This document shows positions 1 through 64,000 of a DNA stretch of 64,000 bases, piece after piece (position 1 is the stretch's first letter; every line of letters begins with the position of its first letter). The notes beneath the pieces are model-generated. The model was not told the origin of the DNA. It worked only from the letters and a program-made list of their open reading frames with translations, and did not search any database. The position numbers and the translations under genes are program-made. Source of the DNA: Coprinellus micaceus (lineage: Eukaryota > Basidiomycota > Agaricomycetes > Agaricales > Psathyrellaceae); the NCBI GenBank assembly GCA_951394405.1, contig OX596342.1, forward strand, positions 248,001-312,000. Reading direction: 5' to 3'.

Positions 1-2428
1 AGCGTCCCGTTCTCACCGCGGTTCCTACGATAGATCCCAAGAACGCGAAATACTGGCCTTCCCTGCTCTTCGTTGCAGAGCTGTACAATCAGGCACTCCT
101 CACCATGGGCGACGACGAGTTCTTCGCTTCGGCCGCCGGACCCTCAACTGCTTCGTCGTCGGCTGTTCGCAACCCATTGGCTTTGGATGATGTCGTCGCG
201 CTCAGCCGGCAACTTCTCAACGTTGCGTTCACGCTGTATTGGACGGAGGACCAGGCACTGTTGCAGAGAGGCGTAGGCCCAGCAGGATATAGGTGGGATG
301 TGGTGAGGGAGAAGGTTACGAAGTGTTTGGTCGCCATTCATGCTCGAGAGTACGTTCCTCCCGTCCTGCCTAGGTCGTTACTCTTTGAATGCTGATGGTT
401 CATCCGTAGCTCCCGCAAGCCTTTCATGCCCACCGACGGCTGGCTCGCAACCTCCTCCCTCCTGGATATGCGCTCCTTCGTCCAAGCCGCCATCCTCGAA
501 GAAACGCAGCTCTCCACATTCGACTCACCCGACGACCCCTCCTTTCCCTCGCCACCCTCCCACCCTTCGCACCCAGCGCACTACTCCTCGCACCACCGCC
601 CATCCCTCGCACACCAGAAGTCTTTGCCCCGCAGGACCATCGCCTCTCTCTCTCCGTGTCTCGGGGTGCTCAACAACATCCCGTTCTCGATCCCATTCGA
701 AGTACGCGTGGCGATCTTCCGGCAGTTCGTTGCGCTGGACATGCTGAGGAATGGGGTGGATAGTCGGGATCGACATGGGAGTTGGGGGCCGAGTGGGTGG
801 CACGGGCGCGCGAAGGTGAAGGTGAGGAGGGGGATGGTCGCGCAGGATGGGTTTGATAGGCTGGGTGGGGGAGATGTGGATTTGAAGAAACCGGTGGAGA
901 TTACGTTTGTCGATCAGTGGGGTGTTGAAGAGTGAGTCTTTAAGTTTCCTCGACCACTCTCAAATTGCGAATCGATGCTGACGGGTGTATGGCAGGGCGG
1001 GTATCGATGGCGGGGGAGTATTCAAGGAGTTCTTTACTGAGCTGTGTCGGGAGGTGTTTGATACCGATCGGGGGTTGTGGTTGGCTAATAAGAAGAATGA
1101 GTTGTACCCCAACCCTCATGCGTATGCCACAGAATGTGAGTGACTCGTCTCATCCCTGTTTCGATCCCCATTTCCCTGGTGAGGGCCGGGCTCTTCACAA
1201 GTTTGGCTTCACCATTCGTCTTCTCCTTTCTCTGCGTTCTTCCTCGTCCTCGCTAATGGCTATATTCTCATGGAGAATAGAGTGATCAGCGTGGACGGGG
1301 GTGATCGGGTGGAAAAGGATGGTAACCAGTGGAAGCTGGCCCGCCATTCTTAGTTTACTGTCCTGCCCACCCCTCTTCTTTGCCCTTTCCGCCGGTCCGC
1401 TCAACCAAAACGTGCTGACACCTGTTTCCCCTCCAGCTCACAGCCTGAACTGGTACCGCTTTATCGGACGCATTCTCGGCAAGGCCCTGTACGATGGGAT
1501 CCTCGTCGACGTCGCTTTCGCTGGGTTCTTCCTGGCCAAATGGCTGGGAAAGCAGAGCTTCCTGGACGATCTCGCTAGTCTGGATCCAGACTTGTACAAA
1601 GGCTTGATCTTCTTGAAGCACTATCAGGGTAACCCGGAGGATTTGAGCTTGAACTTCACGATTGCAGTCGATGGTGAGTGTATTTCTCCGTCGTCGATGA
1701 GGGTATAATTCTCACTTTTGGTGGACCCGGGTAGAATTGGGCGTGACCAAGAACATCGAGCTTGTACCTGGTGGGACGGACATTCCCGTCACGAAGGAGA
1801 ATAGGCTTCGGTACATTACGCTCGTGTCCCACTATCGCTTGAGCCGGCAGATCAGGAGACAGAGCGAGGCCTTCTTTGAGGGTCTGAGCGAGATGATCGA
1901 CGCTCGTTGGCTTCGGTACGTACTTTCTTCTTCTACTTCTCCCCTTCATCCCCTTCTAACTTGAATGTCTTACGACAGTATGTTCAACCAACAAGAGGTC
2001 CAAATCCTCATCGGCGGTGTCAACGCTCCCGTCGATCTTGTTGACCTTCGGAAGTATACCAACTATGGCGGTCTGTACGACGACGAACACCCTATCATCA
2101 CTGCCTTCTGGCGGGTTGTGAGCCAGTTTGACCAGGAACAGAAACGACTACTCCTGAGGTTTGTGACGAGTTGCTCGAGGCCGCCGCTTCTCGGCTTCAA
2201 GGAACTTGTCCCGAACTTTTCAATCAGGGACGCGGGCACCGATGCCAACAGGCTACCGACGAGTAGTACGTGTGTGAACTTGCTGAAGGTGCGTTATTGG
2301 TTTCTGGCGATGAAGAGAGCGTAGGCTAATTAGGTCCCGTGCAGTTGCCGATGTATACGAATGAGAGGGTGATGAAGGAGAAGATTTTGCAGGCGATCAC
2401 GTCGGGTGCTGGGTTTGACCTCTCTTAG
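1..2428 (+). CDS. HUL5: HECT-type E3 ubiquitin ligase, HUL5/UBE3C class (3' part)
   Basis: The gene enters from the left edge already in coding sequence, so its N-terminal part is missing. Seven coding blocks can be joined: <1-349, 410-932, 996-1135, 1437-1673, 1735-1915, 1979-2288 and 2345-2428. The protein shows the HECT N-lobe (IGRILGKALYDGILVD, AGFFLAKWLG, LASLDPDLYKGL) and the C-lobe segment FVTSCSRPPLLGFKEL. The active-site cysteine lies in STCVNLLKLP (codon at 2271-2273), and the protein ends in GFDLS. These motifs match human UBE3C and yeast Hul5. Those ligases extend ubiquitin chains on proteasome-bound or misfolded substrates through a ubiquitin-thioester on that cysteine. The intron at 1136-1436 (301 nt) is much longer than the others (about 55-65 nt). 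The catalytic part looks intact. The proline/serine-rich stretch near 530-600 is poorly conserved and may be a linker. Confidence 0.93.
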
Positions 2429-2735
2429 ATGCAGTGTCTGTCAGTGCGCTTATGGTGGATACCTTTTCCTCACTTCCTTTGCCTCGATTTGTCCCATTGG
2501 TATGTAATATCAGTTTGTATTAATACATTCATCCGCACTTTCATGGGTGTTGAGGTTAGAACAAGGTCTTCTCTCTTTAGCGCTCGCCGTCACGCCATCC
2601 TCTAGCCATGCAACCCTAAACAGATTAAGGTTCGAGGTCCGTGCGATGGCCTTGCTAGGCTCCACTCTTTCCAGTATTCCCTCGACGCTCTTCCCCACGT
2701 CCTAGGGATCATCCGCCCACGAGGAGACCCCCATC
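2429..2735. other. short intergenic region between the HECT ligase and the MYND gene
   Basis: Both neighbours run on the plus strand, so this stretch holds the end of the first transcript and the promoter of the second. I see no gene or repeat in it. Confidence 0.5.
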
Positions 2736-5116
2736 ATGGCCAATCGTGATAACAGCGTCCCAGAGGTACGTGTTGCCAGTGTTTGACCTAACGTGTGGCT
2801 CATTCTTCCCTCGCATCGCTTGGTTAGATTATGTTCCAAGCCAAAGCTGGATCGGTCGCTCATCTTAGCCGGTTCCCGGCACTCATCCCAATCCACTTCC
2901 CGAATCACCATCGAGCCATGTTGGATGCCATCTTCGAGAACCTGAAGTTGCCGAACGAAGACGTCGACTCGAAACCCCTGACCTTGAAGAAGGCAGCGGC
3001 CCTGACTGCATGCTATGTCGCCCTGACCCCTGTTAACCGATGGCTTGCAAGGCAGCCCCCGCGATCGCCCACCGCTATCGCAACATCCCTACGGTTATCC
3101 CAAAGCTCAGTCATGTACATTTACTGGGCATGTGAACTGCTCAAATCCATGAAGGGTTCCGATTCGCCACTCTGCAAGGAGCTTGCCCAAACCCACGTTT
3201 ACACCACCCTCGCCATGCACTCCCGCCTTTCCGAATTCTTCATTACCCTCTTTGATACCCCCACCACGATCTACGACGTGCTTGTTAAGGAGTGGGCCAT
3301 GATTGAAGTCATCGTCCGTCTTTGGACGGTTCAGCCGACAGGCCAGCCGCCGATCTACGGAGATAGGGTCCTCGAAAAGGAAGACCGGACTGTAGCCCTC
3401 CTCGATCGTTTTACGAGGGATAACCCTGGGGGCGTGGCTCAGATGATCTCGGACGGCTGGATGTCCATCCTCAATCGCGTTATCTTGGTTCGCCACCTTT
3501 CCCACCTTAAAGTCATCTATCACGAAACAACGAACATCCAACGCATCGTCTCCGTGACCAGCAGGCTCATGGAGTCCGACCCAGAGCTGCGTGCGCTTGT
3601 TATGGAGGCGGAGATCCCCGTTACATACATGCAGGTCCTCTTGACGCTCAGCATGATGCTCAATGCCGAAAGTCTACAGGAGCTACGGGGTGAACGTTTT
3701 CCCGGGTTGCCTCCTCCCATTGGTCGCTCCCCACAGAACGAAATCGACTTGAAGATAGTTCTGCAAACCCTAGAGCAGATGGTTGGGTGGGAAACATCAA
3801 CCCCCAGCAACATTCCAGGGGGTGTCTCGTTTTGAACGGCGCAATCAAGATCCTTGGTCATTGTGTACATCTTCGGCGAGATGAAGAGAGGCATGCAGCT
3901 CTCGTGGACCACCTTTTCGCGGTCCTCGACGAGTATGCGGTATATCCGAAAGTCATTCCTGTGTTGGACGCCGCGATTAGTGCCGATCTTGGACCTAGGT
4001 AGGGCCCGGCGGAACATAACCCTCGTAAGACCCGGGAATTCGCTCGATCGACCAAGGATTCCAAGCTCGCAGGACTGGTTTATGCAGGGGCACCCCTGCA
4101 GTATGTCAAGAAGAAGAATAGGATTTCTCTATGTGATAATCTCAAGGTACGTCGCGACCCCTGGAGCACTTCATGAGCACGGCTCCTCACTCTCTGCACG
4201 GCCTTCAGCACTGCGATCGCACCAACAGTCGCGCTAAGTTCGACGGAAAAGTATGTGGAAGGTGTCACTCGGTCGTCTACTGCTCTCACGAGTGCCAGCT
4301 AGAAGACTGGAGTACGCTCCACAGACATGAATGCGCGGCGATGTATCACACCTACAATGGTAAGTAGTATCTGCCTAAATGTGGGCTTGGACTCACCGCC
4401 GCGTGGATTGCAAATTCCCCATTCGCAGCTCGGAAAGCCCAGAACAGCGCTTACTCCCAGGGCACTCGAGCCTACCAGACAAGCTTGATGCGTTATGGTT
4501 TCGAGTCGTACGCCAACAAAATCGAAGGGGAAGATTCTGCCATTAAGAACTCATGTGGCAGAGATTGTGTCATTGATGTTGACCCACTACGAAGCGAAAA
4601 CACCAGGCCCAGAAAGCTTGGGCAGTACCTCCTCGAGACGACGCCGTTAATTCCTTCGCACTTGCGTCCGCGATTCAACTTTATGATCCACAGCTTCACA
4701 TCAACCAATGGTACCTACCGGGGGAGTAACGCCTCCAAGGTCCTGGCCCAGTCGGCAAGGTTGGTGGAGCGAGGGTTCCGCTTTGGAGACCAGGATATCA
4801 ATGTATTACTAATGAGGACGGCGAGGAAGGTGCGCCATGGCAACTCCCTCGTGGCCCTCAATAGGAACGGAGCGGGCCAAGATTTTGAAACTCGGGCTAT
4901 AACCACACCATCGATGTTTGAAGTCCGCGGTTCTGTGGTATACATGTCGTACGTCGCTGCTTCAAGCATAAACCGATCCTTTTTTTTTTCTCTTTCCTGA
5001 CGACGTATTTTTTGAACAGGCCGACGAGGAAGCACGTGGGTGTATACGGAGGCTCAATTGAACCGTGGGCCGTCCTCAGCCACCCATTGAACAAACCTAA
5101 ACTGGCGTTAAACTAA
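2736..5116 (+). CDS. MYND-type zinc-finger protein, reading frame doubtful in the middle
   Basis: The start is taken at the ATG at 2736. A 30-nt first exon is joined over a 62-nt intron (2766-2827) to a long helical block up to about 3781. A second helical block follows in another frame (about 3808-3998). The MYND finger is split by an intron at 4147-4208 and reads CGRCHSVVYCSHEC, then H-x3-C; its first pair is a less usual C-x5-C (CDNLKHC). The C-terminal domain runs from 4439 and finishes after an intron ending at 5019; TAA is at 5114-5116. MYND fingers bind zinc and usually mediate protein-protein contacts. The frame changes between 3781 and 3820 without a normal-sized intron, and an in-frame TAG sits at 4000-4002. 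A weak-donor intron (3758-3807) and an alternative one (3980-4072) would restore the frame, but the gene may equally be decaying. Confidence is high for the family and low for intactness. Confidence 0.7.
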
Positions 5117-5376
5117 GTTCTGTACTTCGTTCGGGTCCTCATATCTCAATCCAAATTAGTTCCAGTTTCGTCGGGGCCAGCGGAAGCGAAGGAAAGGTAC
5201 TCACATCTGAGCATTTGGGTGCACACCATGTGGTTGGGTCGTTTCCCTTGCTATGGTGCAGTTGGGACCTCCCAAACTAAACGGGGGGTTGCCAGGCATG
5301 GGAAGTACAGTATATCGTCGAACGAACCTCGAGGAAGTTTGAGGACATGAAATTGAACAGTATATACTGAAACAGT

Positions 5377-7245
5377 TTAAGTGGACATACGACCGAAATC
5401 TTCGAACTCTAAGGGGTGTTGACAAAGTGCGGAAAGCCCATCCCACTGCCCTAGCTCGGCATCCAACAACAGTGAATCCATGCAATCGTTGGGATATTCA
5501 GTCCTTTCCAGCGTCAGCTCCAACTCGACCCCGGCCTCGTCGCAACGCTCTTGTAGGGATGTGTACAGCCGATGGGCTGCGCTGGCGCTATTGGCGCCAT
5601 CGAATATCTTGAATGCTCGCAAACACTGACGATGCTCCTTTGTGACCCCATGGACACCGACGCAGCTTTGGAAGAAGTCTCGAACGGCCTCGAGAACAAT
5701 CCCCTCCGACCGTTCATCGTGTATTTGGTAGTATTGACAGCGTATCGCTATGACTTCAAGACCGGGAAGGAGAGAGGATGAGGATAGGATACGCAAGACT
5801 GCGTGGAGGACGTCGTGTAGGACTTCCAGGGAGCGTAGGTGGGGAGAACTTTGTGACAGCAGCTCGATAAAATCCGCTGGGATATCGTCTGCTAGCGTGA
5901 GCGACAGGTGCGTGAGAGTTCCCCCTCCACCATTCTGTAGAAAGCTTTCGATGTCCGTTGCGCACCGATGGTATCGTAGGGACCGGAGGTTTGGAAAGGT
6001 GAAGAGCGAGAAAAATTCAGAGCCTGCTTCACACAACGCCAGCGATACCACGTTTCCACAGGAAACATTGTGGAAACATGCTCGAAAGGCGGAGCGTATT
6101 TCCTTTGTGAGTCCCGGGGAAACATAGCAAAGGCATGCAGCGGGCCATTCCTTTGTTTTGCCACCAAAACATGGCCTGAATGCTTTGACCATGTTTCCGG
6201 CGGAGACACACAGGAAGCATGTGAGGCATTTCCACCACGTTTCCAGCATGTTTCCTTTGGGAACACGGTAACCGTGGTCCTGTGTCAGATAAGTCTGCCA
6301 AATCGAGGCAAAGACTCTCCAAGCTTGCGCATGTGATGCGGGAGTTGACCAGGTCCGGCGGGATGTCCGTCTCTGCGTCGTCGTCGAACGAAGTGTGGAG
6401 GAGGCGGAGGTCCTTTGCGGTCGACAACAGATCTGCGATGGCCTGGCAGGGGTGCTGCGCGGTATCATAAAACGGACCACAATCGACGAAGTGGGTGAGC
6501 CGTTGCAGCGGAAGCTGGATGAAGTTGCTGGATGACTCGCGGAAGAAGCGCCCGAGGGCCACGTATCGGAGGGATGGGCAATCGAGGAATGCCTTTATGG
6601 GTCCGTGCGAAATCCAGTCAAACTCCCAGTACTCGAGATTATCTCCAAGCACAAGCACTAGCCTTTCGAGATGGGGAAAGGCTCGTCGGGGAAGGTGGGC
6701 AAGGTTGGATATCGGAACGCCGCAAAGGACGAGCCTTGTGACCGAAGGTCGGACTGGTTTCAGCATCCTCGACAGCGCATTCGGTGGTGCAGGCGGAGGA
6801 GTATTTGAGACAAGGTCCCGTATTTTGGCTTCGTATCGGTGTCGTCATTCGTCATCGGACCGGACGGTGTCCCTGAACCCCCACAACAAGTTTCTCGTAT
6901 GACCCCCTCCTTGGCCAAGGCAAGCGCGCAGCATTCGTATGCGGATAGGGTCTCCGGAAGTGATTACAAGGTGAAAATCAATGGGGATGTTATTGGATCG
7001 TTGGAGCCATCGCGTCGTTTCTTCAACTAGCTTCGAGTCGAGATGAAGGCGTTCGATGACGAGTGAGTTCCACAAACGGCTAAAGTCATGCGCGATAGCT
7101 CGCCAACCTAAGCATACTTGGGATAGTTGGAGGGGTCCCTGCGTCTCTGATGGACGCGCTGAGGCGTCTGACAGTGAGAGGCAATGCAGGAATATCTCCC
7201 GCAAGACATCGTCCGGGATCCCATGAATAGGACCTCCTGAAGGCC
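5377..7245 (-). pseudogene. F-box/LRR protein, broken copy
   Basis: Read on the minus strand, the segment begins with an F-box (IPDDVLREIFLHCL). It continues with the same blocks as the intact copies at 7602 and 24669, for example PIDFHLVITSGDPIRIRMLR, THFVDCGPFYDT and FTFPNLRSLRY. Three defects are visible. First, no ATG precedes the F-box before an upstream in-frame stop near 7296. Second, an in-frame TGA interrupts the gene at 6845-6847 (DTVRSDDE-stop-RHRYEAK). Third, an insertion at about 6031-6285 splits the LRR part and changes the frame, so the C-terminal third (GSEFFSLFTFPNL onward to the stop at 5377) is read in a different frame. F-box proteins recruit substrates to SCF ubiquitin ligases; this copy is unlikely to make a full protein. 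Confidence 0.85.
6031..6285. mobile_element. short inverted-repeat element (MITE-like) inserted in the F-box pseudogene
   Basis: The F-box paralogues lack this ~255 bp. Its two ends, read inward, are similar: ACACAACGCCAGCGATACCA on the left and, on the opposite strand, ACACAGGACCACGGTTACCG on the right. Both continue into AGGAAACAT. The interior carries repeated GGAAAC/GTTTCC words (at least seven), often as GGAAACATG. No clear target-site duplication was seen, so the exact boundaries are approximate. It has no coding capacity of its own. Confidence 0.65.
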
Positions 7246-7601
7246 TGGCAGAACTCCTAATGTTAGGGACCTGTCGGCACTCAGCAACGACTCATGACAC
7301 AAAATGTGGGTTCTTCGACGTACGTTCATGCCGCGGATGTGGTGGAGATGAGAGAACAAAGGAAAGTATACGGCCGCGCGGTGGTATTGCGTCTCAGCCA
7401 CCGGTTCCCACGAGGGTGTGGCAACATGACAACATGACATGTGCTAAGCGCTCGTCGATGTTGAGAAAAGATCCGTTGAACGAACGTGTATGCATGCCGA
7501 GCAGCCAGTAGGTACAGGCAGGCCGCAGCACTTATAATAAATAAGGGGCCCATCCCGAGCATGTGAAGTCGTGTTTTGCCCTGGCATAGGCGAATTTGGA
7601 T
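7246..7601. other. intergenic region between the two minus-strand F-box copies
   Basis: This stretch lies upstream of the pseudogene and downstream of the intact F-box gene. I see no gene or repeat; any promoter of the broken copy would be here. Confidence 0.4.
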
Positions 7602-9269
7602 CTACTGAGCGAGTTGTACGGGCTGTTGTCGAAGACTTTCAGCGATGTGTGAATAGAGAAACGTCTTATCTCTCCCCTCTGCACACAGCTCGCGAAGACC
7701 CTCCCACCCCTCCAGTTCAGGATCGAGCAATAGCGGATCCATCACATTGTCCGGATGTTTGATCCCCTCTAGCGTAACCTCGAAGGCTGCTCCCCTCTGA
7801 ATAGAATAGGTACGGAGGAGGGCAAAAAGTACTGTCGTTACGGATGGCGGTGGTTCCTCTAGTACTTCGTCGAATATCTTGACTGTTCGAAAATGTTGGC
7901 GATGCGGTCTTGTGAAATCTTCGAGGAAGAAAGCTCCAACGCGCACTAGGCAACGCCTGGCCATATCGTTGATCTCCTTCGATGTACCCTCGCAGCGGAT
8001 GGATAGGACTTGAAGGTGTGGTAGGATGGGCGGGTTGGCATTCAGGCAGGTGAAAAGCGTCAGGAGCGTGTCGTAGGTGACCTCCAACGACCGTAATTCC
8101 GGCGCACGTTCCGACAGCATCTCAAAAACGGCTTTGGGAACTTCTTCTCGTCTTTGGAGAAAAGAGATATGTTCGAGTTTCGCTCCGTAGCCGTTCTGGA
8201 GGAACTCGGAAACCTCCGCTGCCGGGCCCAGGAATCGAAGCGACCGAAGGTTCGGAAAACTGAAGATACGGGAGAAGGGAGCGCTAATCCAAGGGCGGTT
8301 CTTGGACTCGATCGAGAGGCTTTTCACGTTATTCGAGACAATAGTGGTGTTGGCCAAGTCGGGTGGGATTGCGGCACGGGTGTCGGCGAAAGCGATGTGG
8401 AGGAGGCGTAGGTTCGTCGCAGTCAAGAGAACCTGCTCTACAATCACACAGGAATGTTGCTGTGAGTCGTAGAAAGGGCCACAATCGATTAGGTGAGTAA
8501 TCTGGTGGAGTGGTAGCAGAATGAAGTCGCTTCTCTCCCCTCTGAAGAAGCGTCCCATTGCCACGTATTGCAGGGATGGGCAGTCCAAAAACGCCTTGAC
8601 GGGACCGCACACAACCCAATCAAACTGCCAGCAGTCTAATCTATCCATGCAAACAAGTACAAGGCGCTCGAGATTGGGGAACGTGCGGCGTGGAAGGCGC
8701 ACAAGATTGGGCATCGGGACGTTGCGGAGTACGAGCCTTGTGATCGCGGAACCGACGGAGCCTTTGACCATCTTGAACAAGAGGTTTGGAGGAGGAGATA
8801 AGGGGGCGTGGGCAAGAATTTGGTCGAGCTCGTCTTGATATTTTCGCTTCAATTCATGAGATAACGACGCGGCATTTGTCTGGTCCCACAGTATGTTTCG
8901 ATTATAACCGGACACCTGACCAATGCAGGTACGCAGCTGGCGTATGCGGGTGGGGATGTCGGAGGTGAGGATAAGTTGGAAGTCGATTGGGGCCCCATTG
9001 GATCTTTCGAGCCATCGCCGGGTTTCATCGACCATGGTTGGTTCGAGTTGGGCTCTCCGTAGGACCAGAGAACGCCACAAGCGCTTGTACTCGTGAGATA
9101 CAGCCCTCCAGTTTGAGCACACCTGCGAAACTTGGAGCGGGCCCTCTGTTACTGATGGGACGACAGGGGCGTTCAGCGGTGGGAGGCACTGGACGAAAAT
9201 TTCGCGCAAAACATCGTCAGGCACGCGGTTCAGTGGAGTGTCTTGGGGGTTTCGTGTCGTACTAGCCAT
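7602..9269 (-). CDS. F-box/leucine-rich protein, intact copy
   Basis: A single uninterrupted minus-strand frame of 555 codons starts at the ATG at 9267-9269 (MASTTRNPQDTPLNRVPDDV). The F-box covers about residues 14-60 (VPDDVLREIFVQCLPP, then QVSQVCSNWRAVSHEYKRLW). It is followed by a long LRR-like region with recurring FPNLxxLxL blocks, such as RTFPNLERLVLV and FSFPNLRSLRFLG. This is the usual layout of the expanded Agaricomycete F-box family, in which the F-box binds Skp1 and the repeats select a substrate for ubiquitination. It lies next to its broken sister copy and heads away from the BTB gene at 9895. No intron is needed. The substrate cannot be predicted. Confidence 0.9.
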   Translation of the reverse strand: MASTTRNPQDTPLNRVPDDVLREIFVQCLPPLNAPVVPSVTEGPLQVSQVCSNWRAVSHEYKRLWRSLVLRRAQLEPTMVDETRRWLERSNGAPIDFQLILTSDIPTRIRQLRTCIGQVSGYNRNILWDQTNAASLSHELKRKYQDELDQILAHAPLSPPPNLLFKMVKGSVGSAITRLVLRNVPMPNLVRLPRRTFPNLERLVLVCMDRLDCWQFDWVVCGPVKAFLDCPSLQYVAMGRFFRGERSDFILLPLHQITHLIDCGPFYDSQQHSCVIVEQVLLTATNLRLLHIAFADTRAAIPPDLANTTIVSNNVKSLSIESKNRPWISAPFSRIFSFPNLRSLRFLGPAAEVSEFLQNGYGAKLEHISFLQRREEVPKAVFEMLSERAPELRSLEVTYDTLLTLFTCLNANPPILPHLQVLSIRCEGTSKEINDMARRCLVRVGAFFLEDFTRPHRQHFRTVKIFDEVLEEPPPSVTTVLFALLRTYSIQRGAAFEVTLEGIKHPDNVMDPLLLDPELEGWEGLRELCAEGRDKTFLYSHIAESLRQQPVQLAQ

Positions 9270-9894
9270 TTCTAATCAAGGACGTAAAAACCGCGCTCGC
9301 ATCACCAATACAAAACTTGGACCTACGCTCAGCTCGGCACTAGGTGAACCTTGGGCAGTGGTGGGAGGAACAAGGCTGATCAAAGCACATGCAAGCGCGG
9401 GTGCTGCCGCGGCTGCCGAAGTCCGGCATTCTCACGCCCCTGATACCAAGCAATCATCACGCCGGCACTCCTGACGTTGTCGTATGCATTTACGGGAAGG
9501 CATTAACTGAATCTTTGGATAGGCAAAACCCACTATCGATAGGCTGCCAACCGTGTGGTGATCACCTATACCAGGGCACTCTCTCAACCCTTCGAGTCCT
9601 CCGACCCTATTGGGAAAAACTACAGGGAGGACTGAGCTAGAGCAGCAGAGGCCTCCTAGTGCCGTTTCATGAGACAACTGGTATTAGGGATCAGGTATTC
9701 ATATGGGCGGGCCTAGTTAAGAGGCAGTCCGGCGTGTATAAACCTAATCAGAATTAGGCGCCCACCGGCCTCCTGCCTCGCCCACGTGTCCAAGTACGGC
9801 TAAATCGAATCACGTTTCGCCCTTCTATTTCCTCTTGTATGTCTCTTATATTTCTGACATCTTTCGCTCCCCAGGTCTCTCCCAACATACCACA
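9270..9894. promoter_or_regulatory. shared upstream region of two divergent genes
   Basis: The F-box gene at 7602-9269 and the BTB-type gene at 9895 are transcribed away from each other, so both promoters must lie in these 625 bp. A variant of the dispersed TAAGCGCCC word (ATTAGGCGCCC) occurs near 9753. A pyrimidine-rich stretch precedes the BTB start. Confidence 0.5.
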
Positions 9895-11059
9895 ATGGCC
9901 GAAAGGAACTCCAGTCCAATCCCAGTCGCCCCTCGAACTGTGTATTGGTTCAAGGTCAGCTCACATCCACGTTATCTGACATGATCTAACGAGAAATGGT
10001 GCCATCTCCCTCTTCTTAGTGCACAGACTCTGACTCTCCCATTGAAGTCCCTCAGTCGACACTGGAGGAACTAGAGAAGCACTCCGACGTGTTTGTAGGC
10101 GGACGAGAAATCGCGAGCGGTTCCGAAGAGGGGAAGAGCGCGCAGAATCCGATTATCATACCGGATGGGTCATACGACTTCCAGGGTCTTATCAAGTCCC
10201 TACAGCTTTTCTATGTGTATGTATCCCAAAGATCTCTCCCTTCGGAGCCTCTGACGGAGTCCGCAACTGCAGGGTGGCTCCCGCTCCAGGTGCAGAGCAT
10301 CGACTGACTAAAGACGAGTGGCTTGGAGTCCTTAGGCTCACACAAAAGTACCAGATGGATCAGGTAAAGTTAACTTGTGCTAGTGTCGGATTCGAAGATT
10401 ACAACGATCTTATCCTGCAGGTTATGAACACGGCCATTGAAGCCCTCTCCAACGACGAGTCGTTTGGACCGATCGAGAGGGTTCAACGAGGACGCGAGTT
10501 CCACTTTGCGCCTTGGCTACTTCTGGGCATCGAAGGGCTTCTCGACAGATGCACAACGTCCATACTCAGCGACTTAGGTGGACTAGATGCCGCGACAGCG
10601 GAGAAGGTCATATGGGTCAAGAATGCCATTCGCGATCCTGAATCGATCCCACGGAGCGAGATGGGGAGGCTCCTTGTCTCGCTTATAGGCACGCTAGCTA
10701 CCTTTCGATATAGCGAAATGAGCTGCCAAGGCGTGGGGTGTTCACAACAGGCCTTCTACCCCGCTGGAGGCGAATGCATGGAGTGTGGGACGGTGTTCTC
10801 TTCCACAGACACCTTCACGACGACGAATTGGTTTCAACCCCTGCATCGCAAATGTTATCAGGTCAAGATGTCCGCTATCATATGTACGAACACTCTGTGC
10901 GGCAAGAAGTGCATTTCGCTTAAACGTCCCAAGAAGGAATGTGGATATGTGATGGGTATCGACCAGGATACGTACTACTGTGATAGAGAGCCGACCAGTA
11001 CTCATGATTTCATACTTTTAGCGTTTACTAGGGAGGAGTGGACGGGGTTGGGCAAATAA
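9895..11059 (+). CDS. BTB-like protein with a cysteine-rich C-terminal part
   Basis: The ATG at 9895 opens a 60-nt exon. Introns at 9955-10019 and 10217-10272 follow, and very likely a third at 10364-10420; this last is 57 nt, without stops, GTAAAG to CTGCAG. The N-terminal half (FKCTDSDSPIEVP, SYDFQGLIKSLQLFYV, DEWLGVLRLTQKYQMDQ) fits a diverged BTB/POZ fold of the kind common in Agaricomycetes. The C-terminal half contains paired cysteines (CQGVGCSQQ, CMECG, CTNTLCGKKC) that could bind metal, though I recognise no named finger. BTB domains dimerise and can link substrates to Cullin-3 ligases. Removing the third intron joins KYQMDQ directly to VMNTAIEAL, which continues the helix better than the unspliced reading. 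Stop TAA is at 11057-11059. Confidence 0.8.
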
Positions 11060-13237
11060 TAGGTGGTGTATCCACGGTATACAAGGCCAATTGTTCCGAT
11101 ATGTAATAGGAAGGCACGGTACAAATACATGCCTATGACTACGGTACGAGAACACAAACTAAGCCAAGTGGGAGATGGATGGCGTTCCGTGTCGGATTCT
11201 GCTGTCAATCAAGCCCCTTTCAACGCAATACAAGCGCCGGTTGCGTTGTCCTTATTGATTCACAAGGTATGGTCTCATTCTGTGTGCCACTTCCCAAATA
11301 TGATGATGATTTCTAGGCTTTCCAGGGAGGGCCACCGCAACGACATGCACGAATGGGTAGCTGTGCCGGTCGTACGCAACCTATTCAGGGATCACGCTAA
11401 TTAAGCGCCCGTCGCATCGGCCTCGGCCGAGTTCCCGAAACACCCCCTTCCATTTGTAAGGTTGATGAGATTGGGACATTCACAGGATCCGTAGAGCCTG
11501 TGAGGCGGAGCGAATAAGATTAGTGGCGTTCAAGTTTTCAAGGGCGGCTTGCTCAGCAGGGTCGTCTAGTCCCATTGTGGCACTGTCACATATGGCCGTT
11601 TTCTTCGCGAGTACTGAAAGTACTCACAGAATGACCAAGACCCAACCACCATTCAGACATCCAGAATATACCTCATACAAACTCGTAGCGACTTCTCAAT
11701 TCAACCGAACGTGCAAAATGGCGAATGCTTACTCATCGCCCTCGCTCGGTTTATGCTTCCGCTGCGATATTTTCTCTTCAGTTAACTGTAAAGGACGCAA
11801 CGCCCCAGCTGTTAGGACCCGTCTCTCCAACGCCTTTATCACGTTGGTACCCCGGCCCCAATCGAGGCTCTCGCCCCCCCGATCACTGCCCGTCACTCCC
11901 GGGCAACGGAATTTCATCCCGAGAGAAGGTTGATCTCGGATATAGCAGGGAGGGATATCCGAGCTTCTCCAGCTTCTCCCTTCCTATCTGGCTCTGTGTC
12001 CGGATGGCCTCGCAAGGAAGGACCATCGCCTTTCCGTCAAGGCTCTCACTCATTTTCCAAAGCCCTTCAGAGCCGCGTCGGTCACTGCGTACCCATCCGA
12101 GGACACGATGACAAGCTCCATTCGGGGAGGGTCATCGTCACTCCTTCGTTAAACTCTCTTGCCGTTACCGCACGAGGCGTAATTTTGCCTACACGAGAAC
12201 AAGGTAGGGAGGGTATTACCTATACTTCGTGGATCCGGCCTAATACTCTACATGACTCTGGGGGGATCCTTCAAATACAGGTGGGATATCGCGGAGACCC
12301 TCCGTATAAGTCACCATTGACTCGTGAGGATACTACCAAAGAACCCGCCATGAAGGAGCATGCCTAGACCGAGAGTGGCTACGTTTGGGAAGACACGCAA
12401 CATACTCTCCAGTTCCCGACACGACTTTTTGAACGCGCATCCGTCAGCTTTGGGCTGGGGATAGCATCTCAATTCGCACGAGCAGACGAGATGGCGATGT
12501 TCAAGTAAAGGCTGTTAATCTTCGCCCTTCGAACACCCTCTCGAATGCTTTGCGGAGGCGCGACCTGCTGAGGCACTGGAGTTGGCCGAGTGTCCACCTC
12601 GAGGTCGCGAACCCCAGGGAAGATGAACCACTGGGAAAGGTCGAAGATGGCCCTGGAATTTGAGCCAGTACCTCGATCGGAAGGAGTCGAATGGGTGGCG
12701 TTTAGGTGTGTTTGTGTGGATCTTAAACTCGGTCCAAGTAGCGTCTTGAAGATGATAGGCGTCGTTCGGCCATGGATAACCTGAGGAAGGTGAGTTATGT
12801 ACGCGTCGGTTTGGTTACTGACCTCCCCGAGTGTCCACAGCTCCCGGTATTTCATCCCTTGAAGCATCGCGGCAAGGCCGATTTGCATTCCATTCTTTTG
12901 AAGGCTATTTCTGTGCCTTCCCCCTCCTTTCTGTATCGCCTTTGTTGGAAGATATACTATCGAAACATTTCACGAAGAATCCTTGTGGGAAAGTCGCTCG
13001 CCTGAAGGCCGCTTGCTCCTAATACTGTCGTCAGGTTCGAAATGCTGTGGAGAGGAATATCATTGAATTCTCTTCATCCACCCCGCGAACGTGTGCAGGG
13101 GCCCCTGTTCAACGGCTTACAGGCCTGTCTGGATGGTCCAGCCCAAAGTAGTTCTGGGGGGCGGCAAGACCGACGCAGGGCTGCGCCATCACCTCGCAAA
13201 TGAAATGGAGAGTGGTGGGGATCACTTACGCGCCTGG

Positions 13238-13258
13238 TGGTGGTGGTGGTGGTGGTGT
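13238..13258. repeat. (GGT)n microsatellite
   Basis: A run of about seven GGT/TGG triplets in non-coding DNA. Confidence 0.8.
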
Positions 13259-13606
13259 ATACGGCACAAGGTCCCTATAAAGGAACGGCCGGTTTCCGTG
13301 CTCTTCCTCACCCTTTCGAGTGAGACCACGGAACGCTGGTCAGGATTGCTGGGTCGACGACAAAATCAGTCACCTTTCAGCCTCTCCCTTGCAACGTGGA
13401 CTGAATGTAGTGAAGGGAGATCATAGAAAACGGATCGTCCTCACGATGATGTCATTTCTGAGGCTTGAATCCGATTTGCTATTGTCTTCTGGTGATAATG
13501 AAACAAGAGGACGCCGGATCTCATCTGAGACACCTGTCGACGCCGCCGCTGACGATGAGCTCAGGGTAACTATCAGGGGACTTGAGGGTCGTGAGGCTAT
13601 CAAAAG

Positions 13607-13745
13607 ACGGGGAACAGCGTCCAAAGGGCGACGCAATAGGTCGGAGAAGCATTGACGCGACAGGACAGGGAAAGCACCCAAAGGGCGATGCAACAGGACG
13701 GGGAAAGCGTCCAAAGGGCAACGCAATAGGGCGGGGAAGCGTCCG
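13607..13745. repeat. 33-bp minisatellite
   Basis: Units at 13607-13640, 13665-13697, 13698-13730 and a partial one at 13731-13745 share GGGGAAAGCGTCCAAAGGGC followed by GACGCAATAGG. A 24-bp shortened variant lies between the first two. The unit length is a multiple of three, and frames are open on both strands across it, which explains the repetitive pseudo-proteins there. Confidence 0.8.
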
Positions 13746-16700
13746 TTACCCTCATCCACGTATTCATGATTATCCACTATGTTTGCACCTGTAAACACAT
13801 GTCAACGAATCGTTAAAATGCAATCCCATGACTCGCCCACTGTCCCGCATCGCACCGCAAGGCCTGATGTGTCAAACCCCGGCCTTCGCCTTGAGATATT
13901 CGAAGGAACACACACAGGGGTGAGAGCGTGACAGTCAGAGCCCTGACCTTGCCAGCGACAACCGTGCATGGGCGCTTAACTGATAAGATTCGGTTTCTGC
14001 ACTCCGAGCTCCGCCGGAAAACTCCACGTTGAATTCCGGGCACGTTCGCACGTATTGCCACAGCCTCTCTTTCACCTCCGCCGTCACTTCCCCCAAGCCC
14101 TGACCGTGGCCTGGGGCCCACATTCTCCCTCGCCACAGCGCCGCCGGTCCACCTATCATCGCCACTCTTCACACATTCAAGTCAGATGTACGCCACATCA
14201 CTGCGCTGACGTTGTAACTTGGCACATGAACGATTTTGACTCCTACATAATGGCGGTGAACCTTCCGACCTATGGTCAGTTGGGTTTGGGGGTCTTGAGC
14301 TGGATGTGACTTTCTCACTGCGTCCGGTATCCTCGCCCATTGGAATTTAGCTGTTTGGGGACGTACACCGATCGTGTGCATGTGGATTTGATGAGGGTGA
14401 GCTCTCCTTGGGGCGTTGACTCGAACGAGGGAGATGTGTGGGACAGGAGATAGGAGAAAACGGGGGCGTGCTGCTGTAGCTAATCGTGATTCAGGGTAAC
14501 GGTTAGTCGGGTCCTGAGCTGTGGGCTTCTAAGGGGGTGCTTCCCGAAAGGAGTGCTTGGCACAAACTAGTCGCACATTCGTTGATCGTTTGCCCAGCCC
14601 CAATGAAGCTTGGCTCATTACACGTATTGAGCTACGAGTCTAGAAGGCGGGTCGTAGATCTATGAACCCTTGCGAACCCTGATTGGAAGGAGCTGTATTG
14701 CGTTGCGGCCTCTGGCATGCTCGTGCACTACGTACAGGCACGGAGGCGGGCCGCAAGTAATGATTTGGCCGGGAAATGGTAGCCACCATACGTTGGCCCA
14801 GCACCCCTATAAGCTTATGAATCGAGTCCGTTGAAGTTGACAGGGACACCGCGGGAACGCGGGGTCGAGGTTAGACGCCCGAACAACAGTCGTCGTACGC
14901 TAGGGACCATCACTCGCAGGCTGGACGGTGTACGTTCACTCCCTCGTCTGTCTCTTGGGTATCTGAGTCTTGCGCAGTATTGCACAGTCGACATTTGCCG
15001 CCGGGAGGAAAAATTGTGTTCAGGGACGTGTTCATACACCTGCTCACAGCGTGGCCAGGGAGCGATAAGGACACGCTTCGTCTCCCAGGGCTGCTTTGAT
15101 GTGGAATGGGGAAGCGACGATTCTAGACCGATTTTAACATAAGTATAGGCGCCGTGCCAGATTGCCAGGCAGCAAGGTCATGAAAGGGAGGTTGAAGCCC
15201 AGGGTATAGCTTAGGGACGTAGTTCGTGGTGACGACGGCGCAGGGATGAACGGAATTAGACTTGCCCCCGCCTCCGCTTCCAGAGAAAGGCTTGCCTTTA
15301 CCTGGGACACGGGCCCGTCCCTGACCTTCCCCACCCTCTGGATTCAAGGATTGTGATAAGCTAGAGACTATGCACGGCAATTCCCGAGGCGTAGTTTTAT
15401 TCTAATTCTAGTGAGTATCTAGCCGTAATGTCGGTAAGTATGAGTCCAATCGAAGGTTAAGGCGTAACTTGACTCGTCGGATTCCCGGGCCTAAGCCTCT
15501 CACGATAGCCTGAGGGCTACAAACATGTACATTTTCATACTGGGGTGTGAATGGAGTTAGCGTAGCTCTACGGAATGCAGGAGGAAGCTGTGGAATGGTG
15601 TGGCTTAAGCTAAAATATAGAAGTCACCATCGACCGCGCAAACCATGTATTTGGATGCACGTCAATAGGCGTTTGGGGGAGGTGTATAGCCTAAGCGCTC
15701 GTGTCTGACTGATGTACGAGGAATCGTCTCACAGATCCGGCAGCATCTCTTCCACCATTTGGAAAGATCGGAGGTAGGTACTCGTAATCGGGCAAGGTAC
15801 CTGAGAAGCAATGCAACAGCAGTCGATTCTAAAATACTAATAGACCATACAAGGTATTGGAACCAATAGTTGGTGTGGATATAGAAGGTTAGGCTCGAAC
15901 GTCCCTAGGGGCTCTGTGAGATAAAGGTACTGGACTTGTAGCCAACACCCTACTTCAAGGCCCATTAACGACTGGATTCGAGCTCAATGAGGGCGAATGA
16001 ACGTGCCGATACTACTGTGCTTAACGACATATAGGAATGAAAGTGGCAACGGGCTGGACCGGTGAGTGATTCAACGCCAGCCACATATTAATACCCAACA
16101 CCTCGTGCCGTATAAAGCCTGAATAACCCACAACGGGCAGCGAATCCCCACATGTGTTTAATCGACTCAACCCCAAGCCTAGAAATGAACTATAGCAAGG
16201 CGAAGTCATTACATGCAATCAGTACCGTATCTCTAATTTTACGATGAATTAGAGAAGGCTAAATAGAATGCTTGGTAGTCTCCTTGAGGCCGGCGTTCAA
16301 TAAATTTGGGGATCCCTTGCATATTAGCGCCCAGGAAGGACGAGTGACTCGATCGATCGTTATCAATGCCAGACCCAGCCGCTTCCAGCCTTTGATGTGA
16401 GCCTATTCTGTTTAGAACTCGCGCAGCAGGGCGCTCTACTGTAAGTCTGAGGTTGTGAGAGCGTTGTCGCTATGCACCTGTGAAACATCCTGTTCGGACA
16501 ACAATGCGCGAGCCTCATTTTGGCCACGTTTTGGGCATTTACGCAGAGTTAGTTCTAGAAGGTCTACGTACGTAGTTTTGCGGAATGGTTTTAATGCACG
16601 GGTGTGTCCCAGTAAAATTGGACATTCGATGAACACTTAGATAGTCATTATGCGCACACAACGGGCTCATCAACTTCCAAACCCAATTGGAACGTGTCGA

Positions 16701-17843
16701 TACTATACTTGGTGCACTGTACGGAGAAGGAGGGAAGTCCGAAGGTCCCTAGTACCTCAATAGGATGGGGCTCCTTTCAGGGTACCTGGACAAACACCGG
16801 ATTTAGGTTAAGCGCTCAAGATCGTCGCACGGTGTGTTAAGGTGACACTCTCAAGCTGATTCGCCCTCTACAGTCCAAGGGGGGAAGATCGGCGGTGGAG
16901 AAACGAGATGTTCCCACTTTCCAACCCTAAACGTGTAAAGAGGGCATTATTTGAACACGATGCCTCGTTGTGACATGCCGCTTCCACGCGGAAGGTGATC
17001 ATCCCTTCGCAGCTCCCTTGAAGGAAGGGTCCGTGTACATAACGAAGTAGGCTATAAGCATTAATGGGGAGGGCCATCCCCAGGGACCATTCATATCAGG
17101 ATAGTCAAAGGGTAAGTAAGGAAAGGGCCTCGACCCGTTGTGTCCAGGAGCTTGCGCTTCTGCCTCGGTGGGCGCCGCCTCCCCTAGTTTACTGATATGT
17201 AAGAGTCGTTGGGGCCGCCCGGTCTTACACTCCCTCCGCCGGTCTTGCAATTCAATGACCTCTCCAATTGAACGTGAGCTCCAAGACCGCCTCCGAAGGT
17301 CTCCGACGGGGCCAATGGAGTGATTAACTCCACACGGGAAGCAGGATGATCGGACGGCAACTGGTCCGAACTCCGTGCGAAATCAATTGGGGATTGGATT
17401 CGATCCAACTTTACACCGGTTTACCGTCACGCATTGACTCGGATGGGCAAAGGTCTCTAGTTGTTCCTTTCCTTTATCTTCTCTCTTCTTCTTTCCCGCC
17501 CTTTCTCTATCGTCCGCCTCTGACTCTCTTTCATCTGGTGTCGTTCTGCTCTGATAGACAGACAGCTCGACGTCCCATCTTTGGTGTTCCCAGGCGACCA
17601 CTTCAAATTTCACTTGACTTGACGTTTCACTCTACTCGGGCGTATTCACCTTTTCGCGGGTACAACGCGATACATTCCGGCATATAGTTGATACACACAC
17701 ACCGCAAGCTCGCCAGCCCGCTGAGCCATACCCATCGACGTTCCACCTTCATCGGACTCGTACGACCTCCACCGCCCGGAACTCTCGACGCCACGGACGG
17801 ACTCCCCCATCCCAAAAGCCCGAAGGCGAGCTTGACTACAACC

Positions 17844-19547
17844 ATGCACGCATTGCCCACACCTTTCACTGTCGCCGAGTCCCCCTCCTCTTCCACATCA
17901 TCGCTCTCGCTCTCACTTTCGCCGTCCTCCCCCTCATGCACCCCCTCGACCTCCTTCTCCTCGCTCCACCCATCGTCTGACTCTCTTCCGGCCCCTTCGC
18001 CACCGCTCATCATCCCCGAGTACCTCGCCCACCACAACCTCACGCAGGCCGATGGGGAACTGTGGTTCGACGACGGCAACCTCATCATCCTTAGTGAGGG
18101 TACCGCGTTCAGAGTGTATAGGGGGTTACTGTCCAAGAGGAGCTCCGTCTTTGGGGATATGTTCGAGTTTCCGCCGCCCAAGGAGGGAAACGAGATTGTC
18201 GAGGGCGTACCCGTCGTAAGGACGTGGGACAGCGCGCTGGATATGGGCAGATTTTTGAGGGCTATTCTCGATTCAGAGTGAGTAGCAAACTACCTGTCTA
18301 CCTCGCTCCGCTATCCCCGTCCCCACTCCGATCCGTGCTTCTCCCGCTCGGCGCTTAGTTAAAGCGGGAGGGACAAAGTGGATGCGGGAGACGGCGTCTA
18401 GCGAACGAAGACGTTCTAACCCAACCCTAACCACACAGGTTCTTCCTTCCACCACCCGCTCCAACTTCAATCTCCCTACTCGAATCAATCCTCCGCCTCT
18501 CCACAAAATACAACGTCCCCCACCTTCGCTCACGCGCCACGTCCCACCTTCTCACCACCTACCCCACTACCCTCGCCTCTTGGCGCAAACGCGACTCCAC
18601 TCGCACCATCCCTTCTGTAGAGAACACGCCTTTCGTCGTTCTCAATTTGGCGAGGGAGTTCGATCTCCCATGGCTCATCCCCAGCGTGGCGTATTGCATC
18701 AGCAGCCACGACATTGGGAAGACGCTGGAAGGCGCCGAGTGGAAGGAAGGTGGCGAGGCCAAGGTACCGGTTTCGGATAGGCATCGTGTACTCGGCGAGA
18801 GGGACGCATCTTCGAGAGGTACGGAGAGTAAGGAGAACTGGGTCCACCTCTCCTACGCCGACATCAAGATGTGCGTCAAGGGAAGAAATAACATCCTTAT
18901 GCGTCAGAACTCTATGGCGCTCGCACTTGCTAAGGGGTTCCCTGGATCCGCTCAGCCTACTGGAGTGGTGACGCCGCCGCAGGTTGCTCTGCCCCAGGTG
19001 GCTAATCAACCTCCTCTGGGCGGTACGCCGGTTCTAAACCTGGTTCCACCAACTGGTTTGCCTGGGCTGGTCCCCGGCCAGGCTCCCGCTCCGCTTCCTC
19101 TGCCTCAACAAGTTCAACCTCAAGGTGTCCCCATTCAAGCCCCTCAGCCTCAGCCCGCGTCAAGCGCCAGCGGGTGCTCTACACCGGAGGCTTGCACGCA
19201 GACGCGCCATCGGTGCGCTGAGATCCTTACAAGGTGGGGCACTGCGGGCTTCCTTGATTTCTTTGATGAGCAGTACACCGCTTTCGCTCCTAACCTGTGC
19301 ACCCATTGCGTAGGACGGATGAAGGAGTGGTGCAAGGAGAAGAGCGAGGAGATGTGGGATGGGTTGCCCGGATGTTTCGGGTTCGAGTGTGGAGAGGTGA
19401 GTCGCCTAATGGACTTTCTACCCAAAGGTTTACGCCATAACTAACTACTTCATATCTTCCCTCCTCTCGCGACAGGACGCGCATGGCCACCAAACCACCC
19501 CTTGGGAAGAACTTGAACGGATTCGTGCGCTCTCTCTGACTGCCTAA
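17844..19547 (+). CDS. BTB/POZ domain protein with a Pro/Gln-rich insert
   Basis: The ATG at 17844 (after ACAACC) starts a serine-rich leader. It is followed by the classic Agaricomycete BTB core: DGELWFDDGNLIILSEG, FRVYRGLLSKRSSVFGDMF. Introns are at 18278-18438 (161 nt) and 19397-19475. After the first intron the BTB back part (LLESILRLSTKYNVPHLRSRA) and a helical region (VVLNLAREFDLPWLIPSVAY) continue the usual family order. An unusual low-complexity insert of about 80 residues, rich in Pro, Gln, Val and Leu (roughly 18,950-19,160), separates this from a cysteine-containing tail (LCTHCVGRMKEW, GCFGFECGE). Stop TAA is at 19545-19547. BTB proteins of this type are usually of unknown substrate. 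The exons fit well; the insert is either a real linker or a recent expansion. Confidence 0.87.
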
Positions 19548-20091
19548 ACATACCCCGTCTCCGGCCCCTCGATCGTTGCTGGCGTCGCACCTACGTTGCG
19601 GAGGGTGGTAGATGTGGCGCGTGCAATGGTGGTGGGGCATCGGGGCGGGTTGATCCTCGCTCTATCCAGCCAGTCCTCCCATAGTGGACGGTGGTAAGCG
19701 TGGACCGGCAGGAGGCGTGGGGGTGCGTGGGGGCGGTGTGGGGGCGGTAGAGGTTACCGATTAGATGTGCTTTATGGCCAGCGGAGTGGACAATTCAGTT
19801 CGTTGTAGACGGCCTAGGTATGATTCCGTTTTCCTATATGTAGATTTCGTGTTTTCGTGTTATGTTTCTACCCCCTTCCTGCCTTCGTTCCCGCGTTCCG
19901 CATCCCGCGTCCCGCCTCTCACCTTTACCTATGTTTCCCCGTTTGTTGTCATATCCACGCCCATTTCTAACTTACGTTCGGTGGATTCGCTTAATATTCT
20001 TCTTGCCCTGTTGTTTCTCCCGTATGTAGATAGTCTGGTTCGCTGAGCGAACAATCGTTGTATTTACTGTAGGTCTGTATTCACTGTGTTC

Positions 20092-20210
20092 GCTTCGCCT
20101 CCATCTCCATCCCTCTCCTCTCCATCACACTTTCCCCTCCTCACTCGCCCTCGCCCCCCTCTCGCCTCCCTTCCCCCCTCCCCTATTCTCCCGCCCTTCA
20201 CTCTTGGTTT
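20092..20210 (+). other. polypyrimidine tract
   Basis: About 120 bases almost entirely C and T on the plus strand, downstream of the BTB gene. Such tracts often mark basidiomycete promoters or untranslated leaders, but no gene start follows within reach. Confidence 0.5.
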
Positions 20211-21734
20211 GATTCTAACGGAAGGACTCGGATCGGTGAGTACAACCTAGAAGCATACGCCACGACACCCAAGGGCATCCGACGAAGTGGACAGGACAGG
20301 GTACTATGCTATCTAGGGTACCAAACCGGATCCGCGAAGGATATGGCTACCCTGTCTACTTAATACCGGCTAGGTACTCGTGCCAGGCAGGATTGTTTGC
20401 GGTACCGGTGCGTTTGGGGCTGAGTAACGGGATGATTCTAGGATTCTGCCCCGTCCTCGGATCGCCGTACGCCACACATGCAGGACCGCGACGTCGATGC
20501 GGTTCCGACGCCCTTTGGAAAGGGAGCAACCGGACTCAAGGGAAGGCGATGATCCTCACTTCATGACGAAGTGATCCGTTCGAACTCGCAGAAGAAACCG
20601 AGCCGATACCACGCCGAAACTGAGAACGGAAGACACGGGAAAAGTAGGGAGAAGCTCGGACTTTGAGTGTGGTCTATCCGAGGCTGAGGTGCTTGAGGGG
20701 TGATGGACCTGGTGGGCGGCGGGCAGCGATCGGTTTTGGTTTGGGCGGTCTGCAAAGGGTCTTGATTGATTCCCGGGTAGGAATGCGAAAACAGGGTTCG
20801 CGGGAAGGGTCCTCGCCGTTGGGGCGGCGTTGAGTCTACTCGAGTCTACTGAAGAAAACTTCGCAAGGGAGACGGCCCCGGTGAGGACGATGATGAAGTG
20901 TTGGGTATTTTTGCCCCGGTCCAAGTAAGAAGCCGATGGGATTGCGTATGAGGTAGATTCAGAATGGCAGTCGGAACGGCCCTCGAGTTTCAGTCAGCCA
21001 GCCATACCGTATTTGTGATATGCGACCCAGATAAGCAAGCAACCCTTGTGTGCTTGGACGCCACTAGTTATTTTAGCCCCGCCTCACGGATTGTAGAGCC
21101 CCGGTGCGTCACTTATCTCGTCAACATCGGCAATTGATTGGTTAAAGAGATAGCGTTTCGGTCCCTCGACCCGGTCGGTTGTTCATGCCGATATGATGGG
21201 CGCTTATTTTTCGCGTCATCGCCGAATGTGTTGCTAAGCACTGGTGTGGCTTAGCAATCCCACTCTGCCTAGAATTGGAGAGTACAAGCCACCCTCCTTG
21301 GGGGGCCTAGACTTCATTCGGCTCTGTGGGGGGTGAACCCAGAATTCCATCACATCCACTATACTAGCGCAAGAGCGCCGCGAACTAACGCTCAAAGGAA
21401 CAGGAAAGAATCAGGCTCCCACGCCAGGCTCAATGCTCCTAAGCCCCCCTCGAACGTCAGCCGTATGAAGCCATCATCACTCATTGGCCCCTCAGTGAAC
21501 CCTTCCTCTGCTGTATCGCATTCGACATAGCCAATGTCCGTCGAGGACCCTCATTCGAAAGACACGTTCGGAGGCACCGCCGGTGTTGCCCAATAGGGCC
21601 TTGAACTCATCTATTTGGTACTCCTAGGCCAATCTGAGCGCCTAGTAAAGTAGTCCCTCCCGCGTCAGCTGGTGTTCAGTCTCTGGAGCCGTTGGTAGCT
21701 GGGGTAGGTTGGGGGTTCGTTTGCGGAGCCTAGT

Positions 21735-22060
21735 CGTAGCTCAATCGAAGCTTGAACTCGGCCAATCTTATCTCATCTTGGAGAAAGGGGCTTCTGCTGG
21801 TGATTGAGTGCCGATGCCTGGCAAGATATTGCGTCCTCAAGCGAGGTTGAAGGTTACCGCGGGGGTTGTAAATATGCCCGCCACGCTTACCCATGGTCTA
21901 CCTCTCTACTTCGAAACAATATCGACAATCCAGTGGGTAAGAAACGTCGTTGCTATGACTGTGCGTCCCACTGCGGGAGGCGCAGCTGTGGGAGTCCCAC
22001 AATTTTGGCAGTTGTCCAACGGTGGAAATGTGAATACGGCCACGATGACTGATTTTGAAA
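21735..22060 (+). repeat. dispersed repeat, copy 1
   Basis: This segment resembles 24196-24520 over its whole length. It includes a 24-bp exact match (21794-21817 with 24262-24285), the shared word CCAATCTTATCT, and GGAAATGTGAATA. It is probably an old non-coding transposon fragment. Confidence 0.6.
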
Positions 22061-24195
22061 CGCGCCTAAAACGTGTCCCAAAATGGGCCTCGTGCATCAT
22101 CTTCCGGGCACAACGGTCCAGATACTGCGCAACAGCAACACTCACAGTCGCCGTATCACAGTATAGCGTCTTCCGAGCTGCGGAATGTCGAAGAGAGAGT
22201 AAGCTCTGGTTTCGCGGATTGACTCACGGGCGTCGACCGTTTGAGCCATGAATGCGGGCGAACGCCGTACATTCGCTTCTCTCCGAATTCATGAAGGGCC
22301 ACTGGCGTTCAAGACTGGTTCGTTGATCGTACCCTAATTGGTTATGAAGCCGAAACCCGCTTGGGTCCTTGGAATGGACTACTGGTTACACGCGACTGGC
22401 CAACCAATCACCAGTTGATGCTGGAGGCATCACTGACCTACACAACCATATCTACACCACCGTGTTCCCTGAACGCTAATAATAGGGAGGTCAGCAGGCC
22501 CTGAAGGCAACACTCTCTATCACGAGCGCCTGACAACGAATGTTCGAGCGGCTCGAGAGCAGCTGAAATCTCGAAGAGCGACAACCGTTTACTTATCGCG
22601 CACGAGCGCTTAAGCTGTACACCTTCCTCCGAGGCCAGTAGAAATGGGACCAACCCCGTACAGGGCCGCGTTGACAGTCCATAGAGTCTGCCATACGTCA
22701 ATCATATCATTTTCTATTCCACACCGTGCGGTTTATATGGCTACTGATACATGAAGGCAGTTTGCCTTTCATTCCACTCCTGTAATATATGAAGTCAACC
22801 ATGAAAGTACGTAAAGCTGTTGGCCTCAAGCCACGAGGTACTTGGGTCCAGCAACCGCCGTCCAACATACATACTGAAGCTCGAGTCACACCCCTAAGAA
22901 TGAGTGTGCATCTGAGATCGCATCACTTCTTTGTCTATCTTATCAGAGTTCAGGGTAAGAACTGAGGAAACAGCTTCGGCGCAATTCTCCTAGTACCGCG
23001 CATGATTCTGGGAAGCTCCTATCCCCGTTTTCCGTCATGGGGCCGCCATTTCCATCTTTCAGGAGGTTTGTATATATGAAAGCAACCTGTCTTCCCAGGG
23101 GCCATCAACATGCCCTCCGAAATGAACTGGGGTCGCCTCCTCATGTCCTGTTAAAACACCATTGAACTTGAGGCATGGTCGTGCTCCCTGTGGAATAGGC
23201 TGCATGTGGGTGCATAATGACCTTACAAATGCGGGCCCACTTCCCGCTGGCAAAGTTGGCTGTGCAATACTGCGTGAGGAACACTAGTTGGAAGACAGAG
23301 CGGAAATATGTGTGGTGTTCTTTGCCCGGGGCGACGGTTCGTTCGCTGAGGACATGCGCGCCTTTTAAGACCCAACCCGGGCCCCGCGGTACCTGTGTCG
23401 GTGGACTTGGATTCATATGGTGACTGTCATTTACAGGCCGTATCATTGTGGCCTACCCCACTGTACGCGGTCCGTGAACACGTCAGTGACCACGATTCTG
23501 TAGCCCCATCCAATCAACTTTCGCCTTCTGGGAGCGTACGCAAGAACGTGTAACGAATTAAGCTTCCTTGAGAGGCGCCGATAATCAGCTAAAATGCGAC
23601 AAGCCGGCCCCTATCCTTACCCCTTTCCGGAAGCATCATCCCAGTAGCCTATAAGTTAGACGGTCTAAGGCTAACTCCCACCTTACCCGGATTCCGCTAG
23701 AGAAGGACGCTAACCATATTCCCCATCTTCCATCCCACACTGCGACTCTGAGCTTGGTCGAAGATGTCGGTTTCCTGACTGACTTCATTCGAGCCAACGC
23801 CCCAAATAGAGATGACACTCTCGTCCCATACACTCCACGTTTCGAAAGAGGTGGATCAAAACGGACGATTCAGAGGCTATAGGGCGCACCAAGGGAGTCC
23901 CGTCCAGACTTACCCCAGCACGACACTAGCTCTACAGCACAACCTTAATCTGGGTTGTAGGAGTAACATTCCTCCAGACTCATGATGTCTAGTCACAGAG
24001 CATCATGGTGCCCATTTGAATCGCCAACGGGGATTGGGGGTGCGTTGGGAACGGTGATGGTTAGGCAAGCCAGCAACACCGAGTGACTCGAGAGGACGAG
24101 CTGGTGAGGCCTTAGGAGGTGCGAAGGGCTTGGCCCGAGAGAGTACCTCGGCGTCCAGGCAATCTCGCCTATATCTCTTTCGCCAGTGCATTAGT

Positions 24196-24520
24196 TAGTC
24201 GGAGCTCAATCGGACCTCGAACCTACCCAATCTTATCTTATCTAGGAGAAGGGCGACGGCTCTGCTGGTGATTGAGTGCCGATGCGTTGCGTAGTCAAGT
24301 GGAGTTGAAGATTCCCTCACTGCGAGAATTCGGATATATGCCTCTCATCTGCTTAGCCTAGCGCTATCCCCCTATCTTGAGACAACTTTCCTGGGCTTAG
24401 ATCGGTTCAAGGGAAAGAAACCTCGGCGGTTGGATTGGCTAGACATCCAACATATTTGTCCGCCTCGAACTACGGAAATGTGAATAAGACCGCGATGGTC
24501 GATTTTTACCTTATCCGACC
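24196..24520 (+). repeat. dispersed repeat, copy 2
   Basis: Second copy of the segment at 21735-22060, in the same orientation and with many small gaps. It ends about 150 bp before the F-box gene at 24669. Confidence 0.6.
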
Positions 24521-24668
24521 ATCCTTGCTTATTTTATTTTTCGCCTTCAAGCATGTTCAAGCACTCCGCCCATCACCGTGGGAAACGGTGGCCTCCACCC
24601 AAACTTAATCGTGATCATGATGGCGTTGGCAGACGTTCCTCTTTGACTCTCAACTTTCGACTTTCAAC

Positions 24669-26384
24669 ATGGACGTAAGGCAAACCGTCATTCGTGCTCG
24701 TGGTCCCCCTACTGAAAACTAGCAGTTCTCAAAAGGCGCGCACCTCTTTGGCCCTGCAGGACCCCCCGTTTACCGAATTCCCGACGACGTCCTGCGGGAA
24801 ATATTCCTTCATTCCATGCTGTCGTCGAACACGCCAGTACATCCATCGGCAATGGAGGGGCCGCTCCAAGCATCACAAGTGTGCTCAAATTGGAGGGCGG
24901 TTGCTCATGATTGTGCGCGTTTGTGGGGTTCCCTAACAATTGAGCGTCCTCACTTCGAACCCAATTTGATCGACGAAACCCAGCGATGGCTCCACAGAGC
25001 CAACAACACACCGATTCACTTCCAGCTCGTTCTCACCTCAGACAGGCCCAACCGCGTGCAATACTTGCGAACCTGTCTCGGCCAGGATTCCGGTCCTAGT
25101 CGAAACCTACTTCCAACCATAAGGGATTCCGTGAGGAAGGACCCGATAAAAAGGCGGGCCTACTTAGACGAACTCGAACAGACACTCGCCCATACTCCTC
25201 TACCGTCTCCGTCGAACACGCTCTCGAAGATGCTCAAGTCTGTGGGGTCATCAATCACCAGACTCGTCCTCCGCAATGTCCCGGTACCCCAGCTTGTGCG
25301 CCTTCCCCGCCAATCTTTCCCGATCCTCGAGCGCCTGGTACTCGTCCTTTCAGATAGGTTGAACTACTGGGAGTTTGATTGGATTACCAACGGCCCCATA
25401 AAGGCGTTCATGGACTGTCCTTCCCTCCATTATGTAGCACTGGGACGGTACTTCCGCGAAGAGTCTGGTGACTTCATTCGCTTACCATTACGCCAACTCA
25501 CCCATCTCATCGATTGCGGTCCTTTCTACGACACTCAATCTCACCCTTGCCTCGCCATTGAACGATTCCTGGCAGCCGGAACCAACCTTCATCTCCTCCA
25601 CGTCTCGCTCGACAACCACCGGTCTGGGTGGCCGATCCCTTCGGGCAGCGTTGATTTCATCTCAAGCAGTGTCATCAGTTTATCCATAGAATCGGTCTAC
25701 GAGACAGGAATCAGCGAAGACTTTCTTTCCACCTTCTCCTTCCCAAACCTCCAATCCCTACGCTGGTATGGGCCGATCATTGAGCTCGACGGGTTTCTTC
25801 AGAGCGGCAAAGGGGGGAACCTGGAGCACCTGTCGGTCTTGTACGAGGATGAAATCCCGTTGGAGTTCCTTCAGATTCTATCAGACCATACCCCGCGACT
25901 GTGGTGGTTGGAGGTAGCGTATACTGCGCTTGGAGATGTTTTGGAAATCCTGTCGGAATTCCCTTCAGCGCTCACCAACCTTCGGACCATCGCCATATTC
26001 TGTCAGGACACTCTCAAAAAGCCCGCGGTTCCGGGCGAATTCTCTCTCGAAGAGGGAATTCGTGGCTTTATCAACGCCCGTTGCAAGGGTCGCAGTCGTC
26101 ATCAAGAGCATGCGCAGTGTCTCCAGACCTTCAAGATATTCGATGGAGTCCCGAACATGGCTTCTGCCGATCAACTCCACGATGTTCTGTGTCGCCTGCG
26201 CGACGAAGAAGAGTTGGAGCTGGAGGTGATTTGGGATAGTGTTGGGGATCCCAACGGCATTCTCGACCCATTGTTCACTGACCCCGAGCTGGCGAATTGG
26301 GATGGGCTGCACCAGCTTCGCCTTCATCCCTTTCAATTCAAGCTACCCAACTCCGGCACCGGGACCAGCACAGTAGTGGTGTAA
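24669..26384 (+). CDS. F-box/leucine-rich protein
   Basis: A six-base first exon (ATGGAC, 24669-24674) and a 51-nt intron (24675-24725, GTAAGG to GCAG) join to one long exon ending at TAA 26382-26384. Without this intron the long frame has an upstream stop at 24720 and no ATG before the F-box, which is why the start was chosen here. The F-box reads YRIPDDVLREIFLHSM, then QASQVCSNWRAVAHDCARLW. LRR-like blocks include SFPILERLVLVLSDRLNYWE and FSFPNLQSLRWYG. The protein is closely related to the copies at 7602-9269 and 5377-7245 (shared THLIDCGPFYDTQ and KAFMDCPSL). Its role is likely SCF substrate adaptor, substrate unknown. It converges on the cysteine-rich gene at 26678. Confidence 0.88.
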
Positions 26385-26677
26385 GTCTTATTCCGTAAAC
26401 CTTCCATGCATACCACCTCCTGGAGAATCGTTCAAACACCACTTGACCGACATGTCAACACCGAGGGGAGTATTTGACATTTACGCTCAAGCGGTTAAGA
26501 GGACGGGAGGGATGTACGCATGGAGACGAGTGCCACAACCCGGTCTGAGTTAAATGTATGGGCACATGCATCCACTAACTCGTTATATACAAGCAGGTGA
26601 TACGATTCTTCCTTGTCCCCGTCAACGGTATCGAAAGTACAAGCGCGAATATATGTATTCCTACAGTCCGCACCAAT

Positions 26678-27793
26678 TCAAAGGAATGTTGGATCTTCTG
26701 GATCGGGCTCGACGGTTGGGAATGGGGGAGGAGTTGGGATATCGGTTCCCGGCGGTGGATTTGTGAAAGTCGGAGTAGGCCCAGGGTCAGGGAAGCAAAT
26801 TGGGGTACACGGCGAGCACTCGTTCCCACTGCCAGGGATGCATGGAACACATGGAGGGATAACGCACTTCGTAGTCGTGGTTGTCGGTCGTGGGAGACAC
26901 GTGCAGAAGCAGGGACTGCCTGGAGTCGCCCCTGCGCTGGTAGTCGACGTTCCGACAGATCCTGTAGGGCAGAGGGGGCACGGAAGGGGAAGACATGAGG
27001 ATGTGGTCGTCGTAGGCTTTGGTGGTGCGGGTGGTGTGGCCACAGGCGCTCCGGGAACACAAGTGCACGTTGGGCACTGAGTCCCCGTCCACGTGAGAGT
27101 CGGATGGGAAGCTGTCCCGCATGGGGTGCAAGGTGCAGGTAGGCATGCGCTGGTCGGGAGGTATGTAGGCCAGGAATCGGATGGGCTGCTTGGAGTGGGA
27201 GGTGGGGTCACAGTTGGTTTATGCCCAGGAACGCAGAAGCATTGAGGACAGTCCCCAACCGTCTTAGTTGTGGTGATAGTTATTTCTCCAAATGGGCATT
27301 TTGAGCAAGGGAGGTCCATTGGGCAGTCCGTGACGGTGGGCCAAGAGTCGGATGGCCCACTCGGACTAGGGAGGGTAGGCGTCACAGTTGGGTCGTGCGT
27401 GGGGACGCAGACGCATTGGGGGCACTGGCCCACGGTCTTGGTCGTGGTGGTAGCTGTTTCGCCAGCTGAGCACGACGAGCAGGGGAGGTCTGCCGAACAA
27501 GTAGGCCAGGAGTCGGAAGGCCCGCTTGGACTGGGGATGGTCGGCGTCACGGTTGGGGTATACGCGAGGACGCAGAAACACTGAGGGCACTGTCCCACAG
27601 TCCTGGTCGTGATAGTGTTGGTTTCCCCAGGTGGGCACGTTGAGCAAGGGAGCTCCGTCGGACACCGATATGGCGGATATGTGGTCGAAGTAGGCTTGGG
27701 AGTCGTAGACGCGATGGCTGCAGCAGCGTGTGAGACGAGAATGAAGGTGGCCAACCCCCTGAGTAGGGTGAGAGAAGGGCCCTTGCTGATCAT
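26678..27793 (-). CDS. secreted six-cysteine-module repeat protein (6 modules)
   Basis: The ATG at 27791-27793 begins MISKGPSLTLLRGLATFIL, a clear secretion signal, followed by a Pro/Thr-rich stretch. Six modules follow, the first three nearly identical in layout: C-x5-C-x2-C-x15-C-x2-C-x-C, as in CPTELPCSTC then GQCPQCFC. Modules four to six are more diverged (CLPAPCTPC then CPTCTC; CLPLPCPLC then CFCTC; CVIPPCVPC then CSPCTPIC). Linkers are Pro/Thr/Ser-rich, with the recurring phrase PSGPSDSWPT, and likely O-glycosylated. The 371-codon frame has no intron. I do not recognise the module as a named domain; six cysteines per unit suggest three disulfides or metal binding. There is no cellulose-binding module. 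The same module occurs in the genes at 29719, 33229 and 36081. A TATA-like TATTTATA lies upstream near 27918-27925. Confidence 0.88.
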   Translation of the reverse strand: MISKGPSLTLLRGLATFILVSHAAAAIASTTPKPTSTTYPPYRCPTELPCSTCPPGETNTITTRTVGQCPQCFCVLAYTPTVTPTIPSPSGPSDSWPTCSADLPCSSCSAGETATTTTKTVGQCPQCVCVPTHDPTVTPTLPSPSGPSDSWPTVTDCPMDLPCSKCPFGEITITTTKTVGDCPQCFCVPGHKPTVTPPPTPSSPSDSWPTYLPTSACLPAPCTPCGTASHPTLTWTGTQCPTCTCVPGAPVATPPAPPKPTTTTSSCLPLPCPLCPTGSVGTSTTSAGATPGSPCFCTCLPRPTTTTTKCVIPPCVPCIPGSGNECSPCTPICFPDPGPTPTFTNPPPGTDIPTPPPFPTVEPDPEDPTFL

Positions 27794-29718
27794 CGCGTTG
27801 ATTGAGGAGCTTGCACGGGGAACTGAGGATCTGATAATGAAGTCGATTTTCAATTTTATAGGATTCCTACTGACATCTATGAGAACGTACCCTGCGTCCA
27901 AGTGACCGATGGCATCGTATAAATAGGATCCATGAGAGCACCTTCTTCAGAATCCACGGGAGAGGTATGCCCAATTGACAAGGATCGCGTCTCATCATCG
28001 AGGTATAGCCGACCTGGGGGCGAGGACATCGATCAGCATGGGAACCCACTTCCGCTCTGGTCCAGTACGTGTCCATACAGGCTCTCTAGAACCCGATAGA
28101 TTTTGTGCGGGTCAGGCCCTCTCGAGGAGGACGTCGGCTCTGATACGACGAGGGCAAGAGGCGATACTTATTTGAAGCCGCATTCACATCGAGGCGGTTC
28201 AGTCTTGGGCCACAAGATCGGCGCCTATCCCCCCCTGACGAGGAAACCTCCTGGATCCTCGGCGGCCAGATGAACCCTGCTTTCAGACAATCTTGCGCCC
28301 ACATACGAGAGGTGTATGGACTGGGTACTCATCGACCTCATGATATCAATCTCGATTTCGCGTAAGTGACCCACCGAACTTGAGGGGTTAACAGGTTTGC
28401 AAACGTTACCTACAGCTTCATATCATGAAACACGAATGGCATTCCCAGGACGGCGAGGTACGGCCGACGAGCAGAAAGGAAAATAAATCATCGTAACTTG
28501 AAGTGCCGCCGCAAGAACCAGATGAACATCGTAAAAGGGTGCTGTCCCTGCAGTCCGTACTGGACAGAGCCAGTTCCACCCAGCCGGGTCCAATGAATTT
28601 TGCCGAGAACAATGTGCACCCCACATGAACGTGTCAAGTCGAAGCCGCAAGGTTGTTCGATCCGTTCTTGACCTCAATTGCCAATAGAGAATGAGCAACC
28701 GCTGTCGCATCCCAGGAGGCCTCATATCAGGTACACGCCTCGTTCATGGCCATCATATCGCGGACGTCGGCTGGGTAGAAGCGGTTACAGTGGAAGGCGA
28801 AAGCGACCGTATACATTGGGCGCATACCATGAATTCGTTATGAGACAGACTTTTGAAAGGGGCGTGTAACCGTTCATGAAGGGTCTTTCTATGGTCGCCA
28901 GCAAGAAGCAGAGCTACAACGAGTCCGACATGTTGGCTTTGGGAGTCATGCATCGCCCTCTGAACGGATAGCCTACAGAGTAACCGAAGTAGTCAAGCAC
29001 ATGTCATGTAAGTAGCGCCAGAAGATAGACTTGGAGCAGCTTTCAGGGAATGGAAGGTGAGGGTAGCCGCCAGTCATTTAGAATTCGCGGCATTGACAGT
29101 TTTTGGATGTGCACCCAGACCATGAGAGGTTTAGCCTGTCTGGGATGCTGGATCCCTGTTTAATCACCCACCAAAGGGGACCACTGAGAAGGAGAATAGA
29201 GGCCAAAAAATGAAGTTCGCTGTGACGATGGTGGGGGAAGGGAAAGCGGCGGGACGTCGGCAATTCCAGTGGGGAACCATTTTTTTACTCGGAGCTTGCT
29301 GGGCGGAGATTGCCGATCGTTGAACTCCAGCCTGAGAACCTCTGGTCCACTATCCAACATGAACTCAACCGCCTCTCGGTGTAACCGCGAAGTTCTCTTT
29401 ATCCGGGGATCGCCCAGCTGCCTCATGAGGAATTACACTCTCAATGGTCTTTCGTCAGCTCGACTTTGCTGGTTGGCAGACACTGCTCTGCTACTGTGGA
29501 GAACTCTTTGTCCTCGCTGCGGATACGACGCATATCGACTACTTACACACCATAATGTGTGCACAATACCCTCACCCCTTAGCGCCCTTATCTCGAAGGA
29601 ACTCAAGGGTCCTTCGATGATCAGTTCGTACCCCATGATCCCGACGACATCGCAATTGAATTTCGGGGGTATATAGTGTAGTTCTCCCCTCTGAGGTACC
29701 CGAAGCTCTTCGGAGAGA
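27794..29718. other. intergenic region between divergent cysteine-module genes
   Basis: The genes at 26678 and 29719 point away from each other, so both promoters lie here. The middle (about 28,100-29,600) carries only short frames without recognisable domains. I could not identify a gene or a transposon in it. Confidence 0.45.
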
Positions 29719-30596
29719 ATGGGTTCCCTAAGCCAAGCCTACCTGGCCCTCCTATCAGTCTTGGTTGTGTCCCGCAGGCTCAGCTCTGTCCACGCCAATG
29801 GTCTCCCTCCCGCTACTCACTCAATCGCGGCCTCCCTGCCCGCCCCCGTTTCAGCACCGACACCACCCCCGGACGCTCGAGCTATCATCGGAGACGGATA
29901 CGTTCGTCCTGGCTGTACCACCTATACCTGCGGCCCATGCACGGGCGCTTTTGATGTCGGCCTCGCTGCGACTGGATCGACGGATTGTCACTTTTGCGCG
30001 TGCTTCCCGAGGACCACCGTCCCCTCAAGCTGTTCGCTCACTTATTGTGGGGCGTGTGGGTGGAGCTCGACAGTAACTCTTACGACCCCAATGACGGGCC
30101 CGTACGACTGTCCGAAATGCGGATGTGTGGCTCCGGTAGCGACCGGTGTTCCCACTGCTGTTTCACTCTACGGGCAGTGTCAGTGATTTTGAATTCGATG
30201 AACGAAACGAAGCTGCGATCTGACCGCTATACATAGGTGGGGGGATTGGTTGGTCTGGCTTGACTAAGTGTCAGCGGTGAGTTACCGACCCTGGACCTCG
30301 ATCGCTACTCATTTATTGCTTCGACCAACACAGCCCTACCGCAACACCGTCGATCTCGGCAACCTGCTCGACCATGGATCCTTGTAGGTACCTGAGCTTG
30401 GACGGCGAACGACGTTTCTGAAGTGCTTCAAATTCAAACAGACTTCGCACAGTGCCTCCCGACACCCGCGTCGTCGGTTGTTAGTACAGTCACATCACCT
30501 GAATGCGTAGGCTGGACGTGTTCCGGCAACGGGGATTGCTCATGCTATACCTGGTCTCCTCCGAAGACCAGCACGATCACTTCATATTTCCGATGA
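29719..30596 (+). CDS. secreted protein: two six-cysteine modules, CBM1, cysteine tail
   Basis: The protein starts at the ATG at 29719 with a signal-like segment (LALLSVLVVSRRLSSVHA) and a Pro-rich stretch. Two modules follow: CTTYTCGPC then CHFCAC, and CSLTYCGAC then CPKCGC. The remainder is pieced from short exons (introns 30179-30236, 30277-about 30333, and 30384-30441 using GTAGGT). They spell a complete CBM1: YGQCGGIGWSGLTKC, a second cysteine block, and DPYFAQC. CBM1 binds crystalline cellulose through a flat aromatic face. After it comes an extra tail, PECVGWTCSGNGDCSCYTW, with four cysteines; TGA is at 30594-30596. The neighbouring AA9 gene and the sister gene at 33229 support an extracellular, cellulose-targeted role. 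The enzyme or ligand activity of the modules is unknown. Confidence 0.8.
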
Positions 30597-30898
30597 AGCA
30601 CGCTGAGATCGCCTATCGCTTCGTTCTTGCCTGGATGGAAGGAGACGTTCCAAGTTACACTTTCAGGATACCTTCTTTTCGTACCTATCACCCACTACGA
30701 TGTATTTCCACCATCGCTTTCGCAAGTTTTATGACGAAACCTCTGGGCTTGACTGAGCCTCGAGCCGTATGCAGTTGAGTATGAGGGAGTAATTTGAAGT
30801 ATCGAATATGAACGATAGAAAGAATGTACACGATAAGTGAGTGAACGTATATTCGTGTGGGCAACGAGGGCTGCTACCGAGAACTGTGGAGCAACCGC

Positions 30899-32047
30899 TC
30901 AGGGTGTGCATTGGCCTATATATATCTGCGTCAGTAGGGTATTTGATAAAATACGAGGGGTACTCACTGTACCAGTCGTTGATGGCCTTGCAGGTACCCT
31001 CGATGCAGGAAGTGGGACCAGTCCAGCCGCTTCCACCGCACTGGCCGTAGAGAGCAGCGCCGTTTGCGGGGACACTCGGTTGAGTAGGAGCCTGAGTCTG
31101 AGTAGGAGCGGCGGTGGTGGTCTGAGGAGGGGGGTTACCGCCAGCTGGGCACTGGAGAGGCGCAGGTCCGGGAACCTTGTAGGGGCGGCCCTGGTTGTTG
31201 GGGACGGTGCCTTGGTAGATGTTGATGACGATAGAGGGATCGTTCTGAGCGTAAGCGCCGGGGAAGGAGACGAGGTCGTTGCCGGTGGAAGATCCAGATC
31301 CCTGAACGTTGATTTGGGCGCATCCCACCTAAACACGGTTGGATGGCTCAGTAAGGTCGCGCGTCAAACGAAAGAAACGTACTCACGTAGAACTGGGCAC
31401 CACCTTGGGAGTACGCGGAGTGAAGGGCGAGCAACTCAATCCTCATCAAGTACTGGCCAGGAGCAACGCAAGATGGCATCTCGAAGTACTGCCAACCGCC
31501 GCTCTGTATCATCCTGTCGACACCCCACTGACTGTTGCTGTTCGTCAAGCCATCCTCAGCCACCTTGAACCAACGAAGCCCGCTGGGAGAAGCACTGGTG
31601 GCGTTGTCGACCTTGGCGAGGTAGGCGGCGACGGGACCTTTGTGGGAGGAGGCGATCGGGTGGTCGGGGTCGTTGGCCATCTGTGGTCCGCCAATGACAT
31701 GGCCCCACCATGCACCGACACGACCACCAGCGGGGATGTTGATAATGTTTGAATCCTTGTACTGCAAGTTGTTGTTGCAGGCCATACCACCGTCGTTGAC
31801 ATTTTGGACAGGCTACGGAGCGCGTCGGCGAGATATGGGGCAAGTAAAAGGCTGATAGCGTACGTTGTTGGAGCTAGGAGCACGGACACCCTTCAGCTGG
31901 CCTTGGTCAACACCGTTCACCGAGACTTTCTGTTGTGCAGATGAGCCAATGGCCAGGAATTATAGAAGGGCCGCTCACCTGGAAAATACAGTGTCCATAG
32001 GCGACAGAGCCGAAGGCAAGGGCGGCAAGTACCGACGAGAATTTCAT
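30899..32047 (-). CDS. AA9 lytic polysaccharide monooxygenase with C-terminal CBM1
   Basis: The start is the ATG at 32045-32047. [18 protein letters not shown] is the signal peptide, leaving His19 as the mature N-terminal residue (HCIFQ), the first ligand of the copper 'histidine brace'. The second ligand is the His in [14 protein letters not shown] (about residue 102), and the axial Tyr lies in GGAQFYVGCAQI. Cysteines in GGMACNNN and PSCVAPGQY fit the family. After the catalytic domain come a Pro/Thr/Gln-rich linker and a CBM1 ([15 protein letters not shown] ... AINDWYSQC). Four introns are placed, the last splitting the CBM1 codon for Ser; the stop is at 30899-30901. The length is about 314 residues, normal for AA9-CBM1. 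AA9 enzymes oxidatively cleave cellulose outside the cell. A TATA box is about 96 bp upstream. It lies among the cysteine-module genes and is divergent from the one at 33229. Confidence 0.94.
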
Positions 32048-33228
32048 GTCTTCACAAGAATCACAAAGATAGAACCAGAGTCTCGGTAGAGGGATAGCAC
32101 TCTCGACAAGGCTAGGACTCTCACGTCGACAGTCCAGGACGCTTTATACCCCCTTTCACAGCTCCCGCGCTCGTAGCTTGTCCTCGAAATGTAGCGCTCA
32201 GGTTTTGGATTGGGGAAGTCGAAGTCGTATGTCATTACCCCGCATGACGAAAGGAGAATCGAAGGCCGGGGGACGGGTGAACTACTGAGATTTCGCGGAA
32301 GAGCTCTCGGAACCGGAGAACGGACGAATGGGGTGCACCGACAGCCATTTCCAGAACCGAGCAGAGTGCTAAGCTGTTCTTGAAACATCCGAGGTGGTTC
32401 GACAGTATCGAATAGTAGAAATGCCCCCCCATTGAAGGTGAGTGGGGTGCAATAGGTGGCCAAGCTTCGGGAGAAGACCCTAATAGCTTAGGGGAGGAGA
32501 CGAAATGCATGTGGATCGAAGGACGTCGATTTGGCTGGTCGTTGCTGTCGGCGACTTTTGTGACAACGGGACATTGAGTTTGAATGTTCTCAAATGTCCA
32601 GTAAATATCCGTGGTCAGTCCTGTGTTTCAACGATTGCACCCAGTCAAAGTCCCAGATGCTGAGCTACGTTTCCTTGAGTCCCTAGGCCCGTCGAATTAA
32701 ATGCTAGTGGAGATGCACCGAGCGCACTGGGTGTGAATGTGGTTGAGGCTGTCACAACGGTGCGAAAGGGAGGAGCGGACGATAGTGAAATCTCGGTTGA
32801 AGGGTTTTTGCCACGCCTTCATGTTTGGCAAAACCGTTGTGAACCAACAGCCGGCACATGCGGCACAGGTCGGGGCAAACGCCTCACAAGCAGACCAAGC
32901 CTTAAACTGCGTCGCTTCTCCCAACGATCTTCCGATCTCTGACCTACCGCCCTGACCCCGCCCACTTTGGGTTCGGTACCTCATAGAATGGCGAGTTCTA
33001 ATCGCAGTTGGGAAGGCTAGAAGTCACGCGGGGTATAACATTTTCTCTTGCCGCTGACATACATCCTTGCTAGGCCCAAGTTCGCACTCAGCCCTTCCTT
33101 GCCAGTGCAAGAATGAGAATTCCATCTTCTCGTCTCACGCGCACACTAGAAGTTCGTTCAAATTGATTATAGGCCTCCACCCGTCTATATATGCGGTGTT
33201 GTTGGTTTTCAGACCACCCAACGCAGCG
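32048..33228. promoter_or_regulatory. divergent promoter region of the AA9 gene and a CBM1 cysteine-module gene
   Basis: This 1.18 kb separates two oppositely directed genes that both encode CBM1 proteins, so they may share induction signals. A minus-strand TATAAA is at 32143-32148 for the AA9 gene, and a TCTATATATGC element near 33184 for the other. I see no gene inside. Confidence 0.5.
32143..32148 (-). promoter_or_regulatory. TATA box of the AA9 gene
   Basis: GGTATAAAG on the minus strand, about 96 bp before the ATG. Confidence 0.55.
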
Positions 33229-33983
33229 ATGGCGACCGCAAGAACCACCCGACTCCAAGCCCTACTCCTTCTAACCTTGTCGGGTGCTCTCAGCATTGAG
33301 GCTTTTATACCCTCCCCTACAGCTCCATCCGAGCTTGCGGCTCCAAATGTTGCTCCGACTCCACCACCGGACATCTCTGCCTTGGCCAATGACGGCTATC
33401 CCCGCCCTGGCTGCCCAGTCTTTTCTTGCTACCAGTGTATCGGTGACTTCTACCTGACCCTTACCGCCACGGGCTCAACGGATTGCCATTTCTGCGCCTG
33501 TGCTCCCCGCACTCCGAGCGCCTACCCTGCCGAGTGCTCGGTGTCGTTCTGCAACCATTGCGGGTTGAGCTCATTAGTCGTCCTCACCACACCTAGTGCG
33601 CAGACGTGCCCTGCGTGCGGATGTGCGGCGATTCCGGGACTTCCTGCAACGACGCCTAGCGTGGCATCGATATGGGGACAATGTGGGTCGGGTTTTCCAA
33701 GCTAACTTCTGTATACTGACGGGCATTAGGTGGTGGAATCGGGTATACTGGCCCAACCAAATGCAGGTGAGCGTTTTATATGTGATGGGTCGCGTATAGA
33801 ACTAAATTGACGATTGCATCAGCCCTTCTGGAGCCACTTCTGTTGAATGCTCTTCCATTAATTCATGTGAGCTTTCACATTCTCTATTAAAGACTCTCGG
33901 GCTGATCGAACCCTTTCCAATTAGACTACGCTCAGTGTATGCCCGTGCATACTCCGACAGCAGTTCCTTTGCCTCGATCGTAG
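33229..33983 (+). CDS. secreted protein: two six-cysteine modules plus CBM1
   Basis: The ATG at 33229 gives a signal peptide (TTRLQALLLLTLSGALSIEA), then a Pro-rich stretch, then DGYPRPG as in the gene at 29719. Two modules follow: CPVFSCYQC then STDCHFCAC, and CSVSFCNHC then CPACGC. Three introns (33683-33729, 33767-33832, 33867-33924) assemble a canonical CBM1, WGQCGGGIGYTGPTKC ... CSSINSYYAQC. It is followed by a short 15-residue tail; TAG is at 33981-33983. The intron positions inside the CBM1 match those of the gene at 29719, so the two are paralogues. The mature protein is about 150-170 residues. It is probably secreted and anchored to cellulose by the CBM1; what the cysteine modules do is unknown. 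Confidence 0.85.
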
Positions 33984-36080
33984 TTTTGATACAACACAGC
34001 CTTTGCTCCTCTCGCGAGCGTCTTTCCACATTCGCACATACGATCGTCGCTATCACTCAGACTGTCAGTATACTCCCAGATCCCGACCATGGTCAAGCCT
34101 TGCTGCTGATCAGCATCCTGCCGCGAACGGCGGCGACGTTCAGGGTCATACAGCGGTGATTTGGTATAAGGGCTACAGATCCACTCAAGCCACATCCTCT
34201 GCACCATGTGTCGTAAATGTCAGATAAAAATCGCCCACGAAAGGCACACAGGTGTGGGGAGGACACCCAGAGCCAGACGAGGGGACGAAGAGTTGTGGTA
34301 TAGGCATTGGTGTGATGTTACATGTCATGACGCTGAACCCGGATGAAGTTGTCGGCTCTGTAGAGGAGGCTAGGACTACTGGAGCTTGGATGACTAGGGG
34401 CCCAGCTGGTAAGGTGATTAGGACATCACACCGGTCGTATCCCGCATCCCTACATTCAGTTCTGTCCTGCTCTAAGCGTCACCAATGCTAGTTCAAGGCA
34501 CTCTTACCCGCAACTAGTGACCGGCTGTATGTATCTTTCTACAGGTCCGTCCTGCCTGCGCGTGCGAATCATTTCCTGCAACAACCGCTCTTACCGGGGC
34601 TGCATCGTATTCGTAATGTGAGTCCAGCCTTGTGGGGACCTGTAGATGATCTCAAATAAATTAATTATGTAGGCGGAGGTCAGGAGTTCACTGGACCTAC
34701 AGTCTGCCATAGGTAGCCTCTGAGACTTAAAGTGCCAGCCACCAGCGGCTAACTGTCCTTCGCTTCCTAGTCCGTGGGGGACGAACTCGATCCCCGTGTA
34801 TGGCAAGACCTACATGAATGTGCGTGGTGCTCTGCGCGGGACTTTCTTAACCGTTCTCTGAAGCCACAGGTTTCTCATCTACTGCAGGGTACGCCGAATG
34901 CTTCCCGAGCACTACGACGTCTACAGTCCCTCCGGGAGTTACGAACGCCTTGGACTACGAGGGATGGTGAAGGGAATGAACATTTAGGTGAAATTATTGA
35001 CTTATAAAATGCGGAGAGTAAAGCCCTGTCTGTACGGCGGTGTGCTTTGCGAGTGGTGTTTTGGCGTTTGTCTCGTCAGGCCATTCCCATATGTATTCCG
35101 TACATGAGGGTGCTGGTCGTCAGGTCGGCGTTGATGCGTCCTCTCTGTGCATATATGAGTACCCACCAGTTGTCTCGTACCATTTTTATGCGTTAAAGGT
35201 ATATTCATGAGCGTTATGTTGTGTAAGATGCCCGACCGATCGCTGCGGGGAATAGGCGCCCGTTCGCTCAGGGGCCTTTGGCATCTGCCGAAGTGAAAGG
35301 GTTTGAACTCCGACTGCCGCCCCGCGTGATGCCGTGTTGGTCCACCAACGTTGCTTGACCAGTTTCCACCACCACAGCAGAGCCCCAATCTGCTTGTTCA
35401 CCACCCTACCGGCTGCATCAAACATTATTCTTTACTCGAACTGCGAGATGTCCCCCGTGCAAACTTCCTCTGAAATTAGTCGAGACGCGAACCTGGAGAG
35501 GCCCGTGCTGGAGTAAGCGACCACTGAGTTGACGATCACCACGCCCTCCGGATCCCTTGTCAGCACCCTCTCGACCTAGGTCCTAGTATTCCGGAGCCAA
35601 GTACCTGGATCATATGTCCCCTCAAAGTCTATCGCTATCGGGGAACCGGGGTCTGCGTCTGTTTCTGCGTCTAGCAGGTTTCGCGGGGAGTTTCGTGTGA
35701 CGCGTTAGGCTTCGGAAGCCAAAGGTACCCTTTCCCCAGAAATGGAATCAAGGTCTCTTTTTTTACATTCGAATCGCTGCTCATATTCTCAGTCTTTATG
35801 GTGCCGAACGGTCTGTGCCGCCCGCGCTGGGTACGTCGAAGCAGTTCCTTGCAGCTCCTTTCGCATGCTAACGGATATACCTCGTCGATTGGGCGTGATT
35901 AGCGTCACTTGCCGGCGTTTCTCGGTGAAGATCGACAAAATGATTCTCATGGGCCCTGGACCATCGATTTTGGTGGTCAGCTGAGCTTCAGGTGCGTTCT
36001 CATAGATCTAATCGTCGGGCTATAAGAATTCAAATTCATCTTCATTATGGACTTCGTCAGTTCTTCACTCGTCGAGGACG
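33984..36080. other. intergenic region before the large repeat gene
   Basis: Only short frames without domain signal were seen on both strands. A TATAAG motif at about 36021 lies 60 bp before the next start and is its likely promoter element. No transposon ends were recognised. Confidence 0.45.
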
Positions 36081-38009
36081 ATGCAGGGCAAGTCCAACAT
36101 GCTCCCGGTGCTGGGTGGCCTCGCTCTCATCCTCTCCTCTTCCTGGTTTGCCCTGGGTAGACCCACGCCCGAGGATCTCATCCTTAGCGACCCGCACTTT
36201 ACCTCACTTCCCAATGCAATCGTTCTGAACTCCACCTTCGATCTGAACCAAGGCGGCTCGACTACGTCCACTACGACCTCGACCCCACCTATGGCTTGCC
36301 CTATGGGAGGTCCCTGTCCTTCTTGCGGACCTGGATCGACCATCTTCTTCACCAAGACTGGGAACTCCTGCCCATGGTGCACTTGCGGACTCATTCCGTC
36401 GACCACACACATCCCTACGAGCACCACCACCACAAATCCGCCTTCCGGATGCCCTACTCATCTCCCCTGCTCAACATGCCCGCCCGGAGAGACCCCTGCG
36501 ACCACGACCAAGACAGCGGGGCAGTGCCCTCAGTGTTTCTGCGTCCCCGCACCTACCCCGACCAATACATGCTTCCCCCAGCCATGTGCTCCTTGCCCGA
36601 CGGGCTCTTACAATAGCATGACTTCGACTGGGACGAAATGTCCTTGGTGTACCTGCGTGCCTTATCCCTCTTCAAGCCCAACACCTACTCCGACTCCCCC
36701 CACCCCGAGTTCGCCGGCACATACGCCCACTACGGCATGCATCCCTACCCCCTGCGCTCCTTGCCCGCCGAGCTCCCACTTCATCTATACTAGCACGGGG
36801 AAAGAGTGTCCGTGGTGCACTTGTATACCTAACCCGTCGACGGTTCCGACACCGACACCGACTCCCACAATAACGACGACGAAGTGCATTTACCCCCCTT
36901 GCCCGACGTGCCCTCCAGGGCAGCCGTGCCCACCATACGTATGTGAGCCTATCTGCTTCCCCGATCCTCCTCCAACTCCATTCCCAACCCCGACGACATT
37001 TACCATCACCCAACCGCCTCTCCCTCAACCTACTTCACCCTCCCCGCCCCCCGTTGACCCTACGACAGTGACGCCTCCTACAAACTGCCCTACTTTCTCG
37101 TGCCCAGGCTGCGGTCCCAGTTCTTATATCACTCAGACTCGTCCAGCCCCAACAGCATGCCCCCAGTGCGCGTGCGTCGCTTACCCAACCCCGACACCGT
37201 CGACACCTACGAACTGTCCTACTTTCTCGTGCCCAGGCTCCGGTCCCAACTCGTACATTACTCAGACCCGCCCAGCCCCAACTGCGTGTCCGCAGTGCGC
37301 TTGCCTCCCTTATTCAACCCCGACAGCGTCGACGCCTACAAATTGCCCTACTTACTCGTGCCCTGGGTGCGGTCCTAATTCATATATAACCCAGACTCGC
37401 CCAGCCCCGACATCATGCCCGCAGTGCGCCTGCGTCGCGTACCCAACACCGAAGGAGACGGCGCCAACGGCCTGCCCGACCTTCTCGTGCCCTGGTTGCG
37501 GCCCGAATTCCTATATCACTCAAACCCGACCGGCCACAACTGCGTGCGCGCAATGCGCTTGTGTTGCCTACCCAACCCCGACGACGTCAACGCCTATAAA
37601 CTGCCCTACATTCTCTTGCCCAGGATGCGGACCTAATTCCTACATCACCCAGACCCGCCCAGCCCCGACGGCATGCCCCCAGTGCGCATGTGTCGCCTAC
37701 CCAACGCCCACGGCCTCAACGCCAACAGCATGCCCCACGTTCTCGTGCCCTGGATGTGGTCCCAATTCCTACATTACCCAGACCCGCCCAGCCCCAACTG
37801 CGTGTCCGCAATGCGCATGCGCCCCTTACCCAACACCTCCAACGACTCCCTCAGTGACTCCACCCGTCACCATCGACCCCACTGACTTCCCCTGTCCCAC
37901 TCTTTCGTGCCCTGGGTGTGGGCCTAATTCCTACATCACTCAGACGAAAACAGTTTGGACCGAGTGCCCGCACTGCACCTGCGTGGGGTATGCTACCCCT
38001 ACCCCTTGA
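36081..38009 (+). CDS. large secreted six-cysteine-module protein (12 modules)
   Basis: A single exon of 642 codons starts at the ATG at 36081, with a hydrophobic signal (MLPVLGGLALILSSSWFALG). Five varied modules come first: CPMGGPCPSC then CPWCTC; CPTHLPCSTC then CPQCFC; CFPQPCAPC then CPWCTC; CIPTPCAPC then CPWCTC; CIYPPCPTC. Seven near-identical modules follow from residue about 335, of the form CPTFSCPGCGPNSYITQTRP then CPQCAC. The linkers are Pro/Thr-rich and probably O-glycosylated. Module 7 has CPGSG in place of CPGCG, so it lacks one cysteine of the pattern. No CBM1 or anchor signal is seen at the C-terminus. It belongs to the same family as the genes at 26678, 29719 and 33229. The role is unknown; candidates are cell wall, matrix or adhesion protein. 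The frame is clearly coding because cysteine spacing is kept through the repeats. Confidence 0.9.
   Translation: MQGKSNMLPVLGGLALILSSSWFALGRPTPEDLILSDPHFTSLPNAIVLNSTFDLNQGGSTTSTTTSTPPMACPMGGPCPSCGPGSTIFFTKTGNSCPWCTCGLIPSTTHIPTSTTTTNPPSGCPTHLPCSTCPPGETPATTTKTAGQCPQCFCVPAPTPTNTCFPQPCAPCPTGSYNSMTSTGTKCPWCTCVPYPSSSPTPTPTPPTPSSPAHTPTTACIPTPCAPCPPSSHFIYTSTGKECPWCTCIPNPSTVPTPTPTPTITTTKCIYPPCPTCPPGQPCPPYVCEPICFPDPPPTPFPTPTTFTITQPPLPQPTSPSPPPVDPTTVTPPTNCPTFSCPGCGPSSYITQTRPAPTACPQCACVAYPTPTPSTPTNCPTFSCPGSGPNSYITQTRPAPTACPQCACLPYSTPTASTPTNCPTYSCPGCGPNSYITQTRPAPTSCPQCACVAYPTPKETAPTACPTFSCPGCGPNSYITQTRPATTACAQCACVAYPTPTTSTPINCPTFSCPGCGPNSYITQTRPAPTACPQCACVAYPTPTASTPTACPTFSCPGCGPNSYITQTRPAPTACPQCACAPYPTPPTTPSVTPPVTIDPTDFPCPTLSCPGCGPNSYITQTKTVWTECPHCTCVGYATPTP
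37083..37990 (+). repeat. 129-bp tandem coding repeat (43 codons per unit)
   Basis: Unit starts lie at 37083, 37212, 37341, 37470, 37599 and 37728, exactly 129 bp apart. A seventh, diverged unit follows after a longer linker near 37887. Units differ mainly at synonymous sites and in the linker, so the cysteines are under constraint, apart from the changed one in unit 2. Confidence 0.95.
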
Positions 38010-39531
38010 ACCATCTTCCTCCTCAGTGATCAAGTCGTACTCCCCCTACCCTCGATTTTTCCTCAACTTCCTTCTAACACAACGCCGAGTCGTCTACAAT
38101 TTACTTCTACGTTTGAAAATCTGAATTGTGCCCCCCCTCTGGATATTCAATCCCCCTACGTCGAAGCCACATTGAAGCTGAACGAGGGTTTTTGCTTAGG
38201 GGCAAGTTTGCGACTTCGTGGACTCTGGTGACTAATCATGAGGAGCACGTCGGGTGAGATGAGCTTGGATGAGTTGGTTGGGGAGAGTATTGATGCATTG
38301 ACATGGAGGGGCAGCAAGCCAATTATCCGAGCGCTAACGGATCAGAGCAAACTCTGTAGCCTAAGGTTAAATTGTACCTATCGTGCGATTCAATACGTAG
38401 CGACCGTACTGTCCCACTAAAGGAGACAAGGTTCAGTTTAATTGCGCTCTGCTGGCCCTGGAGGCCTCCATGGTGCTCAATTTCCACTCTGGAATGTCAA
38501 ACTGCCTCGGGAGACTAGCAGCGGCTGAATACCAATTGAAGTTACCATGCCACGCCAGTCGATGCCGCCGTAGAGCCTGAAATGGGACCCAAATGACGTG
38601 AGCAAAATGTCGCTTTGATCAAGCACCCAGAGATAAGATCGTTGCCTGATACGATGCGATTGCCTAGATGCGAGGAGATGAGCCGATTCGCCCACCACAT
38701 TTCAACGAAAGATCCACTGCCGTTCCCATGGTCAGGTACTCCGCCAGTGATACAGTTGTTTTCGCGGACTTAAGTGTGTCAGAATCCCCAAGGATTCCAC
38801 ACGTAGCGGAGTAATGAGTCGCCAGCGTAGGACCTACAGTAAGGAACAAGGACAACAAGCCGCGTTAGCCTCGACTGTGAGAATGAGGGGCGCATGGTGG
38901 GAGGCATGAGAAGCGGAGGTAAATTAAACTTACGTTCCCTTGTTCCCTGTCCCCGATCATGACGACGACTCCATCCCATGCTCTCAACGCGCCCCTCAGT
39001 TGACGAAGGAGGTAAATTGCGTTCAGAGCGAGCGATTGAATCGCTTGAAAGGCCACACCAGCGCCTTTCATGACCGTCATCCCAACACGCTTGATATGAG
39101 TGTGGCGGGCGACCCAGCGCCTGGAGATATGCACAACTCCATTATTTACATAATCGCACAAACAAAACGGCCTATGGTCTTCCCAGGTCGAAAGTTGTCT
39201 GTACCCGAGGCTCATCCCAGCAGAGAAAAGAGACAGCACCCAATGTATGGTCAGAGCATCGCGGGGAAATGAGCACAGGGAATGCCGGCATTTCGTCACC
39301 AGCGCTGGGTGCTGACAGCAGCGCCGCAACGAAACCATCAAAGCGGAGAGAAGTCCCAGGTACATTCAACTCTGCCACTCATGCGACATTGCCTCCGCCC
39401 AAATCCCGGCCATACATATACACGATATGTCGAAGGAGGATTGTATTCCCCTGCTCTTCTGAGCTCAAGAACAGCGAAGGGTGGACGATCGCCTCCCCCA
39501 CCGAGAGTCGCGCCCACCACCCTCGTACGCA
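38010..39531. other. intergenic region
   Basis: No supported gene. A 166-codon minus-strand frame at 38865-39365 is open but has no recognisable domain (see rejected items). The last part carries the leader of the seven-transmembrane gene. Confidence 0.45.
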
Positions 39532-40977
39532 ATGGCGGACAACTATCCATCGTTTCCTGGTATTACCGATCGGCAGGTGTTACAGTTCAAGATGTACTAC
39601 TTGGTTGCTTTCTGGCTGGAGGTGCGTCATTCATTGCCTCGTATTTGTCTTCTACTCACCCTACTGTCAGGCTACGATCTATGGTTAGCTCTTAGCTTCA
39701 TCCATCTCCCCGATGCTGAAACCAATCTCCGCAGGGCTATACGTTAGCCTGTTTGTCGTCGCCCTCAACATCATGCTGAGGAGACAAGCGCTGGACAGAA
39801 CCTCTTCACGGGTGTTCCTAATAGGAATCGTGGTTATGTTCGTCGTAATCACCTTCCACAACTGTGAGCCCTCCGAAGCTCTCTACTTGGACTCGCTTGA
39901 CGAGCTCATGACTTCCACGCAGCCACAAACGTGTACAGAATGCTCTTTGCCTACGCAAAATACGATCCCGCTATGCCCAATAGGGCCGTCGGCGTGCTGC
40001 TAGACTGGTCAAACTGGGACGCCTATGCGTTCCCGATATGTGCCGCCACTATCACCTGGATAGGCGATATACTTATGGTAAATACTTCATTGCCTTGGAA
40101 CTGGCCATGCGACGTCGACCCCTGCTCACACCCGACACCAAGATTTATCGATGCTTCCTCATCTGGCAGAGGAATTATTGGGTCATTGTAGTCCCCGTCC
40201 TCGCACTGCTCACCAGCATCGGTAGGCCTCATCCATCACTTCGAGTCCTGCCATTGTCGCTGACACCCCCAACCGTTCCCAGCTGCGACCTCGGTCAATT
40301 TCTACTGGTTCCGCCACCCAGCCTCAATCTCTTGGCAGGTCATGGATCGCATGTTCAAGATCACCTACCCCCTCAATCTTTTCCAAAACATACTCATAAC
40401 GGGCCTTATTGCATTCCGGCTCCACAGGCGATACAGGAAATCCTCCAAGGTCGGATTCGACGCCAGCTCTCGCATCGGCTACATTTCCGTGATGCGAATC
40501 GTCGTCGAGAGTGCCCTCATATTTACGGTAATGCAAGCGGTAATGACTATCTTGTGGTATCTCCACCACCCTTCAATTGTCATCGTTCAGCACATGCTGC
40601 CCCCGAGTATGGGTAAGTACCCCCCTTCGTGACTCTTCAGTCCGCCTAATAACACGGGTCCCACAGGAATTGTCTTTGTCATGATCGCAATCCGCGCCCA
40701 TACCGCGAAAGCCTCATCTAGCGTTCGTGGAGGGGGATCGCACACCATTAACGGCATCATCCCGACCTGGCTTACCAGCAGGGACGAGACCGGCGAGGAG
40801 CCACAGTTGCGTAGTGCACCCGTGAGATTCGTTACATCCACCGTCGACGAGCACGGTCTCGAGGTGCTGAGCCCGAGAAAGGGAATGTTAAACGATTTCT
40901 CCGGGCCTGCTTCTCCTACGGACTACAAAGAACGACGGGGGTCTGCATTTGATGGTTATTCTCACTGGGCTAAGTAA
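39532..40977 (+). CDS. seven-transmembrane protein, Agaricomycete family (copy 1)
   Basis: The ATG at 39532 starts MADNYPSFPG. Introns follow after FWLE (39622-39670) and after a 13-nt micro-exon (39671-39683, coding ATIY plus one base; intron 39684-39734), then further short introns near 39864, 40078, 40222 and 40615. The assembled protein of about 365 residues has hydrophobic helices such as YLVAFWLEATIYGLYVSLFV, VFLIGIVVMFVVI, AAATITWIGDIL-type and YWVIVVPVLALL. The loop signature IYRCFLIWQRNYW is shared with the copy at 49521. The C-terminal tail is polar and probably cytoplasmic. This layout belongs to a large, poorly characterised Agaricomycete membrane-protein family with seven helices. 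A receptor-like role is possible, but no ligand or partner can be named. TAA is at 40975-40977. Confidence 0.85.
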
Positions 40978-41679
40978 ACATCGTGGGTTTGTCTGTGTAG
41001 ATTAGTTCAGGGCTTTAACTCGGGATTTACTAGGTGTTCGTGTATTTTGTCGCTTCCGTCTGTACCTACTGCTGCTGTACAGAGCGTATTAGGATTGTAT
41101 TTTACCAGTATACCTATAAGAGAGTTGAAGGTTGTTTAATATATTGGAGGGAATGTGCGGGCTCCAATCCGGCCCTTCTTCCTTGGGTCGGCGGTTCGAC
41201 GGATTAAGCGCCCAACTTCCGAGTCGAGGGGAACGGGGAATCGACGTACATTGGCGACGTCAGAAATACATCTACACACCAGCCAGGGTAGCACGAACAG
41301 ACGTGAGACCCGACTCAAGGATTTTCCAAGCATGGAATCCTCCCGAATAGGTCCTGTCGCCGGCGCCCTCCTTCGCCATTCCAGATCTGATGTGGGTCGT
41401 ATAGACTCTGTGGAATCAATCACTGCAAAAGGGTGAGCATCGCATCGACCGTCGTAAACTGGCAATTGACTGGTGCACGACGCCCCGCTCCCAGGTCCTC
41501 GCACCTGAGCGCTATCCTTTCCTCCTCTCGTATTACCATCGCCCTCTAGGGCTCATGAACGAAACCCACACCTGTCGTGTCAGTGTCTAGCTGATACATT
41601 GGCAGACCCAGGTGCTACATTACGACACGCGCTTGCCAGGGCTTCTGCCTTCTCATTATCCGTTAAAGAGTTTCTCTCC
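40978..41679. other. intergenic region
   Basis: It holds the end of the seven-transmembrane transcript and one TAAGCGCCC word (41203-41213). No gene was recognised. Confidence 0.4.
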
Positions 41680-41920
41680 CCTCACACTCAGTAAAAACGG
41701 GAAGTCACGGTTTGCGCAAAAAAAAACGATTTGGGACCTGATGGTGACCTTGACGAGACCGCGATGCGACGGGTGGGTGACTGGTGGGTGACTTCCAACA
41801 ACCCGAGCAGAGGTCAAAATTACGACACTTTTGACGGGGTGACTTAAAAGACGTTTTTTTGTGATAAATGTGACCTCCCTGTGCCCTAGACGTGACTTCC
41901 CGTTTTTACTGAGCCTCACA
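41680..41920. mobile_element. non-autonomous DNA transposon with perfect inverted ends and 7-bp target duplication
   Basis: The element at 41687-41913 (227 bp) begins CTCAGTAAAAACGGGAAGTC and ends with its exact reverse complement; the identity continues for 23 bases. It is flanked by CCTCACA at 41680-41686 and again at 41914-41920. The interior has no coding capacity. The perfect ends and intact duplication indicate a recent insertion. The superfamily is not certain from the 7-bp duplication. Confidence 0.88.
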
Positions 41921-41924
41921 TGCG

Positions 41925-42420
41925 ATAGCGTTGCACCCCCAGATGATATACCGCGAAGGATACACTTACGCCGCCTCCCGAAAACAGCCGTCGGCCACCG
42001 AGGTCAATCGAATGGTTTGCGCGATGCTTTACACGGTCGAGACCTTCGTAACAATTGTGCTATACTATGCCAACCGTCCGAGCGTGGCGATCGTGCAGCA
42101 TGCTATGGGACCGACTATCGGTGCGTCAAACCCCTTCTCCTTCTCCTAGCCGGCATATCTGATGAATGGTTGCAAGGGATTGTATTTGCGCCCATCGCAA
42201 TGCGGGCTCACCTAGCCAAATGATCCCGCAGCATGGACGGGTCTCATGCCACAAACAATGTTGGGAGAGAGTCCGGGCATTTTGGCGGGCATGCTCAGAC
42301 GAGGAGCGCACCACTGAGTCCAGCCCTCACGAACACGACGACTGGGGAATATCAAATGGAGTCGCTGTAAGTCAAGGGTACAAGGAGACGGGCAGGATCT
42401 GCCCGAGAATCCGACCATAG
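41925..42420 (+). pseudogene. relic of a seven-transmembrane gene (third copy)
   Basis: Fragments match the last third of the genes at 39532 and 49521: AMLYTVETFVTIVLYYANRPSVAIVQH, then after an intron-like gap GIVFAPIAMRAHLAK, then a tail with TGEYQMESL (compare TEEYRMEV in the copy at 49521). Frame breaks and stops occur, including the TGA right after HLAK, and the N-terminal helices are absent. The fragment begins directly beside the transposon at 41687-41913. Confidence 0.75.
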
Positions 42421-42623
42421 GTCAGACATCTCGGGAGGGACGTTGTCGTTCCCTTCGGATACCGCTGATAGCGATTAGATTTACAGAGCCTCAAGGCCAA
42501 AGTGTAGTAAACTAGAGAAATGCTAATGCCATCAATTCAAACACACCATGATCGTCATAAGGAAACAAGTGAAGAGAGAAACATAAACGAAAAACGTAGC
42601 GGATCGTGTCATCATCCTATGCA

Positions 42624-44903
42624 CTATGCCTTTTCCTCAGGCGTCGTAGCGCCCTTCTCCTCATCGCTATGCTCCTCCCCTGCCACGACTCCTGCGAGAT
42701 CCTTCCTGCCGACGTCCCTCCCAATCTTCCACGCGGTAAAGACGTGCCCGCTCTTGAAGATCTCTTCGACCTCTTCGAGTGATCGTCCAACAGTTTCGGG
42801 GAACATGAAGAAGACGTGGATGAAACACGCGAAATTGAAGGTACCTATCGGAAGCCAAACAGGTGTGAGTGACCCCGAGCAGATAGGTAAGAAGAAAGGG
42901 CAATCGAACGTACCAAAAATAAAGTATGTCTTCCAGGCGATCGCGTTGAGGAGTGGAGGAACAGCGAAGGCGAGGGCGGTGTTGAACGCCCAGTTCGACG
43001 CAGTAGCGAGAGCGACGGCTTTGCCTCGGACTTTGAGGGAATACTGCGGAGAGAAGGATGAGGGGCCGTGATTGGAAGACGACGGGGGGAGGGCACACCA
43101 GTTCAGCGGGGTAGGTCCACGAGACAGGACCCATCGTAATCGCAAACGAACACACGAAGAAGTATGAACAGACAATGATAGCCTTGGTCGCAGAGTCGTT
43201 ATTCTCAACGATCCATACGGCTGTGGATACCCGTTGTCAGCCCATATGACCTGGCCGTAGTAAGAAATGAACGTACTTTTCTCGTCCAGGGTTCCCCAGT
43301 GTCCAAACCTTCCTTGAAGACCTCCGACAAGGTATAGCCAGAAGCCCATAGCTAGGGTGCCGGCGAGGAGCATAGGGCGTCGTCCCCACTTGTCGATGTA
43401 GATGATAGCGGGGATGGTGAGGGCGACGTTGAGGACATATTGGACGGACTACAGGGAAAATGTCATATCAGGTTAGGGTAGGTGTCGTTGTAAGGGTAGA
43501 AGGAAACATACATCGGCGATAAGGTTGCTCCTCCTTCCAGTCAAACCGGCACCTTCGAAGACGTAGACGATGTAGTACCTCGAATGTCATTATACCTTCA
43601 GCTGAAGCTTCTGAGGTAACGATCGACGGCGCTCACATCATAACGTTCATTCCAGTCAATTGACTCCAGCTCTGCAAAGTGCAACCCAGCATGACACGCC
43701 GGGGGTTCCCAGGTTTCAGAAGGTCCAGATAGCTCTTAGCGCCTTCCGTGCGCTCGAAATATACTTGCTGCTTGATCTCCTCGTATTCCAGTTGGACGAG
43801 AGGGTGATTGGGGTCACCTTTCCCGTGCAGGTCAGCGAGGACCTGGAGCGCTTCATCTTCCCTACAATTCCGATCAGGTCAGGGAACACTAGAAGCGAGA
43901 GGGAGGAAGATACGCACTTTCCGTGGTCGAAGAGCCATCTTGGGCTCTCGGGGAAGAAAAGCATACCCAAACTCAGCACAATGGCAGGGATCATCTGAAG
44001 ACCCCATGGAATCCTAAACGAGGCGTCTCCATCGATATACGAGCAACCGAACTGGATAAAGTATTGAATCAGAATACCCCAGGTGATTGCCCTGTGGTGG
44101 GATATCAAACATAAGTTGCAACACGACACCAAAGAAATCTAAATGGTCGCACCATTGCTGCAAAGAAACCATCCGTCCTCGAATGGCTGGCGCCGTGATC
44201 TCACTCTGGTAAATCGGAACGACCGCACTTGAAAGGCCAACAGAGATACCAGATATGATCCTCCCCACGACTAGCATACCCCGGTTCTGTGAACGGAGGC
44301 CCGAGGAAGGATAAGTCATTGGCACAGGCGGACATGTTGATAGAATACGCACCACGGAAGCCGATTGCAAAATAGACCCAATGACCCAGAAAATGCCAGC
44401 TAGGATGACGGTCTTCCTCCTCCCAAGCCTATCAGCGAGCTGGGTAACGGTGAGCGCGCCGAGCAGAGAACCTGCGGGCATCGAGGCGACGATGGCGCCT
44501 TGGGCTCCGGGGCCAGGCTAGATGACGAGCATTATTACCCTGAGAGAGAAGGCAGGAGATGAGGACACGAGACGTACAAATCCGAACTGTTCTTTGTAGT
44601 GATTGTTCTGTCAAATGGAGCGGGATGGTTGAGCAAGATTCATGGGATCAGGGAGATGAGGAGGTGCGTACGTTCAAGACTCCCGACATCGACGAGATAT
44701 CGAGACCGAAGAGACCTCCACCGATACACGCGAAGGATCCCACCACATACTGCCGTGCTCGTCAGCACGTAGCCCAAAGCATGGACGATACATGTAGAAA
44801 CTCACAGGGTTAGACGCGATGCGAGGGTTGTACTACACCATGCCAAAACCATATCAGTACCGTTCCACGAGCGAGAGGGCACCAACCAACCCACCTTCAC
44901 CAT
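42624..44903 (-). CDS. MFS sugar (hexose) transporter
   Basis: Read on the minus strand from the ATG at 44901-44903. A nine-base exon (MVK), a 27-nt exon (YNPRIASNP) and about ten further exons give roughly 510 residues. Family signatures are present: GGGLFGLDISSMSGVL in helix 1, LADRLGRRKTVILAG, the PESPRWLFDHGK motif, GRISG-type GRIISGISVGLSS, QSWSQLTGMNVMMYY, IDKWGRRPML, and PETVGRSLEEVEEIF near the C-terminus. These define the sugar-porter subfamily. The protein is a 12-helix plasma-membrane importer, most like fungal high-affinity hexose/glucose transporters. All motifs are intact; the C-terminal tail is short and acidic. TAG is at 42624-42626. In this setting it could import sugars released by secreted enzymes, but no shared regulation is visible. 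Confidence 0.92.
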
Positions 44904-46028
44904 CTTGAACCAGCACTCCTATTGCCCAGGACGATGAAAAACGGCAACGGGGAGAAACCAAAGCTCGCCCAACCCTCCAGCCCTCGATCTTATACAGTAC
45001 AATCTCGCCTTCCCACCACCCTGACATCGAACCCCGGAGCTTCGCTCCTTCCATCCACCCTAATGTCGACAACTTCCATGTCCCGGTCTCCTTTTCCGTC
45101 AATTTCGAAGGTCACGACCAGAGGATCCTTCACTGGTGCTTCCTACAGCCTTCCTAGAAAGTCCAAGTTGAGTGCGGATGTTTAACGCATGACGAGATGC
45201 ATCACCAACGAGGTGGGGTTCGAAAGGGACTTGTGACCACGGGAACGTGTGCTCTGGCTCCAGCGAGCCCAGGATGGTTCTTTCCTCCGTCGGCAAAATG
45301 ATATTATGACTGTAGTAGGGTCAATGGACCTGTGGTATGCATCATGGTCGTAAGACCTACATGTGCTTTGGCACACATGACGATGACCCCGGCCCGCGAT
45401 GGCGCAGAACCATGTGTGCTTGAAAGAAGTGCGCGGAAGGATTACGGCGTTCGGAGAAATTTAAGCATTGCATGCGGGGTGGGGCTGGGTCGGGTTCGGT
45501 GTACAGTTGAAGTAGAAGTAGAAGAGGGGCTCGACCGAAGGCCAGTTCCGCAGTTCGAGAAGTAAGAGCGCTCGAACGCGTCCGGGACCGACAAAGAGAC
45601 AAGCTCCCCACAGGCCCATCCTCAAAATCCGCCCTGAGACACCATCGAACCTCGCGTGCCATCCAAATGCTCAGGCGAGCGTTAATGCGAAGGACGTCAC
45701 TTGCTTCCGCCGTGAGGCACGGCACGGCCAGGACAGGTACTTAAAGTTTGTACCTTCAAGGTTCCGATGAGAGTGGCGAGTCCTCCGGTAAATGTATGTG
45801 GATTTCAGATCCGAGGAAGAGGATACGGACTCACCAGAAGCTTGGGCCCCTCGTAGCGGACGATATGCTGTGCCACGATGAATAGAGTCGAGTCCGTTCA
45901 GAGATCAAGGTAACCAAGATCTTGACATTAGTGGATGGGTAGAAATGGACAAAGGTAATATACAGCACTGAAGGGGGATGCAATCAGCACGAAGAGTGGG
46001 TGGGATGAAGAGGGGTAAACCTACACAC
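44904..46028. other. region between the transporter and the PX gene
   Basis: Upstream of the transporter and downstream of the PX gene, both on the minus strand. Frames here (for example 45357-45725 minus) show no domain or splice support. No transposon ends were seen. Confidence 0.4.
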
Positions 46029-46985
46029 CTAGGTAACGACCCACCGTTTCACAACCTCCGTATTCCCAATCTCAGGATGCAAGAGTACCCTCGCAAGCCA
46101 GAACTGCAGGTGCTGACGCCGCCGGTCGAGAAACGCGGGCCGGAACTTGGCGAATGGGGCTTTGGGAGGGAGCTTGGGTATTGAAGGGCGTAGGGTTCTC
46201 TGTGGGCGGCGCCGCATGAGACGGAGAATCGCAGAAGGAAAGCGGCAGAGACGTACCGGAACAGTGAGGCGAAGGGCGTGATCAAGCTCTTCGAACGCGG
46301 TGTAACGTTTCAGTGTGTGGAACGTCATTCCCTACGCGAATCGTTACTGGAAATTCGAGGTCGCGTCGGGGTAGTGCCTACCTCCTTCGTCGTGATAACA
46401 CAGTCGTACACTGACAGGCGTCGTCAACGGCCAGCTCTCAAGGTAGCACAGCAACGCAAGACCCACCAACATAGGCCCCAGCTCCAATATTCTTCATGGA
46501 ATTCCCCTTCTCCAGCGATGCCTGAGGGACTTTGTCACCGGCCACGGTCGTCCACCCAGATATCGTCACATCCTTCGCGAAGCAGCCCAGTCCGGTGTTA
46601 TCAGAGAGAAAGATGTCCGCGCTGAAGATGGATTCGGGGACGTTGGGGCGTCTAGCATAGGACATGCGGGATTCGGTATCGAACTAGTCTCGGGAAATAC
46701 GCGATCAGATGAGCTTGTTCGCCTTCCATTTCCCGAGAATGAGGTAGAACTCACTGTTCTTGCTTCGTTCTCGTAAGCTTCACAAAGTTCCTCGTATAGC
46801 CTCGCTTCCTCCTCCACGTCGATCCCCGAGGCCGTCAGTGTATCGGGCGGAAGCAGCTCCAGTTTCGCGGTGCTGCTTGCAAACGGGTGTCGAGTTCCAG
46901 GAGCTCCATCATTCCTAATCGATGTCGTGGCGTCTGCTCGCTGGCCTACTTGATATGAAGGGCCATTTGTCGAAGTTGTGGCCAT
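46029..46985 (-). CDS. PX-domain protein, YPT35-like
   Basis: The start is the ATG at 46983-46985 (MATTSTNGPSYQVGQ). Five exons give about 240 residues. A low-complexity N-terminus and an acidic helix (VEEEARLYEELCEAYE) precede the PX domain. That domain runs from DVTISGWTTV through YDCVITTKEGMTFHTLKRYTAFEELDHAL to LPPKAPFAKFRPAFLDRRRQ and LQFWLARVLLHPEIG. The R/K-RY-xxF block and the proline-rich PPK loop are the phosphoinositide-binding features. YPT35 in yeast is an endosome/vacuole PX adaptor that recruits the lipid-transfer protein Vps13. The similarity is clearest in the C-terminal RRRxxLxxWL segment. TAG is at 46029-46031. The splice inside VVYDC (exon ending GTTG, next starting TG) fits the domain well. 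Confidence 0.85.
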
Positions 46986-47203
46986 ACTACGAGTCCAAGA
47001 GTGAAGCCTGCATGTTTTGAGATGGGGAGGGAGAAGAAAGGGGCAATGATGCCTCAAGGCGGGAGATAGTCAGGGATATTTGTCAGCCACGGCCCGAGCT
47101 CAGACGGTCTCGGCCGATCCAAAGAACAAGCGCCCAAGGTCGGCGCCCGGTATTGGAAATCAGTGGTGGGCGTTTGAACCAGAGGCAGCACCCTTCCGAA
47201 GCC
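46986..47203. promoter_or_regulatory. upstream region of the PX gene
   Basis: A short stretch between the PX gene start and the hAT-like element. No separate gene was seen. Confidence 0.4.
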
Positions 47204-47794
47204 CTTGGGAGCAGTGTTGGTAGGGTCAAGCCGACCCACGGTCGAGCCGACCCTCAACCCCCGGACCCTCATCTCGGACCTACGGTCAGACCCTAGGTCC
47301 GACCGTGGGTCGGACCCTAGCGTGATGAGATCAATCCTGGAGCTCGAGGCTCTCGCATTTCTAAATTAGTACGGAGGCGCGTCGCGTCGCGTAGTTTACG
47401 AGTAGAAATTCTGACAAACCTGTGGGATATCAACGGAAGGAACCCTGAGCTGAGGTGGAATAATATGGTAAGAGAAAGCTGGATCTAAGTGCCGTCGTTC
47501 CCCCCTCTGTTCCCAAAATATGGAACCCTATGAGAAGCTCGCAAATGCCGGTCGGCCTCTCCACTGGGCTTGGAGGCACTACTACACCGATAACTTGAAG
47601 CACTTGACAAATCAGAGCGCACATACACTACCAAACGCGAATCTAATCTACGGTTTCGGGAACACACACTAATCTAGTGTACCGTGGGGAAATGGTCCGA
47701 CCCCGGTCGGACCAATGGGTCGTAACGACCCTTTCGACCCATCAGTGGGTCGGACCATGGTCGGACCCAGGGTCGTACCAACACTGCTTGGGAG
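47204..47794. mobile_element. non-autonomous hAT-like element with 8-bp target duplication
   Basis: The element at 47212-47786 (575 bp) starts CAGTGTTGGTA and ends TACCAACACTG. It is flanked on both sides by CTTGGGAG (47204-47211 and 47787-47794). An 8-bp duplication with CAGTGTTGG-type ends is the hallmark of the hAT superfamily. Just inside both ends lie clusters of GGTCGGACC/GGTCCGACC-like words, typical subterminal repeats bound by transposase. No transposase frame is present, so it would need one in trans. The exact duplication suggests recent movement. Confidence 0.92.
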
Positions 47795-49520
47795 CGACCG
47801 CACGTTGCTACCTTTCGCACTCGGAAGGGAAGTAATTGGGGATCATGGGAGGGAGGCGTTCAGCAGGGTAGAGCAAGAGCAGGCTTCGGGAACACCCATT
47901 GGTGTTCGAAATCTGCTACCAGTGAGCAAGTAATCCCTCTACTGCCCTCCACCGAGCATTACCCTCGGTTACGCTGTTACATCACGCATCGGAAATTCCT
48001 GATACCGAACTCGTTGGGAAACCAAAATAAGCGCCCACCCCCAAATCCTCAGTGGTGAGAGTGGACGAGACAGATAGAAAAGAATGGGTTCAGAGAATCG
48101 AAGATTACTTTATAAAGGTGGTCTACCTTGAGCCGATATCCCACGCCCCTCGACCCACTGGGGAGATCCGGCCAGTCCAGAACTCCGCAAGCACCAGAGG
48201 CTGATCACCTCCGATCACCCTCAAATGAGAGGGAGTTCCGGAGGTCATCTCGTGACCTATATTTCCTACTCGTGAGGGCAACACCATACCTTGGAACCAT
48301 CACAGTCAGCTCTACGACGATACCGAGATATGATTGCTTCCCTTGCAGAAATGGAGTCCAGTCTTGCATATGGACCCACTGGTGACAGTGAGCGAGGGTT
48401 ACGGGGGTTGGGGACGTCTCGCTACTAGGGCCAGAATCCCTTGTTTCGGGGGACCTGGCCAAGAGGATTCTCGGATCTCGAGCTCGAGCGCGGCAGTGTT
48501 GCAATGGGTTCTTGGACTCAGCCAGAAGGTGAAGAAGTGGCATAAATCGGACTTTAAGTCCAGCGCCACCGTTCAGAGTGCCGCAGAGGAAGACGCGTCA
48601 TTCAATTGGCTAGATCGGTTGCTTCGGCAGTGGAATCTGTGTGAATGTAGAACCCACCATCGCTGCGGTAGTAAGACTGACTTGGTTCAGGGAACCGTCT
48701 AGCAATACATATGCGGTATGGTTGTGAGAAGAGCGGCGACCTTGTATTTTGTCTGGTCTCTGTAATCACATTCAATCATCCTCGTGATACCACCGTTGTC
48801 CACCCATTCGTCTCCGGACGATTGAATTGCCCTGAGAAGCGACGACGCGCCTCATACACAAGAGCTATGATTACCGGCGGTGCAATCCCGCACTAACCTC
48901 CCACGGGGCGTTCAAAGCTTCCCTGGACTCCAGCCACCAGCCGCCCATCCCCGACATCACCTACCCGCTCATCATCCCACCGCAATTATTCAAATTGCCG
49001 ATTGAGTCCTGAAAAGACGGGGAACATAGGAGTACGGCACATGTTTCACATGCGCTCGACAGGATGTCGCTTGTTCCAAATAATACCTTAGCTTCATGTC
49101 CACCTTGTCCATCCCGAAGGTACTCACACAAAACTATTCTTGGCCCCCAACGACACGCCACTTCACAGGACCAGCGCCCACCAAGAATCGAGGTCCCGCT
49201 GGACTCTTTATTGGGCATCTTGTGCGGTCAGCTGCAAGTCCTGAATACGCCGAGCGGCGAAGGCTACGAAGCAGTTGGCATTTCATCCCCTTCCCATACC
49301 AACGGTCCTACCTCAGGTCCTCATGCCTGGAACTTGAAGAACATTCGAAAATGGGCTCCACAACTGAATAAACCCCTGGGCCTTATACCCACTGCAAGTC
49401 ATCAGCCTCTTAAAAAAAGGATCCCAAGGACGGTTGGAATCCCCAGGGCGCACTCACTCTTGGCTAAGATAACGTCGCTCCTGTACCGCAAGTCTATCCA
49501 AGTTTCGCAGGTTCGAGATC
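47795..49520. other. intergenic region
   Basis: No supported gene. One TAAGCGCCC word is at 48028. A frame at 48334-48702 has a WLDRLLRQW...CRTHHRC segment that faintly recalls the start of HET-domain proteins, but nothing follows it. The last 100 bases lead into the second seven-transmembrane gene. Confidence 0.4.
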
Positions 49521-50939
49521 ATGGCACCACCGCTGGACCCCGCCGTGCACAAAATGTACATGAAGTACTATCTGGTTTCATTTTGGCTTGAGGTATGCGC
49601 TACGCCTCCATGTTCGCTATCCGTTGCGCTAATTCGTCGGTGACCGTGATAGACGACAATGTATGGTGCGTTACTCACCTAGCCTTCTGATTATTGAAGA
49701 CGAACCGACGGTTACAACGTTCCAGGAATTTACGTCGTCCTATTTGGACTTGCAATCCGAGTCATGGTTCGGCGGCGTACGATCGACAACACAGCGTCTC
49801 GAGTGTTCTTCGTCGGAATCATCGCGATGTTCATCCTGGTCAATATACATAATTGTAAGCTGTGTCCCTTCCTTATTCAAGTCCCATATACGACTTACGA
49901 TGGCCAGGGTCGAACGTTTACCGCATGCTCACTGCGTACACTGCTTCCGACGATCCAGTCGCGTTCCTTCACGATCTCCAGAACTGGGACGCCTTCATGT
50001 TCCCAGTCATCTGTGCGATTTTGACCTGGATGGGTGATATCCTTGTTGTAAGTCACGACCCCCTCTCGCCACGTCGATAAGTACAAGGCTTGGCTTACCA
50101 GAACTATCCGTTCCCCCAGATTTATCGTTGCTTCCTCATCTGGAGGCGCAACTGGTGGATCATCGTCGTGCCCATACTCCTACTTCTCGGCAGTATTGGT
50201 ACGCGTTTCCTTTCCTAAGCCAACCACCTTTCCCCTCAAACCCCAGCTCGTACCTTCCCCCCTTACACTAGGAACGACCTCCGTCAACCTGTTCTGGTTC
50301 GGCCACCAAACTGCTATTCCCTGGTCGATAATGGAGCCCCTCTTCCGCATCACTTTCCCACTCAACTGCATCCAAAACGTCCTCACCACCTCCTTCATCA
50401 CCTATAAAATATTTCGCCAACACCGCCTCTCCCAACGTACTGGTCTGCTCCTCAGTGCTGGGTTGAACCTCATGACGATCCTGAGGATTATCGCAGAGAG
50501 CGCTCTGCTCTACACCGCGGTGATGTTCACAATCGCCGTGCTGTATTACGTTGGGTATCCTAGCCAGGTCATCGTGCAGCATACGGTGCCTCCCGTCACA
50601 GGTGGGCTTCCTGCCTCCGTCTTCCTTTGCGTGGTCCGTACGTTGTATACTAACGTCTGCGTAGGTATGGCCTTCGTCCTTATCGCAGTGCGGACCCATG
50701 TGGCGAGGGGCGCAACTGTCACTGGGCCTTCGCGTGGTACCACCAGTGGCAGCGACTCAGTCCTCCCGAGCTGGCTGACTGGTGAAGATGAATACGCTCC
50801 TCGCGGAAGCACAAGGAAGAGCATGCCCATCGTGACGACCACAACGGAGGAGTACCGTATGGAGGTTATCCCAGGAAAGTATAATGGTGTTAGGGAGAGC
50901 GAGGTTGGCGGCCAGTCTGACGAGAAGTTGGAGGTTTAA
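49521..50939 (+). CDS. seven-transmembrane protein, Agaricomycete family (copy 2)
   Basis: The ATG at 49521 starts MAPPLDPAVHKMYMKYYLVS. Exons are 49521-49592, a 13-nt micro-exon at 49653-49665, 49726-49854, 49908-50047, 50119-50198, 50282-50601 and 50665-50939. The product of about 340 residues shows helices in GIYVVLFGLAIRVM, VFFVGIIAMFILVNI, MFPVICAILTWMGDIL, WWIIVVPILLLLGSIG, RIIAESALLYTAVMF and MAFVLIAVRTHVA. The loop IYRCFLIWRRNWW matches the copy at 39532. Exon borders, phases and the micro-exon are the same in both copies, so they arose by duplication. The C-terminal tail is polar, with serine/threonine sites. Function is unknown; receptor-like or transporter-like roles are both possible. 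Confidence 0.86.
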
Positions 50940-52184
50940 GGGAAAATGTGCCAATTCGCTGGGACGTGCTGCGTTGAGGATCCAGTCTTGTACCATATTT
51001 GTATCCATAGGTATCCGTGTTGTAGTCCATGAGGTTATGTATCTGTTTATTGAACATAAGATGGGGCACTGGACGTGTTGACGAGGACGACAAATCGGAC
51101 CTTGGCTCGACCACCGGTATACTTGGTTTCTTTTGCCCTGTACTGCACCAATACACCCATCTCCATCGACACAATAACCGGGAAATGGGAATTCAGCGAT
51201 GCACGCGGTGATGAATCCCCAAATTCCATCCAACCGTTCCTCCTCAGGGCCAAGCCGGAGTCCACCTTGAAGCATTTTCAGCGTTCACCAGGCGTCCATG
51301 TCCATGCCGCTGGTAGCATGCGATTGAAGGTCGTATATTTCAACGAATGAACCGTATAGGGGGGCGCACATGCGACCTTGCAGCAATCTCTCGATTAAGA
51401 AGATGGTGGTCGGGATCAGGGAGGGCGCTGGCGGCGGCAATGAGATGCCGGCTTGATCTGCAACCACGACCACGAAACCATCGAATTCGTTTCTCGTGAG
51501 TACTCTCTCCCTCGAAAGTAAATATGGGTCTAAACTCAGCCTTTTAAACTGGTTCTCAAGGCTCTCAGAACTTATCCCAACTCTGCTCAATCTCAAATCG
51601 TTGCCGCCGTCGTTGAGCTCACCTGCCACTCCGATGCTACTTCTATTGCCACGAAGAATCGTGGACCACTCCTTTCTATGGTAGACCATGAAGCCCGAAC
51701 TGATCTGGCGTATGCTATTCGAAGCCACCCCTCGTCAGCATCCTGAAACAAACAAGGCCTGGCCAGGCGAGCTTAGACGTCTTCGACACCAAGTTGCATA
51801 AGAGCTGCGCAATGGAACCTTCAGAAAATAGCCATGAAGCCCACGACCAGGGCTATTGCACTTCGATTCAATACAGCCTGGCAGGACGACGCGTAACGCC
51901 AACTGCGCAAATGACGAGGACGACCTCGAACGTTGAAGCCCCTCTTCTTCCGTTTTCCCTGTCTTCCGTTCTGCCGTCTCATAAACTTTGGCAACCTCCA
52001 CCTCAGCCCAGGGACTACGGCGGGACGCGTACCACGACGGCCAGGAGGGCGACATCTTGCGTCACTCCCGCCGAGCTGCGCTTTGTGGAGCCATTGGGCC
52101 TATAAATGCGTCCTCGTCTCGACTTCGATATCTCAACACAACCCACTTCCAGCCAAACCACGCTTCATAACTCAAACTAACATC
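50940..52184. other. intergenic region before the NmrA-like array
   Basis: Several short frames (51285-51728 minus, 51735-52055 minus) lack domain signal. The TATA box of the first NmrA-like gene is at 52101. No other feature was recognised. Confidence 0.4.
52101..52106 (+). promoter_or_regulatory. TATA box of NmrA-like gene A
   Basis: GGGCCTATAAATGC, 84 bp before the ATG at 52185; genes B and E have a TATA element at nearly the same distance. Confidence 0.6.
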
Positions 52185-53142
52185 ATGACTACTCTCATCA
52201 CCGGTGGCGGCAGCGCAACAGGCGTCGCTCTCGCGAAATTCCTCAAGGCAGCAGGCCACGACGTCCTCTTCGCTTCTCGCTCCGGCCAGCGGATCCCCGA
52301 AGGGTTCGACCACGTCAAGCTCGACTGGGCTGACCCGACCACCTTCGAAGCCCTCTTCAGCACCGGGCGCGACATCCAATATGTCTACCTCCTTTTGGCG
52401 GGCGTCTGGGACCCTCTTCCCCAGGTCAAGCCCTTCATCGACCTGGCTGTCGAGAAAGGCATCAAGAGGATCGTCCTTCTCAGCGCCTCGGGCAAGGAGA
52501 CTGAAAGGGGTCCTGGCGCTATCGGGTTGGGACAGGTCCACACCTACCTTCACGACAAGGGCGTCGATTATGTCGCCCTTCGCCCCACTTGGTTCTCAGG
52601 TTAGTCTCCCAGTTTGCATACATTCTTATGAATAAGCTGACGAAGGGCTGCAGAGAACTTCTTGAGGGGCGATGCTCACATCATCAAGGCGAATAGCGAA
52701 TTGCAGTCGATCCACCCTAAGGGACGCGTTCCCTTCATCGCAGTCCAAGATATCGCCCAAGCTGCCTTCGACGCGATCACCAACGTCGACTCCTTGCCTT
52801 CCAGAGAGCCCACCCTCATTGGACCCGAACTGGTTACTTACGACGAGGTACGTCGTCTCATACCGTCTCTCCCGGATATATTCATTCATGCTTCTTCCCC
52901 AGGTCGCAGACGCGTTCTCCAAGACCCTGGGCCGCCCCATCACCCACCGCATCATCTCCTCTGAGGACCAAGTCAAGCGCTTCATGTACGTCGTTCCGGA
53001 GCAGTACGCGCGGCTCCTGGTGAAGATCGAGGAGCACATCGAGGAAGGCGCTGAAGAAGAGCACCTGACCGACAAGAGGACTAAGGTTGGGAAGATTGGG
53101 ATTCGCGAGTGGATCCAGACCCACAAGGACGCATTTGTCTAA
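52185..53142 (+). CDS. NmrA/EasG-like NAD(P)-binding protein, gene A
   Basis: The ATG at 52185 (MTTLITGGGSATGVALAKFL) gives an N-terminal Rossmann fold with a G-rich dinucleotide loop. Exons are 52185-52599, 52654-52847 and 52903-53142, encoding 282 residues. Family blocks include VLFASRSGQRIPEG, VKPFIDLAVEKGIKRIVLLSA, HTYLHDKGVDYVALRPTWFS, and the C-terminal ending GIREWIQTHKDAFV. Proteins of this shape are usually called NmrA-like or 'ergot alkaloid biosynthesis protein' (EasG/FgaFS group). EasG is a reductase that reduces an iminium intermediate in ergot alkaloid synthesis. No prenyltransferase or other ergot gene is nearby, so the name should be read as a fold-level call, and the substrate is unknown. 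The array neighbours share the same exon lengths. Confidence 0.9.
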
Positions 53143-53407
53143 TAGTGCACGGGAGCGGATAAGGTCATCCTCAGTCGTCAGATATAATGTGATTGGGTAA
53201 TACCCCTTACTCAGAACTTGCATTTTGGTCCTGATTTCGTGCGCGAGATGCTGAATTACGCGTCTGGCGTGGGCTCCAGGGGATGGCTTTAACCAGGAAG
53301 TACGAATCCCAAGGCCCGCTGACTCAGATAGCTGACTCTTCCTGCTGCGTGAACCCTGCCACTGGGTACGCGCAATCCTACGCGTCGATCATGACAGCGC
53401 CGGCAAT

Positions 53408-53430
53408 CGGGCGCTAATCAACAATATAAG
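53408..53430 (+). promoter_or_regulatory. promoter elements of NmrA-like gene B
   Basis: TATAAG at 53425-53430 lies 81 bp before the ATG. Just upstream is CGGGCGCTAA (53408-53417), the reverse of the TTAGCGCCCG form of the dispersed word. Confidence 0.5.
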
Positions 53431-53505
53431 TCGACACAGCTGCCCTCCAGACCCACATCAAACATCCCCAAAACCTCTCCAACACTCGAATTACTTCCCA
53501 ACATC

Positions 53506-54478
53506 ATGGCAACTCTCATCACTGGCGGCGGGAGCCAGGTTGGCCTTCGACTCTCCGAACTCCTCAGCGAAGCAGGCAAACCCGTCATCTTCGCCTCTCG
53601 CTCTGGTGCCCGCATCCCCGCTGGCACACCCTCGGTCAAGTTCGACTGGGCCGACCCCACGACGTTCGAAGCCCCCTTCGCGTTGGGCCAGCAGGTCGAA
53701 TACGTGTATATCCTTGGCCCGCAAGGCAACGACCCGCTCACACAGGTGAAGCCATTCATTGACTTGGCCGTCACAAAGGGTGTCAAGCGCTTCGTAATTC
53801 TGTCGGGGGCTGGTGTGTTCGCGGACAGAGGCCCTAAGGCCGCGAGTATGGGGGCAGTGCACACCTATGTTCATGACAAAGGCTTGGATTACGTCGCTCT
53901 TAGGCCTAGTTGGTTCTCGGGTATGTCTACACCGATTTCTAGACCTGGTATTTGTACTGACAGGTACAACTTTGTAGAGAACCTATCTAGGTTGTACGCA
54001 CACGGCATCAAGACAAACAACCTCATCGAGAATGTCGTCGAGAAGGGTCCCGTTGCTTTCATTGCAGTTGAAGACATCGCCCAGGTTGGGTTTAAGGCAA
54101 TCACCGACGTCGAGTCTTTGCACACTCGGGAGCCTCTTCTAATCGGACCTGAGAAGGTCTCATATCAAGAGGTGCGGCCCCATTCCCAACACCAGCCCAC
54201 CTCAAAACGGTCAAAACTTACTCATCTACTTACAGGTCGCTGCCCTCTTCTCCAAGGCGCTCGGCCGCGAGATTAAATACAACGTCATATCCCTCGAAGA
54301 GAAAGTCAAGGGCTACGTTCAGTTCGGAGTCCCAGAGCAGTGGGCCCAACTCCTCGTCGGCATCGAGAAGACCCTTGACGAGGGGACGGAGGCGAAGCTT
54401 GCAGCCGACCCTAGGGCGCTCCCCGGGAAGGTTGGCATCAGCGAGTGGATCGAGAAGAATAAGGCTCTTTTCGCTTAA
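53506..54478 (+). CDS. NmrA/EasG-like NAD(P)-binding protein, gene B
   Basis: Exons 53506-53920, 53978-54171 and 54236-54478 encode 283 residues from the ATG at 53506 (MATLITGGGSQVGLRLSELL). The first intron is 57 nt without a stop, so the unspliced frame reads through; by comparison with genes A, C and E it must be removed to join WFSG to ENLSRLYAHG. The Rossmann loop (TGGGSQVG), the motif ASRSGARIPAG, the block PFIDLAVTKGVKRFVILSG and the ending GISEWIEKNKALFA are intact. It is most similar to gene E (ENLSRxYAxGIK, VEKGPVAFIAVEDIAQ). It presumably binds NAD(P)H and acts as a reductase or redox sensor; the substrate is unknown. Confidence 0.9.
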
Positions 54479-54527
54479 CCCCTTACAGCTTATACCTCGT
54501 CGAACCTTGTAACACCACTGTATTTGT

Positions 54528-54538
54528 TTAAGCGCCCG
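54528..54538 (+). other. TAAGCGCCC word between genes B and C
   Basis: TTAAGCGCCCG in the 180-bp gap between two tandem NmrA-like genes; one of at least eight exact copies of TAAGCGCCC in the window, all in non-coding DNA. Confidence 0.5.
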
Positions 54539-54659
54539 TGCTGTTGAATGACGTATAACTGCATCAAGATGATCGGAGTCGGCAGGGAGGATGCCGGGCT
54601 CAGAATCGATTGCTATCGCGTCCCACCCAATCTTGTCCATGAACTCTCTGCTTCGGACC

Positions 54660-55656
54660 ATGACCACTCTGATCACGGGAGGCGGGAGCCAGACTGGCCT
54701 TCGTCTCGCTCAGATCCTTCAGGCTCACGGTAAACCGTTCCTCATCGGCTCGCGTTCAGGAAGCCGAATCCCTGCGGGGTACCCGACTTTCAAGTTTGAT
54801 TGGCACGATTCGTCCACGTTCCAGACACCCTTCGCCTCTGGGCAGAAGTTCGACTCGGTGTTCGTTGTTGGGCCGGATGACTATGACCCTCTGCCTTTCG
54901 TGAAGCCGTTCATCGATCTGGCTGTGGAGAAGGGCGTTAAGAGGTTCGTTGTGCTGAGTGCGTGTAGTGAGCACAACGAGAGGGGTCCGAATGCGAAGGA
55001 GATGGGGAAGGTCCATACGTACGTGCATGAGAAGGGTTTGGACTATGTTGCGCTGCGGCTAGGGTGGTTTACAGGTGCGTCTTGTTAAAATCGTGCTCCT
55101 GGTGAATTGAGCTAACACAGGCGTCACGCTTCAGAGAACCTGATCACCATCTATGGGGACGGTATAAAGGGGAAAAGTGTCATTGAGGGTGTCGTTCCGA
55201 ATGGGCGAATCTCCTTCGTTGCGGTCGACGACATTGCGGAGACAGCGTTCAGAGCCGTCACAGATCCCAGTTCACTACCCTCCAGAGAACCAAATGTGCT
55301 TGGGCCGGATTTCGTCTCCTACAAGGATGTAAGCTCATATCGACATTCCACCAGATCCTGTATCTAACACCAGCTCTATCTCACCCCAGGTAGCGGCCAT
55401 CCTTACGGAAGTTTTGGGACGGCCTATCACTTACCAAACAATCACTGCCGATGAGCTCAAAAGACGGTACACCGAGATCTACGGCATCGACGAAGAGTAC
55501 GCCTCCGCTGTCGTCAAGATCGAGCAGGGAATCGAGGGTGGTTCTGAAGAGAAGTGGCTGTCCGATCCCAGAACTGTGAAGGGTAAGATTGGTGTGCGCG
55601 AATGGATCGAGAAGAACAAGGGTGCATTCGAGGCGGAGAGCAGGGCTGAAGTTTAG
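54660..55656 (+). CDS. NmrA/EasG-like NAD(P)-binding protein, gene C
   Basis: By homology the start is the ATG at 54660 (MTTLITGGGSQTGLRLAQIL); an in-frame ATG at 54639 would add seven residues. Exons 54660-55074, 55135-55328 and 55390-55656 encode 291 residues; the extra length is a C-terminal tail after GVREWIEKNKGAF. The Rossmann loop, the IGSRSGSRIPAG motif and the PFIDLAVEKGVKRFVVLSA block are kept. It follows gene B by only about 180 bp, with no obvious TATA box in the gap. It is the most diverged of the intact copies (WHDSSTFQTPF, VVGPDDYDPLP). Substrate unknown. Confidence 0.88.
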
Positions 55657-55946
55657 GTATGTTCCTTCATTCGAGCATAGATTGTCTAGATGTAATGTGA
55701 CAACAAGGTTTAGCGTGTACTAATATTAGGGTATGTCATAGATGATATCAATAAAAGAGCATAATAGGAATCCAAAAGTCATAAGGGCATAACAAGAATC
55801 ACCTCGATCTCTCCAAGACCGGGTCAGGTCACTGGCCGGACCTGCTCCATGGCAGAAATGTTTTCGCGTATCGCGTCGTTTGGTCGTTTATGGTCGTCCA
55901 GGGGTGGGGTGTACAATCGGGCGCGCGTACGTTGTTTCAGACGGGT

Positions 55947-56590
55947 TCAGACAGATTGAGTGCCGCTCCTTTCATGGGTGGGGACTCGGCCGGGTACAGT
56001 GATTGCTTTGAAGGCAGCCATTGGGATATCATCGACGGAAGCAGAACACGCCGTCTCGATAGCGTGCTTCTCTCGGATACTATTTCCACGCATCCTGGAG
56101 ATTGCAGAGTTTTCTGCCAGCACATAGCAAGACGGTATCAGCTTCATGGGTGAGGCATAACGATGACGGACTCACCAAGGGACCCCAACGCGACGCATTC
56201 CACTCTTTGCGCTTCGAGATAAGCGTGAATCCTCCCAGCTCCGGCCCCGTTCCCTCCTTTCGTGCTCTCTCCAGCTAGAACGAACCTCTGGACACCCTCT
56301 GCAATCGCCAGGTCGATGAAGGATTGCATGTAAGGCAATGGGTCGCGGCCCAGCGACTCGGGGACGAGGAGGTAAACGTAGCGAATGTGGTGGGGGGTGT
56401 CGAAGACCTCTGGAATCGTAGTCGCGTCTTCCCAGTCCAGCTTTACGCATTCGAAGCCCATAGGGGCGCGTTCTCCAGACGGTGACGCGAAGAGGACAGG
56501 GAGACCGGCTGATTGGAGGAGCTTCGAGAGTGCAAGACCGGTCTGGGATGCGCCGCCAGTAACGAGGGTTGTGTTGGGTGCGAAACGCAT
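55947..56590 (-). pseudogene. NmrA/EasG-like gene D, truncated copy
   Basis: On the minus strand, the ATG at 56588-56590 starts MRFAPNTTLVTGGASQTGLA. The first exon is exactly 415 nt (56590-56176), as in the other copies, and a 62-nt intron follows. Exon 2 begins ENSAISRMRGNSI but stops at 55947-55949 after about 165 nt instead of 194. No third exon (VAAILTEVLGR-like) exists downstream. Exon 1 itself is well preserved (VKLDWEDATTI, SFIDLAIAEGVQRFVLAG), although the usual YVALRPTWFSG is altered to CVALGSLG. It is inverted relative to the other four genes. It could still make a shortened protein with only the Rossmann half, but loss of the C-terminal domain argues for a pseudogene. Confidence 0.8.
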
Positions 56591-57917
56591 TTTGAAGAAT
56601 TGTATGGGGTTGGAGGAGGAGGACGTTGATGGGCTGTGAGGGTTGGGAATGAAGACAAGTAGAACGATTCTCAGCCTATTTGTATAGCGTGTCAGCTAAT
56701 AGAATTTAGTAGCTTGAATGCCATCACGGAGCTGGGCGACGGTGACTTGGTCTTTCCCTCAATTGGACGCCGATCCGAGCAAAGAGTCACGGTCACGGAA
56801 CCAGTTCAAGTTAGCGCCTTTATGGTGCCGAATATGGTGCGCACCAAGACTCCCGCGCCCACCATAATCAGCTTCTGGAAATTCCGATTCGCGAACCAGT
56901 CTGACTCCGGCGACTTGCATGCGCATGGGGATTGACGAGAGCCGTTGGACACAAATAAGCGCGACCCTGACAGAAAGCGCTATTGTCCCCCATACCGAAT
57001 AGGCATCGGTCCGACACAGGGTCATGCTTCTGGCAAACGGTGTGCGCGGCCGATTGCCAGCCTTCGCAAAGGCTAGTGTGCTGGAATGACTGAATGGTAC
57101 GACCTAGGTTACTGTCCCCCCTGAAAGGGTTTGTTGAGGAGAGGTATGTGTCATATCGGGTTCTGAGCGTTTGATCCTGACGGTTCTTAGCGCTTGCCGG
57201 AAATGAAATAGACGCCCACGTGTCCCGCCACTCAAATCCCATGGTGAGTTAATTCGCGCCCAGTCACGTCTACATAACCCAAGTTCAAGCTTGGTTCGAA
57301 CTCCCCCAGAGTGAATCATGGGAAACCCTCGTGGGTGACTCTTCTGATGTCGTTTACCTTCCCGTGGCGCGTCTAATTTATCATATCAGCTTCCACCAGT
57401 CCCACACCAACCCACCGTCTACCAGGTGAAGAAGAATCAGGAACCCCAGGCCGTGTTCGAGCCGGAGCATTCATGCTTCATTGAGTTCATGCTTGGGTCG
57501 CGCTTGAGGTTATTCGGCGGCTAGCCCTGTGCTGCTCGCTCCCTCTGGCAGGTGATGCACGCGTGTTCAGGTCTAGCCTTCATTATGTTATCCCGTTGGT
57601 CACGAAGGACTGCTTCCTGAAGTTCCCGACGTTGCGCTGGTGAGAATGCAATAGTTTGACAATCTTCCTCAAGTGGTTGAGAACCGCTACTTACGAACAG
57701 TGATGATGCGCAACCGCCACAACCCTGTTCAGATAATGAATTTCTATCAAGCCCAATACATAGGTGCATGATGTTCTGATGCCCCGGATTCCCGAAGCAC
57801 CGCGAGAAGAACCACCTGCACCAGTGAAGAAGGCGGAGCGAAGAACGAAGCACCTAGGCGGAGCGCCGTTCTTCCCCCCTGTATTCAGAGGTGAAACGGA
57901 ATACAGAGGAAGAAAGT
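56591..57917. other. intergenic region
   Basis: No supported gene. The first part is the upstream region of the truncated gene D. Short frames elsewhere have no domain content. Confidence 0.4.
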
Positions 57918-58330
57918 TCATATATACTCACTCGTCGTCGTACGAGGTCGTAGGGTTATCTTTCGCAGAGCTCCACTCGCCAGTGGAGAATTTCGTCGGT
58001 GGTCACTCATCCAGCCTCCCCAGCTCCATTGCGAACCAGGGTCCATCTCCACCCACATTATCGCAGTCGTCTCCTCCAGCTTACGAACGGCGGTCGGATA
58101 CGATTTTCCCGTCCTCTGAAAGCTTCTGGACGACCCTGATAAACCCTGGCTCGTCACCAACGCCGGAACGTTCGTTGCCCCATACGACTACCCTTCGGAT
58201 GCGAGAAGTCGTTTGGAATCTAGCCCGAAAGAGGGGTCGGAGTCGGTCCGCAGGGGTTCCATTTTTCACGATTCTCCAGGCTTCGGATACATACCCCAGG
58301 TTCCGAAATCAGTGTTCTAACTAGGGAGAG
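57918..58330 (-). pseudogene. F-box protein C-terminal relic
   Basis: Two minus-strand frames carry pieces of the C-terminus of the F-box gene at 60830: SRIRRVVVWGNE then GFIRVVQKLSEDGKI (58269-58081), and, one frame over, TAIMWVEMDPGSQ (58160-57918). The intact gene has RIRKVVVWGDK, DFVQVVQKFVETGEI and VTMWMEMDPGSR in the same order. The frame break between them and the absence of the F-box and LRR parts mark a relic. Confidence 0.75.
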
Positions 58331-59695
58331 GTTCCTTGTTTCGCTCGCAGAATTTGGAATGCCTGGGTGTACGCGTGTACAAGTGTCGACGAAAGGATGT
58401 GTACGGCAGTGAGTATATTCAACAGATAAGAAAGGGAGTTCTGTTGCCGCCACCCACGGCCGCAAGCTGCTGGACACCAGGGGCTCCGTGTCTCGTCCCT
58501 GGCCTCTAGACCGAGGCTTCGGGGTCTCCTTGAAGTGCCAATAAACAAGTATTTTGAAAGGGTTGCAGGTGGCGACGAGGATGTAGCCGATGAGAGAAGG
58601 AGCGACCTCAGATGGGGCCTCCCACCTGGAGACTGCCGTGAGGTGCAGAAGACGAGATCTCGAGCGAGCGAAGCATAGATTTCCGCAGGATTTCAACCAG
58701 AGACCACCACCAATGAGCATTCTGTCGTACAGGTAAACCTTCACAGATGCCTACAGAGAAGAATTCAAAGGCAAGGCATCTCCAGTGGCGATGAACGGTA
58801 GTGCGTTGAGTACCAGTGGCAGGCAAAGCAGATGCACTTTGCACAGTGCACTGTCCAGTGAGACTTGAGCCGAAGGCGTTGAATGAGAATAAGGGGGACA
58901 CTAGCATGCAATGAAGTGGACGTGGCGGCACTTTCAAGGAGCCCAGTCTGAGGAGTTTGGTGGTTGCTGAAAAAGAGCTATCGGCTTCATTCGATGCCGA
59001 ACTAAGCGCCCGGCAATTGCCGCGACGTCCCACTGGGGAGTGTGATTTGCACCTTCAAAAAGTAAGCTCAACCACCACGATCTCTTGCTCTCGGCGGCGT
59101 TGAGTTGCGTCGATGCCACAACGCAAGTCCCTAGCGAGCGCAGCGCTACGGCGTGAACACTGTTTGGAAACTTTGGAACAACTTCAAGGTAGTCTGCAAA
59201 TTCCTCTAGATCTATAGGGGACTAACCCTGATCTCGAAACGACAGGATGGGCTTATTCATGGTACCTTCATAGAAACCTCAGCCCAAAGAAGGAGAAGGT
59301 TCGAGAGAGGTCGCCTAGTAACGCGCGCTCGAAAGCGAAAGCATGGCGCCATAAGGTGCTGACGTAGGCGCAGTAGCGTGGTCACCTGGTGGCCAGAGCG
59401 CAGTTCTAATCCCCCCGCACTCACCCAAACGCGCCTCTCAGGAGCTCTCAACGTGGCAGCTGACCTCTAGCCATGGTGTAGATTCTTACTAATATCAAAA
59501 ACAGGTACACATCTCGACGGGCTGCGTACGGAAGATTGGCAAGGGCGAAGTTGCCGTTGGTACACGGAATCATTGGCCGAGCGCCTCCTTCAGGAGTGGG
59601 CAAACTCTCAGTGCAGGGCATGCTATATAAACCGAAGATGGGTCCACCCAACTATCACATAACAACCCCCCCCCCCAATATATACTCAGAACAGC
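58331..59695. other. intergenic region and promoter of NmrA-like gene E
   Basis: No gene was recognised between 58331 and about 59550. A TAAGCGCCC word is at 59003. Near the end a TATATAA box (59624-59630) and a run of about 11 C (59666-59676) precede the start of gene E. Confidence 0.45.
59624..59676 (+). promoter_or_regulatory. TATA box and C-tract of NmrA-like gene E
   Basis: TATATAA at 59624-59630, 66 bp before the ATG, followed by an uninterrupted run of about 11 C in the leader. Confidence 0.6.
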
Positions 59696-60664
59696 ATGGC
59701 TACACTCATCCTCGGCGGCGGCAGCCAGGTTGGCCTTCGACTGGCGGAACTGCTCGGTGAAGCAGGGAAGCCTGTCATCTTTGGGTCTCGTTCAGGCGCC
59801 CGTATCCCCGAAGGCATCCCTTCAGTCAAGTTCGACTGGGATGATCCGAGCAGCTTCGACACAGCATTTGCCTTGGGTCAGAAGATCGACTACGTCTACT
59901 TCCTCGGATCCCGGGACTACGACCCCCTTGTCAAGGCCAAGCCGTTCATCGACCTGGCTGTCACCAAGGGGGTCAAGCGATTTGTTATCCTCTCCGCGGG
60001 AGGTGACCACAACGAGAAAGGCCCTGGCTCGAAGGAGATGGGCAAGGTTCATACCTACTTGGATGAGCAGGGTTTTGACTACGTTGCTCTGCGACCGACA
60101 TGGTTCTCAGGTACGCCGTTCATCCTTTTAGCATGCTGATCTCCTTACTGAATATCGTGCGTTCAGAGAACTTGTCTCGCTACTATGCATACGGGGTCAA
60201 GGCAGATAGTCTGATCGAGAACACTGTCGAGAAGGGCCCCGTCGGATTCATCGCAGTCGAGGACATCGCCCAGACTGCTTTCAAAGCCATCACGGATATC
60301 GAGTCCCTGCCTAACAGGGAGCCCATCCTCATAGGACCTGAGCTCGTCTCGTACCAGGACGTAAGTTCCATCCTCTATTTCAGCCAGTGATCGTGTGCTA
60401 ACCATACGATGCAACTCGCAGGTTGCAGCTATCCTGACTGAAGTTCTTGGTCGTGAGATCACGTACAAGGTCATATCGGTTGAAGAGAAGATCAAGCGCT
60501 ACGCGCATATTGGACTCCCAGAGGAGTTCGCTAAGGTTTTGGCTCAGATTGAGAAGTCCCTCGACGACGGCTTCGATGTGAAGCTTGCTGCGGACCCAAG
60601 GGCTCTCAGGGGAAAACTTGGGATTAGGGAGTGGATCGAGAAGAATAAGGCTGCTTTCGTTTAA
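59696..60664 (+). CDS. NmrA/EasG-like NAD(P)-binding protein, gene E
   Basis: The ATG at 59696 (MATLILGGGSQVGLRLAELL) begins exons 59696-60110, 60167-60360 and 60422-60664, giving 283 residues. The glycine-rich loop is GGGSQVG; FGSRSGARIPEG, PFIDLAVTKGVKRFVILSA and the ending GIREWIEKNKAAFV are as in genes B and C. It is separated from the B-C pair by the broken gene D and the F-box relic, so the array has been rearranged. The very high similarity to gene B points to a later duplication. Function as for gene A: NAD(P)-dependent reductase-like protein with unknown substrate. Confidence 0.9.
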
Positions 60665-60829
60665 CTTCCGAGTGTAAATTTATCTACATGACGTTCAACA
60701 GTCCAATTAAACGCCGTACCTTGAGATAACTTATAGCACCTCCGGTCTAGTATCAGAGAACAAATAGGATACCAGGGGATGAATGGGAAGTGCCGCTACG
60801 AACCGAAGAACCGACGCAATTGAAATTGA

Positions 60830-62402
60830 CTACCACTCGGTGTTGTAGGAAATCATTGCTTCATCTTCAGAAGAACTTGAGTCGCCGCCGTAAAGCGTCG
60901 CCAAGAAATGAGCTGCCTCCCCTGCTTCCTCCCAGCCACGCGAACCAGGGTCCATCTCCATCCACATCGTCACATTCCTCTCATCCACCTTCCCCACATG
61001 GCGCTCGAATATTATCTCTCCGGTCTCTACAAACTTCTGAACGACCTGCACAAAATCCCGCTCGTCATCGACGTCGGAAGGTTTGTCGCCCCAAACAACG
61101 ACCTTGCGGATACGCAAAGTCGGGTGGGGTCTAGAAGTTCGAACTTCAAGAAGGTTTTGAAGGCCCGATGCAGGTATCCAATACGACCCCAGGCCCTGTT
61201 CTTCGGGTACCCAAGAAACCAAAACCAGTGTGTGCAAACGGGGAAGGATGGTTTCATATGCCTCCAGAAGCTGGAGTGTCTTGCGATACGAGGCGTCGAT
61301 GAAGAGATGGAGGGTGCGCACGGTGGGTACGGATTTGAGGAGAGTTTCCAAGATATCAGGATCGATCGAGTCCACGTGTATCGAGAGGAACTCGAGTTTC
61401 TTGAACGTCCGGAGCTTGGCAAAGAACCGGTCTGCGTGACCCCCCAGAGTTTCCGCCTCCATCGCGGTGAGGCGTAATGTCCGAACGTTCGGAAAGTCGA
61501 CCTTGTCGAATAAACCGAGGTATCCGATCTCCCACTCAAAACTGAGAGCGAGGGTGGTGACAGTATCCATGACTATAAAGTCCAGTCCGGGCGGCTCCTC
61601 CCATGCTCCGTTCGCCACCTGCTCTGTGTCCTCCTCTGTGACATCCAGGCCTAGCCAATGCAGCTGGGGCTTTTGCTTGATGATGTGTTGCGTGAACAGG
61701 GTTGTGCAGGGGCTGTACCCATCGCAGTCGAGGAAATGCGTGAGCTGACTCCAAGGAAGGACGAAACGCGGATTGTCAGAATCGCCAAGGAATGTGGTGT
61801 CCAGGACGACACGACGCAGGGCAGGGGCATCTCGGAACGCCACCACTGGCCTTTCCCCATCATTCTCTCCTGAATGGACCATGCAGAATACAAGGCTCTG
61901 GAGAGAAGGGAATAGGTCGGATCGGATACCTTCTAGCTGACCGATTGGAATTGCGAGGAGAACCAGACGGGTCAGGGATGCTAGGGAGGGCTGGATAATG
62001 CGGATTAGGAAGGAGTTTATGGTGACGTCTTCCAGCTCTAGGATCTCGGTCCTCAGCATCAGATTGAGGGGTGCAGATTGGGAGCGAGCCAGTGCGGCCC
62101 TAAAGCTTTTGACGGTTCGTTGGTATGCTTTGTGGTTCTTCCACACTTCCGTAGATGGCGAGAGTTTCACCCAGCACCACAACAATGGAAAGCCGAGTGC
62201 GACAGCTCTCCAGCGTTTACACACTAGAGTCAAGACGGTTGGCGGCTTAGAGGGCTCTGGTGTGGTTTCCCAGCGGTTCGAAGGTAAACAGTGCAAAAAT
62301 ACCTCGCAGAGCAGGTCGTCCGGGAGAGTGTCGAAAGGACATGCTGGGTAGCGATGAGTGATCAACGCGATGGTAACCAAGAGCAGACGCCGTACCAGCC
62401 AT
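60830..62402 (-). CDS. F-box protein, second subfamily
   Basis: The frame from 62380 down to the stop at 60830 encodes about 510 residues. They begin with an F-box (FDTLPDDLLCEVFLHCLPS, then LTLVCKRWRAVALGFPLLW) and continue with LRR-like blocks (SLTRLVLLAIPIGQLEG, DFPNVRTLRLTAMEAE, VRTLHLFIDASY). They end with a conserved module, RIRKVVVWGDK ... VTMWMEMDPGSRGWEE, and an acidic tail. No ATG opens the long frame directly. The ATG at 62400-62402 (MAGTASAL) joins in frame only if a 34-nt intron, GTTACC to CCCAG, is removed. That is very short, so the start is uncertain. The protein is probably an SCF adaptor. It is paralogous to the partial gene at 62695 and the relic at 57918, and distinct from the F-box group at 5377-9269 and 24669. 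Confidence 0.85.
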
Positions 62403-62694
62403 TATTTCGCACCTAGGGTGAAGCTTTGAGGATTTGGGGGGTTATGTCCGACGATGTGGGTGATGGTCGTCGAGACAAAGCAGGTTTGAGGTTCGGCTGC
62501 TTCGATATCTCCGACGAATCTAAGCGCCGCTCAAAAAACAAGGTAAGCGCCCGTGCCAGCCGGTAGACAAGGGGGAAAAGATATCACGTCGTGTCACGTT
62601 ATACACTCAAATCTAAGTAAAGAGGAGCCGCATCACGAAGAAGGTAAGAGATCTTAAAGTGAAGATATCATGTCATCTAGATCGCCAGGCACTG
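62403..62694. other. intergenic region with two TAAGCGCC words
   Basis: It lies between two minus-strand F-box genes and holds the promoter of the first. It contains TAAGCGCCG at 62521 and TAAGCGCCCG at 62544, only 23 bp apart. Confidence 0.5.
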
Positions 62695-64000
62695 CTAAAA
62701 GCTCAAAAGTTTCTGAGTCACTCCAGTTTCCTCCCATCCATGCGACGCAGAATCCATTTCCATCCATATTGCCTTCCCCATATCCTCCATCTTCCCGCCA
62801 ACGTGGCGCTCGAACACCATGTCACCGCCGTCTACAAACATCTGGATAACCTTCACAAACTCCCGCTCATCCCCCACGTCAAAAGGCATGCCACCCCATA
62901 CAACTATCCTCCGAATATGGGAAGTCGGGTGAATGCCAGGAGTCCGAGCTTTGAGGAGGCGTTGAAGGGGGTGTGCAGGAATCGTGCTCTGCATATATCC
63001 ATAGATTCCATGCACGTGGGACTCCAGAACCAGTGTATGCAAATGGGGGATAAGGTCTCCTTTGGCTTCCAGAAGTTGGAACGCCTCTTCATATGAGCCC
63101 GAAATGGAAAGATGGAGGGTGTGTGCAGTGGGTGTGGATTCGAATAGGGATTCCAATTCTCTGCCACCGATCCAGTTGACGGCCAGGGAGAGAAGTTCCA
63201 CCTTATTGAATGTCTGAAGTCTGGCGAAGAATCGGACTTGATAGTCCCCCAGGTCCTCCAAGTTCCCCCGCACCGCCTCAAGTCTTAGGGTCCGGACATG
63301 CGGAAAGTCAACTTTATCAAACAGGCTAGGGTACGCCACGCTGTCCCCGAAGTCAAGAGCGAGGGTAGTGACACTATCCATGACCGTAAAATCCGGTCCC
63401 GGCGCCAGGTTCCATTCTCCGTTTTCACTCAGGAGGGCCACTTCCCCCCACATGAGCCTCAGGCTGAGCCATCGGAGGTTTGGGCTCTGGGTGATGAGGC
63501 GCTGCGTGAATAGGCGGTTAGAATTGCTGTGCTCGTCGCAGTCGAGGAAGTGGGTGAGTTGGTGCCAAGGAAGGATGAAACTCGGAGCGTCACCGTCAGG
63601 GGTGAACGGGAATGTGGTGTCCAGAGCGACACGGCGCAGGGAAGGGGTGTCTTGGAATGCCACCACAGGCTTGATCGTAGCAGGTTCACCCCCCATCATA
63701 ATGGCCTTGCAGTACACGAGGCTTTCCAGGGCGTGAAACTGGCCTGATGGGAGGGAATCCATCATGGAGAGGGGGATCTGGTGGAGAACCAAATGCGTCA
63801 GGGAACTGGTGGTAGAACGAAGCAGGTTCGACAGGAAGGAGGGGGCTAGGGCTCTCAGAAATCGATGCTCGCTGGTTACCATCAGGCTGAGAGGCGCTGA
63901 TTGTGAGCGTTTAAGGACGTTCCAGAAGCGTTCCATAGTCTGCACAACTACTCCCTTATCCCTCCAGATACACCCCAAAACAGGGAGTCGCATCCAGCAC
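62695..64000 (-). CDS. F-box protein, second subfamily (N-terminus beyond window)
   Basis: The open minus-strand frame runs from the right window edge to the stop at 62695-62697. It shares the C-terminal plan of the gene at 60830: SQSAPLSLMV, PVVAFQDTPSLRRVALDTTF, PWHQLTHFLDCDEHS, DFTVMDSVTTLALDF, DFPHVRTLRLEAV, HIRRIVVWGG and AIWMEMDSASHGWEE. The F-box itself would lie beyond position 64000, so no start is assigned. No frameshift or stop was seen in about 430 codons, so it appears functional. The two genes form a tandem pair on the same strand. Confidence 0.85.
   Translation of the reverse strand, partial: CWMRLPVLGCIWRDKGVVVQTMERFWNVLKRSQSAPLSLMVTSEHRFLRALAPSFLSNLLRSTTSSLTHLVLHQIPLSMMDSLPSGQFHALESLVYCKAIMMGGEPATIKPVVAFQDTPSLRRVALDTTFPFTPDGDAPSFILPWHQLTHFLDCDEHSNSNRLFTQRLITQSPNLRWLSLRLMWGEVALLSENGEWNLAPGPDFTVMDSVTTLALDFGDSVAYPSLFDKVDFPHVRTLRLEAVRGNLEDLGDYQVRFFARLQTFNKVELLSLAVNWIGGRELESLFESTPTAHTLHLSISGSYEEAFQLLEAKGDLIPHLHTLVLESHVHGIYGYMQSTIPAHPLQRLLKARTPGIHPTSHIRRIVVWGGMPFDVGDEREFVKVIQMFVDGGDMVFERHVGGKMEDMGKAIWMEMDSASHGWEETGVTQKLLSF

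Follow-up and report, generated by a model that had tools for sequence, protein, structure and literature searches.

Six cysteines ending in C-x2-C-x-C make up the core of the antistasin-like domain (PF02822), and solved antistasin-type chains exist in the PDB. The module described below shares this ending, but at 29-32 residues it exceeds the 26 positions of the PF02822 model, and its loop between the third and fourth cysteines (C3-C4) is longer than in antistasin. The N-terminal domain of Opy2 (PF09463, 35 positions) is likewise fungal, extracellular and cysteine-rich and gives a weak match to single modules, but Opy2 is a single-pass membrane protein, whereas the proteins described here are secreted tandem arrays. 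According to an excerpt of PMC13233613, the Opy2 cysteine-rich domain binds Hkr1/Msb2, and the title of a paper cited there describes Opy2 as an eight-cysteine motif. Fungal small secreted cysteine-rich and CBM1-tethered proteins are also secreted and rich in cysteine, and two of the proteins described here have a CBM1, but these proteins carry up to 12 tandem, strongly constrained modules. Finally, the Coprinellus micaceus proteins FA13DRAFT_874048, FA13DRAFT_1712459, FA13DRAFT_874021 and FA13DRAFT_1816272 are orthologues or close homologues of the g1, g5, g2 and g4 products described below, and FA13DRAFT_1771335 is an orthologue or close homologue of a GPI-type paralogue encoded elsewhere in the genome; the C. 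micaceus proteins differ from those of the window (the whole stretch of 64,000 nucleotides that was analyzed) in copy number and gene models.

Within 11.4 kb of the window, four intact module genes (g1, g2, g4 and g5) flank one AA9-CBM1 gene. The first-pass annotation had described this arrangement of signal-peptide module genes around an AA9-CBM1 gene, and splicing of the gene models confirmed it. The features are:

26678..27793, minus strand: g1, 371 aa, six modules (four canonical, two divergent), without CBM1, without intron
29719..30596, plus strand: g2, 234 aa, two modules, a CBM1 and a short cysteine tail, four exons (29719-30178, 30237-30276, 30334-30383, 30442-30596)
30899..32047, minus strand: AA9-CBM1 lytic polysaccharide monooxygenase, 312 aa (exons 32047-31979, 31929-31864, 31812-31387, 31328-30968, 30915-30899)
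33229..33983, plus strand: g4, 197 aa, two modules and a CBM1 with Tyr at three aromatic positions, four exons (33229-33682, 33730-33766, 33823-33866, 33925-33983)
34194..34319, minus strand: what is left of the N-terminal modules of a g2/g4-like gene, lying in the opposite orientation to the 3' part of that gene (E 5.4e-6 in tblastn, query g4 residues 40-85)
34542..34931, plus strand: fragments, with a stop codon, that probably derive from the end of module 2 and from the CBM1 of the decayed gene just listed
36081..38009, plus strand: g5, 642 aa, 12 modules (ten canonical, one without Cys3, one divergent), without CBM1, without intron
37077..37834, plus strand: 129-bp tandem array inside g5, copies 5-10

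All four module proteins begin with a hydrophobic stretch of the signal-peptide type, as judged from hydropathy alone rather than by a dedicated predictor, and no enzyme domain was found in any of them. That two of the four carry a CBM1 of their own, as the annotation had also held, was borne out by PF00734 matches above the cut-off of 20.6 bits in g2 (25.7 bits, profile positions 1-20 of 29) and g4 (32.5 bits, positions 2-29). The aromatic residues at the three positions that matter are W/Y/F in g2 and Y/Y/Y in g4. Outside the modules, Pro and Thr account for 28.6% and 25.4% of residues in g5 and for 28.3% and 20.1% in g1. The probable remnant at 34542..34931 was pieced together from three weak tblastn matches (E 0.18, 0.38 and 0.45) with the frames read, and blastn gave no DNA match to g2 or g4. 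The first-pass annotation had not noticed this decayed copy.

The module follows the strict pattern C-x(4,5)-C-x(2)-C-x(13,17)-C-x(2)-C-x-C. The earlier counts of 6, 2, 2 and 12 copies in g1, g2, g4 and g5 proved right, but the spacing then thought common to all is met by 18 of the 22 copies (4, 2, 2 and 10 strict matches). One of the exceptions, g5 copy 6, has Ser in place of Cys3, and three are divergent: g1 copies 5 and 6 (spacings 4,2,19,1,1 and 4,2,7,2,3) and the g5 copy at residue 269 (4,2,5,4,3, counted by eye). In 2000 shuffles per protein the strict pattern occurred 0.0 times on average (maximum 0) for g1, g2 and g4 and 0.0005 times (maximum 1) for g5. Beyond the cysteines, which are invariant by construction in modules picked by pattern, the 29 aligned canonical modules share little (alignment A1, 29 distinct modules of 47, near duplicates having been dropped by hand). 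A second alignment, A4, comprises 16 window modules out of 22. From g1 it omits copies 5 and 6, and from g5 the copy at residue 269, the one that lacks Cys3 and two nearly identical ones.

A Pfam search of the modules and a structure prediction for one of them had been suggested by the first-pass annotation, and both were carried out. No Pfam or NCBIfam family scored above its cut-off over the modules. The claim that the module lies outside known families thus holds for Pfam and NCBIfam, but UniRef names the g1 orthologue antistasin-like. At E values up to 10, the 29 single modules matched 28 Pfam families and one set of shuffles with the cysteines held fixed matched six. The predicted structure of a single module has two strands (mean pLDDT 78); that of two modules together was poor (pLDDT 47).

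The only named species among the homologues returned by the protein searches was C. micaceus, to which the genome analyzed is close and whose proteins bear the source names hypothetical, uncharacterized, CBM1 or antistasin-like; its counterparts of g1, g5, g2 and g4 are each listed on a contig of 368,790 bp. The g1 orthologue, P0001, is 81% identical by BLASTP and 87.7% identical over 367 residues aligned with MAFFT, and the orthologues of g5, g2 and g4 are P0002, P0004 and P0006. Two further module genes lie elsewhere in the genome, neither with an AA9 match nearby; the product of one, on C1, ends in a hydrophobic tail of the GPI type and, to judge from its composition, is apparently GPI-anchored. 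Weak module-like matches were also found on C4, C12, C6, C7, C8 and C11, and the module genes counted are a minimum, the searches scoring best candidates only. Among the literature matches listed, no title had a fungal antistasin domain or this module as its subject.

How strongly the module is constrained is clearest in the tail of g5. Copies 5-10 are near saturation at synonymous sites and nearly identical as protein (pS 0.66, pN 0.030, omega 0.019), and omega of their C3-C4 loop alone is 0.023, as against 0.293 for the linkers in the tail. The low omega of the modules compared with the linkers therefore means that the whole module is conserved there: strong purifying selection holds all of it in the g5 tail, the one place for which this is shown. 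Selection on the module had been read earlier from the cysteine spacing; the reading is upheld and, in the g5 tail, reaches beyond spacing to the entire module. For g1 copies 1-3 omega is 0.154. Such retention of identical copies in the g5 tail is what one would predict for units that bind or build repeatedly. We note separately that the same constraint would be compatible with an inhibitor or ligand present in repeats. Cysteines have nonetheless been lost in places: g5 copy 6 lacks Cys3, in one copy of the C. micaceus g1 protein a Cys is replaced by Arg, and the GPI-type paralogue, when aligned to P0010, keeps 12 of 22 cysteines as against 76% of other residues, perhaps owing to a faulty gene model.

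The reading that we tentatively favor, at a little short of an even chance, is that these are multivalent, non-catalytic surface or matrix proteins, with g2 and g4 tethered to cellulose by their CBM1. We infer that each module forms a small beta-hairpin held by disulphides and repeated in tandem, and that the proteins serve in adhesion or in a matrix. The modules would be carried on Pro/Thr-rich stalks that, from their composition, are probably O-glycosylated; g1 and g5 would be many-headed chains, g2 and g4 two-headed units fixed to cellulose, and the paralogue elsewhere would be GPI-anchored to the cell wall. By means of a binding face on each module, they would hold together the hyphal wall, the secreted matrix and the plant cell wall. 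We give very little credence to a variant in which the proteins form a non-catalytic scaffold on cellulose, with g1 and g5 as chains of many sites, g2 and g4 as cellulose-bound adaptors, and modules that bind each other or enzymes of the secretome, for instance the AA9; if true, it would be an analogue of the cellulosome scaffold in an aerobic mushroom, but with an independent fold.

The chief rival to the matrix reading, albeit an unlikely one, is protease inhibition. The proteins would then be multi-headed, antistasin-like canonical-loop inhibitors that shield the fungal secretome, the C3-C4 loop presenting to proteases a P2-P1-P1' site (for example Thr-Lys/Arg-Thr/Ser). The UniRef name of the g1 orthologue, an antistasin-like domain protein, speaks for it, as do the tandem heads, which are usual for protease inhibitors, and by eye a number of copies have Thr-(Lys/Arg)-(Thr/Ser/Pro) at one aligned place in the loop, where others differ. 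All six copies in the g5 tail, however, have Arg-Pro there, a poor P1-P1' pair; their loops are not diversified, and the loops of g2 and g4 have no basic residue. An antistasin identity for the modules was not supported either: PF02822 had no Pfam match in the proteins and modules scanned, did not appear among the 25 families listed of the 28 matched by the 29 single modules, and matched no module gene in a genome search, and no antistasin chain was among the 15 PDB matches of one search (E up to 10), a second search giving no match at all. The antistasin name on the g1 orthologue is thus without Pfam support. We regard as rather improbable a distant relationship to the extracellular cysteine-rich domain of Opy2, by which the module would bind mucin-like glycoproteins, as the reported partners Hkr1/Msb2 of that domain would suggest. 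PF09463 was matched by 9 of the 29 single modules (E up to 10, best 0.029) and by 0 of 29 in the cysteine-fixed shuffle set, and the match of the first member covers profile positions 4-35 of 35. But the best match, at 15.1 bits, falls under the Pfam cut-off of 22.1; the surplus over the shuffles is not particular to Opy2 (28 families against 6); and zinc ribbons receive better single-module E values (Zn_Ribbon_1, 0.0013; Zn_ribbon_19, 0.0077). Moreover, no module gene was among the matches listed in a PF09463 genome search, the module has six cysteines as against eight in Opy2, and no membrane-like stretch follows the signal peptide in g1, g2, g4 or g5 (best 19-residue hydropathy after residue 40: 0.78, 1.22, 1.19 and 0.61). 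A PF09463 match at C5:3490183 was discarded as an Opy2 comparator; it reads as an EGF/furin-like cysteine-rich protein.

Very improbable, in our estimate, is a role as metal or redox partner of the AA9, in which copper or zinc would be bound, or electrons relayed to the LPMO, by CxxC/CxC thiols. The module genes do flank an AA9, CPxC and CxC motifs are present in the modules, and several zinc-ribbon families were matched by single modules, one at E 0.0013, and by none of the shuffled set. These matches are scattered over many families, however, each involving three or fewer of the 29 modules, and we take the CPxC motif, which the shuffling breaks up, to be a more probable source of them than homology. 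Secreted proteins, too, traverse an oxidising compartment, the number of cysteines in canonical modules is even, no domain of the haem, flavin or quinone type was found, and the two other module genes lack a nearby AA9 match.

How the AA9 gene came to lie among the module genes is a separate question, compatible with any reading of the module. The enzyme is clear (PF03443, 191.8 bits against a cut-off of 27.8), its CBM1 is likewise above the Pfam cut-off, and the His after its signal peptide aligns to residue 1 of solved chains. It has Ile at a site that is occupied by His in some AA9 enzymes; at the same place Val or Ala stands in the five solved chains shown, and we therefore call the enzyme ordinary and set aside the idea that its Ile makes it unusual. 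We judge it an even call whether the AA9 is there by chance, the cluster being just a family of tandem genes in which copies arise and decay. The decayed g2/g4-like copy inside the cluster is in keeping with this, and, by eye, the three CBM1 introns common to g2 and g4 agree in position and phase (1, 2, 1), with the sole CBM1 intron of the AA9 gene lying two codons later. The 50.3-Mb sequence has about 39 AA9 loci, and a random 11.4-kb interval overlaps an AA9 in 0.78% of cases, a small chance that weighs against coincidence, although the test was made after the fact; the CBM1 common to the AA9 and two of the four module proteins weighs the same way. The joint extracellular function with the AA9 that had been proposed is conjectural, given two further module genes with no AA9 match near them, CBM1 introns that differ and an ordinary enzyme, and a link between the AA9 and the module genes is unproven.

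The antistasin name on the g1 orthologue may mislead. A recurring secreted module that is under strong constraint, and for which Pfam has no model, clearly merits definition as a family and structural work. Should its partner be an enzyme or part of a wall, these proteins would offer natural multivalent cellulose tethers.

The AA9-CBM1 gene is flanked by four intact genes for secreted proteins built of the six-cysteine module, all inside 11.4 kb of the source genome (50.3 Mb in 17 contigs), as the first-pass annotation had proposed. The spliced models, in window coordinates, are as follows.

Spliced gene models of the cluster
27793-26678, minus strand, module gene g1
29719-30596, plus strand, module gene g2
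32047-30899, minus strand, AA9
33229-33983, plus strand, module gene g4
36081-38009, plus strand, module gene g5

All 10 introns of g2, g4 and the AA9 gene have GT...AG borders. After its CBM1, g2 carries an additional short cysteine-rich tail (30442-30596), which g4 does not have.

The module numbers reported earlier (6, 2, 2 and 12 in g1, g2, g4 and g5) were upheld, and shuffled proteins excluded chance as the source of the module matches. The cysteine pattern, however, had been ascribed to every copy, and C-x(4,5)-C-x2-C-x(14-17)-C-x2-C-x-C is matched by only 18 of the 22; Ser replaces Cys3 in one of the others, and the spacing is divergent in three. An alignment of 29 of the 47 distinct modules fitting the pattern (source genome and homologues) has the six cysteines as its only invariant positions, an invariance that arises by construction, the modules having been selected with the pattern. 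The informative part is that the modules have little in common beyond the cysteines.

As at first pass, the module could not be assigned to a family, here one of Pfam or NCBIfam. Pfam searches with the whole proteins gave nothing above cut-off except CBM1 and AA9, and NCBIfam gave no family at E up to 1; a match of g4 to TANGO6_N was at chance level and was disregarded. UniRef names the g1 orthologue antistasin-like, a name that the Pfam antistasin profile (PF02822) did not support. The Opy2 N-terminal domain (PF09463) weakly matched 9 of 29 single modules, below cut-off, and none of 29 shuffles with cysteines fixed (one set). This resemblance is not specific, because the real modules matched 28 families in total and the shuffled ones 6, and because zinc-ribbon models gave single modules better E-values (best 0.0013). 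No module gene was among the listed matches of a genome search with the Opy2 family; met during that search was a 460-amino-acid EGF/furin-like cysteine-rich frame (L030:1887-3269, minus strand). A profile search of the PDB gave 15 matches, mostly to zinc-finger, ribosomal and antibody chains, to which we attach no weight, and further such searches gave none. Structure prediction for one module, suggested at first pass, used 16 of the 22 window modules and gave a two-stranded model (residues 16-21 and 29-34 of 37; mean pLDDT 78) without a significant Foldseek match in the PDB, a result that does not show the fold to be new; a two-module model was poor (pLDDT 47).

Protein homology searches recovered at least 11 distinct proteins, 5 of them from C. 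micaceus and none from another named fungus, in searches that depend on common five-residue words (about 7990 candidates were scored in two) and may miss distant relatives. The g1 protein is 81% identical to its C. micaceus counterpart by BLASTP and 87.7% across 367 residues by MAFFT. The C. micaceus orthologues of g1, g5, g2 and g4 (P0001, P0002, P0004 and P0006) are all listed on a contig of 368,790 bp, and because the listed size is the same for all four the cluster of module genes is probably conserved there. Aligned cysteines were kept at 35 of 36 positions in the g1 pair (against 87% of other residues), 49 of 54 in the g5 pair (84%), and 16 of 16 in both the g2 (76%) and the g4 (84%) pairs. 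Outside the window the source genome holds at least two further module genes, a lower bound, as additional weak matches exist; genome searches placed both on contig C1.

Module paralogues on C1
about 4.513 Mb (L026:2246-3070), minus strand, four modules and a hydrophobic C-terminal tail of GPI type
about 3.597 Mb (L027:2321-2762), minus strand, two modules, no CBM1

The GPI-type paralogue and its relative P0010 share only 12 of 22 aligned cysteines against 76% of other residues, perhaps owing to a faulty gene model. A genome search for AA9 gave no match near either gene (C1 matches at 0.135, 2.008 and 4.879 Mb).

Within the cluster, g1 copies 1-3 best match g5 copy 2 or one another, and g1 copy 4 pairs best with g5 copies 3-4. 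The divergent module at the end of g1 has its best match in the divergent one of g5; from these pairings the two genes look like old duplicates that have kept one module order. Best matches place g2, g4 and the two-module C1 gene in a second group. Compared by eye, three introns in the CBM1 part coincide in position and phase between g2 and g4, whereas the CBM1 of AA9 has a single intron, two codons later, and so the CBM1 of g2 and g4 was probably not copied recently from the adjoining AA9 gene. The decayed remains of another g2/g4-like gene occupy 34194-34931; the 5' part is inverted, and a stop codon stands near the beginning of the CBM1 part. The module part is clear (E 5.4e-6), the other fragments match weakly, and at the DNA level blastn gave no hit to g2 or g4.

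Selection on cysteine spacing, and thereby on the fold, had been claimed; selection on the module is supported, and in the tail of g5 it goes further: the entire module is constrained. Copies 5-10 form a six-copy tandem array with a 129-bp unit (37077-37834), in which the 15 pairs pooled, which are not independent, gave pS 0.66, pN 0.030 and an omega of about 0.019, dS being rough with synonymous sites near saturation. Omega was 0.023 for the C3-C4 loop alone and 0.293 for the linkers; copies 9 and 10 differ at synonymous sites (pS 0.67) with pN 0.000. Gene conversion does not explain these near-identical proteins, because synonymous sites would have become alike too; dS could have been raised by selection favouring codons that differ from repeat to repeat and so dampen recombination among them. 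Modules 1-3 of g1 gave an omega of 0.154, and those of the GPI-type paralogue a pN of 0.153, with dS not measurable.

The AA9 is an ordinary member of its family, 9fdl being the nearest solved chain. With about 39 AA9 loci in the genome (85 matches, grouped), a random 11.4-kb interval would overlap one with a chance of 0.78%, a suggestive figure, though from a test made after the fact. Mature AA9 starts His-Cys (31988-31993), a cysteine adjoining the copper-binding His; the five solved relatives compared have His-Ala or His-Thr.

As for function, profile searches found no catalytic domain in the module proteins. That the module is a protease inhibitor draws on Thr-Lys/Arg-Thr/Ser in some loops, but the g5 tail loops have Arg-Pro and those of g2 and g4 lack basic residues; we rank this reading, an Opy2-like binder, and a metal or redox partner below a role at the surface or in the matrix. 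The latter is favoured because of the Pro/Thr-rich stretches (outside the modules in g1 and g5), the tandem near-identical copies, the CBM1 on two of the proteins and the GPI-type tail of the paralogue.
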